Shown here: positions 1 through 64,000 of the stretch, one piece after another
Layout: each line of letters opens with the position of its first letter
Numbering within the stretch: the stretch's first letter is position 1
Assembly: GCA_947475225.1 (NCBI GenBank)
Contig: CANJMQ010000003.1
Coordinates: 1 to 64,000, forward strand
Source of the DNA: Bradyrhizobiaceae bacterium
Lineage (GTDB): Bacteria > Pseudomonadota > Alphaproteobacteria > Rhizobiales > Aestuariivirgaceae
Direction: 5' to 3'
Length of the DNA stretch: 64,000 nt
Position numbers and translations under genes: made by a program
The notes under the pieces: model-generated
Told to the model about the DNA's origin: nothing
Databases searched by the model: none
The model's input: only the letters and a program-made list of their open reading frames with translations

Positions 1-665
1 CCGCCGCCGAAGGTCAGTTCCGGGGTCATCGCCCAGTAGCCCCACGCCGTCTTCATGTAGGCGTCGCCGGAGCCGTTGCCGTTGAAGTCGGCGCGCATCT
101 TCAGTTCGACGCCAACTTCGCCAACGGCGGTGTCGGTCGTGGCGACCACCTTGAGCTGGCCGCGGGCCCGCACATCCCAGTCGTCATCGGAGAGGTTGGA
201 ATACTTGATCTTGCCGTCGGTATAGGTTACCTCATTTTCCTTACCTTTATTCAGGGTGAACTCCTGAGGTGAGGTCTTGCCGTCTGGGTCCGTGTACGTG
301 AGCTTAAGGGTCGCATTGCCCTGATGGCCGGCGTAAACCACAGCGGCGCGGACGTAGCCCGACCAAGAGATCGTGGTGCCGGCCGGGGCATCAGCCGTCG
401 GCATGACGGAGATGACGGTGGCGCTCTTGTCGATCACACGGTCGCGATCGGAACCGAGCATGCCCGGAATCTGAGCAGCTTCGCCCTTCGAGATGGCGAG
501 GAGCTGGTAGCCAGTCGGAACCGACGGAGCGGTTTCCATGGCGGCCATGCGCGTGTTGAGGGCTTCGACCTGAGCCTTCAGGTCGGACAGTTCGTCGGCG
601 TGGGCGGCGGCGGCAGACACGGCAACTGCCGCACCAGCCATAAGCGCCATCTTCATGGTCTTCAT
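1..665 (-). CDS. Porin (alphaproteobacterial/Rhizobiales porin family), C-terminus truncated by window edge
   Basis: Open minus-strand frame from ATG at 665 to the window edge: MKTMKMALMAGAAVAVSAAAAHADELSDLKAQVEALNTRMAAMET...ISWSGYVRAAVVYAGHQGN... Signal peptide, coiled coil, then beta-rich W-S-G-Y-V-R start typical of Rhizobiales porins. Absent from the ORF track because no stop lies in the window. Confidence 0.85.
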   Translation of the reverse strand, partial: MKTMKMALMAGAAVAVSAAAAHADELSDLKAQVEALNTRMAAMETAPSVPTGYQLLAISKGEAAQIPGMLGSDRDRVIDKSATVISVMPTADAPAGTTISWSGYVRAAVVYAGHQGNATLKLTYTDPDGKTSPQEFTLNKGKENEVTYTDGKIKYSNLSDDDWDVRARGQLKVVATTDTAVGEVGVELKMRADFNGNGSGDAYMKTAWGYWAMTPELTFGG

Positions 666-963
666 TCTTAGTTCTCCCAAGTCTTGGAGTTGAGACATCC
701 CCCCATCCCCTGCAATCGGATTTGGAGGCCAATGCACGAACTGGTCGAGCACGCAGCAGTTGTCCTATCAATTGCGAGTCAGGTCAACTTCCACGCGATG
801 AATGTGGCGACAATCTTGCCGGATGTTGCCGCATTGCCACAGTTTAAGAGTGCAAAAAGATGAATGAAAACAGGTTTAATTCTATAATTTTGGATGAAAA
901 GGATTACATCGCTCACCAGGTCAGGAGTTTCTCATCCGGCACTATATCGACTCACCTCCAGGG

Positions 964-1287
964 TTGCATAGTGTGCACGCCATGGATGAACCAACTTCCC
1001 ATATGAAGCCGCTGCGCTGGCTGGCGCACCTACCGCTGGTGATCCTGCCGTTTCTTGCGGCGGCAGCGATCGAGGGGCCACGGCTGCAGCATCAGGTCGA
1101 GGGGCGCGTCATGGCGGCGCTGGCCGCAGCAGGACAGGGCTGGGCCACGTTCACGGTCGCCGGCCGGGACGTGGAAATCAGGGGACTGGCACCGGACCGT
1201 GGCGCCGCCGATGCGGCGCGGGCGGCGGTGACCGCCACTCCCGGCGTGCGCCGTGTCGATGTGCTGGCGAGGGTTCCGCAGCCATGA
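964..1287 (+). CDS. Small BON-like secreted/membrane-anchored protein (start possibly 1003)
   Basis: 107 aa: N-terminal TM/signal, then 'GWATFTVAGRDVEIRGLAPDRGAADAARAAVTATPGVRRVD', resembling a BON domain. Confidence 0.6.
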   Translation: MHSVHAMDEPTSHMKPLRWLAHLPLVILPFLAAAAIEGPRLQHQVEGRVMAALAAAGQGWATFTVAGRDVEIRGLAPDRGAADAARAAVTATPGVRRVDVLARVPQP

Positions 1288-1418
1288 ACATGCTGGCCGA
1301 CGCGCTGAACGTCACGGATACGCTCTTCGTGCTGCGCTTCCACTGGTTGTGGATGCTGGTGGCGCTGGGGCTGGGGGCCTGGGTTGGCTGGCGCACCGCC
1401 GGGGAGGGCGGCGCATGA
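1284..1418 (+). CDS. 44-aa predicted membrane micro-protein
   Basis: ATGA overlap with upstream CDS; MNMLADALNVTDTLFVLRFHWLWMLVALGLGAWVGWRTAGEGGA; one TM helix. Below the ORF-track length cutoff. Confidence 0.5.
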   Translation: MNMLADALNVTDTLFVLRFHWLWMLVALGLGAWVGWRTAGEGGA

Positions 1419-1540
1419 TCCACTACTATGCCGAGCTGGCCCTGTGGATGGCGGTGCTGTTCCTCATCGGATGCCCAATGGGCGCTCTGGCGCGCCGCCT
1501 GCGGGATGGCCGCCAGCGGAAGAAGGGTGTGGCCTCCTAG
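1415..1540 (+). CDS. 41-aa predicted membrane micro-protein
   Basis: ATGA overlap with the 44-aa CDS; MIHYYAELALWMAVLFLIGCPMGALARRLRDGRQRKKGVAS; one TM helix with basic C-terminus. Confidence 0.5.
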   Translation: MIHYYAELALWMAVLFLIGCPMGALARRLRDGRQRKKGVAS

Positions 1541-2400
1541 CCGGCGTCGACCACCTTCAGCCAGTCGCTGATGGCGGCGAGGCTTTCCGGCTCGTCGAGA
1601 AAGGGCACGTGGCCGCGCCTGGTGACGATCACCGAGGCAAGCCGCCGGTGATGCTGGTGCATGCCGGCGACGATGTCGGCGCTCAGCAGGTCGGAATGCT
1701 CGCCGCGCAGCACCAGCGAGGGCACATCCGCCATCAGGCCGAGCAGCGCCCAGAGTTCCGGCACCTTGCCGGCCTCGATGTCGGCAACGCTCGGGAAGGT
1801 CTGCGACAGGGCAGGGTCGTAGTCGGCGCGTGGGACGCCGTTCATCTCGCGGTAGACGCGGCGCGCGAAGGCCAGCCACTCCGCCGCGCTCAGGCTGCCG
1901 AAGCCGGGATTGGATGACTGGAGCGCCGCCACGGCCTCTGCCCAATCGCCGAATTGCGGATCGGTGCCGAGGTAGGTCCGTATACGGAGCAATCCCGCCT
2001 TGTCGATCTTCGGGCCGATATCATTGAACAGCACGCCCGCCATGCGCGGCAGCGCACGCGCCGCCATGACCATGGCGGCGATGCCGCCGCGCGACGTGCC
2101 GATGATGGCGAAGCGCGCGATGCCCAGATGGTCCAGCACCTGCAGTGTATCCGCCACCTCCTGGTCCGGGCGATAGGTGGCGGGGTCGGCCCGGCCGGAG
2201 CGGCCGCGGCCGCGGAAATCCAGGGCCAGCACGCGGCGCGTTTGCGCAAGCCGCGGTGCGATGGTCTCGAAGTCCCTGGAATTCCGCGTCAGGCCGGGCA
2301 GGCAGACGATGGGAACAGGGCCGGAGCGGTCCGCCGCATAGTCACGCGCATAAAGCGGCGTGCCATCCGCGGCGGTGACGAAATGCTCCGCGTAGTCCAT
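1537..2400 (-). CDS. Alpha/beta hydrolase
   Basis: 287 aa, 'VPIVCLPGLTRNSRDFETIAPRLA...IIGTSRGGIAAMVMA...GHVPFLDEPES' alpha/beta-hydrolase motifs. Confidence 0.9.
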   Translation of the reverse strand: MDYAEHFVTAADGTPLYARDYAADRSGPVPIVCLPGLTRNSRDFETIAPRLAQTRRVLALDFRGRGRSGRADPATYRPDQEVADTLQVLDHLGIARFAIIGTSRGGIAAMVMAARALPRMAGVLFNDIGPKIDKAGLLRIRTYLGTDPQFGDWAEAVAALQSSNPGFGSLSAAEWLAFARRVYREMNGVPRADYDPALSQTFPSVADIEAGKVPELWALLGLMADVPSLVLRGEHSDLLSADIVAGMHQHHRRLASVIVTRRGHVPFLDEPESLAAISDWLKVVDAG

Positions 2401-2403
2401 GCC

Positions 2404-4530
2404 TCAGTCGCAACCGGTGATCAGCGATGCCAGCGACGACTTGCTGCAGCCCTTGGCGGGATCGGCCGCCGCTTCCGGCGCGGGCGAGGTGGAGGCCACA
2501 TTGAGGCTGTCGGTGCGCGCGCCGCGCATCAGGTCTGCCGTCATCGGGCGCACCGTCTTTGGTGCAAGGCGCGAGCGGTAGACGTGCAGGTTCTGCATCA
2601 CCTTCTGCACATACTGGCGGGTTTCCTGAAAGGGAATGGATTCGACCCAGTCGACCGGATCGACCTGGCCCGCGCGGAAGTCACCATACTCCTTGATCCA
2701 CTCGCGCGAGCGGCGGGGACCTGCATTGTAGGAGACGAGGGTGAGCACATAGGAACCATCATGGTCGGCCACGAGGTCGCCCAGGTGCGCGGCGCCGAGC
2801 GTGACGTTCACCTGCGGGTTCATCAGCTGCGATGGATTGTACTTGATGCCGTGCTGCTTGGCGATGAGCTTTGCCGTGCCGGGCATGATCTGCATCAGCC
2901 CCTGCGCGCCCACCTTGCTGCCGGCGGTGGGGTTGAACTCGCTCTCCTGGCGCGCCAGCGCGAAGACCAGCGGCTTCTCGATGGGCTTGCCCACCTGCTT
3001 CCAGTAGGGCAGCGCCCGGACGGGGTAGCCCCACGAGTCGATGTCGATGTTCTGCTGGGCGGCGGCCTTGGCAAGGCGCACGGCCATGGTGGCGCCGCCC
3101 GCGTCCCAGACGATTGCGGCAACGGCGTTCATCTCATCGGTATTGTCGAAGCGGTTCGCGAAGGCCCACAGGAACATGTAGAGGTCGTTCTTGGTGCCGG
3201 CCTCGTTCATGATCTTGAAGGCGCGCACCACCTCGTCCCTGGCAACCTTGGCCTGTGCAGCGGAGGAGGCCTCGCCGCTCTCGATTTCTTCCGGCACCTT
3301 GCCCAGCCCGATCTTCTCGCGCGCCAGCTGGCCGTAGTAGATGGTGGAATAGGCGGATGCCTGCTTGTAGGCGGCCTTGGCGTCGCCCTTGTCGCCCATC
3401 GCCTCATAGGCGCGGCCCGTCCAGTAGCCGGCGCGCGCCTTCTCGGTGCGTGATGGCGCGATTTCGGCCAGCCGCTGGAAATGCGCGAGACCGGCTTTCG
3501 GATCATTGAGGTCGCGCAGCGCAATCCAGCCGGCGAGGAACTCGCCCTCGACTGCCTCGTCGCCGTCCTCGAAGCCATGCGCGGCGGCAATCTTGTAGGC
3601 GGCCTTGCGGGCGCTCGCCGGGTCGTCGAGGCCGACCGAGTGGCGCGCCACGATGCGGCGCTCGATCCACCAGGCCTCTGCGTCGCCGATCTTGTCGGCA
3701 TCGCCCGGAATGGTGAGCAGCACCTCGCGGGCCTTGGCATAGTTGTCGTTGACGCGATAGTAGCGGGCCAGCGCATAGCGCATGCCCAGCGTCTCGCGCA
3801 TCGCGCCAGGCAGGCCGGCATAGAGCTTGTCGGCACCCCGCTCACCGCGCACCAGCTTCTGCGCCACGGCGGCGGCCTTCTGGTAATCCGACGGCAGGCG
3901 CTTGGCGACGCGGATCGCCGCGTTGGTTTCCTGCGCATAGACCATGCGCCACATGCGGCGCTTGTTGTCATCAACGCTCAGCAGCTTGCCGAATTCGGAG
4001 GCGACCTGTGATTCGAGTTCGGCGGAGGCCTCCGGATCAGCCCACACCCTCTGAACCTGGGCCTTGGCACCTGCGGTGTCACCCGTGGCGATCAGGGCGC
4101 GGGCCAGCGCCAGGGAGCCTTCGTCGGTGACGGGCTTGCGCTTGGCAAAATGCGAGAGGATGAGCTCCGGCGTTTCCTTGTTCACATAGAGCGAGCGCTC
4201 GGCCCGCTTCAACAGCGCTTCCGACAGAGGCCAGTTGGGCGCTGTGTCGAGGAAGGCGAGGATGCGCTGGTAGCCCGCATCATTGGGGTGGTCACGGAGA
4301 TAGATCAGTTCCACAAGCTTGATCGCCGCCGTGTCGCCGGAGCGCTGGGCGGCTTCACCCGCCGCGACGAAGTCGCCTTTCAGCGCCAGCCTGGCGGCCT
4401 CGACGGCGGCCGAGGACGGCTCCGATGCGGCCAGCGCAACGCCGGACTGCGAGACGAATCCGGGCGAGACCATCGCCGTTGTGGCGGCGAGGGCAATCAG
4501 GCTGATACGCAGGAACCGGCTGATACGCAT
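2404..4530 (-). CDS. Soluble lytic murein transglycosylase (SLT domain)
   Basis: Signal peptide MRISRFLRISLIALAATTAMVSPG; C-terminal 'ARQESEFNPTAGSKVGAQGLMQIMPGTAKLIAKQHG...NVTLGAAHLGDL...LVSYNAGPRRSREW' SLT motifs. Start chosen at the signal peptide rather than the ORF-track 4596. Confidence 0.92.
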   Translation of the reverse strand: MRISRFLRISLIALAATTAMVSPGFVSQSGVALAASEPSSAAVEAARLALKGDFVAAGEAAQRSGDTAAIKLVELIYLRDHPNDAGYQRILAFLDTAPNWPLSEALLKRAERSLYVNKETPELILSHFAKRKPVTDEGSLALARALIATGDTAGAKAQVQRVWADPEASAELESQVASEFGKLLSVDDNKRRMWRMVYAQETNAAIRVAKRLPSDYQKAAAVAQKLVRGERGADKLYAGLPGAMRETLGMRYALARYYRVNDNYAKAREVLLTIPGDADKIGDAEAWWIERRIVARHSVGLDDPASARKAAYKIAAAHGFEDGDEAVEGEFLAGWIALRDLNDPKAGLAHFQRLAEIAPSRTEKARAGYWTGRAYEAMGDKGDAKAAYKQASAYSTIYYGQLAREKIGLGKVPEEIESGEASSAAQAKVARDEVVRAFKIMNEAGTKNDLYMFLWAFANRFDNTDEMNAVAAIVWDAGGATMAVRLAKAAAQQNIDIDSWGYPVRALPYWKQVGKPIEKPLVFALARQESEFNPTAGSKVGAQGLMQIMPGTAKLIAKQHGIKYNPSQLMNPQVNVTLGAAHLGDLVADHDGSYVLTLVSYNAGPRRSREWIKEYGDFRAGQVDPVDWVESIPFQETRQYVQKVMQNLHVYRSRLAPKTVRPMTADLMRGARTDSLNVASTSPAPEAAADPAKGCSKSSLASLITGCD

Positions 4531-4734
4531 GAACGATCCAATCACATCCGTTAATCGTCGAGACCCGCCGCTAGGGCTCAATTGTGCCCAGAACATGACC
4601 TGCCGGGTGACCCCATCGACGCTTGCCGCTCCGCGGTGATGCGTCTATGGTGCCGCGCCGTTTGCGGGCTGGCGGAGAAACCAGCTCGCAAACTAGGCCC
4701 GCCATGGTTTCCAAGTCATTACCGGAGCAGTCCC

Positions 4735-5616
4735 GTGCAGTTGAGAGGTTCTTTCCCCGCGCTCATCACGCCCCTGAAGAATGGCGAGGTTGACGAAGCC
4801 GCGTTCCGGAAATTCGTGAACTGGCAGATCGAGCAGGGCTCGCACGGCCTGGTGCCTGTCGGCACCACCGGCGAAAGCCCGACGCTCGACCCTGATGAAC
4901 ACAAGCGGGTGATCGAGATCTGCATCGCGGAGGCGAAGGGGCGCGTGCCGGTCATTGCCGGCACCGGGTCGAACTCGACCATGGAAGCCATCGACTACAC
5001 CGTGCACGCCAAGCAGGCCGGTGCGGATGCGGCCCTGGTGGTGGTTCCCTATTACAACAAGCCCACCCAGGATGGCCTCTACGCGCATTTCAAGGCGATT
5101 GCCGATGCGGTGGACATTCCGATCATCGTCTACAACGTGCCGGGCCGCACGGTGGCCAACATCTCGGTCGAGACGCTGGCCAGACTGTCGCATGACTGCA
5201 AGAACATCATCGGCACCAAGGACGCCTCCGCCGACCTGACGCGTCCGTCGCGCCAGCGCCTCGCCTCGGGCAAGGACTTCACCCAGCTGTCGGGCGAGGA
5301 TGGCACGGCGCTGGGCTTCAACGCCCACGGCGGCGTGGGCTGCATCTCGGTGACGGCCAACGTTGCGCCGCGCCTGTGCGCCGAGTTCCAGGAGGCGACT
5401 CTGAAGGGCGACTATGCCACGGCACTCGCCCTGCAGGACCGGCTGATGCCGCTGCACCACGCCATGTTCGTGGAGACCAGTCCCGGCCCGGTGAAATATG
5501 CCGTGAGCCTGCTCGGCCTGTGCTCTCCCGAAGCGCGGCTCCCCATGGTTCCCGTCGTCGAGTCCACCAAGAAGGCGGTGCGCGAGGCGATGATCCACGC
5601 CGGGATCCTGAACTGA
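4735..5616 (+). CDS. dapA: 4-hydroxy-tetrahydrodipicolinate synthase
   Basis: GTG start [24 protein letters not shown]...GTTGESPTL...[18 protein letters not shown]...YNVPGRT; canonical DapA motifs. Confidence 0.97.
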
Positions 5617-5617
5617 G

Positions 5618-6115
5618 ATGAGCTCCAAGAGCGGCGGTGCCAAGGCGTCGCGCAAGGAAGACGGCATCAAGATTGTCTCCGACAATCGCCGCGCCCGCTA
5701 TGACTATGAGATCCTGCAGGCCTTCGAGGCAGGGATCGAGCTCAAGGGCTCGGAGGTGAAGTCGCTGCGCACCGGCCACACCACCCTGGGCGAGTCCTAT
5801 GCGGCGATGAAGGGCGGCGAGCTGTGGCTCATCAATTCCAATATTCCGGAATACCGCGAGGCCAACCGCTTCAACCATGAGCCGAAGCGGCCGCGGAAGC
5901 TGCTGCTGCACAAATCCGAGATCAACAAGCTCTCGTCCGGCGTGCTGAAGGAACACCTCACCATCATTCCGCTCAAGATGTTCTTCAATCCGCGCGGCCG
6001 CGTGAAGATCGACATCGCGCTGGCGCGTGGCAAGAAGCTGCACGACAAGCGCGAGACCATCAAGGAACGCTCATGGGACCGTGAGCGGGCGCGCCTCATG
6101 CGCGACAAGGGCTGA
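5618..6115 (+). CDS. smpB: SsrA-binding protein SmpB
   Basis: '[44 protein letters not shown]...[21 protein letters not shown]'. Confidence 0.97.
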
Positions 6116-6134
6116 GGGCAGGGGCGTGGTTTTC

Positions 6135-6626
6135 ATGCAGCACCTGCTCGGACGGCGCATGCCGAACGTCGAGCTTGAGGCGACGTCGGGAGCGCCCGTC
6201 AACCCGTCGAAGATCCAGGGCCCGGCGGTCATCTTCTGCTATCCCTTCACCGGCCGACCCGGCTATCCCAACCCGCTGAACTGGGATCACATCAAGGGCG
6301 CCCATGGCTCGACGCCGCAGGCGCTGGCCTACGCCGAGGCCTATGGCGAGTTTCGCCGGCTGGGCGTGAAGCTGTTTGGCCTGAGCCTGCTCGATACCGC
6401 GTGGCAAAAGGATTTCGTGGCGCGGAACGAACTCAGCTACCGGTTGCTCTCGGATTATGACCGCGCCTTCCAGTCGCGCCTTGGCCTGCCCATGTTCGAG
6501 ACCGGTGGCGGTCTCTACCTGCAGCGCATCACCTTCATCCTGCATGATGGCATCATTTCGTCGGTGCGGTTTCCCGTGCCGGAGCCGGAACGCGACGCGG
6601 CAGAGGTGCTGGCGGCGCTGGGGTAG
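6135..6626 (+). CDS. Peroxiredoxin/redoxin-like protein
   Basis: MQHLLGRRMPNVELEATSGAPVNPSKIQGPAVIFCYPFTGRPGYPN...; AhpC/Redoxin-like arrangement. Confidence 0.75.
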   Translation: MQHLLGRRMPNVELEATSGAPVNPSKIQGPAVIFCYPFTGRPGYPNPLNWDHIKGAHGSTPQALAYAEAYGEFRRLGVKLFGLSLLDTAWQKDFVARNELSYRLLSDYDRAFQSRLGLPMFETGGGLYLQRITFILHDGIISSVRFPVPEPERDAAEVLAALG

Positions 6627-6641
6627 GCCGGATGCGGGCTC

Positions 6642-7295
6642 CTAAATCGAGTCCAGATAGTCCCGCACCCTTGCGAACACAGCCCTGAACATCTCGGGCG
6701 TCAGCACGCGCGTGTTGGTGTTGTAGCGCGAGCAGTGATAGCTGTCGAAGAGGCGCACGCCGCCGATCTGGTGCTCGCCGCCATGCGAGAAGGGGTGCGC
6801 TGACTTCTTCGCACCCAGTGCCGTCAGCACGCCGTCATGCGCGATGCGGCCCAGCGCCACGATGGCCGTGAGCGCAGGCAGGGCATCAATCCGTCCACGG
6901 AGGAATGCGTTGCAGGTCTTGATCTCGACGGGCAGCGGCTTGTTCTGTGGCGGCACGCAGCGTACGGCATTGGCGATCATCGCATCCTGCAGGGTGAGGC
7001 CATCCTTCGGGTCAGCCTTGAATGTGCCCTTGGCGAATCCGAAGTGGATGAGCGTGACGTAGAGCAGCTCGCCGGCATAATCGCCGGTGAACGGGCGTCC
7101 GGTGCGGTTCGCCCCCGCAACACCCGGTGCCAGCCCGGCGATCAGCAGCCGCGCATCATCCGTGCCGAAGGCCGGCACGGGCGCGTTGAACCAGTTCGGA
7201 TGCAGCTTCCTCTGCCCGAGCCGGTATTCAACGAGGCGCGGACACAGCGGGCAGTCGCGGCCGGGTTCGGCCGCATGTCTGTCAGATGTCGGCAA
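6642..7295 (-). CDS. Uracil-DNA glycosylase (family 5/UdgB-like)
   Basis: 'LLIAGLAPGVAGANRTGRPFTGDYAGELL...DAMIANAVRCVPPQNKPLPVEIKTCNAFL...LGRIAHDGVL'. Confidence 0.88.
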   Translation of the reverse strand: MPTSDRHAAEPGRDCPLCPRLVEYRLGQRKLHPNWFNAPVPAFGTDDARLLIAGLAPGVAGANRTGRPFTGDYAGELLYVTLIHFGFAKGTFKADPKDGLTLQDAMIANAVRCVPPQNKPLPVEIKTCNAFLRGRIDALPALTAIVALGRIAHDGVLTALGAKKSAHPFSHGGEHQIGGVRLFDSYHCSRYNTNTRVLTPEMFRAVFARVRDYLDSI

Positions 7296-7878
7296 AGTCC
7301 TCGAAGCTCTCGCGCGGGGCTGGGGCGGCGGGGCGCTCGCGGCGCTCGGATGGGTCGCGGCCGATCTCGTCGCGCAGGTCGCTCAGGTCGATGAACTGGT
7401 CGGTCTGGCGGCGCAGGTCATCGGCGATCATCGGCGGGCGCGTGGTCAGTGTCGAGATCACGGTTACGCGGCGGCCCTTGGCCTGCACCGCGGCAACGAG
7501 CGAACGGAAATCGCCATCGCCCGAGAACAGCACGATGTGGTCAAGCTGGTCGCAGAGCTGCATCACGTCGACGGCGAGCTCGATGTCCATGTTGCCCTTC
7601 ACCTTGCGGCGGCCCATGGCGTCGGTGAATTCCTTGGCGGGCTTGGTGACCACGCGGTAGCCATTGTAATCGAGCCAGTCGATCAGCGGCTTGATCGGCG
7701 AATAGTCGGCGTCATCGAGAAGTGCCGTATAGTAGAGGGCGCGGATCAGCCGGGCGCGCTTGCGGAAATAGCCGAGCAGTCGCTTGTAGTCGATGTCGAA
7801 GCCGAGCGTCTTGGCGGTTGCGTAAAGATTGGACCCGTCGATGAACAGCGCAACGCGTTCATCCTGATAAAAATGCAT
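7282..7878 (-). CDS. NYN (LabA/DUF88-like) domain protein
   Basis: 'VALFIDGSNLYATAKTLGF...KGNMDIELAVDVMQLCDQLDHIVLFSGDGDFRSLVAAVQAKGRRVTVIS'. Confidence 0.9.
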   Translation of the reverse strand: MHFYQDERVALFIDGSNLYATAKTLGFDIDYKRLLGYFRKRARLIRALYYTALLDDADYSPIKPLIDWLDYNGYRVVTKPAKEFTDAMGRRKVKGNMDIELAVDVMQLCDQLDHIVLFSGDGDFRSLVAAVQAKGRRVTVISTLTTRPPMIADDLRRQTDQFIDLSDLRDEIGRDPSERRERPAAPAPRESFEDFADI

Positions 7879-7942
7879 GTCTGAAAACTCCTGAACGTGT
7901 ATGGGATCGATTTAGACAGCCACCCAACGACGCTCAAGCAAA

Positions 7943-8428
7943 ATGATTCTGGTTGCCCTCGGCTCCAACAGCAACGGCCCATGGGGAACACCGCGCGAAA
8001 CCGTGGCCGAGGCGCTGCGCCGCCTCAATAGCGGCGGCATCAGGCTCAGAAAGGCTTCGCAACTGCTGGTCACGGCGCCTTTCGGCGTCACGGACCAGCC
8101 GGATTTCGTCAATGCCGTGGCAGAAGTCGAAACACAACTGCCGCCTGAAACCTTGTTGAAGAAGCTGCACATGGTTGAGCGCCTGGCGGGACGGCGGCGC
8201 ACGCTGCGCTGGGGGCCGCGTACCCTCGATCTCGATCTCATCGACTATCACGGGCTCATCCGCCGAGCCCCGCCGCCGGTGTTGCCGCATCCCGGCATCG
8301 CCGAGCGCATCTTCGTGCTGGCACCCATTGCCGAGATCGCCCCGCAGTGGCGGCACCCTGAGACGAAACTCACCGCTGCCGCGCTGCTCAGGAAGCTCGA
8401 CCACGATGGCGAGGGGCGCCTGCTCTGA
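7943..8428 (+). CDS. folK: 2-amino-4-hydroxy-6-hydroxymethyldihydropteridine diphosphokinase
   Basis: 'MILVALGSNSNGPWGTPRETVAEALRRL...FVNAVAEVETQLPPETLLKKLHMVERLAGRRRTLRWGPRTLDLDLIDYHG'. Confidence 0.96.
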   Translation: MILVALGSNSNGPWGTPRETVAEALRRLNSGGIRLRKASQLLVTAPFGVTDQPDFVNAVAEVETQLPPETLLKKLHMVERLAGRRRTLRWGPRTLDLDLIDYHGLIRRAPPPVLPHPGIAERIFVLAPIAEIAPQWRHPETKLTAAALLRKLDHDGEGRLL

Positions 8429-8540
8429 GTTCGGTCGTTCCTGCTTTGTTTCAAAATGAGCAAGACTTCGTCAGCGATAACGCTCCCTTAACCTAACCAA
8501 GCCATTTTTGCGTGTGTCAGTTTGTTCTGGAGTTCGGGGC

Positions 8541-9977
8541 ATGTCGTCCAAGCTTAGCTTTACTGCCTGGTCTTCTCTTTCCAGGCCTCAGTTTCTGGTT
8601 TCCGCCGCCGCCGCTGTCATGCTTACCGCCTGCTCCGCAGACACCGAGCGTTTCGCGTCGAACCCTTCCAACGCCGATCCGGTCTACACCGCCAGCGTGC
8701 CGAAGAATGTGAATGCCTCGAATGTCGGCACCGAAGATACCGGTGTCGCTTCAAAGCCCCTGGCGAGCGCTTCGTCGCAGCCGCCTTCCTATGATTACTC
8801 GAAGTCCTACCAGGCACCGCAGTATCGCCAGCCGACGGCGCCGCAGCCGCAGGTCGCCACCGCTGCTCCCGCAACGGGCGGCACGGTGACGGTGGGCCCC
8901 GGCATGACGCTCTACTCCGTCGCGCGGGCCAACAACCTCTCGGTCGCCGAACTCGCCGCGGTGAACGGGATCAAGGCACCCTACGCGGTGCATACGGGCC
9001 AGACGCTGCGCCTGCCTGGCGGTTCCGCCCCCGCCGCTGTCGCCTCCCAGACAGCCATTCCGCCGGACAACACCACCTTCGCCGAACCGTCAACGACCCC
9101 CATCGCGCCGAAGCCCGGCGCGCCGGTGAATGCCACTGCGGCCGCCAAGCCCTTCAAGACCGGCCCGTCGGTTGCCGACTCCGCTGCCGGTGAACTGCAC
9201 ACCGTTGCGACCGGCGACACGCTGTTCTCTCTCGGACGCAAGTTCGGCGTCTCGCCCTATGCCATCGCCGATGCCAACGGCCTGCCGCACACTGCCCAGC
9301 TGGTGCTCGGCCAGAAGGTCAGGATCCCGGCGGGCGGCGATGCTGCTGCGAAGGTTGCCGCCGCCAAGCCCGCCGCGCCGAAGACCACCACGGCTGGTGC
9401 CGGCACCATGCCCGCCGCTACCGGCGAGGAGGGTACGGGCGAGAAGACCGCTGCCAACGCTGCCGCTCCGGCACCCGAGCCGATCCCCGGTTCCGACCAG
9501 ACGGCTGATGCCTCTGCCACCACCCCGCCCGCGGCAACCGACCCTGGCCAGCAGGTTCAGGAGGGCGCGCCCATCGCCGGTGCGCCGGGCATGCGCTGGC
9601 CGGTGCGTGGCAAGATCATCTCCGGCTTCGGCCCCAAGGCCAACGGCCTGAAGAACGAAGGCATCAACATCGCGGTGCCCGAGGGTACCTCGATCCGCGC
9701 CGCCGCCGACGGTGTCGTCGCCTACTCCGGCAACGAGCTGAAGGGCTATGGCAACCTCGTGCTCATCCGCCACGAAGATGGCTACGTCACCGCCTATGCC
9801 CACGCCAGCGAGCTCTTCGTGAAGCGCGGCGATACGGTGAAGCGTGGCGACGTGATCGCCAAGGCCGGCCAGACCGGTTCCGTCTCCAGCCCGCAGCTGC
9901 ACTTCGAAGTGCGAAAGGGTGCCGTGGCGCTCGACCCGATGAAGTTCCTGTCGCAGAATACCGCTTCCGCGAACTGA
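8541..9977 (+). CDS. LysM + M23 peptidase domain lipoprotein/cell-wall protein
   Basis: Lipobox-like 'AVMLTACSAD', two LysM repeats ('TLYSVARANNLSVAELAAVNGI', 'TLFSLGRKFGVSPYAIADANGL'), C-terminal M23 'GKIISGFGPKANGLKNEGINIAVPEGTSIRAAADGVV...HFEVRKG'. Confidence 0.92.
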   Translation: MSSKLSFTAWSSLSRPQFLVSAAAAVMLTACSADTERFASNPSNADPVYTASVPKNVNASNVGTEDTGVASKPLASASSQPPSYDYSKSYQAPQYRQPTAPQPQVATAAPATGGTVTVGPGMTLYSVARANNLSVAELAAVNGIKAPYAVHTGQTLRLPGGSAPAAVASQTAIPPDNTTFAEPSTTPIAPKPGAPVNATAAAKPFKTGPSVADSAAGELHTVATGDTLFSLGRKFGVSPYAIADANGLPHTAQLVLGQKVRIPAGGDAAAKVAAAKPAAPKTTTAGAGTMPAATGEEGTGEKTAANAAAPAPEPIPGSDQTADASATTPPAATDPGQQVQEGAPIAGAPGMRWPVRGKIISGFGPKANGLKNEGINIAVPEGTSIRAAADGVVAYSGNELKGYGNLVLIRHEDGYVTAYAHASELFVKRGDTVKRGDVIAKAGQTGSVSSPQLHFEVRKGAVALDPMKFLSQNTASAN

Positions 9978-10000
9978 GATCAGTCCCAAGTCGAACTGAA

Positions 10001-10033
10001 GGCCCGGAGGCAACTCCGGGCCTCTTGTTTTTG
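10001..10033 (+). terminator. Rho-independent terminator after LysM/M23 gene
   Basis: ggcccggag-gcaa-ctccgggcc followed by tcttgttttt. Confidence 0.8.
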
Positions 10034-10077
10034 CGCGCTGATGGCGCATGCTCGGCCACTCATCGAGGAGCAGGGCC

Positions 10078-10743
10078 ATGATCACGGTGTGGGGACGGAA
10101 GAATTCCGTCAATGTGCAGAAGGTGCTGTGGGCGCTGGAGGAACTGGACGTTCCCTACACGCGCGAGAACGTCGGAGGCAGTTTTGGCGGCAACAAGGAT
10201 GCCGACTACCTCGCCATGAACCCAATGGGACTCGTGCCGGTGATCCGCGACGGCGACGTCACGATGTTCGAGTCCAACGCCATCGTGCGCTATCTCGCGG
10301 CGCGCTTCAGGGCAGGGGTTCTGCGGCCTGCGGAGCACCAGAGCCTCGCCATGGCGGAGCAGTGGATGGAATGGGCGCAGGTGAACTTCGCGCCCGCCGT
10401 TGGCACCTTGCAGATGAACCTCATTCGCAGCCTGCCCGAACACCGCGACCAATCAGCGATCGTCACCGCTACGGAGCGGAGCGGTGAGTTGGTGAAGATC
10501 GCCGATACCTGGATCGCGCGGCATGACTGGTTCGCCGGCCATGACTTCAGCTTCGCCGACATCGTGATGGGTGCCTTGTTCTGGCGCTATGCGGGGTTCG
10601 ACATCCAGCGCCCCGCCACCCCGCATCTCATGGAGTGGCTCGACGCCCTCCAACAACGCGAAGCATTCCGCCGCGCGGTGATGGCCGTGCCACGCGCCAA
10701 GGACCTGGCCGACTGGAACAGGATCGAGAAGGAGACGGCGTAG
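10078..10743 (+). CDS. Glutathione S-transferase family protein
   Basis: 'MITVWGRKNSVNVQKVLWALEELDVPYTRENVGGSFGG...MNPMGLVPVIRDGDVTMFESNAIVRYLAARF'. Confidence 0.93.
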   Translation: MITVWGRKNSVNVQKVLWALEELDVPYTRENVGGSFGGNKDADYLAMNPMGLVPVIRDGDVTMFESNAIVRYLAARFRAGVLRPAEHQSLAMAEQWMEWAQVNFAPAVGTLQMNLIRSLPEHRDQSAIVTATERSGELVKIADTWIARHDWFAGHDFSFADIVMGALFWRYAGFDIQRPATPHLMEWLDALQQREAFRRAVMAVPRAKDLADWNRIEKETA

Positions 10744-10784
10744 CCAGGAAATCCGAGCATCCTTTTCGCGCGGCAGCAAGAGGA

Positions 10785-10805
10785 TGCCCCGGTCAAGCCG
10801 GGGCA
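10785..10805. repeat. Short extragenic palindrome (tgccccgg-tcaag-ccggggca)
   Basis: Perfect 8-bp inverted repeat between convergent genes. Confidence 0.65.
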
Positions 10806-10842
10806 AAGTGAAGATGGGGGAGAAAATGACGCGCGGAACCCT

Positions 10843-11706
10843 CTACCCCTCCAGCCGCTGCCCCAACCGTCCCGCCAGGTCCTGGATGTACTGCCATGCC
10901 ACGCGCCCCGAACGGCTGCCGCGTGTCGCCTGCCATTCGATGGCGCCGGCGCGCAGCGTTTCGGCATCGACCTTGAGGCCGTGGTGCTTCGCATAGCCCT
11001 CGATCATTGCCAGGAACTCGTCCTGCGAGCAGTTGTGGAAGCCGAGCCACAGGCCGAAGCGGTCCGACAGCGAGACCTTTTCCTGCACCGCCTCGGAGGG
11101 GTTGATGGCTGTCGAGCGCTCGTTCTCGATCATGTCGCGCGGCAGCAGGTGGCGGCGGTTGGAGGTGGCGTAGAAGATCATGTTGGAGGGCCGTCCCTCG
11201 ATGCCGCCGTCGAGCGCGGCCTTCAGCGACTTGTAGGAGGTGTCGTCGGCATCGAAGGAGAGATCGTCGCAGAACACGATGAAGCGGAAGTCCGGGTTCT
11301 TCCGGACGATGTTCATCAGAACGGGGAGGCTCTCGATGTCCTCGCGATGGATTTCGACCAGCTTCAGCACGCCGCCGGACGCCTCGTTGATGGCGTGGTG
11401 GGCCGCCTTGACCAGCGATGACTTGCCCATCCCGCGTGCGCCCCAGAGCAGGGCATTGTTGGCCGGAAGCCCCCGGGCGAAGCGCTCGGTGTTCTCGATC
11501 AAGATGTCGCGGGTGAGGTCGATGCCGCGCAGCAGTGAAAGGTCCACCCGGTTGACGCGTGGAACGGCTTCCAGTTCCGGCGGACTCGCATGCCAGACGA
11601 AGGCCGAATAGCCATCGAGCTCGGGTCGGGCCGCCCTGGCGGGCGCCAGCCGCTCCAGCGCCTCGGCGATGCGGTTGAGCAGTGAATTGTCGATTTCCTG
11701 TGCCAT
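10843..11706 (-). CDS. DUF815-family AAA+ ATPase
   Basis: 'NNALLWGARGMGKSSLVKAAHHAI...FRFIVFCDDLSFDADDTSYKSLKAALDGGIEGRPSNMIFYATSNRRHLLPRDMIENE'. Confidence 0.92.
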   Translation of the reverse strand: MAQEIDNSLLNRIAEALERLAPARAARPELDGYSAFVWHASPPELEAVPRVNRVDLSLLRGIDLTRDILIENTERFARGLPANNALLWGARGMGKSSLVKAAHHAINEASGGVLKLVEIHREDIESLPVLMNIVRKNPDFRFIVFCDDLSFDADDTSYKSLKAALDGGIEGRPSNMIFYATSNRRHLLPRDMIENERSTAINPSEAVQEKVSLSDRFGLWLGFHNCSQDEFLAMIEGYAKHHGLKVDAETLRAGAIEWQATRGSRSGRVAWQYIQDLAGRLGQRLEG

Positions 11707-11811
11707 TATGAACTCTTAGCCGAGGGCGGGCCGGTGGTAAAGACGCCCCAATCGATTGGTTGCAATAGAGGCAACCATCGCTATATTCCGCCCAAACTTT
11801 CGTTCGGGAGA

Positions 11812-12159
11812 ATGTCCTTGTTCATCACTCCGGCCTATGCCCAGGCCGCCGGCGCGCCCGCCGGTGCGGGCGACTTCATCGGCATGGTTCTGCCGCTCGT
11901 TCTGATCATGGGTGTGTTCTATTTCCTCCTGATCCGCCCCCAGCAGAAGAAGATGAAGGAGCATCAGGAGATGCTCAAGAAGGTCGGCAAGGGTGATACG
12001 GTGATCACCAACGGTGGCCTGATCGGCAAGGTGGTCAAGGTGGTCGACGACAACGAACTGCAGGTGGAGATCGGCGAAAACATCAAGGTCCGCGTGATGC
12101 GCTCCGGCATTTCTGACGTGCGCGCCAAGGGCGAGCCCGTCAAGACCGAGGCCAAGTAA
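11812..12159 (+). CDS. yajC: Preprotein translocase subunit YajC
   Basis: 'MSLFITPAYAQAAGAPAGAGDFIGMVLPLVLIMGVFYFLLIRPQQKKMKEHQEMLKKVGKGDTVITNGGLIGKV'. Confidence 0.96.
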   Translation: MSLFITPAYAQAAGAPAGAGDFIGMVLPLVLIMGVFYFLLIRPQQKKMKEHQEMLKKVGKGDTVITNGGLIGKVVKVVDDNELQVEIGENIKVRVMRSGISDVRAKGEPVKTEAK

Positions 12160-12165
12160 GAGCCA

Positions 12166-13770
12166 ATGCTGCATTTTAGTAAATGGAAGGCATTCGGCAT
12201 CCTGTTTGCCGTGCTGATCTCCATCGTCATGGCGTTGCCCAACGTGCTTCCCGCCAGCTACCAGGACAAGCTCCGGCCCTACGGCCTGAGACCCATGACG
12301 CTTGGCCTCGACCTGCAGGGCGGCGTCAACATTCTTCTCGAAATCGACCGAGACGACCTGAAGAAGCGGCTGACCGAGCAGCTCGTCGGCGACATCCGTT
12401 CGAGTCTGCGCGAGGGCAAGATCGGCTACAATGGCATCAACCGCAGCCCGGATGGCGTGCGCGTGCGCATCACCAAGCCCGAGGACGTGGACAAGGCGTT
12501 GCCGGAGCTGCGCAAGCTGGCGCAGCCCGTCGATGCGGGCGGGTTGTTCGGCTCGGGTGCCGCCACCGCGCTGTTCGACGTCAGCGTCGATGGCCAGCAG
12601 GTGAATTTCGCCTTCAACGAGCAGGGCATCAACAACAAGATCCAGCAGGCCGTGAGCCAGTCGATCAAGATCGTCGAGAAGCGCGTCAACCCGGATGGCG
12701 TCGTCGAGGCGACCATTCAGCAGCAGGGCAAGGACCGCATCGTCGTGCAACTCCCCGGCGTGCAGGATTCCCAGGAAGTGAAAAGCCGCCTCGACCGCAC
12801 GGCGAAGCTCACCTTCCAGCTGGTCTGCGAGGCCCAGCCTACGGCGCCAGGCCAGAACCCGCCGCCCGAGTGCAAGGCGCTGGCCATGAAGGGCGATCCC
12901 AAGAACATCCTGTGGCTGCAGACGTCGAGCCGCGCCACGGTGGACGGCGCCGACCTCACCGATGCGCGCGGCTCCTTCGACCAGAGCAACCAGCCCGTCG
13001 TATCCTTCCGCTTCAACCAGAAGGGTGCGGAGCGCTTCGGCAAGATGACGCGTGACAATGTCGGCAAGCCCTTCGCCATCGTCCTCGACGATGTCGTGAT
13101 GAGCGCGCCGCGCATCAACGAGCCGATCCTCGGCGGCTCCGGCCAGATTTCCGGCAATTTCTCGGTGGAAGAAACCAACAGTCTGGCCGTGGTGCTGCGC
13201 TCCGGCGCGCTGCCTGCCAAGCTGTCGATCGTCGAGGAGCGCACGGTGGGCCCGAGCCTCGGTTCCGACTCGATCAAGGCAGGTCTTCATGCCTCGATCA
13301 TCGGCCTCGCCCTCGTCGTGTTCTTCATGATCATGTCCTATGGCTTGTTTGGCGTGTTCGCCAACATCGCGCTGCTGGTCAACCTGATCATGCTGATCGC
13401 GGTGATGAGCTTCTTCGGCTTCACGATGACGCTTCCCGGCATCGCGGCCATCGTGTTGACCATGGGCATGGCGGTCGACTCCAACGTCATCATCTTCGAG
13501 CGCATGCGTGAAGAGTGGCGCAACGGCCGCTCCGCAATGAGCGCCATCGAGACCGGGTTCAAGTCGGCCTTTGCGACCATCTTCGACTCCAACTTCACTG
13601 CGCTGATCGCCGCGGTGGTGCTGTTCGGTGTCGGCTCTGGCCCCGTCAAGGGTTTTGCCATCACCCATGCAATCGGCATTCTCACCACGGTGTTCACGGC
13701 CTACACGGTAACGCGCTTCATCGTCGCGATGTGGGTCGGCTGGGCCAAGCCCAAGGAGGTTCCGCTCTGA
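12166..13770 (+). CDS. secD: Protein translocase subunit SecD
   Basis: 'LGLDLQGGVNILLEID...VVQLPGVQD...MAVDSNVIIFERMREEWRNGRSAMSAIETGFKSAFATIFDSNFTALIAAVVLF'. Confidence 0.98.
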   Translation: MLHFSKWKAFGILFAVLISIVMALPNVLPASYQDKLRPYGLRPMTLGLDLQGGVNILLEIDRDDLKKRLTEQLVGDIRSSLREGKIGYNGINRSPDGVRVRITKPEDVDKALPELRKLAQPVDAGGLFGSGAATALFDVSVDGQQVNFAFNEQGINNKIQQAVSQSIKIVEKRVNPDGVVEATIQQQGKDRIVVQLPGVQDSQEVKSRLDRTAKLTFQLVCEAQPTAPGQNPPPECKALAMKGDPKNILWLQTSSRATVDGADLTDARGSFDQSNQPVVSFRFNQKGAERFGKMTRDNVGKPFAIVLDDVVMSAPRINEPILGGSGQISGNFSVEETNSLAVVLRSGALPAKLSIVEERTVGPSLGSDSIKAGLHASIIGLALVVFFMIMSYGLFGVFANIALLVNLIMLIAVMSFFGFTMTLPGIAAIVLTMGMAVDSNVIIFERMREEWRNGRSAMSAIETGFKSAFATIFDSNFTALIAAVVLFGVGSGPVKGFAITHAIGILTTVFTAYTVTRFIVAMWVGWAKPKEVPL

Positions 13771-13787
13771 GGAGCGGAGGTCATCTC

Positions 13788-14738
13788 ATGAAATTCAAGC
13801 CCATTCGCTTCATTCCGGACGATACCCGTTTCCCGATCATGCGGCTCAGCCGCTTCGGCTTCTTCGTATCGGGCCTGCTGTCGCTCGCCTCGGTGCTGCT
13901 CTTCATCTTCGTCGGCCTCAACGTCGGCGTCGATTTCAAGGGCGGCACGGTGATGACCATTCGCACCACCACGCCCGCCAACATCGAGCAGTTGCGCAAC
14001 GATGTGAATTCGCTCGGCTTCGGCAATGCCGAAATCCAGGAGTTCGGCTCGCCCAATGACGTGCTGATCCGCCTTCCCGCCGTCGAGGGTGGCGAGGACG
14101 CGCAGCAGACGACCATCGCCAAGGTCAAGCAGGCGCTTGGAACCGGCGTCGAGTTCCGCTCCGTCGAGGTGGTCGGCCCCAAGGTGTCGGCCGAGCTCGC
14201 CGAGCAGGGCATCATTGCCGTGGTCTCGGCGATCATCGGCATCCTGCTCTACGTGTGGTTCCGTTTCGAATGGCAGTTCGCTGCCGGCGCCGTGCTGTCG
14301 CTGCTGCATGACGTGCTGATCACCATCGGCATCTTCTGCCTGCTGAGGATCGAGTTCAACCTGCAGATCATCGCGGCCATTCTCACCATCGTCGGCTATT
14401 CGCTGAACGACACGGTGGTGGTGTTCGACCGTATCCGTGAATACATGCGCAAGTACAAGTCGATGAACTTGGCCGACCTGATCGACTTCTCGATCAACTC
14501 GGTGTTCCCGCGCACCATCCTCACATCCGTCACCACCATGCTGGCGCTGATCGCGCTCTACATCTTCGGTGGGGAAGTGCTGCGCGGCTTCACCTTCACC
14601 ATGATCCTCGGCGTGCTGATCGGCACCTATTCCTCGATCTTCATCGCTTCGCCGGTGCTGATCCTGCTCGGCACCGTGATGAGCGAGAAGAAGACCGCGA
14701 CCGATCCCAGAGCCAAGGCCGCCGCGGCACGTCCGTGA
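13788..14738 (+). CDS. secF: Protein translocase subunit SecF
   Basis: 'MKFKPIRFIPDDTRFPIMRLSRFGFFVSGLLSLASVLLFIFVGLNVGVDFKGGTVM...VGYSLNDTVVVFDRIREYMRKYKSMNLADLIDFSINSVFPRTILTSVTTMLAL'. Confidence 0.97.
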   Translation: MKFKPIRFIPDDTRFPIMRLSRFGFFVSGLLSLASVLLFIFVGLNVGVDFKGGTVMTIRTTTPANIEQLRNDVNSLGFGNAEIQEFGSPNDVLIRLPAVEGGEDAQQTTIAKVKQALGTGVEFRSVEVVGPKVSAELAEQGIIAVVSAIIGILLYVWFRFEWQFAAGAVLSLLHDVLITIGIFCLLRIEFNLQIIAAILTIVGYSLNDTVVVFDRIREYMRKYKSMNLADLIDFSINSVFPRTILTSVTTMLALIALYIFGGEVLRGFTFTMILGVLIGTYSSIFIASPVLILLGTVMSEKKTATDPRAKAAAARP

Positions 14739-15109
14739 CGGCGCACTACCCGGGCCGGGCCGCCATCGACTCCTATGGAGCGGGCGGCTTCGGCTTCGCG
14801 GGCATGTCGCACAAGGGCTCCATCATGGTGCTTCCCTCCGGGATCTATGCCTGGGACATCGACCCGAAGCTGATGACACCGCGTGATTTCGCCATGGCCA
14901 TCGCCGAGAAGGGCGACATTGACCTGTTGCTGATCGGCATGGGCCACGACATGGCGCGTCCGCCAAAGCCGGTACGCGCCGCGCTCGAAGCCAGCGGCAT
15001 CTTGTTCGACCCGATGGCCACCGGCCATGCCGTGTCCACCTTCAACCTTCTCTTCGAAGAAAAGCGCCGCGTGGCGGCCGCCCTCATCGGCGTGGACTTC
15101 GCCGCATGA
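14735..15109 (+). CDS. Mth938/DUF498 domain protein (NDUFAF3 homologue)
   Basis: GTGA overlap with secF; 'IDSYGAGGFGFAGMSHKGSIMVLPSGIYAWDIDPKLMTPRDFAMAI...LLLIGMGHDMARPPKPVRAALEASGILFDPMATGHAVSTFNLLFEEKRRVAAALIGV'. Confidence 0.9.
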   Translation: MTAHYPGRAAIDSYGAGGFGFAGMSHKGSIMVLPSGIYAWDIDPKLMTPRDFAMAIAEKGDIDLLLIGMGHDMARPPKPVRAALEASGILFDPMATGHAVSTFNLLFEEKRRVAAALIGVDFAA

Positions 15110-15849
15110 GCGAGGTGGAAGAGATCGTCCGCCGCCGCGACCGCGACCGCTACCTCTCCACCTTCTTCGCACCCGATGCCAGCCGGCCGCATCTCCTGGC
15201 CCTCTATGCCTTCAACGCCGAGATCCTGCGCGTGCGTGACACGGTGAGCGAAGCCAATCTGGGGCTGATCCGCCTGCAGTGGTGGCGCGACACCATCGAG
15301 AGCATCTATTCAGGCGCCGCCGTGCCGGGCCATCCGGTGGCCGAGGCGCTGGGGCTGGCCATCGCCGCGGGCGGACTGCCAAGGCAGGCGCTCCTTGATC
15401 TCATTACTGCCCATGAGTTTGACCTGTTCCATGACCGGATGCCGGGGATCACCGAACTCGAGGCCTACATGGGGGAGGCCTATTCGCGCCTCATCATGAT
15501 GGCGGCGATGATCCTCGATCGTGAAGCGGCAGGCAGCGCCAGTGAATGTGCTGGTCTCGCAGGTGTCGCGCAGGGGCTGTCACTGGTTATGGGCGATCCC
15601 GCGCATCGTGATCCGTTCCTTCCTGATGGCATGAGTGTTCAGGAGGCGCTGGGCCACGCGGAAAACCGCCTCGCACAGGCGATGACGCTGCGGCCGGCCT
15701 TGCCGAAGTCCGTGCTGCCGGCCTTCCTGCCGGTGAGCCTGACGGGGCTGTATCTGAGGAAGATCGAGAAGGCGCCGGACGCGCCGCTTGCGGTTTCACC
15801 CGTGAGGCGCCAGCTGACGATGTGGTGGACGGCGAAGCGCTGGGGCTAA
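15106..15849 (+). CDS. Squalene/phytoene synthase family protein (NDUFAF6-like)
   Basis: 'RYLSTFFAPDASRPHLLALYAFNAEILRVRDTVSEANLGLIRLQWWRDTIESIYSGAAVPGHPVAEAL'; ATGA overlap with upstream gene. Confidence 0.88.
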   Translation: MSEVEEIVRRRDRDRYLSTFFAPDASRPHLLALYAFNAEILRVRDTVSEANLGLIRLQWWRDTIESIYSGAAVPGHPVAEALGLAIAAGGLPRQALLDLITAHEFDLFHDRMPGITELEAYMGEAYSRLIMMAAMILDREAAGSASECAGLAGVAQGLSLVMGDPAHRDPFLPDGMSVQEALGHAENRLAQAMTLRPALPKSVLPAFLPVSLTGLYLRKIEKAPDAPLAVSPVRRQLTMWWTAKRWG

Positions 15850-15857
15850 CCCACTTA

Positions 15858-15943
15858 CCGTCAACCCGGCGAAAGCCGGGACCCAGTTTTCTTGCCGCGC
15901 AGTCTGAACCAAAACTGGGCCCCGGCTTTCGCCGGGGTGACGG
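15858..15943. repeat. Long extragenic palindrome, copy 1
   Basis: 33-nt arms ccgtcaacccggcgaaagccgggacccagtttt / aaaactgggccccggctttcgccggggtgacgg (2 mismatches), about 20-nt spacer, between convergent genes. Confidence 0.9.
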
Positions 15944-15953
15944 CCTCAATCGA

Positions 15954-17360
15954 CTACTCCGCCGCCTTCAGCGCCGCGCCACCCAGCCACGCCTCGAAAG
16001 CGGCCTTGGCGCGCGCCGTATAGGCGTGCTTCCTCTCCACCGCCTGCTCGGTGTGCTTCAGACGCACGCCGTCCTTCACCTTCACCTTCTCGATGGGCGG
16101 CAGCAGGCCGAAGTTGATATTCATCGGCTGGAAGGAGGATTTCTGCCCGTCCGTCGTTTCGATGTGGCCACCGGTGATGTGGTTGATGAGCGCGCCATGC
16201 GCCGTGGTGGGCGGCGGCACGTCGAAGGGCAGCCCCAATACCTCCGCCGCGGCCATGCGGCCGGCCATCAGGCCCATCGCGGCGCTTTCCACATAGCCTT
16301 CGACGCCCGTGACCTGCCCGCCAAACCGCAGGCGCGGTTGAGCCTTCAATCGAAGCGCACCATCGAGCACGCGCGGACTGTTGAGGAAGGTATTGCGGTG
16401 CAGCCCGCCGAGCCTTGCGAACTCGGCAGTCTCGAGGCCGGGAATGGTGCGGAACACCTTCACCTGGTCGGCGTACTTCAGCTTCGTCTGGAAGCCCACC
16501 ATGTTGTAGAGCGTGCCGAGCTTGTTGTCCTGGCGGAGCTGCACCACCGCATAGGCCTTTTCGTCCGGCTTGTGCGCATTGGTGAGTCCGCGCGGTTTCA
16601 TCGGTCCATGGCGCAGCGTTTCCGCTCCGCGCTCCGCCATCACCTCGATGGGCAGGCAGCCGTCGAAATAAGGGGTGGATTTCTCCCACTCCTTGAAGTC
16701 GGTCTTCTCGCCATCCATCAGGGCACGGACAAATTCCTGATACTGCTCCTTGTTCATCGGGCAGTTGATGTAGTCCTTGCCGGTGCCGCCGGGCCCCACC
16801 TTGTCATAGCGCGACTGGAACCAGGCAGTGCCCATGTCGATTGTCTCGCGGTGGACGATGGGGGCGATGGCGTCGAAGAAGGCAAGCGACTCCTCTCCCG
16901 TGAGCGAACGGATTGCCTGCGCCAGCGCGGGCGAGGTGAGGGGACCGGTGGCAATGATGACGCTGTCCCAGTCTGCCGGCGGCAGCCCGGCGATCTCGCC
17001 TTCGGCCACGGTGACGAGCGGATGGCGCTTCAGCGTCTCGGTAACCTCGGCCGAAAAGGCATCGCGGTCCACCGCCAGCGCCCCACCGGCGGGCACCTGG
17101 TGGCGGTCGGCCATCGCCATGATCAGCGAGCCGCTGCGCCGCATCTCCCAATGCAGCAGCCCCACGGCGTTGTTCTCGGAGTCGTCCGAGCGGAAGGAGT
17201 TGGAACAGACCAGTTCGGCGAAGCCGCCGGTGCGGTGGGCGTCGGTGCCCACCTGCGGGCGCATCTCGTGGAGGATGACGGGCACGCCGAGGTTCACGGC
17301 CTGCCAGGCGGCTTCGGACCCGGCCATGCCGGCACCGATGATGTGGATGGGCTTTGTCAT
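15954..17360 (-). CDS. trmFO: Methylenetetrahydrofolate--tRNA-(uracil-5-)-methyltransferase TrmFO
   Basis: '[70 protein letters not shown]...NINFGLLPP'. Confidence 0.97.
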
Positions 17361-17442
17361 GCGGCGCTCCTAGCATGGCGGGGCGGGAGGTGAAAGACTT
17401 CGACCCTTCATACCGGCCGCCCGCAGGAGTAGGGTCTTGGTC

Positions 17443-18624
<1,182 letters not shown>

Positions 18625-18625
18625 C

Positions 18626-19651
<1,026 letters not shown>

Positions 19652-19661
19652 ACCTAAATGT

Positions 19662-19744
19662 CCGTCATCCCGGCGAAAGCCGGGACCCAGCTTTCCACGG
19701 GTTCCGACGTCCGAAGCTGGGCCCCGGCTTTCGCCGGGGTGACG
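19662..19744. repeat. Long extragenic palindrome, copy 2
   Basis: Arms ccgtcatcccggcgaaagccgggacccagctt / aagctgggccccggctttcgccggggtgacg; same family as 15858-15943. Confidence 0.9.
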
Positions 19745-19776
19745 CCTTTCAGGGGGGTGCCTTGCCAAGCCCGTCC

Positions 19777-19819
19777 ATGAGGGTTACGCAGGGGAGAAAC
19801 CCCGGCAACCCTCATTTTT
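19777..19819 (+). terminator. Terminator-like nested hairpin in the corA leader
   Basis: atgagggtt-acgca-gggg-agaaa-cccc-ggc-aaccctcat followed by tttt (T5 in total with the last base of the stem); ends about 13 nt before the corA ATG. Confidence 0.65.
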
Positions 19820-19832
19820 CCGAGACCACCCC

Positions 19833-20837
19833 ATGCTGAATGTCTATGGTGCGGCCAATGGCTGCCTGACCGAGTTCCCGGCCTCCGCCACGGATCTGCC
19901 GCCGGATGCCGTGTGGATCGACCTCGTCGAGCCCACCGCCAACGAGGAATCGAAGGTCGAGGGTGTTCTGGGGATCGACATCCCGACGCGTGAGGAACTG
20001 GCCGAGATCGAGGCCTCCTCCCGGCTCTACCAGGAGGATGGCGCGGTGTTCATGACCGCCAACCTGATCCGCCGCGGCGACAATGACGAGCCGGAATCAT
20101 CGCCCGTCACCTTCATCGTCAAGGACAACACGCTGATCACCGTGCGCTACCACCATCCGCAGGCCTTCCCGGCCTATGTCAAGCGGGCGATGAAGCCGCA
20201 GACCACGACGATGAACGGTTGGGGCGTTCTGATCTCGCTCCTCGAAGCCGTGGTCGATCGCGCCGCTGACCATCTGGAGCGCGCTGGCCAGATCGTCGAC
20301 GAGACGTCCAAGAAGACCTTCGGCGCCAAGCGCACGCTCGCTGGCGTGCACAAGCAGAATCCGCGCAAGGGCGTGAACCTTCAGGAACTGATCGAGCGCA
20401 TCGGCGAGGAGGGCGACTTCGTCTCCAAGATGCGCGAGAGCCTCGTGTCCATCGGCCGGGCGGTTGCCTTCATGCAGGCCATCGAGGACCAGACGCGCGA
20501 GAGCAAGCAGGTGAAGGAGAACAAGGCGCGGATCAAGATCCTGCAGCGCGATATCGTTTCGCTTACCGACCATGCCACCTTCCTGTCCGGCAAGATCAGC
20601 TTCCTGCTCGATGCCGTGCTGGGCCTCATCTCCATCGAGCAGAACGGCATCATCAAGATCTTCTCGGTGGCGGCCGTCGTCTTCCTGCCGCCAACGCTGG
20701 TGGCGTCGATCTACGGCATGAACTTCGCCTTCATGCCGGAGCTGCAGTGGCAGCTGGGCTACCCCTTCGCCATCCTGCTGATGATCATGTCCGCCGTGCT
20801 GCCCTACTACTACTTCAAGGGCAAGGGTTGGCTGTAA
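19833..20837 (+). CDS. corA: CorA-family magnesium transporter
   Basis: C-terminal 'LPPTLVASIYGMNFAFMPELQWQLGYPFAILLMIMSAVLPYYYFKGKGWL', CorA GMN motif. Confidence 0.96.
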   Translation: MLNVYGAANGCLTEFPASATDLPPDAVWIDLVEPTANEESKVEGVLGIDIPTREELAEIEASSRLYQEDGAVFMTANLIRRGDNDEPESSPVTFIVKDNTLITVRYHHPQAFPAYVKRAMKPQTTTMNGWGVLISLLEAVVDRAADHLERAGQIVDETSKKTFGAKRTLAGVHKQNPRKGVNLQELIERIGEEGDFVSKMRESLVSIGRAVAFMQAIEDQTRESKQVKENKARIKILQRDIVSLTDHATFLSGKISFLLDAVLGLISIEQNGIIKIFSVAAVVFLPPTLVASIYGMNFAFMPELQWQLGYPFAILLMIMSAVLPYYYFKGKGWL

Positions 20838-21220
20838 TGCCGGTGGTGCTCTGGGTTGCCCTTGGCGGGGCCATCGGTTCGGCGGCGCGCTACGGCGTCA
20901 ACGTCTGGTCCGCCCGCATGTTCGGCATCGCGTTCCCGATGCATACGCTGATCGTCAACATTCTCGGTTGCTTCATCATGGGGGCATTGACTGAAATGAT
21001 GGCGCTGAAGTTCCACATCGGGCAGGAGACGCGCGCCTTCCTGATCACCGGCATCCTCGGTGGCTTCACCACCTTCTCGGCTTTTTCGCTGGACTTCGCC
21101 TATCTGGTGGAGAGGAAGCAACTGGCGGCGGCGGGTGGCTATGCGCTGGCCTCGGTGGTGATCTCGCTCCTCGCCGTCTTCGCCGGCATGAACCTTGTCC
21201 GCACGCTTTACGCCGCATGA
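20837..21220 (+). CDS. crcB: Fluoride efflux channel CrcB/Fluc
   Basis: '[24 protein letters not shown]...[22 protein letters not shown]...[18 protein letters not shown]'. Start overlaps the corA stop (TAATG). Confidence 0.95.
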
Positions 21221-22203
21221 GCGAGGTGAAGCGGCATGTGGTGACCGAGGAAGAAGCCGGCATGCGGCTCGACCGATGGTTCAAGGTCCACTTCCCGCAG
21301 GTGACCTTCGCCTACCTCAACAAGCTCACCCGCACGGGCCAGGTGCGCGTCGGCAGTGCCCGCGCCAAGACCAACACCAGGCTCGAGGCCGAGCAGGAAA
21401 TCCGCGTGCCGCCGCTGGCCTTCGACACCAGGCCGGCCGACCTGCCCAAGGGCGAGGTCAAGCCGCTCACCCCGCAGGAGCGCCGCCTGTTCGATTCCAT
21501 GGTGCTGTTCGAGGACCGTGACATTTTCGTGCTGAACAAGCCCTCCGGCTTCGCCGTGCAGGGCGGCACCAAGACGCACCAGCATCTGGACGGGCTGCTG
21601 ATGGGACTGGGCGCCGAGATCGGCGAGCGCCCGCTGCTGGTCCACCGGCTGGACCGGGACACCTCCGGCGTCATCGTCATCGCCAAACGCCGCTCCATTG
21701 CCGCGGCACTGGGCAAGCTCTTCGCCACGCGGGCGGTGAAGAAAACCTATTGGGCGGTTGTGAAGGGCGTGCCGAAGCCCGCGCAGGGCCGCATCGAGGT
21801 GGCACTGATCAAGGCCAAGGGCCCCGAGGGCGATCGCATGCGCGCCTCGCGCGAAGGCGAGGAGGAGGACGAGCAGCGCGCCGTCACCTTCTACAGCGTC
21901 GTCGACAAGGCACCGGCCGTCGCCGCCTGGGTGTCGTTGAAGCCGGTCACCGGCCGCCAGCACCAGCTCCGCGCCCACATGGCGCACATCGGCACGCCGA
22001 TCATGGGCGACGAGAAATATGGCGGGCTCGATGACCTGCCCGACGGCATGGACCGCAAGCTCCACCTTCACGCCCGCCGCATCATCTTCCCGCACCCGCG
22101 CGAGGGCACCGTCGACATCACCGCCCCGGTGCCGGACCACATGCTGAAAAGCTTTGCGCTGTTCGGCTTCGACGCCAACCGTTTCGAGGAGGGCGAGGGG
22201 TGA
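21217..22203 (+). CDS. RluA/RluC-family pseudouridine synthase
   Basis: S4-like N-terminus '[31 protein letters not shown]', '[20 protein letters not shown]', '[27 protein letters not shown]'. Confidence 0.95.
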
Positions 22204-22874
22204 AGCTCGCGATCTTTGACGTCGACGGGACGCTGGTCGACTCCCAGGCCATGATTGCCGCCTCGCTCACCGCCGCCTTCCGGGCGGAGGGGATTGCCGT
22301 GCCGGAGCGGTCCCGCATGCTGTCCATCGTCGGCCTGTCACTGGTCGATGCCATGGCGGCGCTCACCCCGGGTGAGGATCACACCACACACGAGCGCCTC
22401 GCCGCCGCCTACAAGCGGGCCTTCTGGGAACATCGGTCGCGGGGTGAGCACGCCGAAACGCTGTTCCCCGGGGCCGAGGAGCTGCTGGTGAAACTTCGGG
22501 AATGCGGCGACGTTGCCTTGGGGATCGCCACCGGCAAGTCGCGCCGTGGCGTTGCCCACCTCATCGAGAAGCATGGCTGGGACGGATGGTTCGCAACCAT
22601 CCAGACAAGCGACGACCACCCATCCAAACCGCATCCATCGATGATTGCTACGGCGCTCTCCGAAACAGCTACGGCAGCAACCAAAACCATCATGATCGGC
22701 GACACAAGCTACGACATCGAGATGGCCCGCGCCGCCGGTGTCCGGGCCGCCGGCGTTTCATGGGGCAACCATGCCGCGGCTGAGTTGACCAAGGCCGGGG
22801 CACATACAATTTCTCATGATTTCAATGAACTGGAGCGTCACCTTGACTCGCTTTGGCAGGAAAATGCCGCATGA
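22200..22874 (+). CDS. HAD-family hydrolase (phosphoglycolate-phosphatase-like)
   Basis: GTG start; '[17 protein letters not shown]...[11 protein letters not shown]...KPHPSMI...[16 protein letters not shown]'. Confidence 0.92.
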
Positions 22875-23566
22875 CCGCCCGCCGCCGCTTTTATAAGGAC
22901 GTCACCGTCACCGACGACCTGGGGATTGCCCTCGACGGCCGCCCGGTCAAGACCCCGATGAAGGCCCCCCTTCGCCTGCCGACCCGCGCCTTGGCTGATG
23001 CGGTGGCCGTTGAGTGGGAGGAGCAGGGCGAGGAGATCAAGCCCGCCACCATGACCCTCACCAAGCTCGCCAATACGGCGATCGACAGGGTGGCGGTCCA
23101 ACATGAGGCCATCGTGCAAGAGGTTCTGGAATATGCCAATTCGGACCTCGTCTGCTACCGCACCGACCGCCCATCGGACCTCGTTGCCCTCCAGGTGAAG
23201 GACTGGGACCCCATCGTGGATTGGGCGCGGACCGCGCTCGATGCGCCCTTCGAGGTCACCGACGGCATCATCCACCGTCCGCAGCCCGAGGCGGCCATCT
23301 CCGCCTTCGCCCCTGTGGTTCAAGGCCTTACAGACTTCGAACTCGCCGCCTTCTACTCGATCATGACGCTGACCGGTTCTGCAATCCTCGCCATGATGCT
23401 GACCCGCAAGGCCATCGCACCGGAAGCCGGCTGGACGGCGGCCCACGTTGACGAAGACTACCAGATCGACCATTGGGGCCAGGACGACGAGGCCCGCGAC
23501 CGGCGCGCCGGTCGGCTTGCGGAGTTCATGACCTGCTGCCGCTTCATGGAACTGGCGCGCGTCTAG
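22871..23566 (+). CDS. ATP12-family F1-ATPase assembly chaperone
   Basis: 'RRRFYKDVTVTDDLGIALDGRPVKTPMKAPLRLPTRALADAVAVEWEEQGEEIKPATMTLTKLANTAIDRV'. Confidence 0.93.
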   Translation: MTARRRFYKDVTVTDDLGIALDGRPVKTPMKAPLRLPTRALADAVAVEWEEQGEEIKPATMTLTKLANTAIDRVAVQHEAIVQEVLEYANSDLVCYRTDRPSDLVALQVKDWDPIVDWARTALDAPFEVTDGIIHRPQPEAAISAFAPVVQGLTDFELAAFYSIMTLTGSAILAMMLTRKAIAPEAGWTAAHVDEDYQIDHWGQDDEARDRRAGRLAEFMTCCRFMELARV

Positions 23567-23652
23567 CCAAGCATAGCCTTTCGGCTGATTTGACGGAGCC
23601 ATCCTCCGGCCTTAACACCTTTTGAGACAACCGAATTTCCCCGGAGTGCCCC

Positions 23653-25185
<1,533 letters not shown>

Positions 25186-25231
25186 GGCTCCCCTCGGCAA
25201 GCCGCGCCGATTGCGCTAGGCTAAAACCATA

Positions 25232-26500
25232 ATGGAACTGCAGGTACTCGCCACCCGCCTCGGCCTCGCGCTCGCCCTCGGCTTCGTCATCGGCCTCGAG
25301 CGCGGCTGGAAGGAGCGGGACGAGGGCGAGGGCCAGCGGGCTGCCGGCATCCGGACCTTCTCGCTCATCGGCATTCTGGGTGGCCTGTTTGGCGTGCTGT
25401 CGCTGGGGGGTGACCGCATCCTGCTGGCGGCGGGCTTCATCGCAACCTCTGCCGTCATGGCCGCCTTCATCTGGCGCGAGAATGCCCGTGAGGGCGTCTA
25501 TGGCGCCACCACCATGGTGGCGGCTCTCGTCACCTTCATGCTTGGCGCCGTCGCCGTGCTGGGCGACATGCGGGTGGCGGCGGGGGCGGGCGTGGTGACG
25601 GTGGGCCTGCTGGCCTACAAGTCCACGCTGCACGGCCTCCTCTCGCGCATCACCTCTCAGGAGCTGCGCTCCGCGCTCGTGCTGGCAGCCATGACCTTCA
25701 TCGCGCTGCCGCTGCTCCCTGACCGGGCCATTGACCCATGGGGGGCGCTCAATCCGCACCAACTGTGGCTGATCACCATCCTCATCGCCGCCGTGTCCTT
25801 CGTGGGCTATGTCGCCGTGAAGTTGGTCGGGCCATCGCGCGGGCTGGTGTTGGCAGCGGCATTGGGCGGGCTCGTTTCATCCACCGTGGTGACGCTGACA
25901 CTGGCGCGGCTTGCACGAGACAATGCCGCGCGGCTCGGCCTGCTGTCCGGCAGCATCCTGGCGGCGGGTGGCGTGATGATGGTGCGCGTGCTGGTGCTGG
26001 CGGGTGTCATCAACCTCTCCCTCGCCGTGGCGCTGGCGGTGCCGCTGCTGGCCGCTGCCCTGTTCCAGGGTGTTGCGGCCTGGGCGCTGATCGGGCGCGA
26101 CGGCCGGAGTGGTAGCGACACGAAGCCCGATGGCCTGGTCCACAAAAACCCCTTCCAGATGTCCGAAGTACTGAAATTCGGGGCGATACTGGGCATCGTC
26201 ATGCTGGCGGCCGGCATTGCCAAGAGCCTGTTCGGCGACAGTGGGTTGATGGCGGTGGCCGCCATCTCCGGCCTTGCCGATGTCGATGCGTTGACGCTCT
26301 CGGTCGCCAACATGGGCCCCGCATCGGCCATCGGAGTGGGGGCCGTACTGCTCTGCATCGGCGTCAACACCATCGCCAAGGCCGTCTATGCGGGAATTGC
26401 CGGTGGCTTGCGGATCGGCATCACGCTCTTCCTGCTCAACATGGCTGCGATGGCGGTGGCGGTCGTCGGCTATCTTCTGGTACCCTCACTCCATCTTTGA
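25232..26500 (+). CDS. MgtC/SapB + DUF4010 membrane protein
   Basis: 'LGLALALGFVIGLERGWKERDEGEGQRAAGIRTFSLIGILGGLFG', many TM segments, C-terminal DUF4010-like region. Confidence 0.88.
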   Translation: MELQVLATRLGLALALGFVIGLERGWKERDEGEGQRAAGIRTFSLIGILGGLFGVLSLGGDRILLAAGFIATSAVMAAFIWRENAREGVYGATTMVAALVTFMLGAVAVLGDMRVAAGAGVVTVGLLAYKSTLHGLLSRITSQELRSALVLAAMTFIALPLLPDRAIDPWGALNPHQLWLITILIAAVSFVGYVAVKLVGPSRGLVLAAALGGLVSSTVVTLTLARLARDNAARLGLLSGSILAAGGVMMVRVLVLAGVINLSLAVALAVPLLAAALFQGVAAWALIGRDGRSGSDTKPDGLVHKNPFQMSEVLKFGAILGIVMLAAGIAKSLFGDSGLMAVAAISGLADVDALTLSVANMGPASAIGVGAVLLCIGVNTIAKAVYAGIAGGLRIGITLFLLNMAAMAVAVVGYLLVPSLHL

Positions 26501-26511
26501 GGGGGAAATCC

Positions 26512-27333
26512 GTGCCTGACCGCCGCAGCCTGCCGCCCATGGGGGCGATCGAATTCGCCATCGACAAGGCGTTCCGCCACTGCTTTTTCGCCTTAGGCCT
26601 GGTGATCGGCTGGGCCATGCTGCTGCTGCCGCTGGTGGCACTCGCCTGGTACGTGGCGTTCCGCAGCGGGCTGCCGGATGTCAAGGCGTTGTCGCCCGCC
26701 GCGATGGGGGTGCTCGGGTTGCTGGGGCTTTGCGTACTGCTCGCGTGCTTCTCAATGGGCGTCAACTGGAACCGCCGCATACTGCTCGATGAGCGTCCCA
26801 CCCTGCTGGGGCGCTGGCGGCTCGACGGCGTGGTCTGGCGCTATATCGCGGGTGTGCTACTGCTGGTTGTAGTGCTGGCCATCTATGTCGGTGTGGGCTT
26901 TGGGATATTGACCGCTGCTGTGCCCGCGCTTGCCATAAAACTGGGCGGCGCGGCAAAGCCTGCCATGATCGCACTGACGGTGCTGCTCGGGCTCTCCGGC
27001 CTCTTTACCGTGTATCGGCTGGCTAGCTGGCTTCCCGGTCTCGCCACGGGCGACGGGGCCTATGGGCTCGGCACCGCATGGCGCGTGACGAGCAAAAACC
27101 GTTTCGCTTTTCTCTCTTTCACCTTCTGGCTGCTGTTCACCCTCGCCATCATGGGCGGTTTGGGTGCGGGTGCCTTCTTCGCGCAGCAATCTCTACCCCA
27201 GCCCTGGGTGAAGCCTGTTGCCTTCGCCGTCATCGGGGCGCTTGTCTGGCTGGCGCTGCTGGTCATCCACAGCGTGCCGGCGGCGCTCTACCGAGCGTTC
27301 TGTGGGGTAGAATTTGGAGGGAGCGAGCCCTAG
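26512..27333 (+). CDS. Hypothetical multi-pass membrane protein
   Basis: GTG start; several TM segments; no family recognised. Confidence 0.7.
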
Positions 27334-28655
27334 ACCCGCTCGCCCACCAGGTCATATTCTTCCGCTTCGACGATCCGCACACGGACCATGTCGCCGGGCT
27401 TCAGATCCGTTTCGCCCGGCAGGAACACGTTGCCGTCGATTTCGGGCGCGTCCCACGGCGAGCGGGCGATGGCTTCTTCGTTGTCTTCGTCGATCTCGTC
27501 CACCAGCACGTCGATCTCGCGGCCGACCTTGCCCTGGAAGATTTCTGCCGAGATTTGCTGCTGGGCCTCCATGAAGCGCTCCCAGCGCTCCTGCTTCACT
27601 TCGTCGGGAACCTGCGGCAGGCCCAGTTCATTGGCCTTGGCACCGGAAACGGGCTCATACTTGAAGCAGCCGGCGCGCTCGATGCGGGCTTCCTTCATCC
27701 ACTGCAGCAGATACTCGAAATCCTGTTCCGTCTCGCCGGGGAAGCCTACGATGAAGGTGGAGCGGATGGCAATGTCCGGGCAGATCGAGCGCCACGTGGC
27801 CAGCCGGTCCAGCACCTTTTCCTGGTTTGCCGGGCGCTTCATGGCCTTCAGCACGTTGGGGGCGGCATGCTGGAAGGGGATGTCGAGATAGGGAAGGATC
27901 TTGCCCTCCGCCATCAGCGGGATCACCTCGTCGACATGCGGGTAGGGGTAGACGTAATGCATGCGCACCCAGGCGCCAAGATCGCCCAGTTCCTTGGCAA
28001 GGTCGTAGAACTTGGCGCGCACCTCGCGGCCATGGAACTTTGACGTCGCATACTTGATGTCGACGCCATAGGCCGAGGTGTCCTGGCTGATGACGAGCAG
28101 TTCCTTGACCCCCGCCTTGACCAGCCGCTCCGCCTCGTAAAGCACCGAGGCGCCAGGCCGCGACACGAGGTCGCCACGAATCGACGGAATGATGCAGAAG
28201 GAGCAGCGGTTGTTGCAGCCCTCGGAAATCTTGAGGTAGGCATAATGCTTCGGCGTCAGGTGCAACCCTTGCGGCGGCACGAGGTCCATCTTCGGGTCGT
28301 GCACGGGGGGCAGCGCCTTGTGCACGGCACCCACCACCGCCTCATACTGGTGCGGGCCGGTGACGGCGAGCACGCCGGGGTGCGCCTTCATGATGGTTTC
28401 GGCCTCGACGCCCATGCAGCCCGTAACGATCACCCGACCGTTCTCGACCATCGCCTCGCCGATCGCGGCGAGCGATTCTGCCTTGGCGCTGTCGAGGAAG
28501 CCGCAGGTATTGACCAGCACCACGTCCGCGTCTTTATAGCCGGACGACATGACATAGCCCTCGGCGCGCAGCTGGGTGATGATGCGCTCACTGTCGACCA
28601 GCGCCTTGGGGCAGCCGAGCGAGACCAATCCGACCTTGGGGACATGCTTGTTCAT
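27330..28655 (-). CDS. rimO: Ribosomal protein uS12 methylthiotransferase RimO
   Basis: '[18 protein letters not shown]...[25 protein letters not shown]...[15 protein letters not shown]'; UPF0004/radical SAM/TRAM. Confidence 0.97.
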
Positions 28656-28794
28656 GGGGGGTCCTTAGCGGAGGAGGCCGGAAAGCGCAAATAACTCGGG
28701 CCTCGGGGCACTTCACGAAATACTCGCCTTTCGGCATAATCCGGGTTATTGGCAACGGCGCGTTGCAAAGCCAAGTTGCAGTGGGGAAGAAGAA

Positions 28795-29436
28795 ATGATT
28801 TCAAGACGTAAGCTGATGCTGGCGCTGGGCGCCTCGCTGTTGTCGGGGGCTGCGCAGGCTGCGACCAGCGCCACAGCGCCGCCGCCGGAAAAGGCCAAGC
28901 CAGTTGCCAAGGCTCCCGCCAAGACGACCGTCGCCAAGAAGCCAGCGGCGAAGAAGGCCCCAGCGAAGAAGCAGGTGGTCAAGAAGAAGGCCCCGCCGCC
29001 GCCGCCGCGCCTCATTATCACAGTCAACAAGGTCAGCCAGAAGATGACCGTCGTCCTCGATGGCGACGAACTCTACAAGTGGCCGGTCTCGACCGGTGCC
29101 CCGGGCTACGAGACGCCGTCGGGAACCTTCCGCCCCTTCCGTTTGGAGAAGGAGCACTTCTCCAAGGAATGGGACGACGCGCCAATGCCCTATTCGATCT
29201 TCTTCACCGGAGATGGTCACGCGCTGCACGGCAGCTATCACGTCAAGAGCCTGGGCCGCCGCGCCTCGCACGGCTGTGTGCGTATTCTGCCGGCCAATGC
29301 TGCAATCCTCTTCGCGCTCGTCCAGAAGACTGGCATGAGCAACACCCGGGTCATCATCAAGGGCGGTTTCTTCGCTGATGGCAGCACCGTGTCCGAAAAG
29401 CCGAAGAACAACCCCTTCTCGAAGTGGTTCAATTGA
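28795..29436 (+). CDS. L,D-transpeptidase (YkuD) with Lys/Ala/Pro-rich linker
   Basis: Signal peptide, linker 'AKTTVAKKPAAKKAPAKKQVVKKKAPPPPPR', catalytic 'HALHGSY...RRASHGCVRI'. Confidence 0.92.
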   Translation: MISRRKLMLALGASLLSGAAQAATSATAPPPEKAKPVAKAPAKTTVAKKPAAKKAPAKKQVVKKKAPPPPPRLIITVNKVSQKMTVVLDGDELYKWPVSTGAPGYETPSGTFRPFRLEKEHFSKEWDDAPMPYSIFFTGDGHALHGSYHVKSLGRRASHGCVRILPANAAILFALVQKTGMSNTRVIIKGGFFADGSTVSEKPKNNPFSKWFN

Positions 29437-29464
29437 TCCCCAAGGGCCGCGCACCACGCGGCCC

Positions 29465-30601
29465 TCACTCCACCACCATGCATCTCTCGTAGCGCGCCAT
29501 CACGGCCCGGGCGAACAGAGCGGTGGTCATGCGGTGTTGGATCTTAGGGCTTTTCAAGGTGATTTGCGGCAGCATGGCGTAGGGCGGCGGCTTGCAGGTC
29601 TTCGCCGTGAAGGCGTCTGACACGCGCTTGTAGGTCTCGGTATCACGGAAGGCGAATTCCTTTTCCCGCAGCAGGTCGGCCCGGAGCGACTCGTCATCCA
29701 GCAGTTTCAGGTTCCGCAGGGACGTTTCGGTGGCGCTGGCCTCTGGTTTGGTTTTTCCGCCCTCATAAAGCATCAGGTCGCCATCGAGGGCGAGGCCGAC
29801 ATCGGAGAGCTCCGCCACCATGTGCTGGAATGCGGCGTTGCGGCTGGCATACCGGCCGGCGTTGTAGTCGGCGAAGACGAAGAGGCGGGAGGGATAGTCC
29901 GCGCGATAGCCGAGCAGCATGCGTGTGCCATAGGCCACGCCGCCCTTGCGCATGTAGAGTTCGTCTCGGAGTTTCCAGATGGCGCCAAGCCCCAGGCGGC
30001 GATCCTTCGCCTTTTCAACCTCCGCGATGGTGAAGGCGGCGGAGACCTGCATGGAGCCCAAGGTTGCCACCGGGTTTGCCGCATCGATGCGGTGCGCCAC
30101 CGCCCCGGCATTCAGCAGGCGCGTCGAGGCATATTCCCGGAATAGGTAGAAGGTGAGGTTGCGGTAGACGAGGTCGAGGTCGCGCTCGGTGCGCGCGGCG
30201 CGGATCATCGCGAGGTAGCTCTTATCGGGGGTCGGCTTCATGGCAAGAAATATTTCCACCCCCGCCGCCGCGGCGCCCGGCAGCACGGGCAGCGCGGCGA
30301 GTTTCGCCTTGATCTGCTGTTCCGCCATGCGGCCGAGGCCCGCCACTTCAGGATTGGCGGTGAAGGTCGATTCCTGGCCGATCACCGCCATCACGCTGCA
30401 GACATTGCTGCGGCTCGGGCGGATGGCGTTCACTGCAAGGGCGCTTGCGATGTCCGCTGCCCAACCGGGGGCGTCCTTGCCCGGTGGCACGACCTGCCGG
30501 GCCAGAGCCCGGACGTCGATGCCGGTCATGTCCTGGTCTGTGGCCAGGGCAGGGAGGGGGAGGATCAGAACCGCCAAGGCGGTCGCGAAAAGCCGTTTCA
30601 T
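29465..30601 (-). CDS. DUF1615-like secreted protein
   Basis: Signal peptide; '[30 protein letters not shown]...[16 protein letters not shown]...[40 protein letters not shown]'. Confidence 0.8.
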
Positions 30602-30739
30602 GTCAGGGGGAAGCGCTTAGACCATGGCGATGTTGCAAGCACGGCAGCTTTGCGGCGAATTGTGGGACAGCCATTCCTTGACAAACCGCCCCCTCCATGC
30701 GCTCTAGCGCCCCGAAACCTGATTTCTCGTGAGGACTCA

Positions 30740-32518
30740 ATGCACGCCTACCGCAGCCACACCTGTGGCCAGCTCCGCCCCGAAAACGCCGGTCAGGACA
30801 TCCGGATTTCCGGCTGGGTCCACCGTGTCCGTGACCATGGCGGCGTGCTGTTCATCGACCTGCGCGACCATTACGGCATGACCCAGGTGGTGGCCGACCC
30901 GGATTCGCCCGCCTTCAAGACCGCCGAGAAGGTGCGCTCCGAATGGGTGATCCGGGTGGACGGAAAGGTGCGTCCGCGCCCGGCTGGAACCGAGAACACC
31001 GAGCTTCCCACCGGCCTCATCGAGGTCTTCGCAACTGACATCGAGGTACTGAGCCAGGCGGCCGAGCTGCCGCTCCCGGTGTTCGGCGACACCGAGTATC
31101 CGGAGGACATCCGGCTGCGCTACCGCTTCCTCGATCTCCGCCGCGAGCGCATCCACAAGAACATCATGAAGCGCGGCCAGATCATCAACTCGCTGCGCCG
31201 CCGCATGGTGGACCAGGGCTTCTTCGAGTTCCAGACGCCGATCCTGACGGCCTCCTCGCCCGAAGGTGCCCGCGACTTCCTCGTGCCGTCGCGCATCCAT
31301 CCCGGCAAGTTCTACGCACTGCCGCAGGCCCCGCAGCAGTTCAAGCAGCTGATCATGATGTCGGGCTTTGACCGCTACTTCCAGATCGCGGCCTGCTTCC
31401 GCGACGAGGATGCCCGCGCCGACCGTTCGCCCGGAGAGTTCTACCAGCTCGATATCGAGATGAGCTTCGTCACCCAGGAAGACGTGTTCAACGCGGTGGA
31501 GCCGGTGCTGCGCGGCGTGTTCGAGGAATTCGGTGGCGGGCTTCCCGTCACCCAGAAGTTCCCGCACATCGCCTATCGTGACTCTATCCGCTGGTATGGT
31601 TCGGACAAGCCGGACCTTCGCAACCCGATCAAGATGCAGGCCGTCACCGAGCACTTCAAGGACTCGGGCTTCAAGGTCTTCGCCGGCATGATCGCGGCCG
31701 ACCCCAAGGTCGAGGTCTGGGCGATTCCCGCGCCGAAGGGCGGCAGCCGAGCCTTCTGCGACCGCATGAACTCCTATGCTCAGGCGCAGGGCCAGCCGGG
31801 TTTGGGCTACGTGTTCTGGCGCGAGGGCGAGGAGGGTGGCGCCGGCCCCATCGCCAAGAACATCGGGACGGAGCGCACGGACGCGATCCGCAACCAGCTG
31901 GGCCTCGGCGTGGGCGATGCCTGCTTTTTCGCCGCCGGCCGTCCGGAGAAGTTCTACAAGTTTGCTGGCGATGCCCGCAACAAGGTGGGCGAGGAACTGA
32001 ACCTCACCGCCAAGGACCGTTTCGAGTTCTGCTGGATCGTCGACTTCCCGATGTATGAGTGGAACGAAGAGGAGAAGAAGGTCGACTTCTCACACAACCC
32101 CTTCTCGATGCCTCAAGGAGGGCTCGAGGCCTTGGAGACCAAGGACCCGCTGGATATCCTCGCCTACCAGTACGACATCGTCTGCAACGGCGTGGAATTG
32201 TCATCTGGCGCCATTCGCAACCATCGTCCCGAGGTGATGAAGAAGGCCTTCGAGATCGCCGGTTACCCCGAGAGCGTGCTGATCGAGAAGTTCGGCGGCA
32301 TGTACCGCGCCTTCCAGTATGGTGCACCGCCCCACGGCGGCATCGCGCCGGGTGTTGACCGCATCGTCATGCTTCTGTGCAACGAGCCCAACATCCGCGA
32401 GGTGGTGCTGTTCCCGATGAACCAGCAGGCCGAAGACCTGCTCATGGGTGCGCCCTCCGAGGTTGGCCCCAAGCAACTCCGCGAACTTCACATCCGGCTT
32501 AATCTGCCAGAGGCGTGA
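30740..32518 (+). CDS. aspS: Aspartyl-tRNA synthetase
   Basis: '[46 protein letters not shown]...[24 protein letters not shown]...[14 protein letters not shown]'. Confidence 0.98.
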
Positions 32519-32540
32519 ACTCGCAATTGTGTAACTGAAA

Positions 32541-32576
32541 GCGCCCGGCCAGGAGCCGGGCGTTTTCATTTTTTGT
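32541..32576 (+). terminator. Rho-independent terminator after aspS
   Basis: cgcccggc-cagga-gccgggcg followed by ttttcatttttt. Confidence 0.85.
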
Positions 32577-32609
32577 GATGACGTTCGAATAAGCGCAAGG
32601 GAAGCTCCC

Positions 32610-33815
32610 TCACTCGTTGGCCGACACCGAAACACCGAGCTTGGTGATCGCCTCGCCGGGCTTTGCCGGATCAAGCGTGCTGAAATCCGAGATTTTCATC
32701 GGCACAGTGGGCTTCACGCTGATCATCAGGCTCTTCGGGTCGGCGAGGAACTTGCTCACCGCGTCGACGGCCTGCTTGGTGAGCGCCTCGTTCTGGAACT
32801 GCACGAGGGTGAGCTGAACGGTGGGCGGGATGGATGCCAGCAGTACCTTCTCGTCCATGCCCTGCATGGCCGCAACGAGTGGCAGCATCTTGCTGGTGAT
32901 CGAGGCGTCGTCGAAGCGCAGGGAGCCCCCCTTGATCTCGACGGTCTGCAGCTGTGGCGACATGGCGACGAAGTCGATGCCCTTGCCGGCCATCTGGTCC
33001 TTCAGCATCTGCGCGTAGGTGGTTATCGGCAGATTGTCGATGGCGGCGTTGAAGCTGAGGGCGCCCACGTTGCGCGCGCCCAGCGACAGCTTGAAGCTAT
33101 AGGCGAGGTTGTCGCCGGAGGAGGTAAGGTCGCCTTCGGTGCCAATGTCGAAGTTGAGGCCGTTGTAGCCCAGCTGCTTCCACATGTTGCCGATGTCGAA
33201 GGCCGCCAGCGTCGCTTCGGGCACCGCTACGTTGTTGACCTTGAGCGAGAACTTGCCGATGCCGCTTGCCGGGTCGCCGGTCCAGGCCGTGTCGATGCTG
33301 TCGATTTTCACCGTCTGCCCCGAGGCCGTGATGGTGATGGGGCCGGAGGTCATCTTGTTGGCGAAGGTGAGGTTCGAAAGCAACTCGTCCTTGGGGGTCG
33401 GCGCTGCGGGCAGGGCGCGGATGTACCAGCCTTCGGCGGAGGCGCTGGGAATGCTGACGGAAAGGTTCGTGTCCTTGCCGATCAGTTCCACCGCCGTGTT
33501 GGTGAAGCTCGCCTTGCCGATCTGCCAGAGTGAATTGCCCTGGTCGGTTATGCCGGTCAGGTCCACTTCCGCCGTCTTGACGCTCATTGCCGGCTCCGCG
33601 TCCTTGGCGGGCTTGGCGAGCGAGAGGTTGGTGATGATGACGTTGCCGCCGTCCACCTTCAGGCTGTCATAGGACGGTTTGGCGGAAGTCTGCCGCTGGA
33701 GGTTGTCGAGAAAGGCCTGAACCGCCGCCGGCACGTCATCGGCGTGGGCGAGGCCCGGTAGGATGGCCGCCGAGGACAGGCAGGCGACGGTCAGGGTTTT
33801 CTGGAACAGTGTCAT
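32610..33815 (-). CDS. Hypothetical secreted protein (AsmA/YdgA-like architecture)
   Basis: Signal peptide MTLFQKTLTVACLSSAAILPGLAHA; beta-rich 'YDSLKVDGGNVIITNLSL...' pattern. Confidence 0.75.
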   Translation of the reverse strand: MTLFQKTLTVACLSSAAILPGLAHADDVPAAVQAFLDNLQRQTSAKPSYDSLKVDGGNVIITNLSLAKPAKDAEPAMSVKTAEVDLTGITDQGNSLWQIGKASFTNTAVELIGKDTNLSVSIPSASAEGWYIRALPAAPTPKDELLSNLTFANKMTSGPITITASGQTVKIDSIDTAWTGDPASGIGKFSLKVNNVAVPEATLAAFDIGNMWKQLGYNGLNFDIGTEGDLTSSGDNLAYSFKLSLGARNVGALSFNAAIDNLPITTYAQMLKDQMAGKGIDFVAMSPQLQTVEIKGGSLRFDDASITSKMLPLVAAMQGMDEKVLLASIPPTVQLTLVQFQNEALTKQAVDAVSKFLADPKSLMISVKPTVPMKISDFSTLDPAKPGEAITKLGVSVSANE

Positions 33816-33950
33816 GCGATCTCCTGGCAGTAAGCGTGGCCCTATTGGACAAGAATAAGTGAACACCGCATGAACGTCACGAGATTATGGCAGGCTTGCG
33901 CCGCGCTTGTGACCGTTGTTAAAGAGCGCGAAATGGATGGGGATTACCCG

Positions 33951-34754
33951 ATGCGCAAGATTCTGGTGGCCGTCATGCTGGTACTCCTGCCGGTGCATGG
34001 CCTGAGTGCGGCGGCCACGGCGGCGACCACGCAGACAGCCGACCAGCAGATTGTGGTCAAGAAGAAGCAGCAGGCTGCTGCAGACGCCAAGAAGGCCGCT
34101 GACGCTAAAAAGGCGGCGCAGGCCAGGAAGGCAGCGGATGCAAGGAAGGTTGCCGCTGCGAAGAGGGCGCAGCGGCCCGGCTGGGCCTGCGATGGTTTCC
34201 TCGAATGCCTGTTCCAGAACCAGAACAAGCCGCGTGCCGGCGTGCAGAGGGCTTCGACGAGGTCTTCCTCAACCAGCAAGCTCGCATCGATGGACGAGAC
34301 GACGGGCCAGGATATCGACTGGGCGCCCGCCACCAAATATGCCATTGGCTCCATCATCGTCTCGACGCCGGAACGGGCGCTCTATTTCGTGACGGGCCCG
34401 GGCCAGGCGCGACGCTACAGCGTGGGCGTGGGCCGCGAGGGCTTCCAGTGGTCGGGTAACTCAACCATCGTCAGCAAGGCTGAATGGCCGACCTGGCGTC
34501 CCCCGCAGGAAATGATCCAGCGCGAGGCTGCCAAAGGCCACATGTTGCCGCCTGAGATGGCCGGCGGCCCAGAGAACCCGCTTGGCGCGCGGGCCATGTA
34601 CATTGGCGGGAAGATCTATCGCATCCATGGCACCAACTCGCCGGGCTCCATTGGCACGGCGGCCTCGTCCGGCTGCATTCGCATGATGAATGCCGATGTC
34701 ATCGAGCTCTATGGCAAGGTCAAGATCGGTGCCCGGGTTTACGTCTATCAGTAA
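33951..34754 (+). CDS. L,D-transpeptidase (YkuD) with Ala/Lys-rich segment
   Basis: Signal peptide MRKILVAVMLVLLPVHGLSAAAT; 'KKKQQAAADAKKAADAKKAAQARKAADARKVAAAKRA'; catalytic 'RIHGTNSPGSIGTAASSGCIRM'. Confidence 0.92.
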   Translation: MRKILVAVMLVLLPVHGLSAAATAATTQTADQQIVVKKKQQAAADAKKAADAKKAAQARKAADARKVAAAKRAQRPGWACDGFLECLFQNQNKPRAGVQRASTRSSSTSKLASMDETTGQDIDWAPATKYAIGSIIVSTPERALYFVTGPGQARRYSVGVGREGFQWSGNSTIVSKAEWPTWRPPQEMIQREAAKGHMLPPEMAGGPENPLGARAMYIGGKIYRIHGTNSPGSIGTAASSGCIRMMNADVIELYGKVKIGARVYVYQ

Positions 34755-34770
34755 GGGCGTCGGCAGAAAC

Positions 34771-34804
34771 ACGAAGGGCCGCAGTTTGTTGCGGCCCTTT
34801 TCGT
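34771..34804 (+). terminator. Rho-independent terminator after the L,D-transpeptidase
   Basis: aagggccgca-gtttgt-tgcggcccttttcgt. Confidence 0.85.
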
Positions 34805-34829
34805 TGGGGCGGACCCCCTGGAAAGAACT

Positions 34830-34858
34830 GACCCCGGAGGCTCTCGCCATCCGGGGTC
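34830..34858 (-). terminator. Terminator hairpin after the H1-like gene
   Basis: gaccccgga...tccggggtc with T-rich run on the minus strand (agttctttcc). Confidence 0.6.
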
Positions 34859-34879
34859 CAGTCCTGAAGTCTCGGAAGA

Positions 34880-35005
34880 TTACTTCTTCGCGGCCTTCTT
34901 GGCCGGCTTCTTAGCGGCCTTCTTGGCGGCCTTCTTAGCCGGCTTCTTGGCGGCCTTCTTGGCGGCCTTCTTGGCAGGCTTCTTCGCAGCTTTCTTCGCA
35001 GCCAT
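34880..35005 (-). CDS. 41-aa histone H1-like Ala/Lys/Pro repeat protein
   Basis: MAAKKAAKKPAKKAAKKAAKKPAKKAAKKAAKKPAKKAAKK; ORF-track version starts upstream at 35254, but the start is better placed at the repeat onset. Confidence 0.8.
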   Translation of the reverse strand: MAAKKAAKKPAKKAAKKAAKKPAKKAAKKAAKKPAKKAAKK

Positions 35006-35494
35006 TGCTGTCTCTCCTAGAGTTGTTAGTGCCCCACAACGCAGGTAAGCCTCACATAGACGGGCAAGCTGGCATGTTGGATACGAGCTTGACCAGTCAT
35101 CGTTGTGTTTTCTGCACCCGCTTGTGTGATTCGGCAATATGCCGAACAACATCTTGTATGCTCGCGGATTCTTTCTAACAATCGGTAAACGCTGGGGAAA
35201 ACGGCAAAACCGTTCGTGCACGGACAAAAATGCGAAAGCACCGCAAAAAGCCAATGAAATGAGGCTGTTTCGAGCTCGTCAGTCTACGGATGAACCCTGC
35301 TTTCAGGCCCTCCCGCAGAGGCTCGCTTCTGTCAAGATGGTCGGTGGTGGTGCCGAAGTAATTGTGGATAATTTTTCCGGGACGTGACTTTCGACGGACT
35401 TTCCAGGCCGTTGCGGAGGCCGCTGGGCGGGGTTTGTCATTGCGGTGGCGAGACGGAACTGCCGCCATTGAACCCACTCCTGAGCGCTTTCGGG

Positions 35495-35534
35495 AACCCA
35501 AAAAACAAGAGAGGCCGGAACGCGTCCGGCCTCT
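35495..35534 (-). terminator. Rho-independent terminator after nrdJ
   Basis: On minus strand agaggccgga-cgcgt-tccggcctct followed by tgttttttggg. Confidence 0.85.
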
Positions 35535-35562
35535 GATGTGTCACTCGTCATCAACGATGAGT

Positions 35563-38500
35563 TTAAGAGCAGCCGCTCGTCGAGCCGCAGGTGTCGCATT
35601 TCAGGCAGGTGCCGTTGCGCACCATCGTGAAGTTGCCGCACTCCGAGCAGCTCTCCCCCTCGTAACCCTTCATGCGCGCTTCCGCACGGCGGTCACTGGC
35701 CGAGATGACGGAGGTCGTGGTTTCAATAGCCACTGCCATCTCCTGGCGCGTGGTTGTCACCTGCGTAGGTGCATCGATGAGTGCCAGTGCACCGTCGGCG
35801 CGGGCGGTCACCGCCGCGGCAGTTGCCGGCATCGGCTGCGAACTCGACATCACCACCACGTTGGAGGTGGCAAGGTTGGGCCGCCGCACGAAGCCCGAGG
35901 ACAGGACGCGGGCCGCAGGAACACGCGGGCCGTTGTCGCTGTCTTCGCCCTTGCCCAGCGAATCGAAGCCCATTTCGGAGGGCTCAACGTGGGCGAGGTC
36001 GGAACGGCCGAGGTAGGACACGGCCAGTTCGCGGAACACGTAGTCGAGGATCGAGGTCGCGTTCTTGATCGAGTCGTTACCCTGAACCATGCCGGCGGGC
36101 TCGAACTTGGTGAAGGTGAAGGCATCCACGAACTCTTCCAGCGGCACGCCGTACTGGAGGCCGACGGAGACGGCGATGGCGAAATTGTTCATCATCGCCC
36201 GGAGGGCAGCGCCCTCCTTGTGCATGTCGATGAAGATTTCGCCCAGCTTGCCGTCGTCATATTCGCCGGTGCGGAGGTAGACCTTGTGGCCGCCCACCAC
36301 CGACTTCTGGGTGTAGCCCTTGCGGCGGTTAGGCAGTTTCAGGCGCGAGCGTTCGCGCTCCACCACCCTCTCGACGATCTTCTCGACCACCGTCTCGACC
36401 CGGGCCGCGACCGTCTTGGTCATCAGTGCCTCGGCCACGTCGTCGGCATCCTCGTCGTCATCGGCCAGGAGCTGCGAGGACAGCGGCTGCGACAGCTTGG
36501 AGCCGTCGCGGTAGAGGGCATTGGCCTTGATGGCCAGCTTCCACGACAGCATGTAGGCGCTGGCGCAGTCCTCGACGGTGGCGTCGTTCGGCATGTTGAT
36601 GGTCTTGGAGATGGCCCCCGAGATGAAGGGCTGGCTCGCCGCCATCATGCGGATATGGCTGTCGACCGACAGGTAGCGCTTGCCGAGGCGGCCGCAGGCA
36701 TTGGCGCAGTCGAATACCGGCAGGTGCGCGTCCTTGAGCCCGGGGGCGCCTTCCAGCGTCATCGCGCCGCAGACATGGATATTGGCCTTGTCGATGTCGG
36801 CCCTCGAGAAGCCCAGGTGGGCCAGCATGTCGAAGCCGAAGTCGTTGAGGTTCTCGTCCGACAGGCCCAGCACCGAGCGGCAGAACTCCTCGCCCAGCGT
36901 CCACTTGTTGAACACGAACTTGATATCGAAGGCGGAGGCGAGGCCGGACTCGATCTTGGTGATCTGTTCCTCGCCGAAGCCCTTGGACTTGAGCGCCTGA
37001 TGGTTGATGCCGGGGGCATCGGCAAGCGAACCGTGGCCTACGGCATAGGCGATGATCTTCTCGATCTGCTCGGCGTTGTAGCCCAGCGTCCGCAGCGCCT
37101 CGGGAACAGCCTGATTGATGATCTTGAAGTAGCCGCCGCCGGCCAGTTTCTTGAACTTCACCAACGCGAAATCGGGCTCGATGCCGGTGGTGTCGCAATC
37201 CATGACAAGACCGATCGTGCCGGTGGGTGCGATGACGGTTGCCTGGGCGTTGCGGTAGCCATGTTCCTCGCCGAGCGAGACCGCGAGGTCCCAGGCGCGG
37301 CGGGCGGCAACTGCGAGTTCCTTGTCCTTGAGATCCGTCTCGTCGAGGGCGACGGGGATGGTGCGCAGGTCCTCGTAGCCGACGGCCGCGCCATAGGCCG
37401 CGCGGCGGTGGTTGCGCATGACGCGCAGCATGTGCTCGCGGTTCTTGGCGAAACCGTTGAAGGGGCCCAGTTCCTTCGCCATCTCGGCGGAGGTGGCATA
37501 GGAGACGCCGGTCATGATGGCCGAGATGGCTGCGCAGATGGCGCGGCCCTCATGGCTGTCATAGGGGATGCCGGCGGTCATCAGCAATCCGCCGATGTTG
37601 GCGAAGCCCAAGCCCAGCGTGCGGAACTCGTATGAGAGCCTGGCGATCTCCTTGGACGGGAACTGCGCCATCATCACCGAGATCTCGAGCACTATCGTCC
37701 ACAGGCGGACGGCATGCTCGAAGGAGGCGATGTCGAACACGCCGGTCGCCGGGTCACGGAACTGCAGCAGGTTCAGCGAGGCGAGATTACAGGCCGTGTC
37801 GTCGAGGAACATGTATTCCGAGCACGGGTTCGAGGCCCGGATCTGGCCCGAGGCGGGGCAGGTGTGCCAGTCGTTGATGGTGGTGTGGTACTGGATACCT
37901 GGGTCGGCCGAGGCCCACGCGGCGTAGGAGATCTTGTCCCACAGGGCGGCGGCCTTGACGGACTTCGTCACCTTGCCGGTGAGGCGGGACTTCAACTGCC
38001 AGTCGAGGTCGCGCTCGACGGCGAGCAGGAATTCGTCGGTGACGCGCACCGAGTTGTTGGAATTCTGGCCTGACACGGTGCGATATGCCTCACCGTCCCA
38101 GTCGGTGTCGTAGGTATCGAACTCGAGTTCGGTATAGCCCTGCTTGGCGAACTGGATGACGCGCTTGATGTAGTTGTCGGAGACCAGCGCCTTTCGGGCG
38201 TCCTTCACCGCGCGCTTCAAAGCCGGATTCTTGTCGATCTCGTAGCAGTCGCCGTCGGGGCCTTCGCAGTTTATGCAGGCCTTCATCACCGCCTGAAGGT
38301 GCTTCTTGACGGTCTTGGAACCGGTAACGAGTGCTGCCACCTTTTGTTCCTCGCGGACCTTCCAGTCCACGAACTCCTCGACGTCCGGATGGTCGACGTC
38401 GACGATCACCATCTTGGCCGCGCGGCGCGTCGTGCCACCCGACTTGATGGCGCCCGCCGCGCGATCGCCGATCTTGAGGAAGCTCATCAGGCCCGACGAC

Positions 38501-39249
38501 TTGCCGCCGCCCGACAGTCTCTCGCTTTCACCGCGCAGATCCGAGAAATTGGAGCCGGTGCCGGAGCCATATTTGAAAAGGCGCGCCTCGCGCACCCACA
38601 GGTCCATGATGCCGCCCTCGTTGACGAGGTCGTCGGCTACCGACTGGATGAAGCAGGCATGCGGCTGCGGATGCTCATAGGCCGACTTGGACTTGGTCAT
38701 GCGGCCAGTGTCGGGGTCGATGTAGTAGTGGCCCTGGCCGGGCCCGTCGATGCCATAGGCCCAGTGCAGGCCGGTGTTGAACCACTGCGGTGAGTTGGGG
38801 GCGCACTTCTGCGTGGCGAGCATGAAACACATCTCGTCATAGAAGGCGCGCGCGTCCTCCTCGGTTTTGAAGTACTTGCCCTTCCAGCCCCAGTAGGTCC
38901 ATGTGCCGGCAAGACGGTTGAACACCTGGGTGGATGAGCGCTCACCCACGATGCGTTCTTTCTCCGGCAGCTTGGCGAGCGCCTCCTCGTCGGGGACCGA
39001 GCGCCACAGCCACGAGGGAACAGTCTCTTCCTCGACGCGCTTCAGTGCCGCAGGAACGCCCGCCTTGCGGAAATACTTCTGAGCGAGAATGTCGGTCGCT
39101 ACCTGGCTCCAGGACGAAGGGACATCGATGTTTTCGAGCCGAAACACCACGGAACCATCCGGATTCTTGATCTCACTGGTGGCGCGGCGGAAGTCGAGAT
39201 CCGCGTAAGCGTCCTGCCCTGCCTTGGTGTAGCGGCGTTCAATGCGCAT
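35563..39249 (-). CDS. nrdJ: Vitamin B12-dependent (class II) ribonucleoside-diphosphate reductase
   Basis: About 1228 aa; '[27 protein letters not shown]...[24 protein letters not shown]...[23 protein letters not shown]', C-terminal Zn-ribbon '[28 protein letters not shown]'. Confidence 0.97.
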
Positions 39250-39512
39250 TCTTTTCAAGTCCCTCTTTCAAATCGTTGCCACGAGCACACGAAAAAGCTG
39301 CCCGAGGTGCTCCATCCACCCAGTTGCAAGACACACAAACCCACCCTGTCCTCGGAAACTGCTGTTCCCGAGCATGTCTGGCTCTTCTTTTGAGTGTTCC
39401 GTTAAGGATGATGCTGCCCCCGCAGCCCCGTCCTCTCAGCCCCTCAGCCTTGATCCGAATGTAGTACCGGGAAGCCAGACACGTCAATGCATAGTATCTT
39501 AACGAAAGATTA

Positions 39513-39528
39513 ACACCACATCTTGTGT
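39513..39528. promoter_or_regulatory. NrdR-box-like operator upstream of nrdJ
   Basis: acaccacatcttgtgt versus consensus acaCwAtATaTwGtgt; about 260 bp upstream of the nrdJ start. Confidence 0.7.
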
Positions 39529-39740
39529 CTTAAGCGTGAGGCCTCCGGCTCACATACACACGTTCATACGATTCTCGAGGTAAGCTCAAGAACTCCCTTG
39601 GCTTATGCGCGCTGTCCACAGGCCTGACACCGGCTACCATTTGGTAAACGCCGCCAAGTCAAACTGGCAAGGCGAATGGTGGTTTCTCAACAGGCGGCTG
39701 TCATCACCGCTATCCACAGGCCATGATTTCTCGCTTAGGT

Positions 39741-41297
39741 CTAGAATTCCGCCTGTTGTCCCAGGGGTACGCCGGGTTTTGGCTCCCGAATCGGCCCCAA
39801 CATGAGCAGCAGGACCAGGGCCACGAGTGTGCATCCGCCCAGCAGCAGCCACGCCTCGTTGACGGCCAGGGTCACGGCACCTTCCTGGATGGTGTCCATG
39901 ACGCCGAGCAGCCCCATCGGGTCGGTCGGGTCGGGAAGTTCGTCGGCCGTGATGCGGAGAAGCCGGGCGGCGGCCTCCGGGTCTGACGTCATCAGGTCCT
40001 TGATCCGGTCGGCATACTCGGCCGAGCGGCTGAACAGGATGGTGTCGATGAGCGCGATACCGATGATGCCGCCGAGCGCCCGGGAGAGATTGTAGAGGCC
40101 GCTCGCATCGCTCACCTTCTCGGGAGGCAGGAACCCCATGGAGAAACGGGTTACTGGCACGATGCACAGGCCCAGTGCCACGCCTCGCACAACCTGGGCC
40201 CAGAACAGCTCATCATATCCGGACAGTCGGGTCTCGAAACCGCTCATGAACAGCCCAGCCGCAAACATCGCAAAACCGATCATGCTGAGGAGACGGGCGG
40301 GCATCACGCGGTCAAGCAGCACCGAGAGTGGGGCCGAGATCAGCTGGGCAAGGCCCGTCACCAGCACCACCAGTCCGATGTCGACGGGCCCCAGGTAGCG
40401 AACCAGCGAAAGAAAGACGGGCAGCAGGTAGACCGAGCCATAGAGCCCGATCCCCAGAACGAAGGACAGCGCACAGCCGTAGGCGAGGTAGCGATCCTTG
40501 AACAGGTTGAAATCCACGGCAGGCCGCGGCCGCATGATGGTCAGCGTCATCAGTACCGCAAAGCCCACGAAGAGAGCGAGGGTCACCGGCGAGAACCAGC
40601 CGAGGTCTGGTGCCTCCTTGAGCCCGATTTCCAGACAGGCCAGCGAAATTGCGATGAACACGACCGAGACGACGTCAAGATCGCGCAGCAGGCTCAGTTC
40701 CATCTTCTCGCTGGGCAGACAGAGCAGGCCGAGCACCACGGTAATGGCGCCTGGAATGGTATTGATCAGGAAGAGCCATTGCCAGGACAGGTTCTCGGTG
40801 ATGAGCCCACCGACGATCGGACCCGTCGATGGCGCGATCACCGCGACCACGCCCGCCAGAACGGTCGCGACACCCTGTTCGGTGCCCGGCTTGAACAGCA
40901 GGAACACGGCGGCAAAGACCAGCGGCATCAGCACGCCGGCCGCCATGCCCTGCAGCACCCGGAAGCCGACCAGCGTCGCAAAACCGTTGCTCATGGCGCA
41001 TCCTATGGACGCCAGGGTGAACATGAGGACGGCAATGGCCAGCAGCTTGCGCATCGAGAACATGCGCATCAGGAGGCCGGTCAGCGGGATCGTCACGATT
41101 TCGGCAATGAGATAGGACGTCTGCACCCAGCTCATCCGGTCGGCGCCGATCTTCAGCGCTTTCTCAATGACGCCGAGCGAGGTGATGACGATCTGGATGT
41201 CCAGCACGGCCATGAACATGCCGGCGCACAGCGCCGCGAAACCCAGCCACTTGCGGGTTACACTCAAGGGGGTTGCGGCCAAGGCACTTTCCGTCAT
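39741..41297 (-). CDS. MFS transporter, DHA2 family (EmrB/QacA-like)
   Basis: 518 aa, 14-TM-type; 'FMAVLDIQIVITSLGVIEKALKIGADRMSWVQTSYLIAEIVTIPLTGLLMRMFSMRKLL'. Confidence 0.92.
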   Translation of the reverse strand: MTESALAATPLSVTRKWLGFAALCAGMFMAVLDIQIVITSLGVIEKALKIGADRMSWVQTSYLIAEIVTIPLTGLLMRMFSMRKLLAIAVLMFTLASIGCAMSNGFATLVGFRVLQGMAAGVLMPLVFAAVFLLFKPGTEQGVATVLAGVVAVIAPSTGPIVGGLITENLSWQWLFLINTIPGAITVVLGLLCLPSEKMELSLLRDLDVVSVVFIAISLACLEIGLKEAPDLGWFSPVTLALFVGFAVLMTLTIMRPRPAVDFNLFKDRYLAYGCALSFVLGIGLYGSVYLLPVFLSLVRYLGPVDIGLVVLVTGLAQLISAPLSVLLDRVMPARLLSMIGFAMFAAGLFMSGFETRLSGYDELFWAQVVRGVALGLCIVPVTRFSMGFLPPEKVSDASGLYNLSRALGGIIGIALIDTILFSRSAEYADRIKDLMTSDPEAAARLLRITADELPDPTDPMGLLGVMDTIQEGAVTLAVNEAWLLLGGCTLVALVLLLMLGPIREPKPGVPLGQQAEF

Positions 41298-41533
41298 GAG
41301 GCCGGTACTATGGACCAGCCGTCTGGCCTATCCAATGATCGATACGCAGTTGTGAGACTTGTATTTTGGGGTTGTATTTTCTTATGTGATAATCAAGGAA
41401 CAGCCTGTACCGGTTGCGGATTTGCCATTTCCACAGGTCGCGTTGTCGCGCCGCCACGGAAAGGGCGCGAATCCCCGCCGCAAGACTGTTATGGTCAGAT
41501 ATTGAATGCGCGACTGAAGGAAGCCGCTCCGCC

Positions 41534-43552
41534 GTGTTGGACTACATTCAGCCCTATCTTGAGTATTTCACGGCCAATCCGGAGTGGGCGCTCGTCATCA
41601 TATTCCTGATTGCGCTGGGCGAGGCACTTTTGATCATCGGCCTGTTCGTACCCTCGACCGCCGTGCTGGTCGGGGCAGGCGTGCTGGTGGGCACCGGGCA
41701 CTTGCATTTCTGGCCTGTCTTCTTCGCCACCTGCCTTGGTGCCATCGCCGGCGACCAGTTTTCATATTGGGCGGGCCGCATGTTCGGCGAGCGGCTGAAG
41801 ACCCTTTGGCCGCTGAACCATTATCCGCAGCTCGTCGCCAAGGGCGAGGACTTTGTGCGCGTTCATGGCGGCAAATCGATTGCGATCGGCCGTTTCGTTC
41901 CGGGAGTGAAGTCGGTTGTTCCGGGCATCGTTGGCATGTTCGGAATGAACCAGCTGTTCTTTGTTTTTGTCAACGTGACGTCGGGCATCTTCTGGTCCTT
42001 CGCCCATGTCCTGCCGGGGGTGCTGATCGGGCAGGGCCTTGCCTTCGCGGGTGAACTCTCCGGAAGGCTGCTCGTGGTACTGCTGGTGCTGCTCCTCATC
42101 CTGACGCTTGCCGGCTTCGTGATCCGGCTGGCCGCGGCGGGTGTCTCGCCCTTTCTCAACCGCCTGCTGGCACGCGTCTCGGCCTGGGCGAAGGCGCGGC
42201 GTGGTCGCTCATGGCAACGTTTCGCAAAAGCCGTGTCGCCGGACAATCCGCGCTCGGTGATGATCGTGCTGTTCGCTGCCATCATCTTCACAGGCCTCAT
42301 CGCACTCATCAACCTGGCGATCCGTGCCGCGTCCACTGATGCCGTCTCCAACATGGACGTTTCGCTTGCCACCCTGATGCGTGAATCGCGAAACGCCCCG
42401 GCGGACGAGCTGATGACGGTGGTCACCATGATGGGTGACACGATGGTGATGACGTCGCTGGCGCTGGCCATCCTCGGCTGGCTCGTCTGGCACAAGGCCT
42501 ACCGGGCCGCCTGGGCCGCGGGTATCGCCATCGTCGCCGCCAAGATTTTCGAGCTCATCATGAAGCTTGGAATCCAGCGGGCCCGGCCCACCGAACTGTC
42601 TTATTCGGGCGCGAGCATCTTCAGCTTCCCATCCGGACACGCCACCATGGCAGCGGTCATCTTTGGCATCCTCGCGGTGCTGGTCAGCCATTCGATGGGC
42701 CGTTGGGGCAGGGCTGTGGTCTATGCCATTTGCGCCATACTGGTGGTGGCGATTGCCTATTCGCGGCTCTATCTCGGCGCGCACTGGCTCTCGGACGTGC
42801 TTGCAGGCCTCACCTTCGGCGTGGTGATGATGGCGGCTTTCGGTGTTGCCATCGAGGCCATCCCGCCGCGCCGCATCAAGCCGCTCGGGCTGTTCGCCAC
42901 TGCTCTTGTGGTGTTTCTTGCCGCCGGAGCGCTGCATGTTGCCACCGGCTTCGGCCGGGCGAGCGAGATGTATGCGATGCCCGAGCCGCAGACACTTGTT
43001 ACGGTCGCGCAATGGGTGGAGAAGGACTGGCAGAAGCTTCCTGCCCGCCGGATTGACCTTGCCGGCAAGCCGGAGGAAACCTTTATTGCGCAGTTTGCCG
43101 GCAACCTCGACCTGCTGGCCCGACAATTGGAGAACAGTGGCTGGATCTCGACCCCGGTGTGGACGTGGCGGCAGAGCCTCCCCTACCTGAACCCCAACGC
43201 GGCGCTTTCCGATCTTGCACCCCGCCCGGCGCTGCATGAAGGCCTCAAGGCCAAGCTGACGCTCACCCGAACCCCTCCCGGCGAGAATGGTGGCCGCGAG
43301 GTAATCCGCATCTACAAGACCGGTCTCGCCGCGGCCGAAGGTTCCATCTACAAACCGATCTATCTTGTGAGCCTTACTCGCGAGGTGAAGAGCCACGGCT
43401 TCGATCTCTACGCCATTCCATCGCAGCGTCCCGCCTCGGACCTGGATGTCGAGGACCTGCGCGGCCTCTTGGCCCGTGCCCAGGGAATCGCCGTAATTTC
43501 CGAGTACGTGCGCGCGGGAACCCGGCAGGAACTGATCACCGCCATTCCGTGA
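41534..43552 (+). CDS. DedA-family / PAP2 phosphatase / LssY C-terminal-like fusion protein
   Basis: GTG start 'VLDYIQPYLEYFTANPEWALVIIFLIALGEALLIIGLFVPST' (DedA), PAP2 motifs 'KLGIQRARPTE...SFPSGHATMAAV...YSRLYLGAHWLSDVLAG', C-terminal LssY-like region. Confidence 0.9.
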   Translation: MLDYIQPYLEYFTANPEWALVIIFLIALGEALLIIGLFVPSTAVLVGAGVLVGTGHLHFWPVFFATCLGAIAGDQFSYWAGRMFGERLKTLWPLNHYPQLVAKGEDFVRVHGGKSIAIGRFVPGVKSVVPGIVGMFGMNQLFFVFVNVTSGIFWSFAHVLPGVLIGQGLAFAGELSGRLLVVLLVLLLILTLAGFVIRLAAAGVSPFLNRLLARVSAWAKARRGRSWQRFAKAVSPDNPRSVMIVLFAAIIFTGLIALINLAIRAASTDAVSNMDVSLATLMRESRNAPADELMTVVTMMGDTMVMTSLALAILGWLVWHKAYRAAWAAGIAIVAAKIFELIMKLGIQRARPTELSYSGASIFSFPSGHATMAAVIFGILAVLVSHSMGRWGRAVVYAICAILVVAIAYSRLYLGAHWLSDVLAGLTFGVVMMAAFGVAIEAIPPRRIKPLGLFATALVVFLAAGALHVATGFGRASEMYAMPEPQTLVTVAQWVEKDWQKLPARRIDLAGKPEETFIAQFAGNLDLLARQLENSGWISTPVWTWRQSLPYLNPNAALSDLAPRPALHEGLKAKLTLTRTPPGENGGREVIRIYKTGLAAAEGSIYKPIYLVSLTREVKSHGFDLYAIPSQRPASDLDVEDLRGLLARAQGIAVISEYVRAGTRQELITAIP

Positions 43553-43664
43553 CAGGGGCACTTCAAGGTGGTAAAACGGAAAACGCTCAATCATGTATGG
43601 CAAAATCTGTCCGGAATGACTTTGTCAGCAAATTGAAAGATCGTTACAGCTAATCAATGAGATC

Positions 43665-44189
43665 ATGACCTTACCCCTTCTCAAATATCGCATACGGCGG
43701 CGTGGAGCCTTGCTCCTGATTGTCGCGTCGCTTGCTGCGGTTTCGCCGCTGGCTGGGTTGGGCGCACGATCGGCGCACGCCGATGACGGTGGCGACGGCG
43801 GTGGCGACGGCGGTGACGGCGGCGACGGTGGTGGCAGCGACGACGGCGGCAGCGACGACGGGGGTAGCGACGATGGTGGCGGCAGCGGTTCCAGCGGCAG
43901 CTCGGGCGGTTCGCAGTCCTCTGCAGGCGGTGGCCAGTCCAAGGGCGCACAGGGCAGCCAGTCAAGGGATGGCGCACTTGCCAAGCGACTGAAGAATAGC
44001 ATCGCACCGATCCGGGAGATCGAGGCTCTGGCCAGCAAGATCAAGCCCGGCGAGATCATCGACGTCAAGCTCTACAAGGACCGCAAGACTTACGTCTATC
44101 GCGTCGAGGTCATGCAGCCCAGCGGCTCGATCTATGACATCAAGATCGACGCCGTGACCCGCAAGTTGCTGAGCGCAAGGCAGCGCTGA
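43665..44189 (+). CDS. Secreted Asp/Gly/Ser-repeat protein with C-terminal PepSY-like domain
   Basis: Signal peptide; 'DDGGDGGGDGGDGGDGGGSDDGGSDDGGSDDGGGSG'; 'PGEIIDVKLYKDRKTYVYRVEVMQPSGSIYDIKIDAVTRKLLSARQR' PepSY-like. Confidence 0.8.
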   Translation: MTLPLLKYRIRRRGALLLIVASLAAVSPLAGLGARSAHADDGGDGGGDGGDGGDGGGSDDGGSDDGGSDDGGGSGSSGSSGGSQSSAGGGQSKGAQGSQSRDGALAKRLKNSIAPIREIEALASKIKPGEIIDVKLYKDRKTYVYRVEVMQPSGSIYDIKIDAVTRKLLSARQR

Positions 44190-44857
44190 TGCAGGTTCTG
44201 CTAGTCGAGGACGAGGCGGTGGTGGCGCGGGCCCTCTCCGATGCCCTCAGGAAATCAGGCCTCGGGGTCGACCTGGCGCAAGACGGCGAGGAAGCCTGGT
44301 ACATGGCCGGAATCGGGGAGTATGCTGCCATTGTGCTCGACATCGGCCTGCCGCGCCTGGATGGCCTCTCGGTCATGAAGCGGTTGCGTAGCGAAGGGGT
44401 CGCAACGCCCATCCTCATCCTCAGCGCCCGTGGCAGCTGGCCAGAACGCGTAGCCGGCATCAATGCTGGCGCTGACGACTATCTGCCCAAGCCCTTCGAG
44501 ACTGAGGAACTGCTGGCCCGCGTTCATGGCCTCATCCGCAGGAGCACGGGCACCACCGCGGCAAAGCTTGGTGCAGCCGGGCTGGAGCTCGACCCGGCCT
44601 CGGCCACTGTCACGGTCAGTGGCGACGAAGTCGATCTCACGCAGATGGAATACCGGCTGCTGTTCCATCTCGTCTCCAATGCCGGCAAGGTCATTGCGGC
44701 GGCGGAGCTTGCCGAGGCGCTGTATTCCCACAACCACGAACGTGACACCAACGCCGTGGAAGTTCTGATGGGTCGCCTTCGGCGGAAGATTGGCAAGGAC
44801 TACATCGCCACGCGGCGCGGCTTCGGCTATTCCTTCAAGGCGCAGGGACAGAGTTGA
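44189..44857 (+). CDS. OmpR/PhoP-family response regulator
   Basis: 'MQVLLVEDEAVVARALSDALRKSGLGVDLAQDGEEAWYMA...LDIGLPRLDGLSVMKRLR...GADDYLPKPFETEELLARV' with wHTH C-terminus. Confidence 0.96.
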   Translation: MQVLLVEDEAVVARALSDALRKSGLGVDLAQDGEEAWYMAGIGEYAAIVLDIGLPRLDGLSVMKRLRSEGVATPILILSARGSWPERVAGINAGADDYLPKPFETEELLARVHGLIRRSTGTTAAKLGAAGLELDPASATVTVSGDEVDLTQMEYRLLFHLVSNAGKVIAAAELAEALYSHNHERDTNAVEVLMGRLRRKIGKDYIATRRGFGYSFKAQGQS

Positions 44858-46230
44858 GCTGGTCGCTCAGAAGGCGCTTCCTGCTTACATCCCTCGGTGT
44901 CAGCGCCGCTGTCCTGCTCGCGGCAGGCGCATTCCTCTATGTTCTTTTCGAGCGTGACTTCAGGGCGCGCATCCATGCGGAGACCCACAACCAGCTCATG
45001 CAGCTGGTCAGCGGCCTCGATGTCGAGCCGTCGGGCAAGGTCTTAAAGACACAGGCGATGACCGATCCGCGTTTCCGGCAGCCGACCAGCGGCCTCTATT
45101 GGCAGGTGGAATCCAAGAGCGGCGAGGTTCTGCGTTCGCGTTCATTGTGGGACGCAACGCTTACAACCGGAAATGAACCGTGGCGCAACATCGACGAGCC
45201 GGAGGCATTCCCCGGTCCGTTCGGCGAACCGGTGCTGCTCCACGCCAAGCTGATCTCGCTTGGCGAAGCGCCGGACCGCCAGCAACTGCGCGTTATGATC
45301 GCGGTGAATGAGAGTGAAGTCACTCGCCCCACGTTGTACTTCGCGATCAATCTCGGCCTCTCGCTTCTCGTTCTGGGTCTTGCCATGCTGGTTGTCAGCG
45401 TCGCGCAGCTCGGCATGGTGATGGCGCCTGTCAACAGCCTTCGGAACTCGGTGCGCGATATCCGTGACGGCAAGTCGGCGCGGGTCTCGGGTGAGTACCC
45501 CGTCGAGATCGCCCCCGTCGTCAACAAGCTGAACTCGCTGCTCGAACAGCGTGAGCAGATGGTGGAGCGGGCACGCTCGCGGGCCGGCAATTTTGCGCAC
45601 AGCCTGAAGACGCCGCTCACGGTGATCGATACACTGCTTCCGAGGCTGCGTGTCGGCGGTCAGCATGACACCGCCGGCGAGATTGGCAGGCAGACCGCAC
45701 AACTCCGCAAGCATGCTGACCGGGAACTGGCTCGCGCTCGCATGGCCGCCGGCCACGGTGAACCCGTGAGGGACGTCCGGGCCGTGGTGGAGGAGATCGT
45801 CACAACCATCCGCCATCTGCCGCGTGGCCGCGACATCGCTTTCGTCGTCGACGTTCCGGCCCATATTGCGGTCCGCATGGATCGTGAGGACTTTATCGAG
45901 ATGGTCGCCAATGTGCTCGACAACGCCCGCAAATGGGCGCGCTCGAAGACGGTGATCCGCCTTGAGCCTGGCGACACGGACCTCGTCCTGTCCGTGAGCG
46001 ACGACGGCCCGGGCATTCCTGTCGCCGACATGGATTCGATCGTTGAACGTGGCCGTCGCCTCGACGAGGGCACGGAAGGTACGGGCATCGGCCTGGCCAT
46101 CGTCAATGACATCGCCGATGCCTGCGGCCTGCGAACCTCCTTCACGATCTCCGAACTGGGCGGCTTGCGATTCTCGGTGACGTTGCCAGCCACCATTGCG
46201 GCGCGCGCCGTAACCCGTTCGACGACCTGA
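44854..46230 (+). CDS. PhoQ-like sensor histidine kinase
   Basis: TTG start overlapping the RR stop; 2 TM, HAMP, 'RSRAGNFAHSLKTPLTVI', 'NVLDNARKWA', 'VSDDGPGIP', 'GTGIGLAIVNDIA'. Confidence 0.94.
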   Translation: MSWSLRRRFLLTSLGVSAAVLLAAGAFLYVLFERDFRARIHAETHNQLMQLVSGLDVEPSGKVLKTQAMTDPRFRQPTSGLYWQVESKSGEVLRSRSLWDATLTTGNEPWRNIDEPEAFPGPFGEPVLLHAKLISLGEAPDRQQLRVMIAVNESEVTRPTLYFAINLGLSLLVLGLAMLVVSVAQLGMVMAPVNSLRNSVRDIRDGKSARVSGEYPVEIAPVVNKLNSLLEQREQMVERARSRAGNFAHSLKTPLTVIDTLLPRLRVGGQHDTAGEIGRQTAQLRKHADRELARARMAAGHGEPVRDVRAVVEEIVTTIRHLPRGRDIAFVVDVPAHIAVRMDREDFIEMVANVLDNARKWARSKTVIRLEPGDTDLVLSVSDDGPGIPVADMDSIVERGRRLDEGTEGTGIGLAIVNDIADACGLRTSFTISELGGLRFSVTLPATIAARAVTRSTT

Positions 46231-46435
46231 ACCGAGGCGCGCTGGCCGCCTGCCGCGATGACGGAACACTGATCTAAAACAGTGGCTTCGTTGTATCTTT
46301 CGATCCGGCGCATCAACGGTCATCAACGTGAGGCTCGGTTGCCAGGTGGCAATTCGGCACTGGACTGGAATGGTCCATTCCGCCATATTCCGCCGCAATT
46401 TCAGGGGCCGTCAGGCCCGCAACGGACGAGTCGAA

Positions 46436-46834
46436 ATGTTATTCCTGAAGCAGCTTTTCACCTGGTGGAACGGCCAGACTCTGAACACCCGGTTTTACAC
46501 ATGGCGCAAGGGTAATTACGTTGGCGCCGACCAGTTCGGCAACAAGTACTACCGCGCCAAGTCGGCCCTGCCGGAATCGATCAGGGAGCGCCGCTGGGTC
46601 GTTTACAACGGCTACTCGGAGGCCTCAGCCATTCCGCCGGGCTGGCACGGCTGGATGCACCATCGCACCGATGTGCCGCCGACCCAGGAAGACTACGTTC
46701 CGTATGAGTGGCAGAAGCCCTATATCCCCAACCAGACAGGCACCCCCAACGCCTACCGGCCGAAGGGCTCCATCCTGTCGGGTGCGAAGCCGGCGCCGCA
46801 TGCGCCGGATTATTCGGCCTGGCGGCCTGAATAG
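46436..46834 (+). CDS. NDUFA12/B17.2-family NADH:ubiquinone oxidoreductase subunit
   Basis: 'NTRFYTWRKGNYVGADQFGNKYYRAKSALPESIRERRWVVYNGYSEASAIPPGWHGWMHHRTDVPPTQEDYVPYEWQKPYIPNQTGTPNAYRP'. Confidence 0.96.
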   Translation: MLFLKQLFTWWNGQTLNTRFYTWRKGNYVGADQFGNKYYRAKSALPESIRERRWVVYNGYSEASAIPPGWHGWMHHRTDVPPTQEDYVPYEWQKPYIPNQTGTPNAYRPKGSILSGAKPAPHAPDYSAWRPE

Positions 46835-46898
46835 GGCACGTCATATTTCGGCTGGGGTTCATCAGTAATTCCGGCCTGCGACTAAGAGGAGCGGCGGC

Positions 46899-47402
46899 GT
46901 GAAGAACTCGATGGTTGAGACCCTGATCGGCGCGGCTGTGATCTTCATCGCGGCGGCGTTCTTCTTCTTTGCCTACCAGACCTCCGGCAAGGGCCACGCG
47001 TCAGGCACCTATCGCATCAGCGCTGAGTTCGACAATGCCGAGGGTGTGAGCGTCGGAACCGACGTGCGGGTCGCCGGTGTCAAGGTGGGCTCCGTCGTCG
47101 ATTTTACGCTCAATACCGAGAACTTCCAGGCCAACACGGTCATGGAACTCGATCCCAAGGTGAAACTCACCGACGATGCCACCGCCAAGGTGACGGCGGA
47201 GGGTCTGCTGGGTTCCAAGTTCATTGCCCTCGAGCAGGGCGGCTCCGAGACGCTGCTCGCCGATGGTGGCGTCATCTCCAACACGCAAGGCGCTGTGGAC
47301 ATTTGGTCACTGATCAGTCAGGCGATGTTTGCCAACAAGGGCCCAGGGGATCAGAGCGCCCCGGACCAGGGTGTCCCGCCCTCCGATACCAAGTCTCCGT
47401 GA
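46899..47402 (+). CDS. mlaD: MlaD-family lipid transport substrate-binding protein
   Basis: 'VETLIGAAVIFIAAAFFFFAYQTSGKGHASGTYRISAEFDNAEGVSVGTDVRVAGVKVGSVVDFTL' MCE domain. Confidence 0.93.
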   Translation: MKNSMVETLIGAAVIFIAAAFFFFAYQTSGKGHASGTYRISAEFDNAEGVSVGTDVRVAGVKVGSVVDFTLNTENFQANTVMELDPKVKLTDDATAKVTAEGLLGSKFIALEQGGSETLLADGGVISNTQGAVDIWSLISQAMFANKGPGDQSAPDQGVPPSDTKSP

Positions 47403-48169
47403 TGGCAGTGGCAAATCCCGACACGCGGCGTCAGCAATGGTCCGCCGGATCTTACAACACCCACGCCCGCTTCGTGTCTGATCTTGCCGCTGGTGTTGTC
47501 GAATGGCTGGCGCCCAAGCAAGGCGAGCGTATCCTCGATGTCGGTTGTGGCGACGGGGTGCTCACCGCCGAACTGCGAGAGATGGGCGTTGATGTTGTCG
47601 GCGTCGACGCGAGCGCGGACTTCATCGCCGCCGCCCAGGCCCGTGGCCTCGATGCCCGGTTCATGGATGGCGAGGCGCTGGATTTCAATCGGGAATTTGA
47701 TGCGGTGTTTTCCAACGCGGCCCTGCACTGGATGCCGAAGGCTGATGCAGTGGTCTCCGGCATCGCCCGTGCCCTGCGGGCGAATGGCCGTTTCGTCGCC
47801 GAATTCGGTGGCCACGGCAATGTTGCGGCCATCGTCACCGCCATGCGCGCCGTCGGAGAGAGGCACGGCGGCGATCTCTCTCTCGCCAATCCGTGGTACT
47901 TCCCGGCACCGCAGGTCTATCAGACGCTGCTCGAGCACCATGGTTTCAGCGTGCGGCGCATCGCCCTCATTCCGCGCCCCGTGGTGCTGAAAACCGGCAT
48001 CGAAGGTTGGCTCATGTTGTTCCGCAAGCCCTTCTTCGCGCAGTTTGGCGAGGATGCAGAGCAGGCGCTGGCCGAGACCATCGATCTCCTGCGTCCCGCC
48101 CTGTGCGATGCCGATGGTAACTGGACGGCGGACTATGTGCGGCTCCGCGTCGAAGCGGTGTTGTCATGA
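47402..48169 (+). CDS. Class I SAM-dependent methyltransferase
   Basis: 'GERILDVGCGDGVLTAELREMGVDVVGVDASADFIAAAQARG...FDAVFSNAALHWM'. Confidence 0.93.
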   Translation: MAVANPDTRRQQWSAGSYNTHARFVSDLAAGVVEWLAPKQGERILDVGCGDGVLTAELREMGVDVVGVDASADFIAAAQARGLDARFMDGEALDFNREFDAVFSNAALHWMPKADAVVSGIARALRANGRFVAEFGGHGNVAAIVTAMRAVGERHGGDLSLANPWYFPAPQVYQTLLEHHGFSVRRIALIPRPVVLKTGIEGWLMLFRKPFFAQFGEDAEQALAETIDLLRPALCDADGNWTADYVRLRVEAVLS

Positions 48170-48639
48170 AGCGCATCCTGCTCGGCGCCGTTCTGCTGCT
48201 TCTCGCGGCCTGCACCTGCGGGCCTGCCAAGGCGGAGCGTGTATCCAATCCGATCGCGTTGTTTGCGGGGCTCGACAAGATTACCGGTGTCACCACCACC
48301 TTCGAGATCCCGATCGGCGAGGAGCGGCGATTCGGCAGCGTCATCGTAAAGCCCGACGTGTGCTATACGCGTCCCGTCACCGAGGAGCCGAAGACCACGA
48401 GCTTCGTGAAGATCGACCAGATCGAGATGGACAACACCCGCAAGCCCATCTTCTCCGGCTGGATGTTCGCCGAAAGCCCAGGTCTCAGCGCCATGGAACA
48501 CGCCACCTATGACGTGTGGCTCACTGGCTGCCGCGACCCAAAAGCCCCCCCGCCAGCCGTGGAGACGATGCCTGCGCCCGATGCCAGTGGCCAGCCAGGA
48601 CAGGCCGATCAGCCGAAGGACAATCAGCCCGAGGACTGA
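48166..48639 (+). CDS. DUF2155 domain protein
   Basis: '[90 protein letters not shown]'. Confidence 0.93.
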
Positions 48640-49283
48640 GCACTCGTCGCCCAGGCGAGCACCGCCTCGGGATCGTCGTCCTGTTTGAACGCCGAGAAAT
48701 CCGCGTTGCGGTCCAGCAGTGGTTCCATCACCCTGTGATAGTCCACGCGTGGCATGGCGATGGCGCCCAGACGCTCGAGGTGCGGGTTCACGAACTGCGC
48801 ATCCAGCAGGCCGAAGCCGCCCCGGTTCAGCCTTGCCACCAGATGGACGAGCGCAACCTTTGAGGCGTCCGTTGCGCGCGAGAACATGCTTTCCCCGAAA
48901 AAAACCGCGCCGAGGCGCACGCCATAGAGGCCGCCCACCAATTCGCCATCCTTCCTGCATTCGATGCTGTGGCAGCAACCCATGCGGTGAAGTTGCGTAT
49001 AGAGTGCCTTGATACGGGCATTGATCCAGGTCGAGCGGCGGTCCGGCGTCTTCGCGGCGCAGGCAGCGATCACGGCGGAAAAGTCACGGTCGACGCTCAC
49101 ATCGAACAGCTTCCGGCGCACCGTCTTCCTGAGCGAATGCGATATGTTCAGGCCATCGAGCGGGATCACGCCGCGCTCTTCCGGCTCCACCCAGTAAAGC
49201 GCGTTGTCCTCGGCGCTTTCCGCCATCGGGAAGATCCCCGCCGCATAGGCGCGCAGCAGGATCTGTGGCGTGATCGAACTCAT
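48624..49283 (-). CDS. aat: Leucyl/phenylalanyl-tRNA--protein transferase
   Basis: '[45 protein letters not shown]...[45 protein letters not shown]'; start placed at 49283, overlapping the accC stop. Confidence 0.97.
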
Positions 49284-50626
49284 CAGGCCTGACGGGCGAG
49301 GTAGTGCTCCAGCCAATGGATGTCGTAGTGGCCGTCGATGATGTCCGGCTCGGCGAGCAGCTGCTGGAACAGCGGAATTGTCGTTTCGATGCCTTCGACG
49401 ACGAACTCGCTCAGCGCGCGCTTCAGACGCATCATGCACTCGGTGCGGCTCTTGCCGGAGACGATCAGTTTGCCGATGAGGCTGTCGTAGTAGGGCGGGA
49501 TGCGGTAGCCGGCATAGAGCGCGGAGTCGACACGCACGCCGAGGCCACCCGGGAAATGCACCGCGTCCACCCGGCCCGGCGAGGGCGCGAAGGTTCTCGG
49601 ATTTTCCGCATTGATGCGGCACTCGATGGCGTGGCCGGAAAAGGAGATATCTGACTGCGTATAGGCGAGGTCTGCTCCTGACGCGACCCGCAGTTGCTCC
49701 TGCACCAGGTCGAGCCCCGTGATCGCTTCCGTCACCGGGTGCTCCACCTGCAGGCGCGTGTTCATCTCGATGAAATAGAACTCGCCGTTTTCATAGAGGA
49801 ACTCGATGGTGCCCACGCCCTCGTAGCCAAGCTTCTCCATGGCGCGTGCCACGCGGCCGCCAATCTCGTCGCGCTGCGTGGCGTTGAGGGCAGGCGAATG
49901 CGCCTCTTCGAGGATCTTCTGGTGCCGGCGCTGCAGCGAACAGTCGCGCTCGCCGAGGTGAATGGCGCGGCCTTTGCCGTCACCCAGCACCTGGATCTCG
50001 ATGTGGCGGGGCTTCTCGAGATACTTCTCGATATACACGTCGCCATTGCCGAAGGCGGCCCTCGCTTCCGACTGCGCGGTGCTCATCGCCAGCTCGAGAT
50101 CGGCCTCGCTGCGGGCAACCTTCATGCCGCGCCCGCCGCCGCCGGCGGTGGCCTTGATGATGACCGGGTAGCCAATGTCCCTGGCAACCTTCTTTGCCTC
50201 GTCGATGTCACCCACGCCACCTTCCGAGCCCGGCACAACCGGGATGCCCAGTTGCTGCGCGGTGATCTTTGCGGTGATCTTGTCCCCCATCATGCGGATG
50301 TGTTCGGCAGAAGGGCCGATGAACTTTACGCCATGCTCGGTCAGGATGTCCGCGAAGCGGGCGTTCTCCGACAGGAAACCATAGCCAGGGTGCACCGCTT
50401 CCGCACCGGTGATCTCGCAGGCCGCGACGATGGCGGGTATGTTGAGGTAGCTGTCGCGCGCCGGCGGCGGCCCGATGCATACGCTCTCGTCGGCGAGCCG
50501 GACATGCATGGCATCGGCATCGGCGGTAGAATGGACGGCCACCGTCTGGATGCCGAGTTCGCGGCAGGCACGCAGCACGCGGAGTGCGATTTCACCCCGG
50601 TTGGCTATGAGGACCTTGTCGAACAT
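49283..50626 (-). CDS. accC: Acetyl-CoA carboxylase biotin carboxylase subunit
   Basis: '[52 protein letters not shown]...[13 protein letters not shown]'. Confidence 0.98.
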
Positions 50627-50632
50627 CTGGTT

Positions 50633-51133
50633 CTACTCGATCGCCACGAGGGGTTCGCCGTATTCGACCGGATGGCCGTTGTCGACGTAGATCGCCGTCA
50701 CTCTGCCGGCACGGGGCGCATGAATCTGGTTCATCGTCTTCATGGCTTCGATGATCAGCAGCGTCTGGCCTTCCTTCACCGTGGCGCCGACCTCGATGAA
50801 GTTCGCCGCACCGGGTGAGGGCGCCATGTAGACGGTGCCGACCATCGGCGACTTCACCGTGCCCGGGAGTTCGGCATTGGCTTTGGGTGCAGCAACAGCG
50901 GCGGAGGCCTCATGCGGGGCGGCGGAATGGGCATGCATTGCCGGGGCCGGTGGCGGGGCTGCCATGGTGGCTACTGTCGTCAGCTGCTTGGCGACCCGGA
51001 ACTTGGTGCCCTTGCGGTCAAGCTCGATCTCGCTCAGGCCCGTGTCATTGAGAATTTCCGCCAGGCTGGCGATCAGCTCAAGATCGGGATCGTTGAGCGC
51101 GGTCTTGGACGATGCCTTTTTCGACGGGGGCAT
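50633..51133 (-). CDS. accB: Acetyl-CoA carboxylase biotin carboxyl carrier protein
   Basis: '[53 protein letters not shown]' biotinyl EAMKTMN motif. Confidence 0.97.
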
Positions 51134-51136
51134 TGG

Positions 51137-51586
51137 TCAACCCTTCTTGTTCGCGATGATGATGGAATGGAGTGCGGTCAGCGCAAGCACATAGCTTTCG
51201 GTGCCGAAGCCGCAGATGACGCCGTTGACGGCGGGCGCAATGAGGCTGGTGTGCCGGAAAGCCTCACGCTTGTAGACGTTGGAAAGATGCAACTCCACGC
51301 AAGGAAGGTCGGCGGCCTTCAGTGCGTCGTGCAGTGCCACGGAGGTGTGGGTATAGGCTCCGGCGTTGATGGCAATGCCGGAGGCCTTATCGCGTGCCTC
51401 GTGAATCCAGCTGACCAGTTCACCCTCGATGTTGCTCTGCCGGAAGTCGACGCTGAGGCCGAGCGAGGACGCGTGGTCGCGGCATCGCGTTTCCACGTCC
51501 TTCAGCGTCGCCGCTCCATAAATGGCCGGTTCCCGAAGACCGAGCAGGTTCAGGTTCGGGCCATTGAGCACAAAGACAGGTTTCAT
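51137..51586 (-). CDS. aroQ: Type II 3-dehydroquinate dehydratase
   Basis: 'VFVLNGPNLNLLGLREPAIYGAATL...DFRQSNIEGELVSWIHEA...INAGAYTHTSVALHDAL...VELHLSNVYKREAFRH'. Confidence 0.97.
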   Translation of the reverse strand: MKPVFVLNGPNLNLLGLREPAIYGAATLKDVETRCRDHASSLGLSVDFRQSNIEGELVSWIHEARDKASGIAINAGAYTHTSVALHDALKAADLPCVELHLSNVYKREAFRHTSLIAPAVNGVICGFGTESYVLALTALHSIIIANKKG

Positions 51587-51666
51587 CGTCCCCCACGATT
51601 CCCCACGGGCGTCAGCGGTTTATAGGCTTTCACCGCGGCAGTTGGAAGCGGCCAGGGCCGCTGCCC

Positions 51667-52425
51667 TCAGCAGAGCTTGCAGCCGCCGCCCTTGCGGACC
51701 TCGTCGATCATCTGGGCCAGGCCGTCAGCCGGCAGGTAGCCGGGCGAGACCTTGTCGTCGATGACGAAACCTGGCGTGCCGTTGATGGCAAGCTGCTGGG
51801 CCAGCGCGTGGGTGTCGGCGAGTTCCTGGGCCACGGACGGGTCGGCCATGTCCTTCTTCAGCTTGGCCATGTCGATGCCCTGCTTGGCGGCGGTCTCGTC
51901 CACCACCTCCTTGGTGACCTTGCCCTCATGCTCGAACAGGGCCTTGTGCAGTTCCCAGTACTTGTTCTGCTTCTTGGCGGCGATGGCGGCCATGGCGGCG
52001 TAATCGGAGTCGCCCCCGAAGATCGGAAATTCCTTCAGCACGAAGCGCAGGTTCTTGTCATTGTCGAGAAGGGTCATGACTTCGGGGAAGCCCTTCTTGC
52101 ACCAGCCGCAGTTGTAGTCGAAGAACTCGACCATGGTGACGTCGCCCTTCGGGTTTCCGGCAACATAGTCAGCGGGTGAGTGGAATATCTGCTGGGCGTT
52201 GGACTGCAGCACCGCGGTGCGCTGTTCGCCTTCCTTCTGCTGCTGCTTGGCCTCCAGCGCCTTGGAGACGTCGAGCAGAACCTCCGGATTTTCGATAAGG
52301 TACTCGCGGACGATCTCGCCGATGTCCTTTTTCTGGGCATCGGTGAAGCTGCCATCGGCGAAGGCGGCCGAGGTGACGGCCAGCATGGCGGTCGCGAAGG
52401 CGGCAAGTCGGAAGCGGAAAGTCAT
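51667..52425 (-). CDS. DsbA-family thiol:disulfide protein
   Basis: Signal peptide; 'DVTMVEFFDYNCGWCKKGFPEVMTLLDNDKNLRFVLKEFPIFG...INGTPGFVIDDKVSPGYLP'. Confidence 0.94.
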   Translation of the reverse strand: MTFRFRLAAFATAMLAVTSAAFADGSFTDAQKKDIGEIVREYLIENPEVLLDVSKALEAKQQQKEGEQRTAVLQSNAQQIFHSPADYVAGNPKGDVTMVEFFDYNCGWCKKGFPEVMTLLDNDKNLRFVLKEFPIFGGDSDYAAMAAIAAKKQNKYWELHKALFEHEGKVTKEVVDETAAKQGIDMAKLKKDMADPSVAQELADTHALAQQLAINGTPGFVIDDKVSPGYLPADGLAQMIDEVRKGGGCKLC

Positions 52426-52488
52426 CGTGTATCGTCCTCTTGGTTCGGTTTTCTCTTAGCCGCTAAGCGGCCTTTCAGTCCATCTCGG

Positions 52489-53874
52489 TCAGCGCCCGGC
52501 AAAGCTCATCACGTCGCTGGCCCTTGTCCATTCGGGTGTTCCGGTCTTGAAGGCGGCCTGTGCGGATTTGGCCTTCTCCATTGCCAGTTTCATGTCGCCC
52601 ATCAGCAGCGCCGCCTGGGCGGTGGCCAGTTCGGCGCGCGGCACGTCGCCGGTCTGGGCATAGGCGCGGGCCAGCAGGCGGTACGTTTCGGCGGTCTCGC
52701 CCTCGCTGCGCTGCGCCTGGCGCAGCAGCTTGATCGCCTCACGGGCATTGGCCGGCGTCTCGGTGTCGATGAAGGCCTGGGCCGCGAGAATCTGGATGAG
52801 GCCGTTGCTGGGCAGCAGGTCGAGCGCTTTCTTCACCGGCACAGCGGCTTCTGCCGCGCGGCCGTTTTCGAGCAGGGCCTGTGCCTTCAGTTCCCAGAAA
52901 TAGGGGTTCTCTGGCAGGTCCCTGGTCAGGCTGTCGATGATCGGCAGGGCGTTCTTGATGTCGCCCCTGCGGAACATGGCGATGGCGCGGGCATAGCGCG
53001 CCGGCATTGACTGATCGGAGGCGGGATATTTCTGCATCACCGCCTGCGCCCCGCCGATGTAGCCGGTGAGCTTTGCCTGCACCAACTGGTGGCGCAGGAT
53101 CAGGGCGGGCGGGTCCTTGGCGTCCCAGTAGGGTGACTTCTGGGCCTCGACCTCGAGGTTGCGGATGCGGTCCAGCGGCATGGGGTGCGACATCACATAG
53201 GGATCGACGTCGGCGAGTGCCGCGATGTTCTCGCTCGCCAGCTTCTCGAACAGCGTGATCATGCCTTTGGCGGACTGGTGCGTCTCGTTGAGGAACGTCA
53301 GCGCCGCCTGGTCGGCGGAGGATTCCATGCCGCGCGCATAGGTGAGGAAGTTCCGCTGCGCCAGACCTGTGCTGCCGATCATCAGGCCCTGTCCCGCCTG
53401 GGCTACCTCGCCATTGCCTGCAGCGACCCCCCCGGCGATGGCCGCGAGGCCGAGCAGCATGCCGATGATCTGGGTATAGTTGGCCGAGTCGATTTCAACG
53501 CCCATGCGCGCCAGATGGCCGCCGGCGATGTGGCCGGTCTCATGGGCCAGCACGCCAATCACCTCGTTGGGCGTACTCGCCTGCATGATAAGACCGGTGT
53601 TGACAAATATGCGCTGGCCACCGGCCACGAATGCGTTGATGTGGTGGTCGTTCAGCACATAGACCTTCACCGCCCTGGGATTGATCCCGGCTGCCTTGAA
53701 GATCGGGCGCGTATAGAGGCGGAGCAGGCCCTCGATTTCAGCATCCCTGATAACGGGCAGCGGCTTCTGCCGCTGTTGAGCCGCCTCGGACCCGACGAGA
53801 CAGATGCTCATGAACGCCATCAGCACCGCCATCAGGCGGACCGTCGCGCGATATAGCGTCCCTGTTCCGTACAT
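52489..53874 (-). CDS. M48-family metalloprotease with TPR repeats (BepA-like)
   Basis: 'VIGVLAHETGHIAGGHLARMG' HExxH, 'MESSADQAALTFL', C-terminal TPRs. Confidence 0.93.
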   Translation of the reverse strand: MYGTGTLYRATVRLMAVLMAFMSICLVGSEAAQQRQKPLPVIRDAEIEGLLRLYTRPIFKAAGINPRAVKVYVLNDHHINAFVAGGQRIFVNTGLIMQASTPNEVIGVLAHETGHIAGGHLARMGVEIDSANYTQIIGMLLGLAAIAGGVAAGNGEVAQAGQGLMIGSTGLAQRNFLTYARGMESSADQAALTFLNETHQSAKGMITLFEKLASENIAALADVDPYVMSHPMPLDRIRNLEVEAQKSPYWDAKDPPALILRHQLVQAKLTGYIGGAQAVMQKYPASDQSMPARYARAIAMFRRGDIKNALPIIDSLTRDLPENPYFWELKAQALLENGRAAEAAVPVKKALDLLPSNGLIQILAAQAFIDTETPANAREAIKLLRQAQRSEGETAETYRLLARAYAQTGDVPRAELATAQAALLMGDMKLAMEKAKSAQAAFKTGTPEWTRASDVMSFAGR

Positions 53875-53937
53875 TGGTTGTTGCCCTCTCGGCCCGTCAA
53901 TCGGGTGAGAATGAGGCGAGTTTGAGGCCCGGCGGAC

Positions 53938-53970
53938 ATTGGTCAGCCGGCCAATGGCCGGCTGACCAAT
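53938..53970. terminator. Perfect 15-bp stem / 3-nt loop palindrome between rne and the M48 gene
   Basis: attggtcagccggcc-aat-ggccggctgaccaat; just 3' of the rne stop (minus strand), but no U-tract follows. Confidence 0.55.
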
Positions 53971-53976
53971 TTGTCA

Positions 53977-56868
53977 TCAGCGCTTGCTCCACCAACCGGA
54001 CTTCCGTTCCACGGCGGCGGGGGTCACGGTGGGGGCAGGCGGTTGCCACCGGCGCGGTTCGGCGGAGGCCGGGGCTTCGGCCACGGGTTGCGGGGCAGCC
54101 ACCGGTGCAGGAGCAGGGGCCGGTGAAGGAGTCGGGGCCGGAACAGGGGCCGCAGCCGGAGCGGCTTCGAAATCCGCCTCGGCAGCTGGTTCAGCGGCGA
54201 CGTCGGGGCGCTCCTCTGGGCGTCCGCGGTCCTCGCCACGCGGGCGGTCACGATCGCGGTTGCGGCCAAAGCGGTCGCGGCGGCCACGGCCACGGCGCGG
54301 TCGTCCGCCGTCGGAGCCTTCCTCGCCCTCGGCCGCGGGTGCGGCGCCGGTTGGTTCATCGCTTGCGTCGGTGACGGAAGCCTCCTCGCCCTCACCGTCC
54401 TCGTCGGACTCGATGCCAGGTTGATCGCCGAGACCCGGGATGTCGTTGCCCTGGGCATCCTGTGTCGGTTGTTCGTCGCGACCACGTCCACCACGGCGCC
54501 CACGGCGCCGGCGGCGCCGGCGCCCACCTTCACGTTCTGCGCCATTGCCGTTCTGGCGTTCCTCGCCCGAGGCCTCGCTGGTCTCCTCCGATTCATTTTC
54601 GTCGTCGGCCTCGTTTTCGATCTCGCTGGCCTCGACCTCGATCTCCTCGTCCTCGTCCTCGAAGGCAGAGTCCATGCGCACCGGTGCCGCCATCACCTTG
54701 CGCGGCGGAATGTTACGCTCAGGAGCCCTTTCGATCAGCGCCTGGGAGCCCTTGAACTCGTCGCTCGGCGTGATGAACACCGAGATGCCGTAAGTGGTCT
54801 CGATGGTCAGCAGGTTGTCGCGCTTCTCGTTCAGGATGTAGAAGGCGATCTCGCGCGTGCACTTGACCGTCAGGTTCTCGGGCTTGCGAGCGATGAGGTG
54901 CTCCTCGATCGCCCGCAGCACGGAGAGGCCGCAGGACGAGATGGAGCGGACGATGCCGCGGCCCTCGCAATGCGGGCAGGTGCGCGAGGATCCCTCCAGC
55001 AGACCCGGGCGCAGTCGCTGGCGCGACATCTCGAGCAAGCCGAAGTGGCTGATATGGCCAACCTGGATGCGCGCGCGGTCGTTCTTTAGCGCATCCTTCA
55101 GGCGGCGCTCGACGTTGCGGTTGTTGCGCTTCTCCTCCATGTCGATGAAGTCGATGACCACGAGGCCCGCAAGATCGCGCAGGCGCAGCTGGCGGGCAAT
55201 TTCGTCGGAGGCCTCGAGGTTGGTCTTGTAAGCCGTGTCCTCGATGTTGTGTTCGCGCGTTGCCTTGCCGGAGTTGATGTCGACCGCCACCAGCGCTTCC
55301 GTCTGGTTGATCACCATGTAGCCACCCGAAGGCAGCGTGACGGTGGGCGAGTAGAGCCCGTCGAGCTGGCTCTCCGCCTGGTAGCGTGAGAACAGCGGGC
55401 GTGAATCCTTGTACGGCTTCACGTTCTTGGCGTGGCTCGGCATCAGCATCTTCATGAAGTCTTTCACTTCACGATAGGCTTCGTCGCCCTCGACGATCAC
55501 CTCGTCGACGTCCTTGGTGTAGAGGTCGCGGATGGCGCGCTTCACCAGGCTGCCTTCCTCATAGACGAGGGCAGGGGCCTGGCTCTTCAGCGTCAGGTCG
55601 CGGACGCTCTCCCACAGCCGGAGCAGGTAGTCATAGTCGCGCTTGATTTCGGTCTTGGTACGCTGGGCACCAGCGGTGCGGACGATGAGGCCCATGCCCT
55701 GCGGCACCTCGATCTCCTTCACCATGTCCTTGAGGCGGCGGCGGTCGCCCGAATCGGTGATCTTGCGGGAAATGCCGCCACCGCGCGCGGTGTTGGGCAT
55801 CAGCACGCAGTAGCGGCCGGCGAGAGAGAGATATGTGGTGAGGGCGGCACCCTTGTTGCCGCGCTCTTCCTTGACCACCTGCACCAGGATCACCTGGCGG
55901 CGCTTGATCACTTCCTGGATCTTGTATTGCTTGCGCTGAACCTTGCGGCGGCGCTGCGGCACTTCTTCCAGTGCGTCCTCGGCGCCGATCGATTCGACAT
56001 GGACCGCTTCCGGGTCCTCGCCCACGTCCTCGACGCCATTGCCAAGTTCGCCGGGCATGCCGTGCTGGATCTGCGGGACAGGGGCCGCAGCCTCGACTTC
56101 CGCGTCGGTGGGCGGTTCGGCTTCGGGGTTCGGCTCGCTCAGGCGGGCTTCGATCTGTGCTTCGGGCTCGGAAGCCTCGGAGCCATTTTCCACGGGTTCG
56201 GAGACCGAAGGGTCCTCGTGGTTCGTCGACATCGGCTCGGCGCGCGGCGGCGTGTCGTCGCCGTCCTCGTCGTCCTCGTCATGATATTCAACGGACTCGC
56301 CCTCGATCACCTCGGACTCTGACATGTCGAGGACATGCGACTCCGGGCTCTCGTCTTCATTGGTCTCGGGGCTGTGGTCCTCGGCGTAGGAGTCATCCCC
56401 CACCGCCTCGGCGTCATCGGCATATTCGGGCTCGGAGATTTCCTCCACGCCGCCTTCGGTGTTTTCCTCACCGCGCGGGCCACGGCGACCGCCCCGACCA
56501 CGGTCACGGTCGCGCCCACGGGTTCGACGGCGGCCATTGCCCTCGCCCTCGTCGTCCTCGTCCTCAGCCTCGCGGGCGTGCTCTTCCTCTTCCGCCTGCA
56601 GCAGCGCCATGCGGTCGGCGAGCGGGATCTGGTAATAGTCGGGGTGGATTTCCGCGAAAGCCAGGAACCCATGGCGGTTGCCGCCATATTCCACGAAGGC
56701 CGCCTGCAGCGACGGCTCAACGCGCGTCACCTTGGCGAGGTAGATATTGCCCTTCAGTTGCCGGCGTGCGGCGCTTTCGAAATCGAATTCCTCGATGCGA
56801 TTGCCCTTGAGGACCACAACGCGGGTCTCTTCGGGGTGGCTGGCATCGATGAGCATCTTGCTGCCCAT
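53977..56868 (-). CDS. rne: Ribonuclease E/G
   Basis: 'MLIDASHPEETRVVVLKGNRIEEFDFESAARRQLKGNIYLAKVTRVEPSLQAAFVEYGGNRHGFLAFAEIHPDYYQIP...ALVAVDINSGKATREHNIEDTAYKTNLEASDEIARQLRLRDLAGLVVIDFIDM'; acidic insertion in S1 domain and disordered C-terminus. Confidence 0.97.
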   Translation of the reverse strand: MGSKMLIDASHPEETRVVVLKGNRIEEFDFESAARRQLKGNIYLAKVTRVEPSLQAAFVEYGGNRHGFLAFAEIHPDYYQIPLADRMALLQAEEEEHAREAEDEDDEGEGNGRRRTRGRDRDRGRGGRRGPRGEENTEGGVEEISEPEYADDAEAVGDDSYAEDHSPETNEDESPESHVLDMSESEVIEGESVEYHDEDDEDGDDTPPRAEPMSTNHEDPSVSEPVENGSEASEPEAQIEARLSEPNPEAEPPTDAEVEAAAPVPQIQHGMPGELGNGVEDVGEDPEAVHVESIGAEDALEEVPQRRRKVQRKQYKIQEVIKRRQVILVQVVKEERGNKGAALTTYLSLAGRYCVLMPNTARGGGISRKITDSGDRRRLKDMVKEIEVPQGMGLIVRTAGAQRTKTEIKRDYDYLLRLWESVRDLTLKSQAPALVYEEGSLVKRAIRDLYTKDVDEVIVEGDEAYREVKDFMKMLMPSHAKNVKPYKDSRPLFSRYQAESQLDGLYSPTVTLPSGGYMVINQTEALVAVDINSGKATREHNIEDTAYKTNLEASDEIARQLRLRDLAGLVVIDFIDMEEKRNNRNVERRLKDALKNDRARIQVGHISHFGLLEMSRQRLRPGLLEGSSRTCPHCEGRGIVRSISSCGLSVLRAIEEHLIARKPENLTVKCTREIAFYILNEKRDNLLTIETTYGISVFITPSDEFKGSQALIERAPERNIPPRKVMAAPVRMDSAFEDEDEEIEVEASEIENEADDENESEETSEASGEERQNGNGAEREGGRRRRRRRGRRGGRGRDEQPTQDAQGNDIPGLGDQPGIESDEDGEGEEASVTDASDEPTGAAPAAEGEEGSDGGRPRRGRGRRDRFGRNRDRDRPRGEDRGRPEERPDVAAEPAAEADFEAAPAAAPVPAPTPSPAPAPAPVAAPQPVAEAPASAEPRRWQPPAPTVTPAAVERKSGWWSKR

Positions 56869-57374
56869 GGGTCACGTCCTCTGCGCCAGCCCGGCAAGCT
56901 TGCCGATAGGTTCTCCGCTCCGGTGAGGAGACGCCTGTTGGAGATGCGGGTGCTGCAGCGCGAATGGGGCATGCGGGTCAAGCCAGAAGACGGAAGCAAA
57001 CAGGCGACGGGAGCCGGCTTTGCCCGGTCCTCGTTCAGCGCGCTCGTCATGGCGTGGGACATGCCCAGGATTTCCTTATGTTCCGGTTCAGCGGAACGGT
57101 TCAAATGGCGGATCCTTCCAAGGATCTCGCGCTTCGACCGCGTCGAGCGGGGGTGGCAGGAACTGCCTCCGGACCCACGCCTCTCGCGAAATTTTCCACC
57201 CGGGGTCGATTCTGCCGCGGATTCGCGGCCCTGACGCCCAGGAGACAGACACCTCTTATGGGTCAGGTGGCCAAATTGCAAGTTTCCTCTGAGGTGCGCA
57301 TCGCAACCATTGGTTAACCCTGCGGCCCTAGCCTCAGGCGGAAACTCGTACCCAAGCGCAGTGCCGCCCGTTCA

Positions 57375-58634
57375 ATGATGCTCGCAACAGCCAGTTCCTG
57401 CCGCGTAGCCGCAGCCCGCCTGCTGCCTGGGCTAATTCTGGCTGCGCTGTTCCTGCTCACCGGGTTCCGCCTGCCCGCGGCCGATGCCGCGAACCTTCCG
57501 GTCGCCACGGCGGCCCGTGTCGCCGGTGATGAGACGCGCACCCGCTTCGTGGCCGACCTGACTGTGCCGGTCGGGTACACCGTTTACGTCATGGCCAACC
57601 CCTACCGGGTGATGATTGATCTGCCGCAGGTCTCCTTCTCCCTGCCGGAGGGGGCAGGCGACAACACGCGCGGCCTCGTCAAGCAGTACCGCTTCGGCCC
57701 GGTTGACGAGGGCCATTCCCGCATCGTGATCGACACCGACGGCCCGGTGCTGATCGACAAGGCCTTTCTTCTCAAGCCGAAGAAGGATGGCCAGCCCGCC
57801 CACATCGTTGTCGACATCGTCAGGACCACGAAGCAGGCCTTCGACGCCAAGCTCGCCGCCGAAGGCGACTCCGGCACCGCCGAGGCGGCCCCGGAGGACA
57901 CGCCCCCCGCGAGTGCTAGTGCTCCGGCCAACCCGCGTGATCGCAAGCTCGTGGTCATTGACCCTGGCCACGGCGGAATTGATCCCGGCGCCATCGGCAT
58001 GGGAAAGACCCGGGAGAAGGACGTCGTCCTGGCATTTGGCCTCAAGCTCAAGAAGGCTCTTGAGGCCGGCGGCACCATCGACGTGGTGATGACCCGTTCG
58101 GATGACACTTTCCTCACGTTGCGCGACCGGGTGAAGGTGGCGCGCGACAAGGAGGCGGACCTGTTCATTGCCATTCACGCCGACACGGTGCGTGGTGGTG
58201 ATGCGCGCGGTGCCACAATTTACACGCTGTCCGAGAAGGCCTCCGACGCCGAGGCTGAAGCCTTGGCCCACAAGGAAAACCGCGCCGACATCATCGCCGG
58301 CATCGACCTCGAGGCCGAGAACCAGGAAGTGACCGACATCCTGATCGACCTTGCCCAGCGCGAATCGAAGACCCATTCCCTCGTGTTCGCCAAGAAGGCG
58401 GTGGCTGAAATGTCACCGGTGACGGCCTTCACCGGCAAGCCCATGCGCTCGGCGGGGTTCATGGTGCTGAAGGCGGCTGACGTGCCCTCCGTGCTCATCG
58501 AACTGGGGTTCCTGTCGAGCAAGCAGGACGAGAGCCAGCTGACCTCGCCCGAATGGCAGCAGAAGGTGGCGGGCGCCATGGGCCGCGCCGTCGAGAAATA
58601 CTTCGCCACGCAACTTGCTGCCCGCACGCCCTGA
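57375..58634 (+). CDS. amiC: N-acetylmuramoyl-L-alanine amidase (AMIN + Amidase_3)
   Basis: 'KLVVIDPGHGGIDPGAIGMGKTREKDVVLAFGLKLKKAL...FIAIHADTVRGGDARGATIYTLSEKASDAEAEALAHKEN...PSVLIELGFLSSKQDE'. Confidence 0.95.
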   Translation: MMLATASSCRVAAARLLPGLILAALFLLTGFRLPAADAANLPVATAARVAGDETRTRFVADLTVPVGYTVYVMANPYRVMIDLPQVSFSLPEGAGDNTRGLVKQYRFGPVDEGHSRIVIDTDGPVLIDKAFLLKPKKDGQPAHIVVDIVRTTKQAFDAKLAAEGDSGTAEAAPEDTPPASASAPANPRDRKLVVIDPGHGGIDPGAIGMGKTREKDVVLAFGLKLKKALEAGGTIDVVMTRSDDTFLTLRDRVKVARDKEADLFIAIHADTVRGGDARGATIYTLSEKASDAEAEALAHKENRADIIAGIDLEAENQEVTDILIDLAQRESKTHSLVFAKKAVAEMSPVTAFTGKPMRSAGFMVLKAADVPSVLIELGFLSSKQDESQLTSPEWQQKVAGAMGRAVEKYFATQLAARTP

Positions 58635-58725
58635 TCTAGGCATTGCGCCACTCCGATCGAGCATCGCAGATTTTTAAAGGACCGCGCTGGCATAATTGGA
58701 AATACTGAGTTTCCTTGTGGTTTTT

Positions 58726-58755
58726 ACCTATGTATAGTAAAATATACTTATAGGT
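58726..58755. promoter_or_regulatory. AT-rich imperfect dyad (possible operator or terminator)
   Basis: acctat-gtata...tatac-tt-ataggt in an AT-rich patch between amiC and the Cys-rich gene. Confidence 0.4.
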
Positions 58756-58895
58756 TCGTTGTGGACATCAGTTGCACCTGCACATAAACGTATCCAGCGG
58801 CTAACCTGATCCTGTTCCGTACTTTTCCTGCCGCTTTCCCCTTGGCGGAACCGGACTATTACAGCCAATTCGGGGGCATCCCGAGGAAGGGCAAC

Positions 58896-59570
58896 ATGAA
58901 ACTCCTCACCAGGCTACTTGGAATTGCGCTTGTCTGCATGGCATTCGGCCTGCACATAAATTCGGTTCAGGCGGCGTCAAAGATCTCTAAGACCTCTATT
59001 GAGCTCTGTGGCTCTAAAGACGTCAGCTACAAGTTTGCCCTCTGCGCCGCCACGACCTGCACGCCTACGGGAAAGCGCATCGCTGTCAATACGCCTGAGG
59101 GTGGCAAGCGTTGGTTCAAAGAGGCACTTTGCACCTGCCCCGTGCTCGACACCCAGGACACAGGCCTGCCAGCCGTTGCCAATGTGGCTGGCGGCAACAT
59201 GCAGGGCAGCTGCCTCCCGCCGAACGTGGCGACGGTCTGGTCGCTCTATTCAACCGCCACCAAGTTCCCGCAACTGAGTGACGGCAATCCGCCGACTTGG
59301 AGCCTGCAAGCGGCTGGAGTGCAGCAATGTTCGGCGAGCCTTAATCAGGGCAGGGAATTCGCCCAATGCTTCAGTTTCAAATGTGACAATATTCGCACAT
59401 CGCTCGAGGGAGGCGTAACCACCACGGTCGCTGACTGTCGTTGCCCGCTGGGCGAGGACGTGTTTTCGGCACTGCCGGCCAAGGCGGCGACAAGCTTTGT
59501 CACGGGCGCCGGTACCAGCTGGAGCAATCCGGCAAGCGCTTGCTACCAGCACCCAGTCGGTGGCTTCTGA
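58896..59570 (+). CDS. Secreted Cys-rich protein with duplicated six-Cys module (unknown family)
   Basis: RBS-like aggaaggg before ATG; signal peptide MKLLTRLLGIALVCMAFGLHINSVQA; two copies of C-x(11-12)-C-x4-C-x(17-23)-C-x-C-P-x(23-31)-C. Confidence 0.8.
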   Translation: MKLLTRLLGIALVCMAFGLHINSVQAASKISKTSIELCGSKDVSYKFALCAATTCTPTGKRIAVNTPEGGKRWFKEALCTCPVLDTQDTGLPAVANVAGGNMQGSCLPPNVATVWSLYSTATKFPQLSDGNPPTWSLQAAGVQQCSASLNQGREFAQCFSFKCDNIRTSLEGGVTTTVADCRCPLGEDVFSALPAKAATSFVTGAGTSWSNPASACYQHPVGGF

Positions 59571-59597
59571 TCGCCGGTTTACTTGTCTAACGACGTC

Positions 59598-59630
59598 ACC
59601 CGCGGGGACATTCCCCCGCGGGTTTTTCTT
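59598..59630 (+). terminator. Rho-independent terminator after the Cys-rich gene
   Basis: acccgcgggg-acattc-ccccgcgggt followed by ttttctt. Confidence 0.85.
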
Positions 59631-59774
59631 GGTTTGGCAGTGACATGGCCTTTCCTTCGCCCGGCGGGGGGCCGCCACCCAAGGGCCACAATCGACCCCT
59701 AGCGAATTAACTGTAAAAGGTCCTGCCGGCTGTGTTATCGGGCGGGCTGCAACAGGCTGGTGTCGTTTCACAGA

Positions 59775-62309
59775 ATGCTTCGTTTCCTCGGTTGGTTGTT
59801 CGCGGTCGGTTTCATGCTCTTCGTCGCAGCGGCGGCGGGTGTGGGCTATGTGATCTGGACCGCTTCGAAGGACCTGCCGGACTACACCCAGCTCGCCAAT
59901 TACGCCCCCCCGGTGATGACCCGCATCTATGCCGCCGACGGCTCGATGCTGGCGGAATATGCCGAGGAGCGCCGGCTCTTCGTGCCCGTAAACCAGATGC
60001 CGAAGCTGCTGATCGACGCCTTCACCTCAGCCGAGGACAAGACTTTCTTCACCCATGGCGGGCTGGACTGGCAGGGGATCGCCGCCGCTGCCTATCGCTA
60101 TGCCCAGGTAAAGTTCACCGGCAAGGGACAGATCGTCGGCGCTTCCACCATCACCCAGCAGGTGGCCAAGAACTTTCTCCTCAGCAACGAGCGCTCGATC
60201 GACCGCAAGCTGAAAGAGGCGATTCTCGTTCGCCGCATCGAGCAAACCTTCACCAAGGACCAGATCCTCGAGCTCTATCTGAACGAGATATTCCTCGGCA
60301 TGAACTCGTATGGCGTGGCCGCCGCCTCGCTCAATTATTTCGGCAAGTCGCTGGACCAACTGTCTCTGGAGGAGATGGCCTATCTCGCGGCACTGCCCAA
60401 GGGCCCCAACAACTATCACCCGTTCCGCCAGAAGGCGCGTGCCATCGAGCGCCGCAACTGGGTGCTGCTGCAGATGCAGGAGAACGGCTACATCACCGAA
60501 GAGCAGATGAAGGCGGCGCAGGACAAGCCTCTCGAGGTCACCCTGCGGCCTTTCGGCGCCCAGCTCTTCGCCGCTGAAAGCTTCGCCGAGGAAGTGCGCC
60601 GAGAGCTGATCGGGCTCTACGGCAAGGACAAGATGGAGAAGGGTGGCCTCTCGGTCAGGACAACGCTTGACCCGAAGCTGCAGCTCTATGCCCGCCAGTC
60701 GCTGGCCCGCGGCCTCATCGCCTTCGACAGGAAGCGCGGCTACCGCGGTCCGCTCGGTGTGGGCGAACTCGGCGCCGTGCCGGACTGGGCGCTGCTGATG
60801 AAGGACAAGAAGGTGCCCGACGACATGGCACCCTGGCGCATCGCGGTAGTGCTCGACGTCAGCGACAGCGAGGCAACCGTCGGTCTTCAGCCCGCGCTGC
60901 AGCCCGACGGCACCATGGCAGCAGAGCGCGAGCGGGGCACGATCCCGCTGGAGCTTCTCAGCTGGGCCCGCGACTATGTCGATGGCACCAAGCTCGGCCC
61001 CCAGGTCAAGAAGGCCTCCGACGTGCTGAAGCCCGGCGACATCGTGTATGTTGCGCCCAGTTCCAAGCAGCCTGGCCAGTATCACCTGATGCAGGCGCCG
61101 GAGGTCGATGGCGCATTGATCGCCATGGATCCGCACACCGGCCGTGTGCTTGCGCTTGTCGGTGGCTTCTCCTATGGCCGCAGCCAGTTCAACCGCGCCG
61201 TGCAGGCGATGCGCCAGCCCGGCTCATCCTTCAAGCCCATCGTCTATGCGGCGGCCCTCGACAACGGCTACTCGCCGGCCTCCGTGGTGCTTGACGCGCC
61301 CATCGAGTTCAAGATGCCGGACGGCTCGATGTGGAAGCCCAAGAATTACGAAAAGTCATTCTTCGGCCCCGCCACGCTGCGCCGTGGCATCGAGCAGTCG
61401 CGCAACGTGATGACGGTGCGGCTTGCCAATGAACTCGGCATGGCCAAGATCATCGACCTGGCGACCCGGCTTGGCATCTATGACAAGCTCCCCGCCCAAC
61501 TCGCCATGGCCTTGGGCGCGGGCGAGACGACCCTGCTCAAGATGGTCACTGCCTATGCGATGATCGACAACAGCGGCAAGCGCGTCGAACCCACACTGAT
61601 CGACCGCATCCAGGACCGTTACGGCAAGACTATCTACCGGCATGACAAGCGCGACTGCTCGACCTGCCTGGCGCCGGACTGGACGGCCGACCTGCCGGAA
61701 CCCGAACTGCTCGACGTGTCCGACCAGGTGATGAACCCCTACACCGCCTACCAGATCACCTCGATGATGGAAGGCGTGGTGCAGCGCGGCACCGGCAAGA
61801 AGGTTCTGGCGGTGGGCAAGCCCGTGGCCGGCAAGACCGGCACCTCGAACGAGGAGCGTGACGCCTGGTTCATCGGCTTCACGCCGGACATGGTGGTCGG
61901 CACCTATGTCGGCTTCGACAACCCCAAGCCGATGGGCAAGGGCCGCACTGGCGGCGAACTTGCAGCACCCATCGTCGCCGATTTCATGAAGCTGGCGCTC
62001 AAGGACAAGCCGGCAACGCCGTTCCGCGTACCGCGTGCCATTGAGCTCATTCCCATCGACGCCAAGAGCGGCAAGCGCGCCATCTTCGGGCATGACGGCG
62101 TTATCCTCGAGGCCTTCAAGCCAGGTGACGAGCCGCCGGATTCGACCAAGATCATCGGCGACGGATCCTCGGTCGCCGCAGCCGGAACCAACGCCGATGG
62201 CGGCGTCATGCTGGTGCCGCCGTCGCAGGGTGAAGCACCGGCCCAGCAGGCACCCGACCAGCCCCCCGCCAGTGGCGGGTTGACGGGGCAGGGCGGCGGC
62301 CTCTATTGA
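59775..62309 (+). CDS. mrcA: Penicillin-binding protein 1A (transglycosylase/transpeptidase); GTG at 59760 is an alternative start
   Basis: 'AFTSAEDKTFFTHGGLDWQGIAAAAYRYAQ...GASTITQQVAKNFLLSNERSIDRKLKEAILVRRIEQTFTKDQILELYLNEIFLG', 'QPGSSFKPIVYAAAL', 'AGKTGTSNEERDAWFIGF'. Confidence 0.96.
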   Translation: MLRFLGWLFAVGFMLFVAAAAGVGYVIWTASKDLPDYTQLANYAPPVMTRIYAADGSMLAEYAEERRLFVPVNQMPKLLIDAFTSAEDKTFFTHGGLDWQGIAAAAYRYAQVKFTGKGQIVGASTITQQVAKNFLLSNERSIDRKLKEAILVRRIEQTFTKDQILELYLNEIFLGMNSYGVAAASLNYFGKSLDQLSLEEMAYLAALPKGPNNYHPFRQKARAIERRNWVLLQMQENGYITEEQMKAAQDKPLEVTLRPFGAQLFAAESFAEEVRRELIGLYGKDKMEKGGLSVRTTLDPKLQLYARQSLARGLIAFDRKRGYRGPLGVGELGAVPDWALLMKDKKVPDDMAPWRIAVVLDVSDSEATVGLQPALQPDGTMAAERERGTIPLELLSWARDYVDGTKLGPQVKKASDVLKPGDIVYVAPSSKQPGQYHLMQAPEVDGALIAMDPHTGRVLALVGGFSYGRSQFNRAVQAMRQPGSSFKPIVYAAALDNGYSPASVVLDAPIEFKMPDGSMWKPKNYEKSFFGPATLRRGIEQSRNVMTVRLANELGMAKIIDLATRLGIYDKLPAQLAMALGAGETTLLKMVTAYAMIDNSGKRVEPTLIDRIQDRYGKTIYRHDKRDCSTCLAPDWTADLPEPELLDVSDQVMNPYTAYQITSMMEGVVQRGTGKKVLAVGKPVAGKTGTSNEERDAWFIGFTPDMVVGTYVGFDNPKPMGKGRTGGELAAPIVADFMKLALKDKPATPFRVPRAIELIPIDAKSGKRAIFGHDGVILEAFKPGDEPPDSTKIIGDGSSVAAAGTNADGGVMLVPPSQGEAPAQQAPDQPPASGGLTGQGGGLY

Positions 62310-62344
62310 GCCCCCTGACGTCACTCTCTGATTGAGCAGGAATC

Positions 62345-63476
62345 ATGCGCGCTGAAATCTCGTCGCTCGTCGACGACATGAAGCAGTCCATCGGGCTGCT
62401 GAGGAGGCATCTTTGACTGGGACAATTCCCTCCGCCGCCTCGCCGAACTGAACGCCAGGTCCGAAGACCCCTCGATCTGGAACGATCCCCAGAAGGCGCA
62501 GAAGCTCATGCGCGAGCGCCAGGACCTCGACAAGCGCATCACCATGATCCGCGACCTTGAGCAGTCGATTGCCGACAACACCGAACTGATCGAGATGGGC
62601 GAGAGCGAGGGCGACCAGTCCATCGTCACGGACGCCGAGAAGGCGCTGCTCGCGATGCGGCCCAGGGTGGCGGAAACCGAGATCGAGACACTGCTCTCGG
62701 GCGAGGCCGATGCCAATGACGCTTTCGTCCAGATCAACGCCGGCGCCGGCGGCACTGAAAGCCAGGACTGGGCCTCGATGCTGATGCGAATGTACATGCG
62801 CTACGCCAACAAATACGGCTACAAGGCCGAGGTGCTGGACGAGCATGCGGGCGAAGAGGCCGGCATCAAGTCCTGCACGCTCCAGATCAAGGGCCACAAC
62901 GCCTACGGCAAGCTCAAGACCGAATCCGGCGTGCACCGCCTGGTGCGCATCTCGCCATACGACTCGAACGCCCGGCGCCACACCTCCTTTTCCTCCGTCT
63001 GGGTCTATCCGGTGGTGGATGACAACATCGACATCGTGGTGGTGGAGTCGGACCTCAAGATCGACACCTACCGCGCATCGGGTGCCGGCGGCCAGCACGT
63101 CAACACCACTGATTCCGCCGTGCGCATCACCCACATGCCCACCGGCATCATCGTCGCCTGCCAGGCCGAGCGTTCCCAGCACAAGAATCGCGCCACTGCG
63201 ATGAAGATGCTGAAGGCCCGCCTCTACGAGATGGAACTGCAGAAGCAGCAGGAAAAGATCGACGCCGCCAACGCCAAAAAGACTGACATTGGCTGGGGCC
63301 ATCAGATCCGCTCCTATGTGCTCCAGCCCTACCAGCTGGTGAAGGACCTGCGCACCGGCCACACCTCGACGTCTCCGGGCGACGTGCTCGACGGCGAGGT
63401 CGAGGAGTTCATCCAGGCCTCGCTCGCTCACAAGGTGAAGGGCGGCGGCGACCAGGTGATCGAGGATATCGAGTAA
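62345..63476 (+). CDS. prfB: Peptide chain release factor 2, expressed via programmed +1 frameshift
   Basis: ATG at 62345: [26 protein letters not shown] in one frame; AGGAGG SD-like element then CTT TGA C at 62411-62417; continues in frame +1 as [41 protein letters not shown]...[14 protein letters not shown]...[24 protein letters not shown] track shows only the 62508-63476 fragment. Confidence 0.95.
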
Positions 63477-63484
63477 CAGATTGA

Positions 63485-63514
63485 TCCGGCACCCCGGCCT
63501 TCGCCGGGATGACG
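63485..63514. repeat. Partial copy of the extragenic palindrome family
   Basis: ccggcaccccggccttcgccgggatgacgc resembles the right arm of 15858-15943 and 19662-19744. Confidence 0.55.
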
Positions 63515-63579
63515 CTTTAACCGGTGGACTTGCCGCCCAATCCAATTCCATGCACTCTTTGTCCCCAAGGAGTGCCGCC

Positions 63580-64000
63580 ATGCTCAACCTCGATCCGCGT
63601 CTCTACGTCGACCCATCCGTGCTGCCGCGCGAGCGCAATGAGATTTTCGCCAAGACCTGGCAGATGCTGGGGCCTGCCGCACAGGTTGCCGAGCGCGGAC
63701 AGTATGTCGCCGCTGACATCGCGGGCATCAAGGTCTTCGCCATGAGAGGACGTGACGGCGAACTCCGCGCCTTCCGCAACGTCTGCCGCCACCGCGGTGC
63801 GCAATTGCTGGCGGAGGGCACGGGCCGCTGCGCCACCATCCGCTGCCCCTATCACCAGTGGGTCTTCGCCGATGACGGCCACCTCATCAACGCCCCGTGG
63901 TTCGGAGAAGAGCCGGGCTTCGACCCGGCGGACTGGCCGCTGGAGCCGATCCATGTCGCCATCTGGCGCGGCCTGCTCTTCGCCGCCATCGACCCTCAGG
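63580..64000 (+). CDS. Rieske (2Fe-2S) aromatic ring-hydroxylating oxygenase alpha-subunit-like, truncated at window end (alternative start 63550)
   Basis: 'MLNLDPRLYVDPSVLPRERNEIFAKTWQMLGPAAQVAERGQYVAADIAG...LRAFRNVCRHRGAQLLAEGTGRCATIRCPYHQWVFADDGHLINAP': CxH...CxxH Rieske motif. No stop in window, so absent from the ORF track. Confidence 0.9.
   Translation, partial: MLNLDPRLYVDPSVLPRERNEIFAKTWQMLGPAAQVAERGQYVAADIAGIKVFAMRGRDGELRAFRNVCRHRGAQLLAEGTGRCATIRCPYHQWVFADDGHLINAPWFGEEPGFDPADWPLEPIHVAIWRGLLFAAIDPQ

Follow-up and report, generated by a model that had tools for sequence, protein, structure and literature searches.

The amiC-PBP1A interval

In the window, that is, the whole stretch of 64,000 nucleotides analysed here, a gene encoding an exported protein of 224 aa with 12 cysteines (58896-59570, forward strand) was found between amiC (57375-58634, forward strand; Pfam domains AMIN and Amidase_3) and the PBP1A gene (59760-62309, forward strand; Pfam domains Transgly, PCB_OB and Transpeptidase). 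The coding sequence, whose coordinates and length had been given correctly in the initial annotation, was supported by the translation of the open reading frame, by dN/dS and by family profile matches. The signal peptide, read by eye, comprised residues 1-26 (58896-58973, forward strand), with the predicted cleavage falling between MKLLTRLLGIALVCMAFGLHINSVQA, which ends in SVQA, and the following AS. All 12 cysteines were placed in the mature part, in agreement with the earlier view of a secreted disulfide-rich protein.

The gene occupies a lineage-specific single-gene insert, delimited at 58637-59671 by BLASTN against relatives and by gap lengths. Similarity to the flanks of the relatives ended at about 58636, 1-2 bases past amiC, and returned at about 59670, some 90 bp ahead of the PBP1A gene. 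The amiC-PBP1A distance was read from two protein searches over the 37 genomes of the genus, wherever both genes lay on one contig, and it amounted to 1143 bp here versus mostly 109-290 bp in the relatives, which, together with the breaks of flank similarity, bore out the insertion proposed initially. Other enlarged gaps were observed, of about 1.1-1.4 kb in genomes G017, G018 and G034, about 2.1 kb in G005, G010 and G023, and 4.5 kb in G009. The gap held a DUF1194 (VWA-like) gene in G017 (L113) and G018 (L112) and an ATP-grasp gene in G034 (L114), and the occurrence of different single genes at this place indicated a slot for small, swappable cargo, so that the cell-wall neighbours of the 12-Cys gene are probably incidental. 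This is also suggested by G018, whose copy of the gene, 91% identical to that of the window, was found on another contig adjoining a mechanosensitive-channel gene, its own amiC-PBP1A gap being filled by the unrelated DUF1194 gene. The setting first given to the gene was right as to the insertion and too narrow otherwise, since the gene belongs to a large family present in tailed phages. A prophage remnant was rejected for this locus, where no phage neighbours were present and amiC and the PBP1A gene adjoin the single-gene insert.

The window copy and the G018 copy matched by BLASTN from 58830 to 59575 (530-1266 of L010) at 90.8%, and their dN/dS of 0.28 indicated that the open reading frame is a real gene under purifying selection. 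Upstream, only the 66-bp leader (58830-58895, forward strand) was common to both copies, and it included the Shine-Dalgarno sequence GAGGAAGG at 58883-58890, the good ribosome-binding site of the initial annotation. The AT-rich segment further upstream (58661-58790), which is the presumed promoter region, was absent from this shared part and presented 39% GC, compared with 63-66% in the adjoining genes; the GC3 of the gene itself (0.69) was also below that of its neighbours (0.80-0.89). A sigma-70 consensus promoter was looked for upstream of the gene and not found, and an Rfam search for an upstream RNA element gave no match. The AT-richness claimed for this region was therefore real, whereas the dyad claimed with it, the weak A/T-rich repeat ACCTATGTATA...TATACTTATAGGT (58726-58755, forward strand), did not stand out, since its fold of -8.4 kcal/mol corresponded to a z of -1.4 and was equalled by 19 of 200 shuffles. 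Downstream, the gene had its own strong intrinsic terminator, as had been noted, composed of a 10-pair stem, a 6-nt loop and a T-rich tail (59598-59623, or 59598-59633 with the tail, forward strand).

Cysteine modules and predicted fold

The 12 cysteines (residues 38, 50, 55, 79, 81 and 106, and 145, 158, 163, 181, 183 and 216) were arranged in two modules of six, C-x11-C-x4-C-x23-C-x-C-P-x23-C in the first (Cys 38-106; 59007-59213, forward strand) and C-x12-C-x4-C-x17-C-x-C-P-x31-C in the second (Cys 145-216; 59328-59543, forward strand). Both fitted the six-cysteine pattern previously proposed, and two copies of it appeared in none of 200,000 composition-preserving shuffles, one copy being found in five. 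The likeness of the halves rests on cysteine spacing and on the layout of secondary structure, given that hhalign assigned the two halves of the window protein a probability of 12.7%, with no significant likeness beyond the cysteines, and that, with the cysteines kept fixed, 41-64 of 300 shuffles attained their Smith-Waterman scores. In this way, the duplication put forward initially was upheld for the arrangement of cysteines and strands and not for the remaining sequence, and an internal duplication of a six-cysteine module is plausible.

The same arrangement was conserved in the family. In an alignment of 90 rows containing the window protein and viral members, one of them truncated, all 12 cysteines were present in 83 (the window and 82 viral rows), which corresponds to 82 of the 88 full-length non-redundant viral members among the matches listed. 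The family order C..C-x4-C..C-x-C-P..C, repeated twice, aligned with the window protein at every cysteine, and the C-x4-C and C-x-C spacings of both modules were invariant in the 83 complete rows; the window was an outlier in its C1-C2 spacing of 11, which was 6 in the other 82. The family motifs ALCAAST, GNMxGSC, VWSL and PQ were represented in the window protein by ALCAATTC, GGNMQGSC, VWSLYS and FPQL. A single clade of six rows lacked C3 and C4 of module 1 and C1, C2, C5 and C6 of module 2, and retained the exact complement of these six cysteines. The clade (L076, L098, L107, L171, L174 and L177) offers a test of the disulfide map made by nature, and the simplest reading of the joint loss is pairing within modules, in which C3 would pair with C4 in each and C1, C2, C5 and C6 would form two more disulfides. 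Since it is confined to one clade, the loss may represent one evolutionary event.

The AlphaFold2 model of the window protein, built on a 61-row alignment, reached a pLDDT of 89.2 and a pTM of 0.86, and that of the phage member L087 a pLDDT of 93.1 and a pTM of 0.86. Both models were beta-rich. A long hairpin was present in each half of the window model, C3 being placed at the beginning of it and C4 and C5 towards the end. Foldseek found no match in the PDB for either model at E <= 1e-3. In BFVD, the window model had one match, A0A6J5QU59, an uncharacterized protein of an uncultured Caudovirales phage that adopted the same fold (TM 0.75/0.82, E 1.7e-14, 26% identity); this uncharacterised database entry carries no described family or function and is very probably a member of the 12-Cys family.

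Known protein families were considered and set aside, all matches being at chance level, as the initial annotation, which recognised no family, had anticipated. The best Pfam match for the window, DUF3432, scored 18.4-18.8 bits against a cut-off of 26.7 and concerned one member only; over 61 members, Pfam gave a single match at E = 5e-4, in one of the 61 and thus not common to the family. The best PHROGs match (E 0.0022) was restricted to 4 of 61 members, NCBIfam, searched with the window protein only, gave no match, PADLOC gave none to a known defence or exclusion family, and sequence searches of the PDB gave no credible match. No description of the family was found in the open-access literature on phage, nrd, cysteine-rich and exported proteins, a scope that does not amount to proof. 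The family is apparently undescribed and, judging from the models, its fold is probably new.

Relatives in phages and bacteria

Viral relatives were obtained by pattern scans of IMG/VR with alignment queries, which yielded 13, then 282 and then 304 contigs, with overlapping counts, and the best 80 of the 282 and the best 80 of the 304 were retrieved. Alignment queries were needed, as the window protein alone had found no match in the first viral scan. Among the matches listed, the neighbouring genes were of tailed-phage type and included members of the NrdA, NrdB, DNA polymerase, holin, tail fibre, portal, terminase and endolysin families; of the 89 non-redundant viral loci among them, 17 had nrdA, 11 had nrdB and 11 had a glutaredoxin gene at a distance of no more than 5 kb. 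At several loci (L087, L099 and L164), the gene was enclosed in an nrdA-nrdB-glutaredoxin run, where it overlapped its neighbours or was only a few bases away from them. DUF5675 and a GTA-type holin were close to it in a high-GC group, and primase and ThyX in another group, and it was also observed beside a small, holin-like gene with two TM segments and in a dCMP deaminase context. Such varied contexts fit a portable accessory gene, and because its placement differs by phage group (nrd region versus tail and lysis genes), the timing of its expression is probably not uniform. Members were also recognised on viral contigs of 170-345 kb, which correspond to very large phages (L056, L058, L069, L071 and L073).

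Among the matches listed, 80 non-redundant viral members had a start methionine, and a crude test detected an N-terminal hydrophobic core in 77 of them, a result that speaks for an exported protein and not for a component of the virion. The N termini of two members (L093:5850-6464 and L096:1926-2540), both adjoined by a dCMP-deaminase-like gene, resembled a membrane anchor and not a cleaved signal. Scorable viral pairs presented dN/dS values of 0.06-0.19. No relative was found in the 50,697 records of INPHARED with four different members as queries, and plasmid cargo was discarded after PLSDB searches returned no match. Taken at the level of sequence, the window gene is best described as a cellular member of a large phage-associated family of exported 12-Cys proteins, the phages being tailed where typed.

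The cellular copies were sporadic, single and at unrelated loci. Besides the copy in G018, they comprised a fragment located at the edge of a contig in G025, one relative in a MAG labelled Pseudoxanthobacter (G154/L012) and relatives in three MAGs labelled Deltaproteobacteria (L015-L017). The genome of the window had a second, divergent copy with 14 cysteines (L009:3434-4213, G000:C58), flanked on one side by a hybrid histidine kinase gene and on the other by a sugar-type ABC transporter operon; 14 cysteines were also found in the two Deltaproteobacteria copies counted. These 14-Cys forms (L015-L017 and L009) had in common an additional pair, in AGQC and in a C-terminal CLG, which suggests a seventh disulfide. 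When 385 genomes of the class and 299 of the phylum were sampled with the full profile, this genome alone gave a match, and the family otherwise looks absent. The cellular copies may be undercounted, because one scan of genome contigs used patterns from few sequences, and MAG binning errors are possible for short contigs; the window copy is on an 89-kb chromosomal contig.

A possible role in superinfection exclusion

The best-known exclusion proteins of phages are small and simple, and an exported protein with twelve cysteines is, to our knowledge, unusual among them. Following established cell biology, export combined with 12 conserved cysteines points to an oxidising compartment and argues against a virion or cytosolic role, and the presence of the gene at varied positions in many phages, some of them large and RNR-bearing, suggests an accessory function during infection. 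By analogy with known phage proteins, the preferred reading, with a probability of roughly 0.38, is that of an exported, oxidatively folded accessory protein that acts at the envelope and serves, most likely, for superinfection exclusion. Exclusion is preferred because, by protecting against phage, it would account best for the maintenance by selection of one bacterial copy with a terminator to itself. Against it, PADLOC, PHROGs and Pfam gave no match of any member to a known exclusion or defence family, and the placement of the gene differs between phage groups. The window gene would then be the cellular copy of an accessory ('moron') family otherwise found mainly in phages. The signal peptide would export the protein, and the oxidising periplasm would fold it into the compact, beta-rich form seen in the models, with up to six disulfides. 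Phages would produce the protein during infection, most likely to act in the host envelope, where its binding to a surface or periplasmic target would prevent the entry of a second phage, and standing resistance would fall to a bacterium that acquired the gene together with its terminator.

Periplasmic proteins of this kind are known from phages. T4 Spackle (gp61.3) is a disulfide-bonded superinfection-exclusion protein of the periplasm, and it has in common with the family its phage origin, an export signal (cleaved in Spackle), a disulfide (predicted here) and a presumed periplasmic location (PMC7677548). The comparison concerns mode of action only, with no homology found, since mature Spackle is an alpha-helical bundle of 75 aa with one disulfide, whereas the 12-Cys proteins have about 170-200 aa and 12 cysteines, and neither the window model nor the phage model, both beta-rich, contained such a bundle. 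Llp and Rtp45 are small exported phage lipoproteins that block receptors from the periplasm, and Rtp45, of about 6 kDa, contains a long hairpin as well as a disulfide (PMC12685063); unlike the lipoproteins Llp, Cor and Rtp45, the window protein has no lipobox cysteine at position +1 after the predicted cleavage. What is new would be the family and probably its fold, the exported phage accessory function being probably of a known kind.

A rather unlikely alternative is that the protein remodels or binds the host envelope in a metabolic or protective role (ligand, glycan, metal or redox) other than exclusion. The strong conservation outside the cysteines, in the motifs described above, suggests a defined binding surface, and the glutaredoxin and RNR genes nearby give a hint of redox physiology; however, no fold or family match points to a ligand, RNR and glutaredoxin are cytosolic while the 12-Cys protein is exported, and many phages have the gene but no RNR in the sequence available. 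It is unlikely that the protein times lysis as a periplasmic antiholin-like factor that senses or delays it, the bacterial copies being stranded leftovers. T4 RI offers a precedent, as a phage antiholin released to the periplasm by a cleavable signal peptide (PMC8385771), although it differs in controlling lysis and no homology was found, and the holin contexts of two viral groups are compatible with such a role. Yet several phages place the gene in nrdA-nrdB-glutaredoxin runs, overlapping the next gene or about 25 bp from it, which suggests expression with nucleotide-metabolism genes, and the chromosomal window copy is under selection with no holin neighbour.

An origin in bacteria, with repeated capture by phages and a window copy inherited vertically or passed between bacteria, is quite unlikely. 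In the tree, the cellular rows were deep, long-branched and not nested among the viral ones, which would suit such an origin, as would the coexistence of two divergent copies in the genome of the window and the 14-Cys form observed among cellular copies; on the other side, the single matching genome contrasts with hundreds of viral contigs. The base of the tree was unresolved between cellular and viral rows, so that the tree itself favours neither a phage nor a cellular source of the cellular copies. Very improbable, finally, is a secreted factor acting outside its producer, on neighbours or predators, since the signal peptide and the stable disulfide-rich architecture that would suit it are accompanied by no adjoining secretion partner and no family-wide match to a known family, and the N termini of L093 and L096 look membrane-anchored.

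Returning to superinfection exclusion, its broadest form, in which a widespread phage family with a new fold would confer exclusion at the envelope and bacteria would have acquired it repeatedly as stand-alone resistance in interchangeable slots, is put forward as a doubtful but possible extension. The family is common in environmental phages, yet it is missing in the family libraries and in the phage set searched, and its confidently modelled fold resembles no solved structure. These features make it a concrete target, from which a new class of interaction between phage and host, or between phages, might emerge. Being short, the genes of the cellular copies lend themselves to expression for tests. 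The 12-Cys protein may thus help phages, and the bacteria that have acquired it, to block competing infections.
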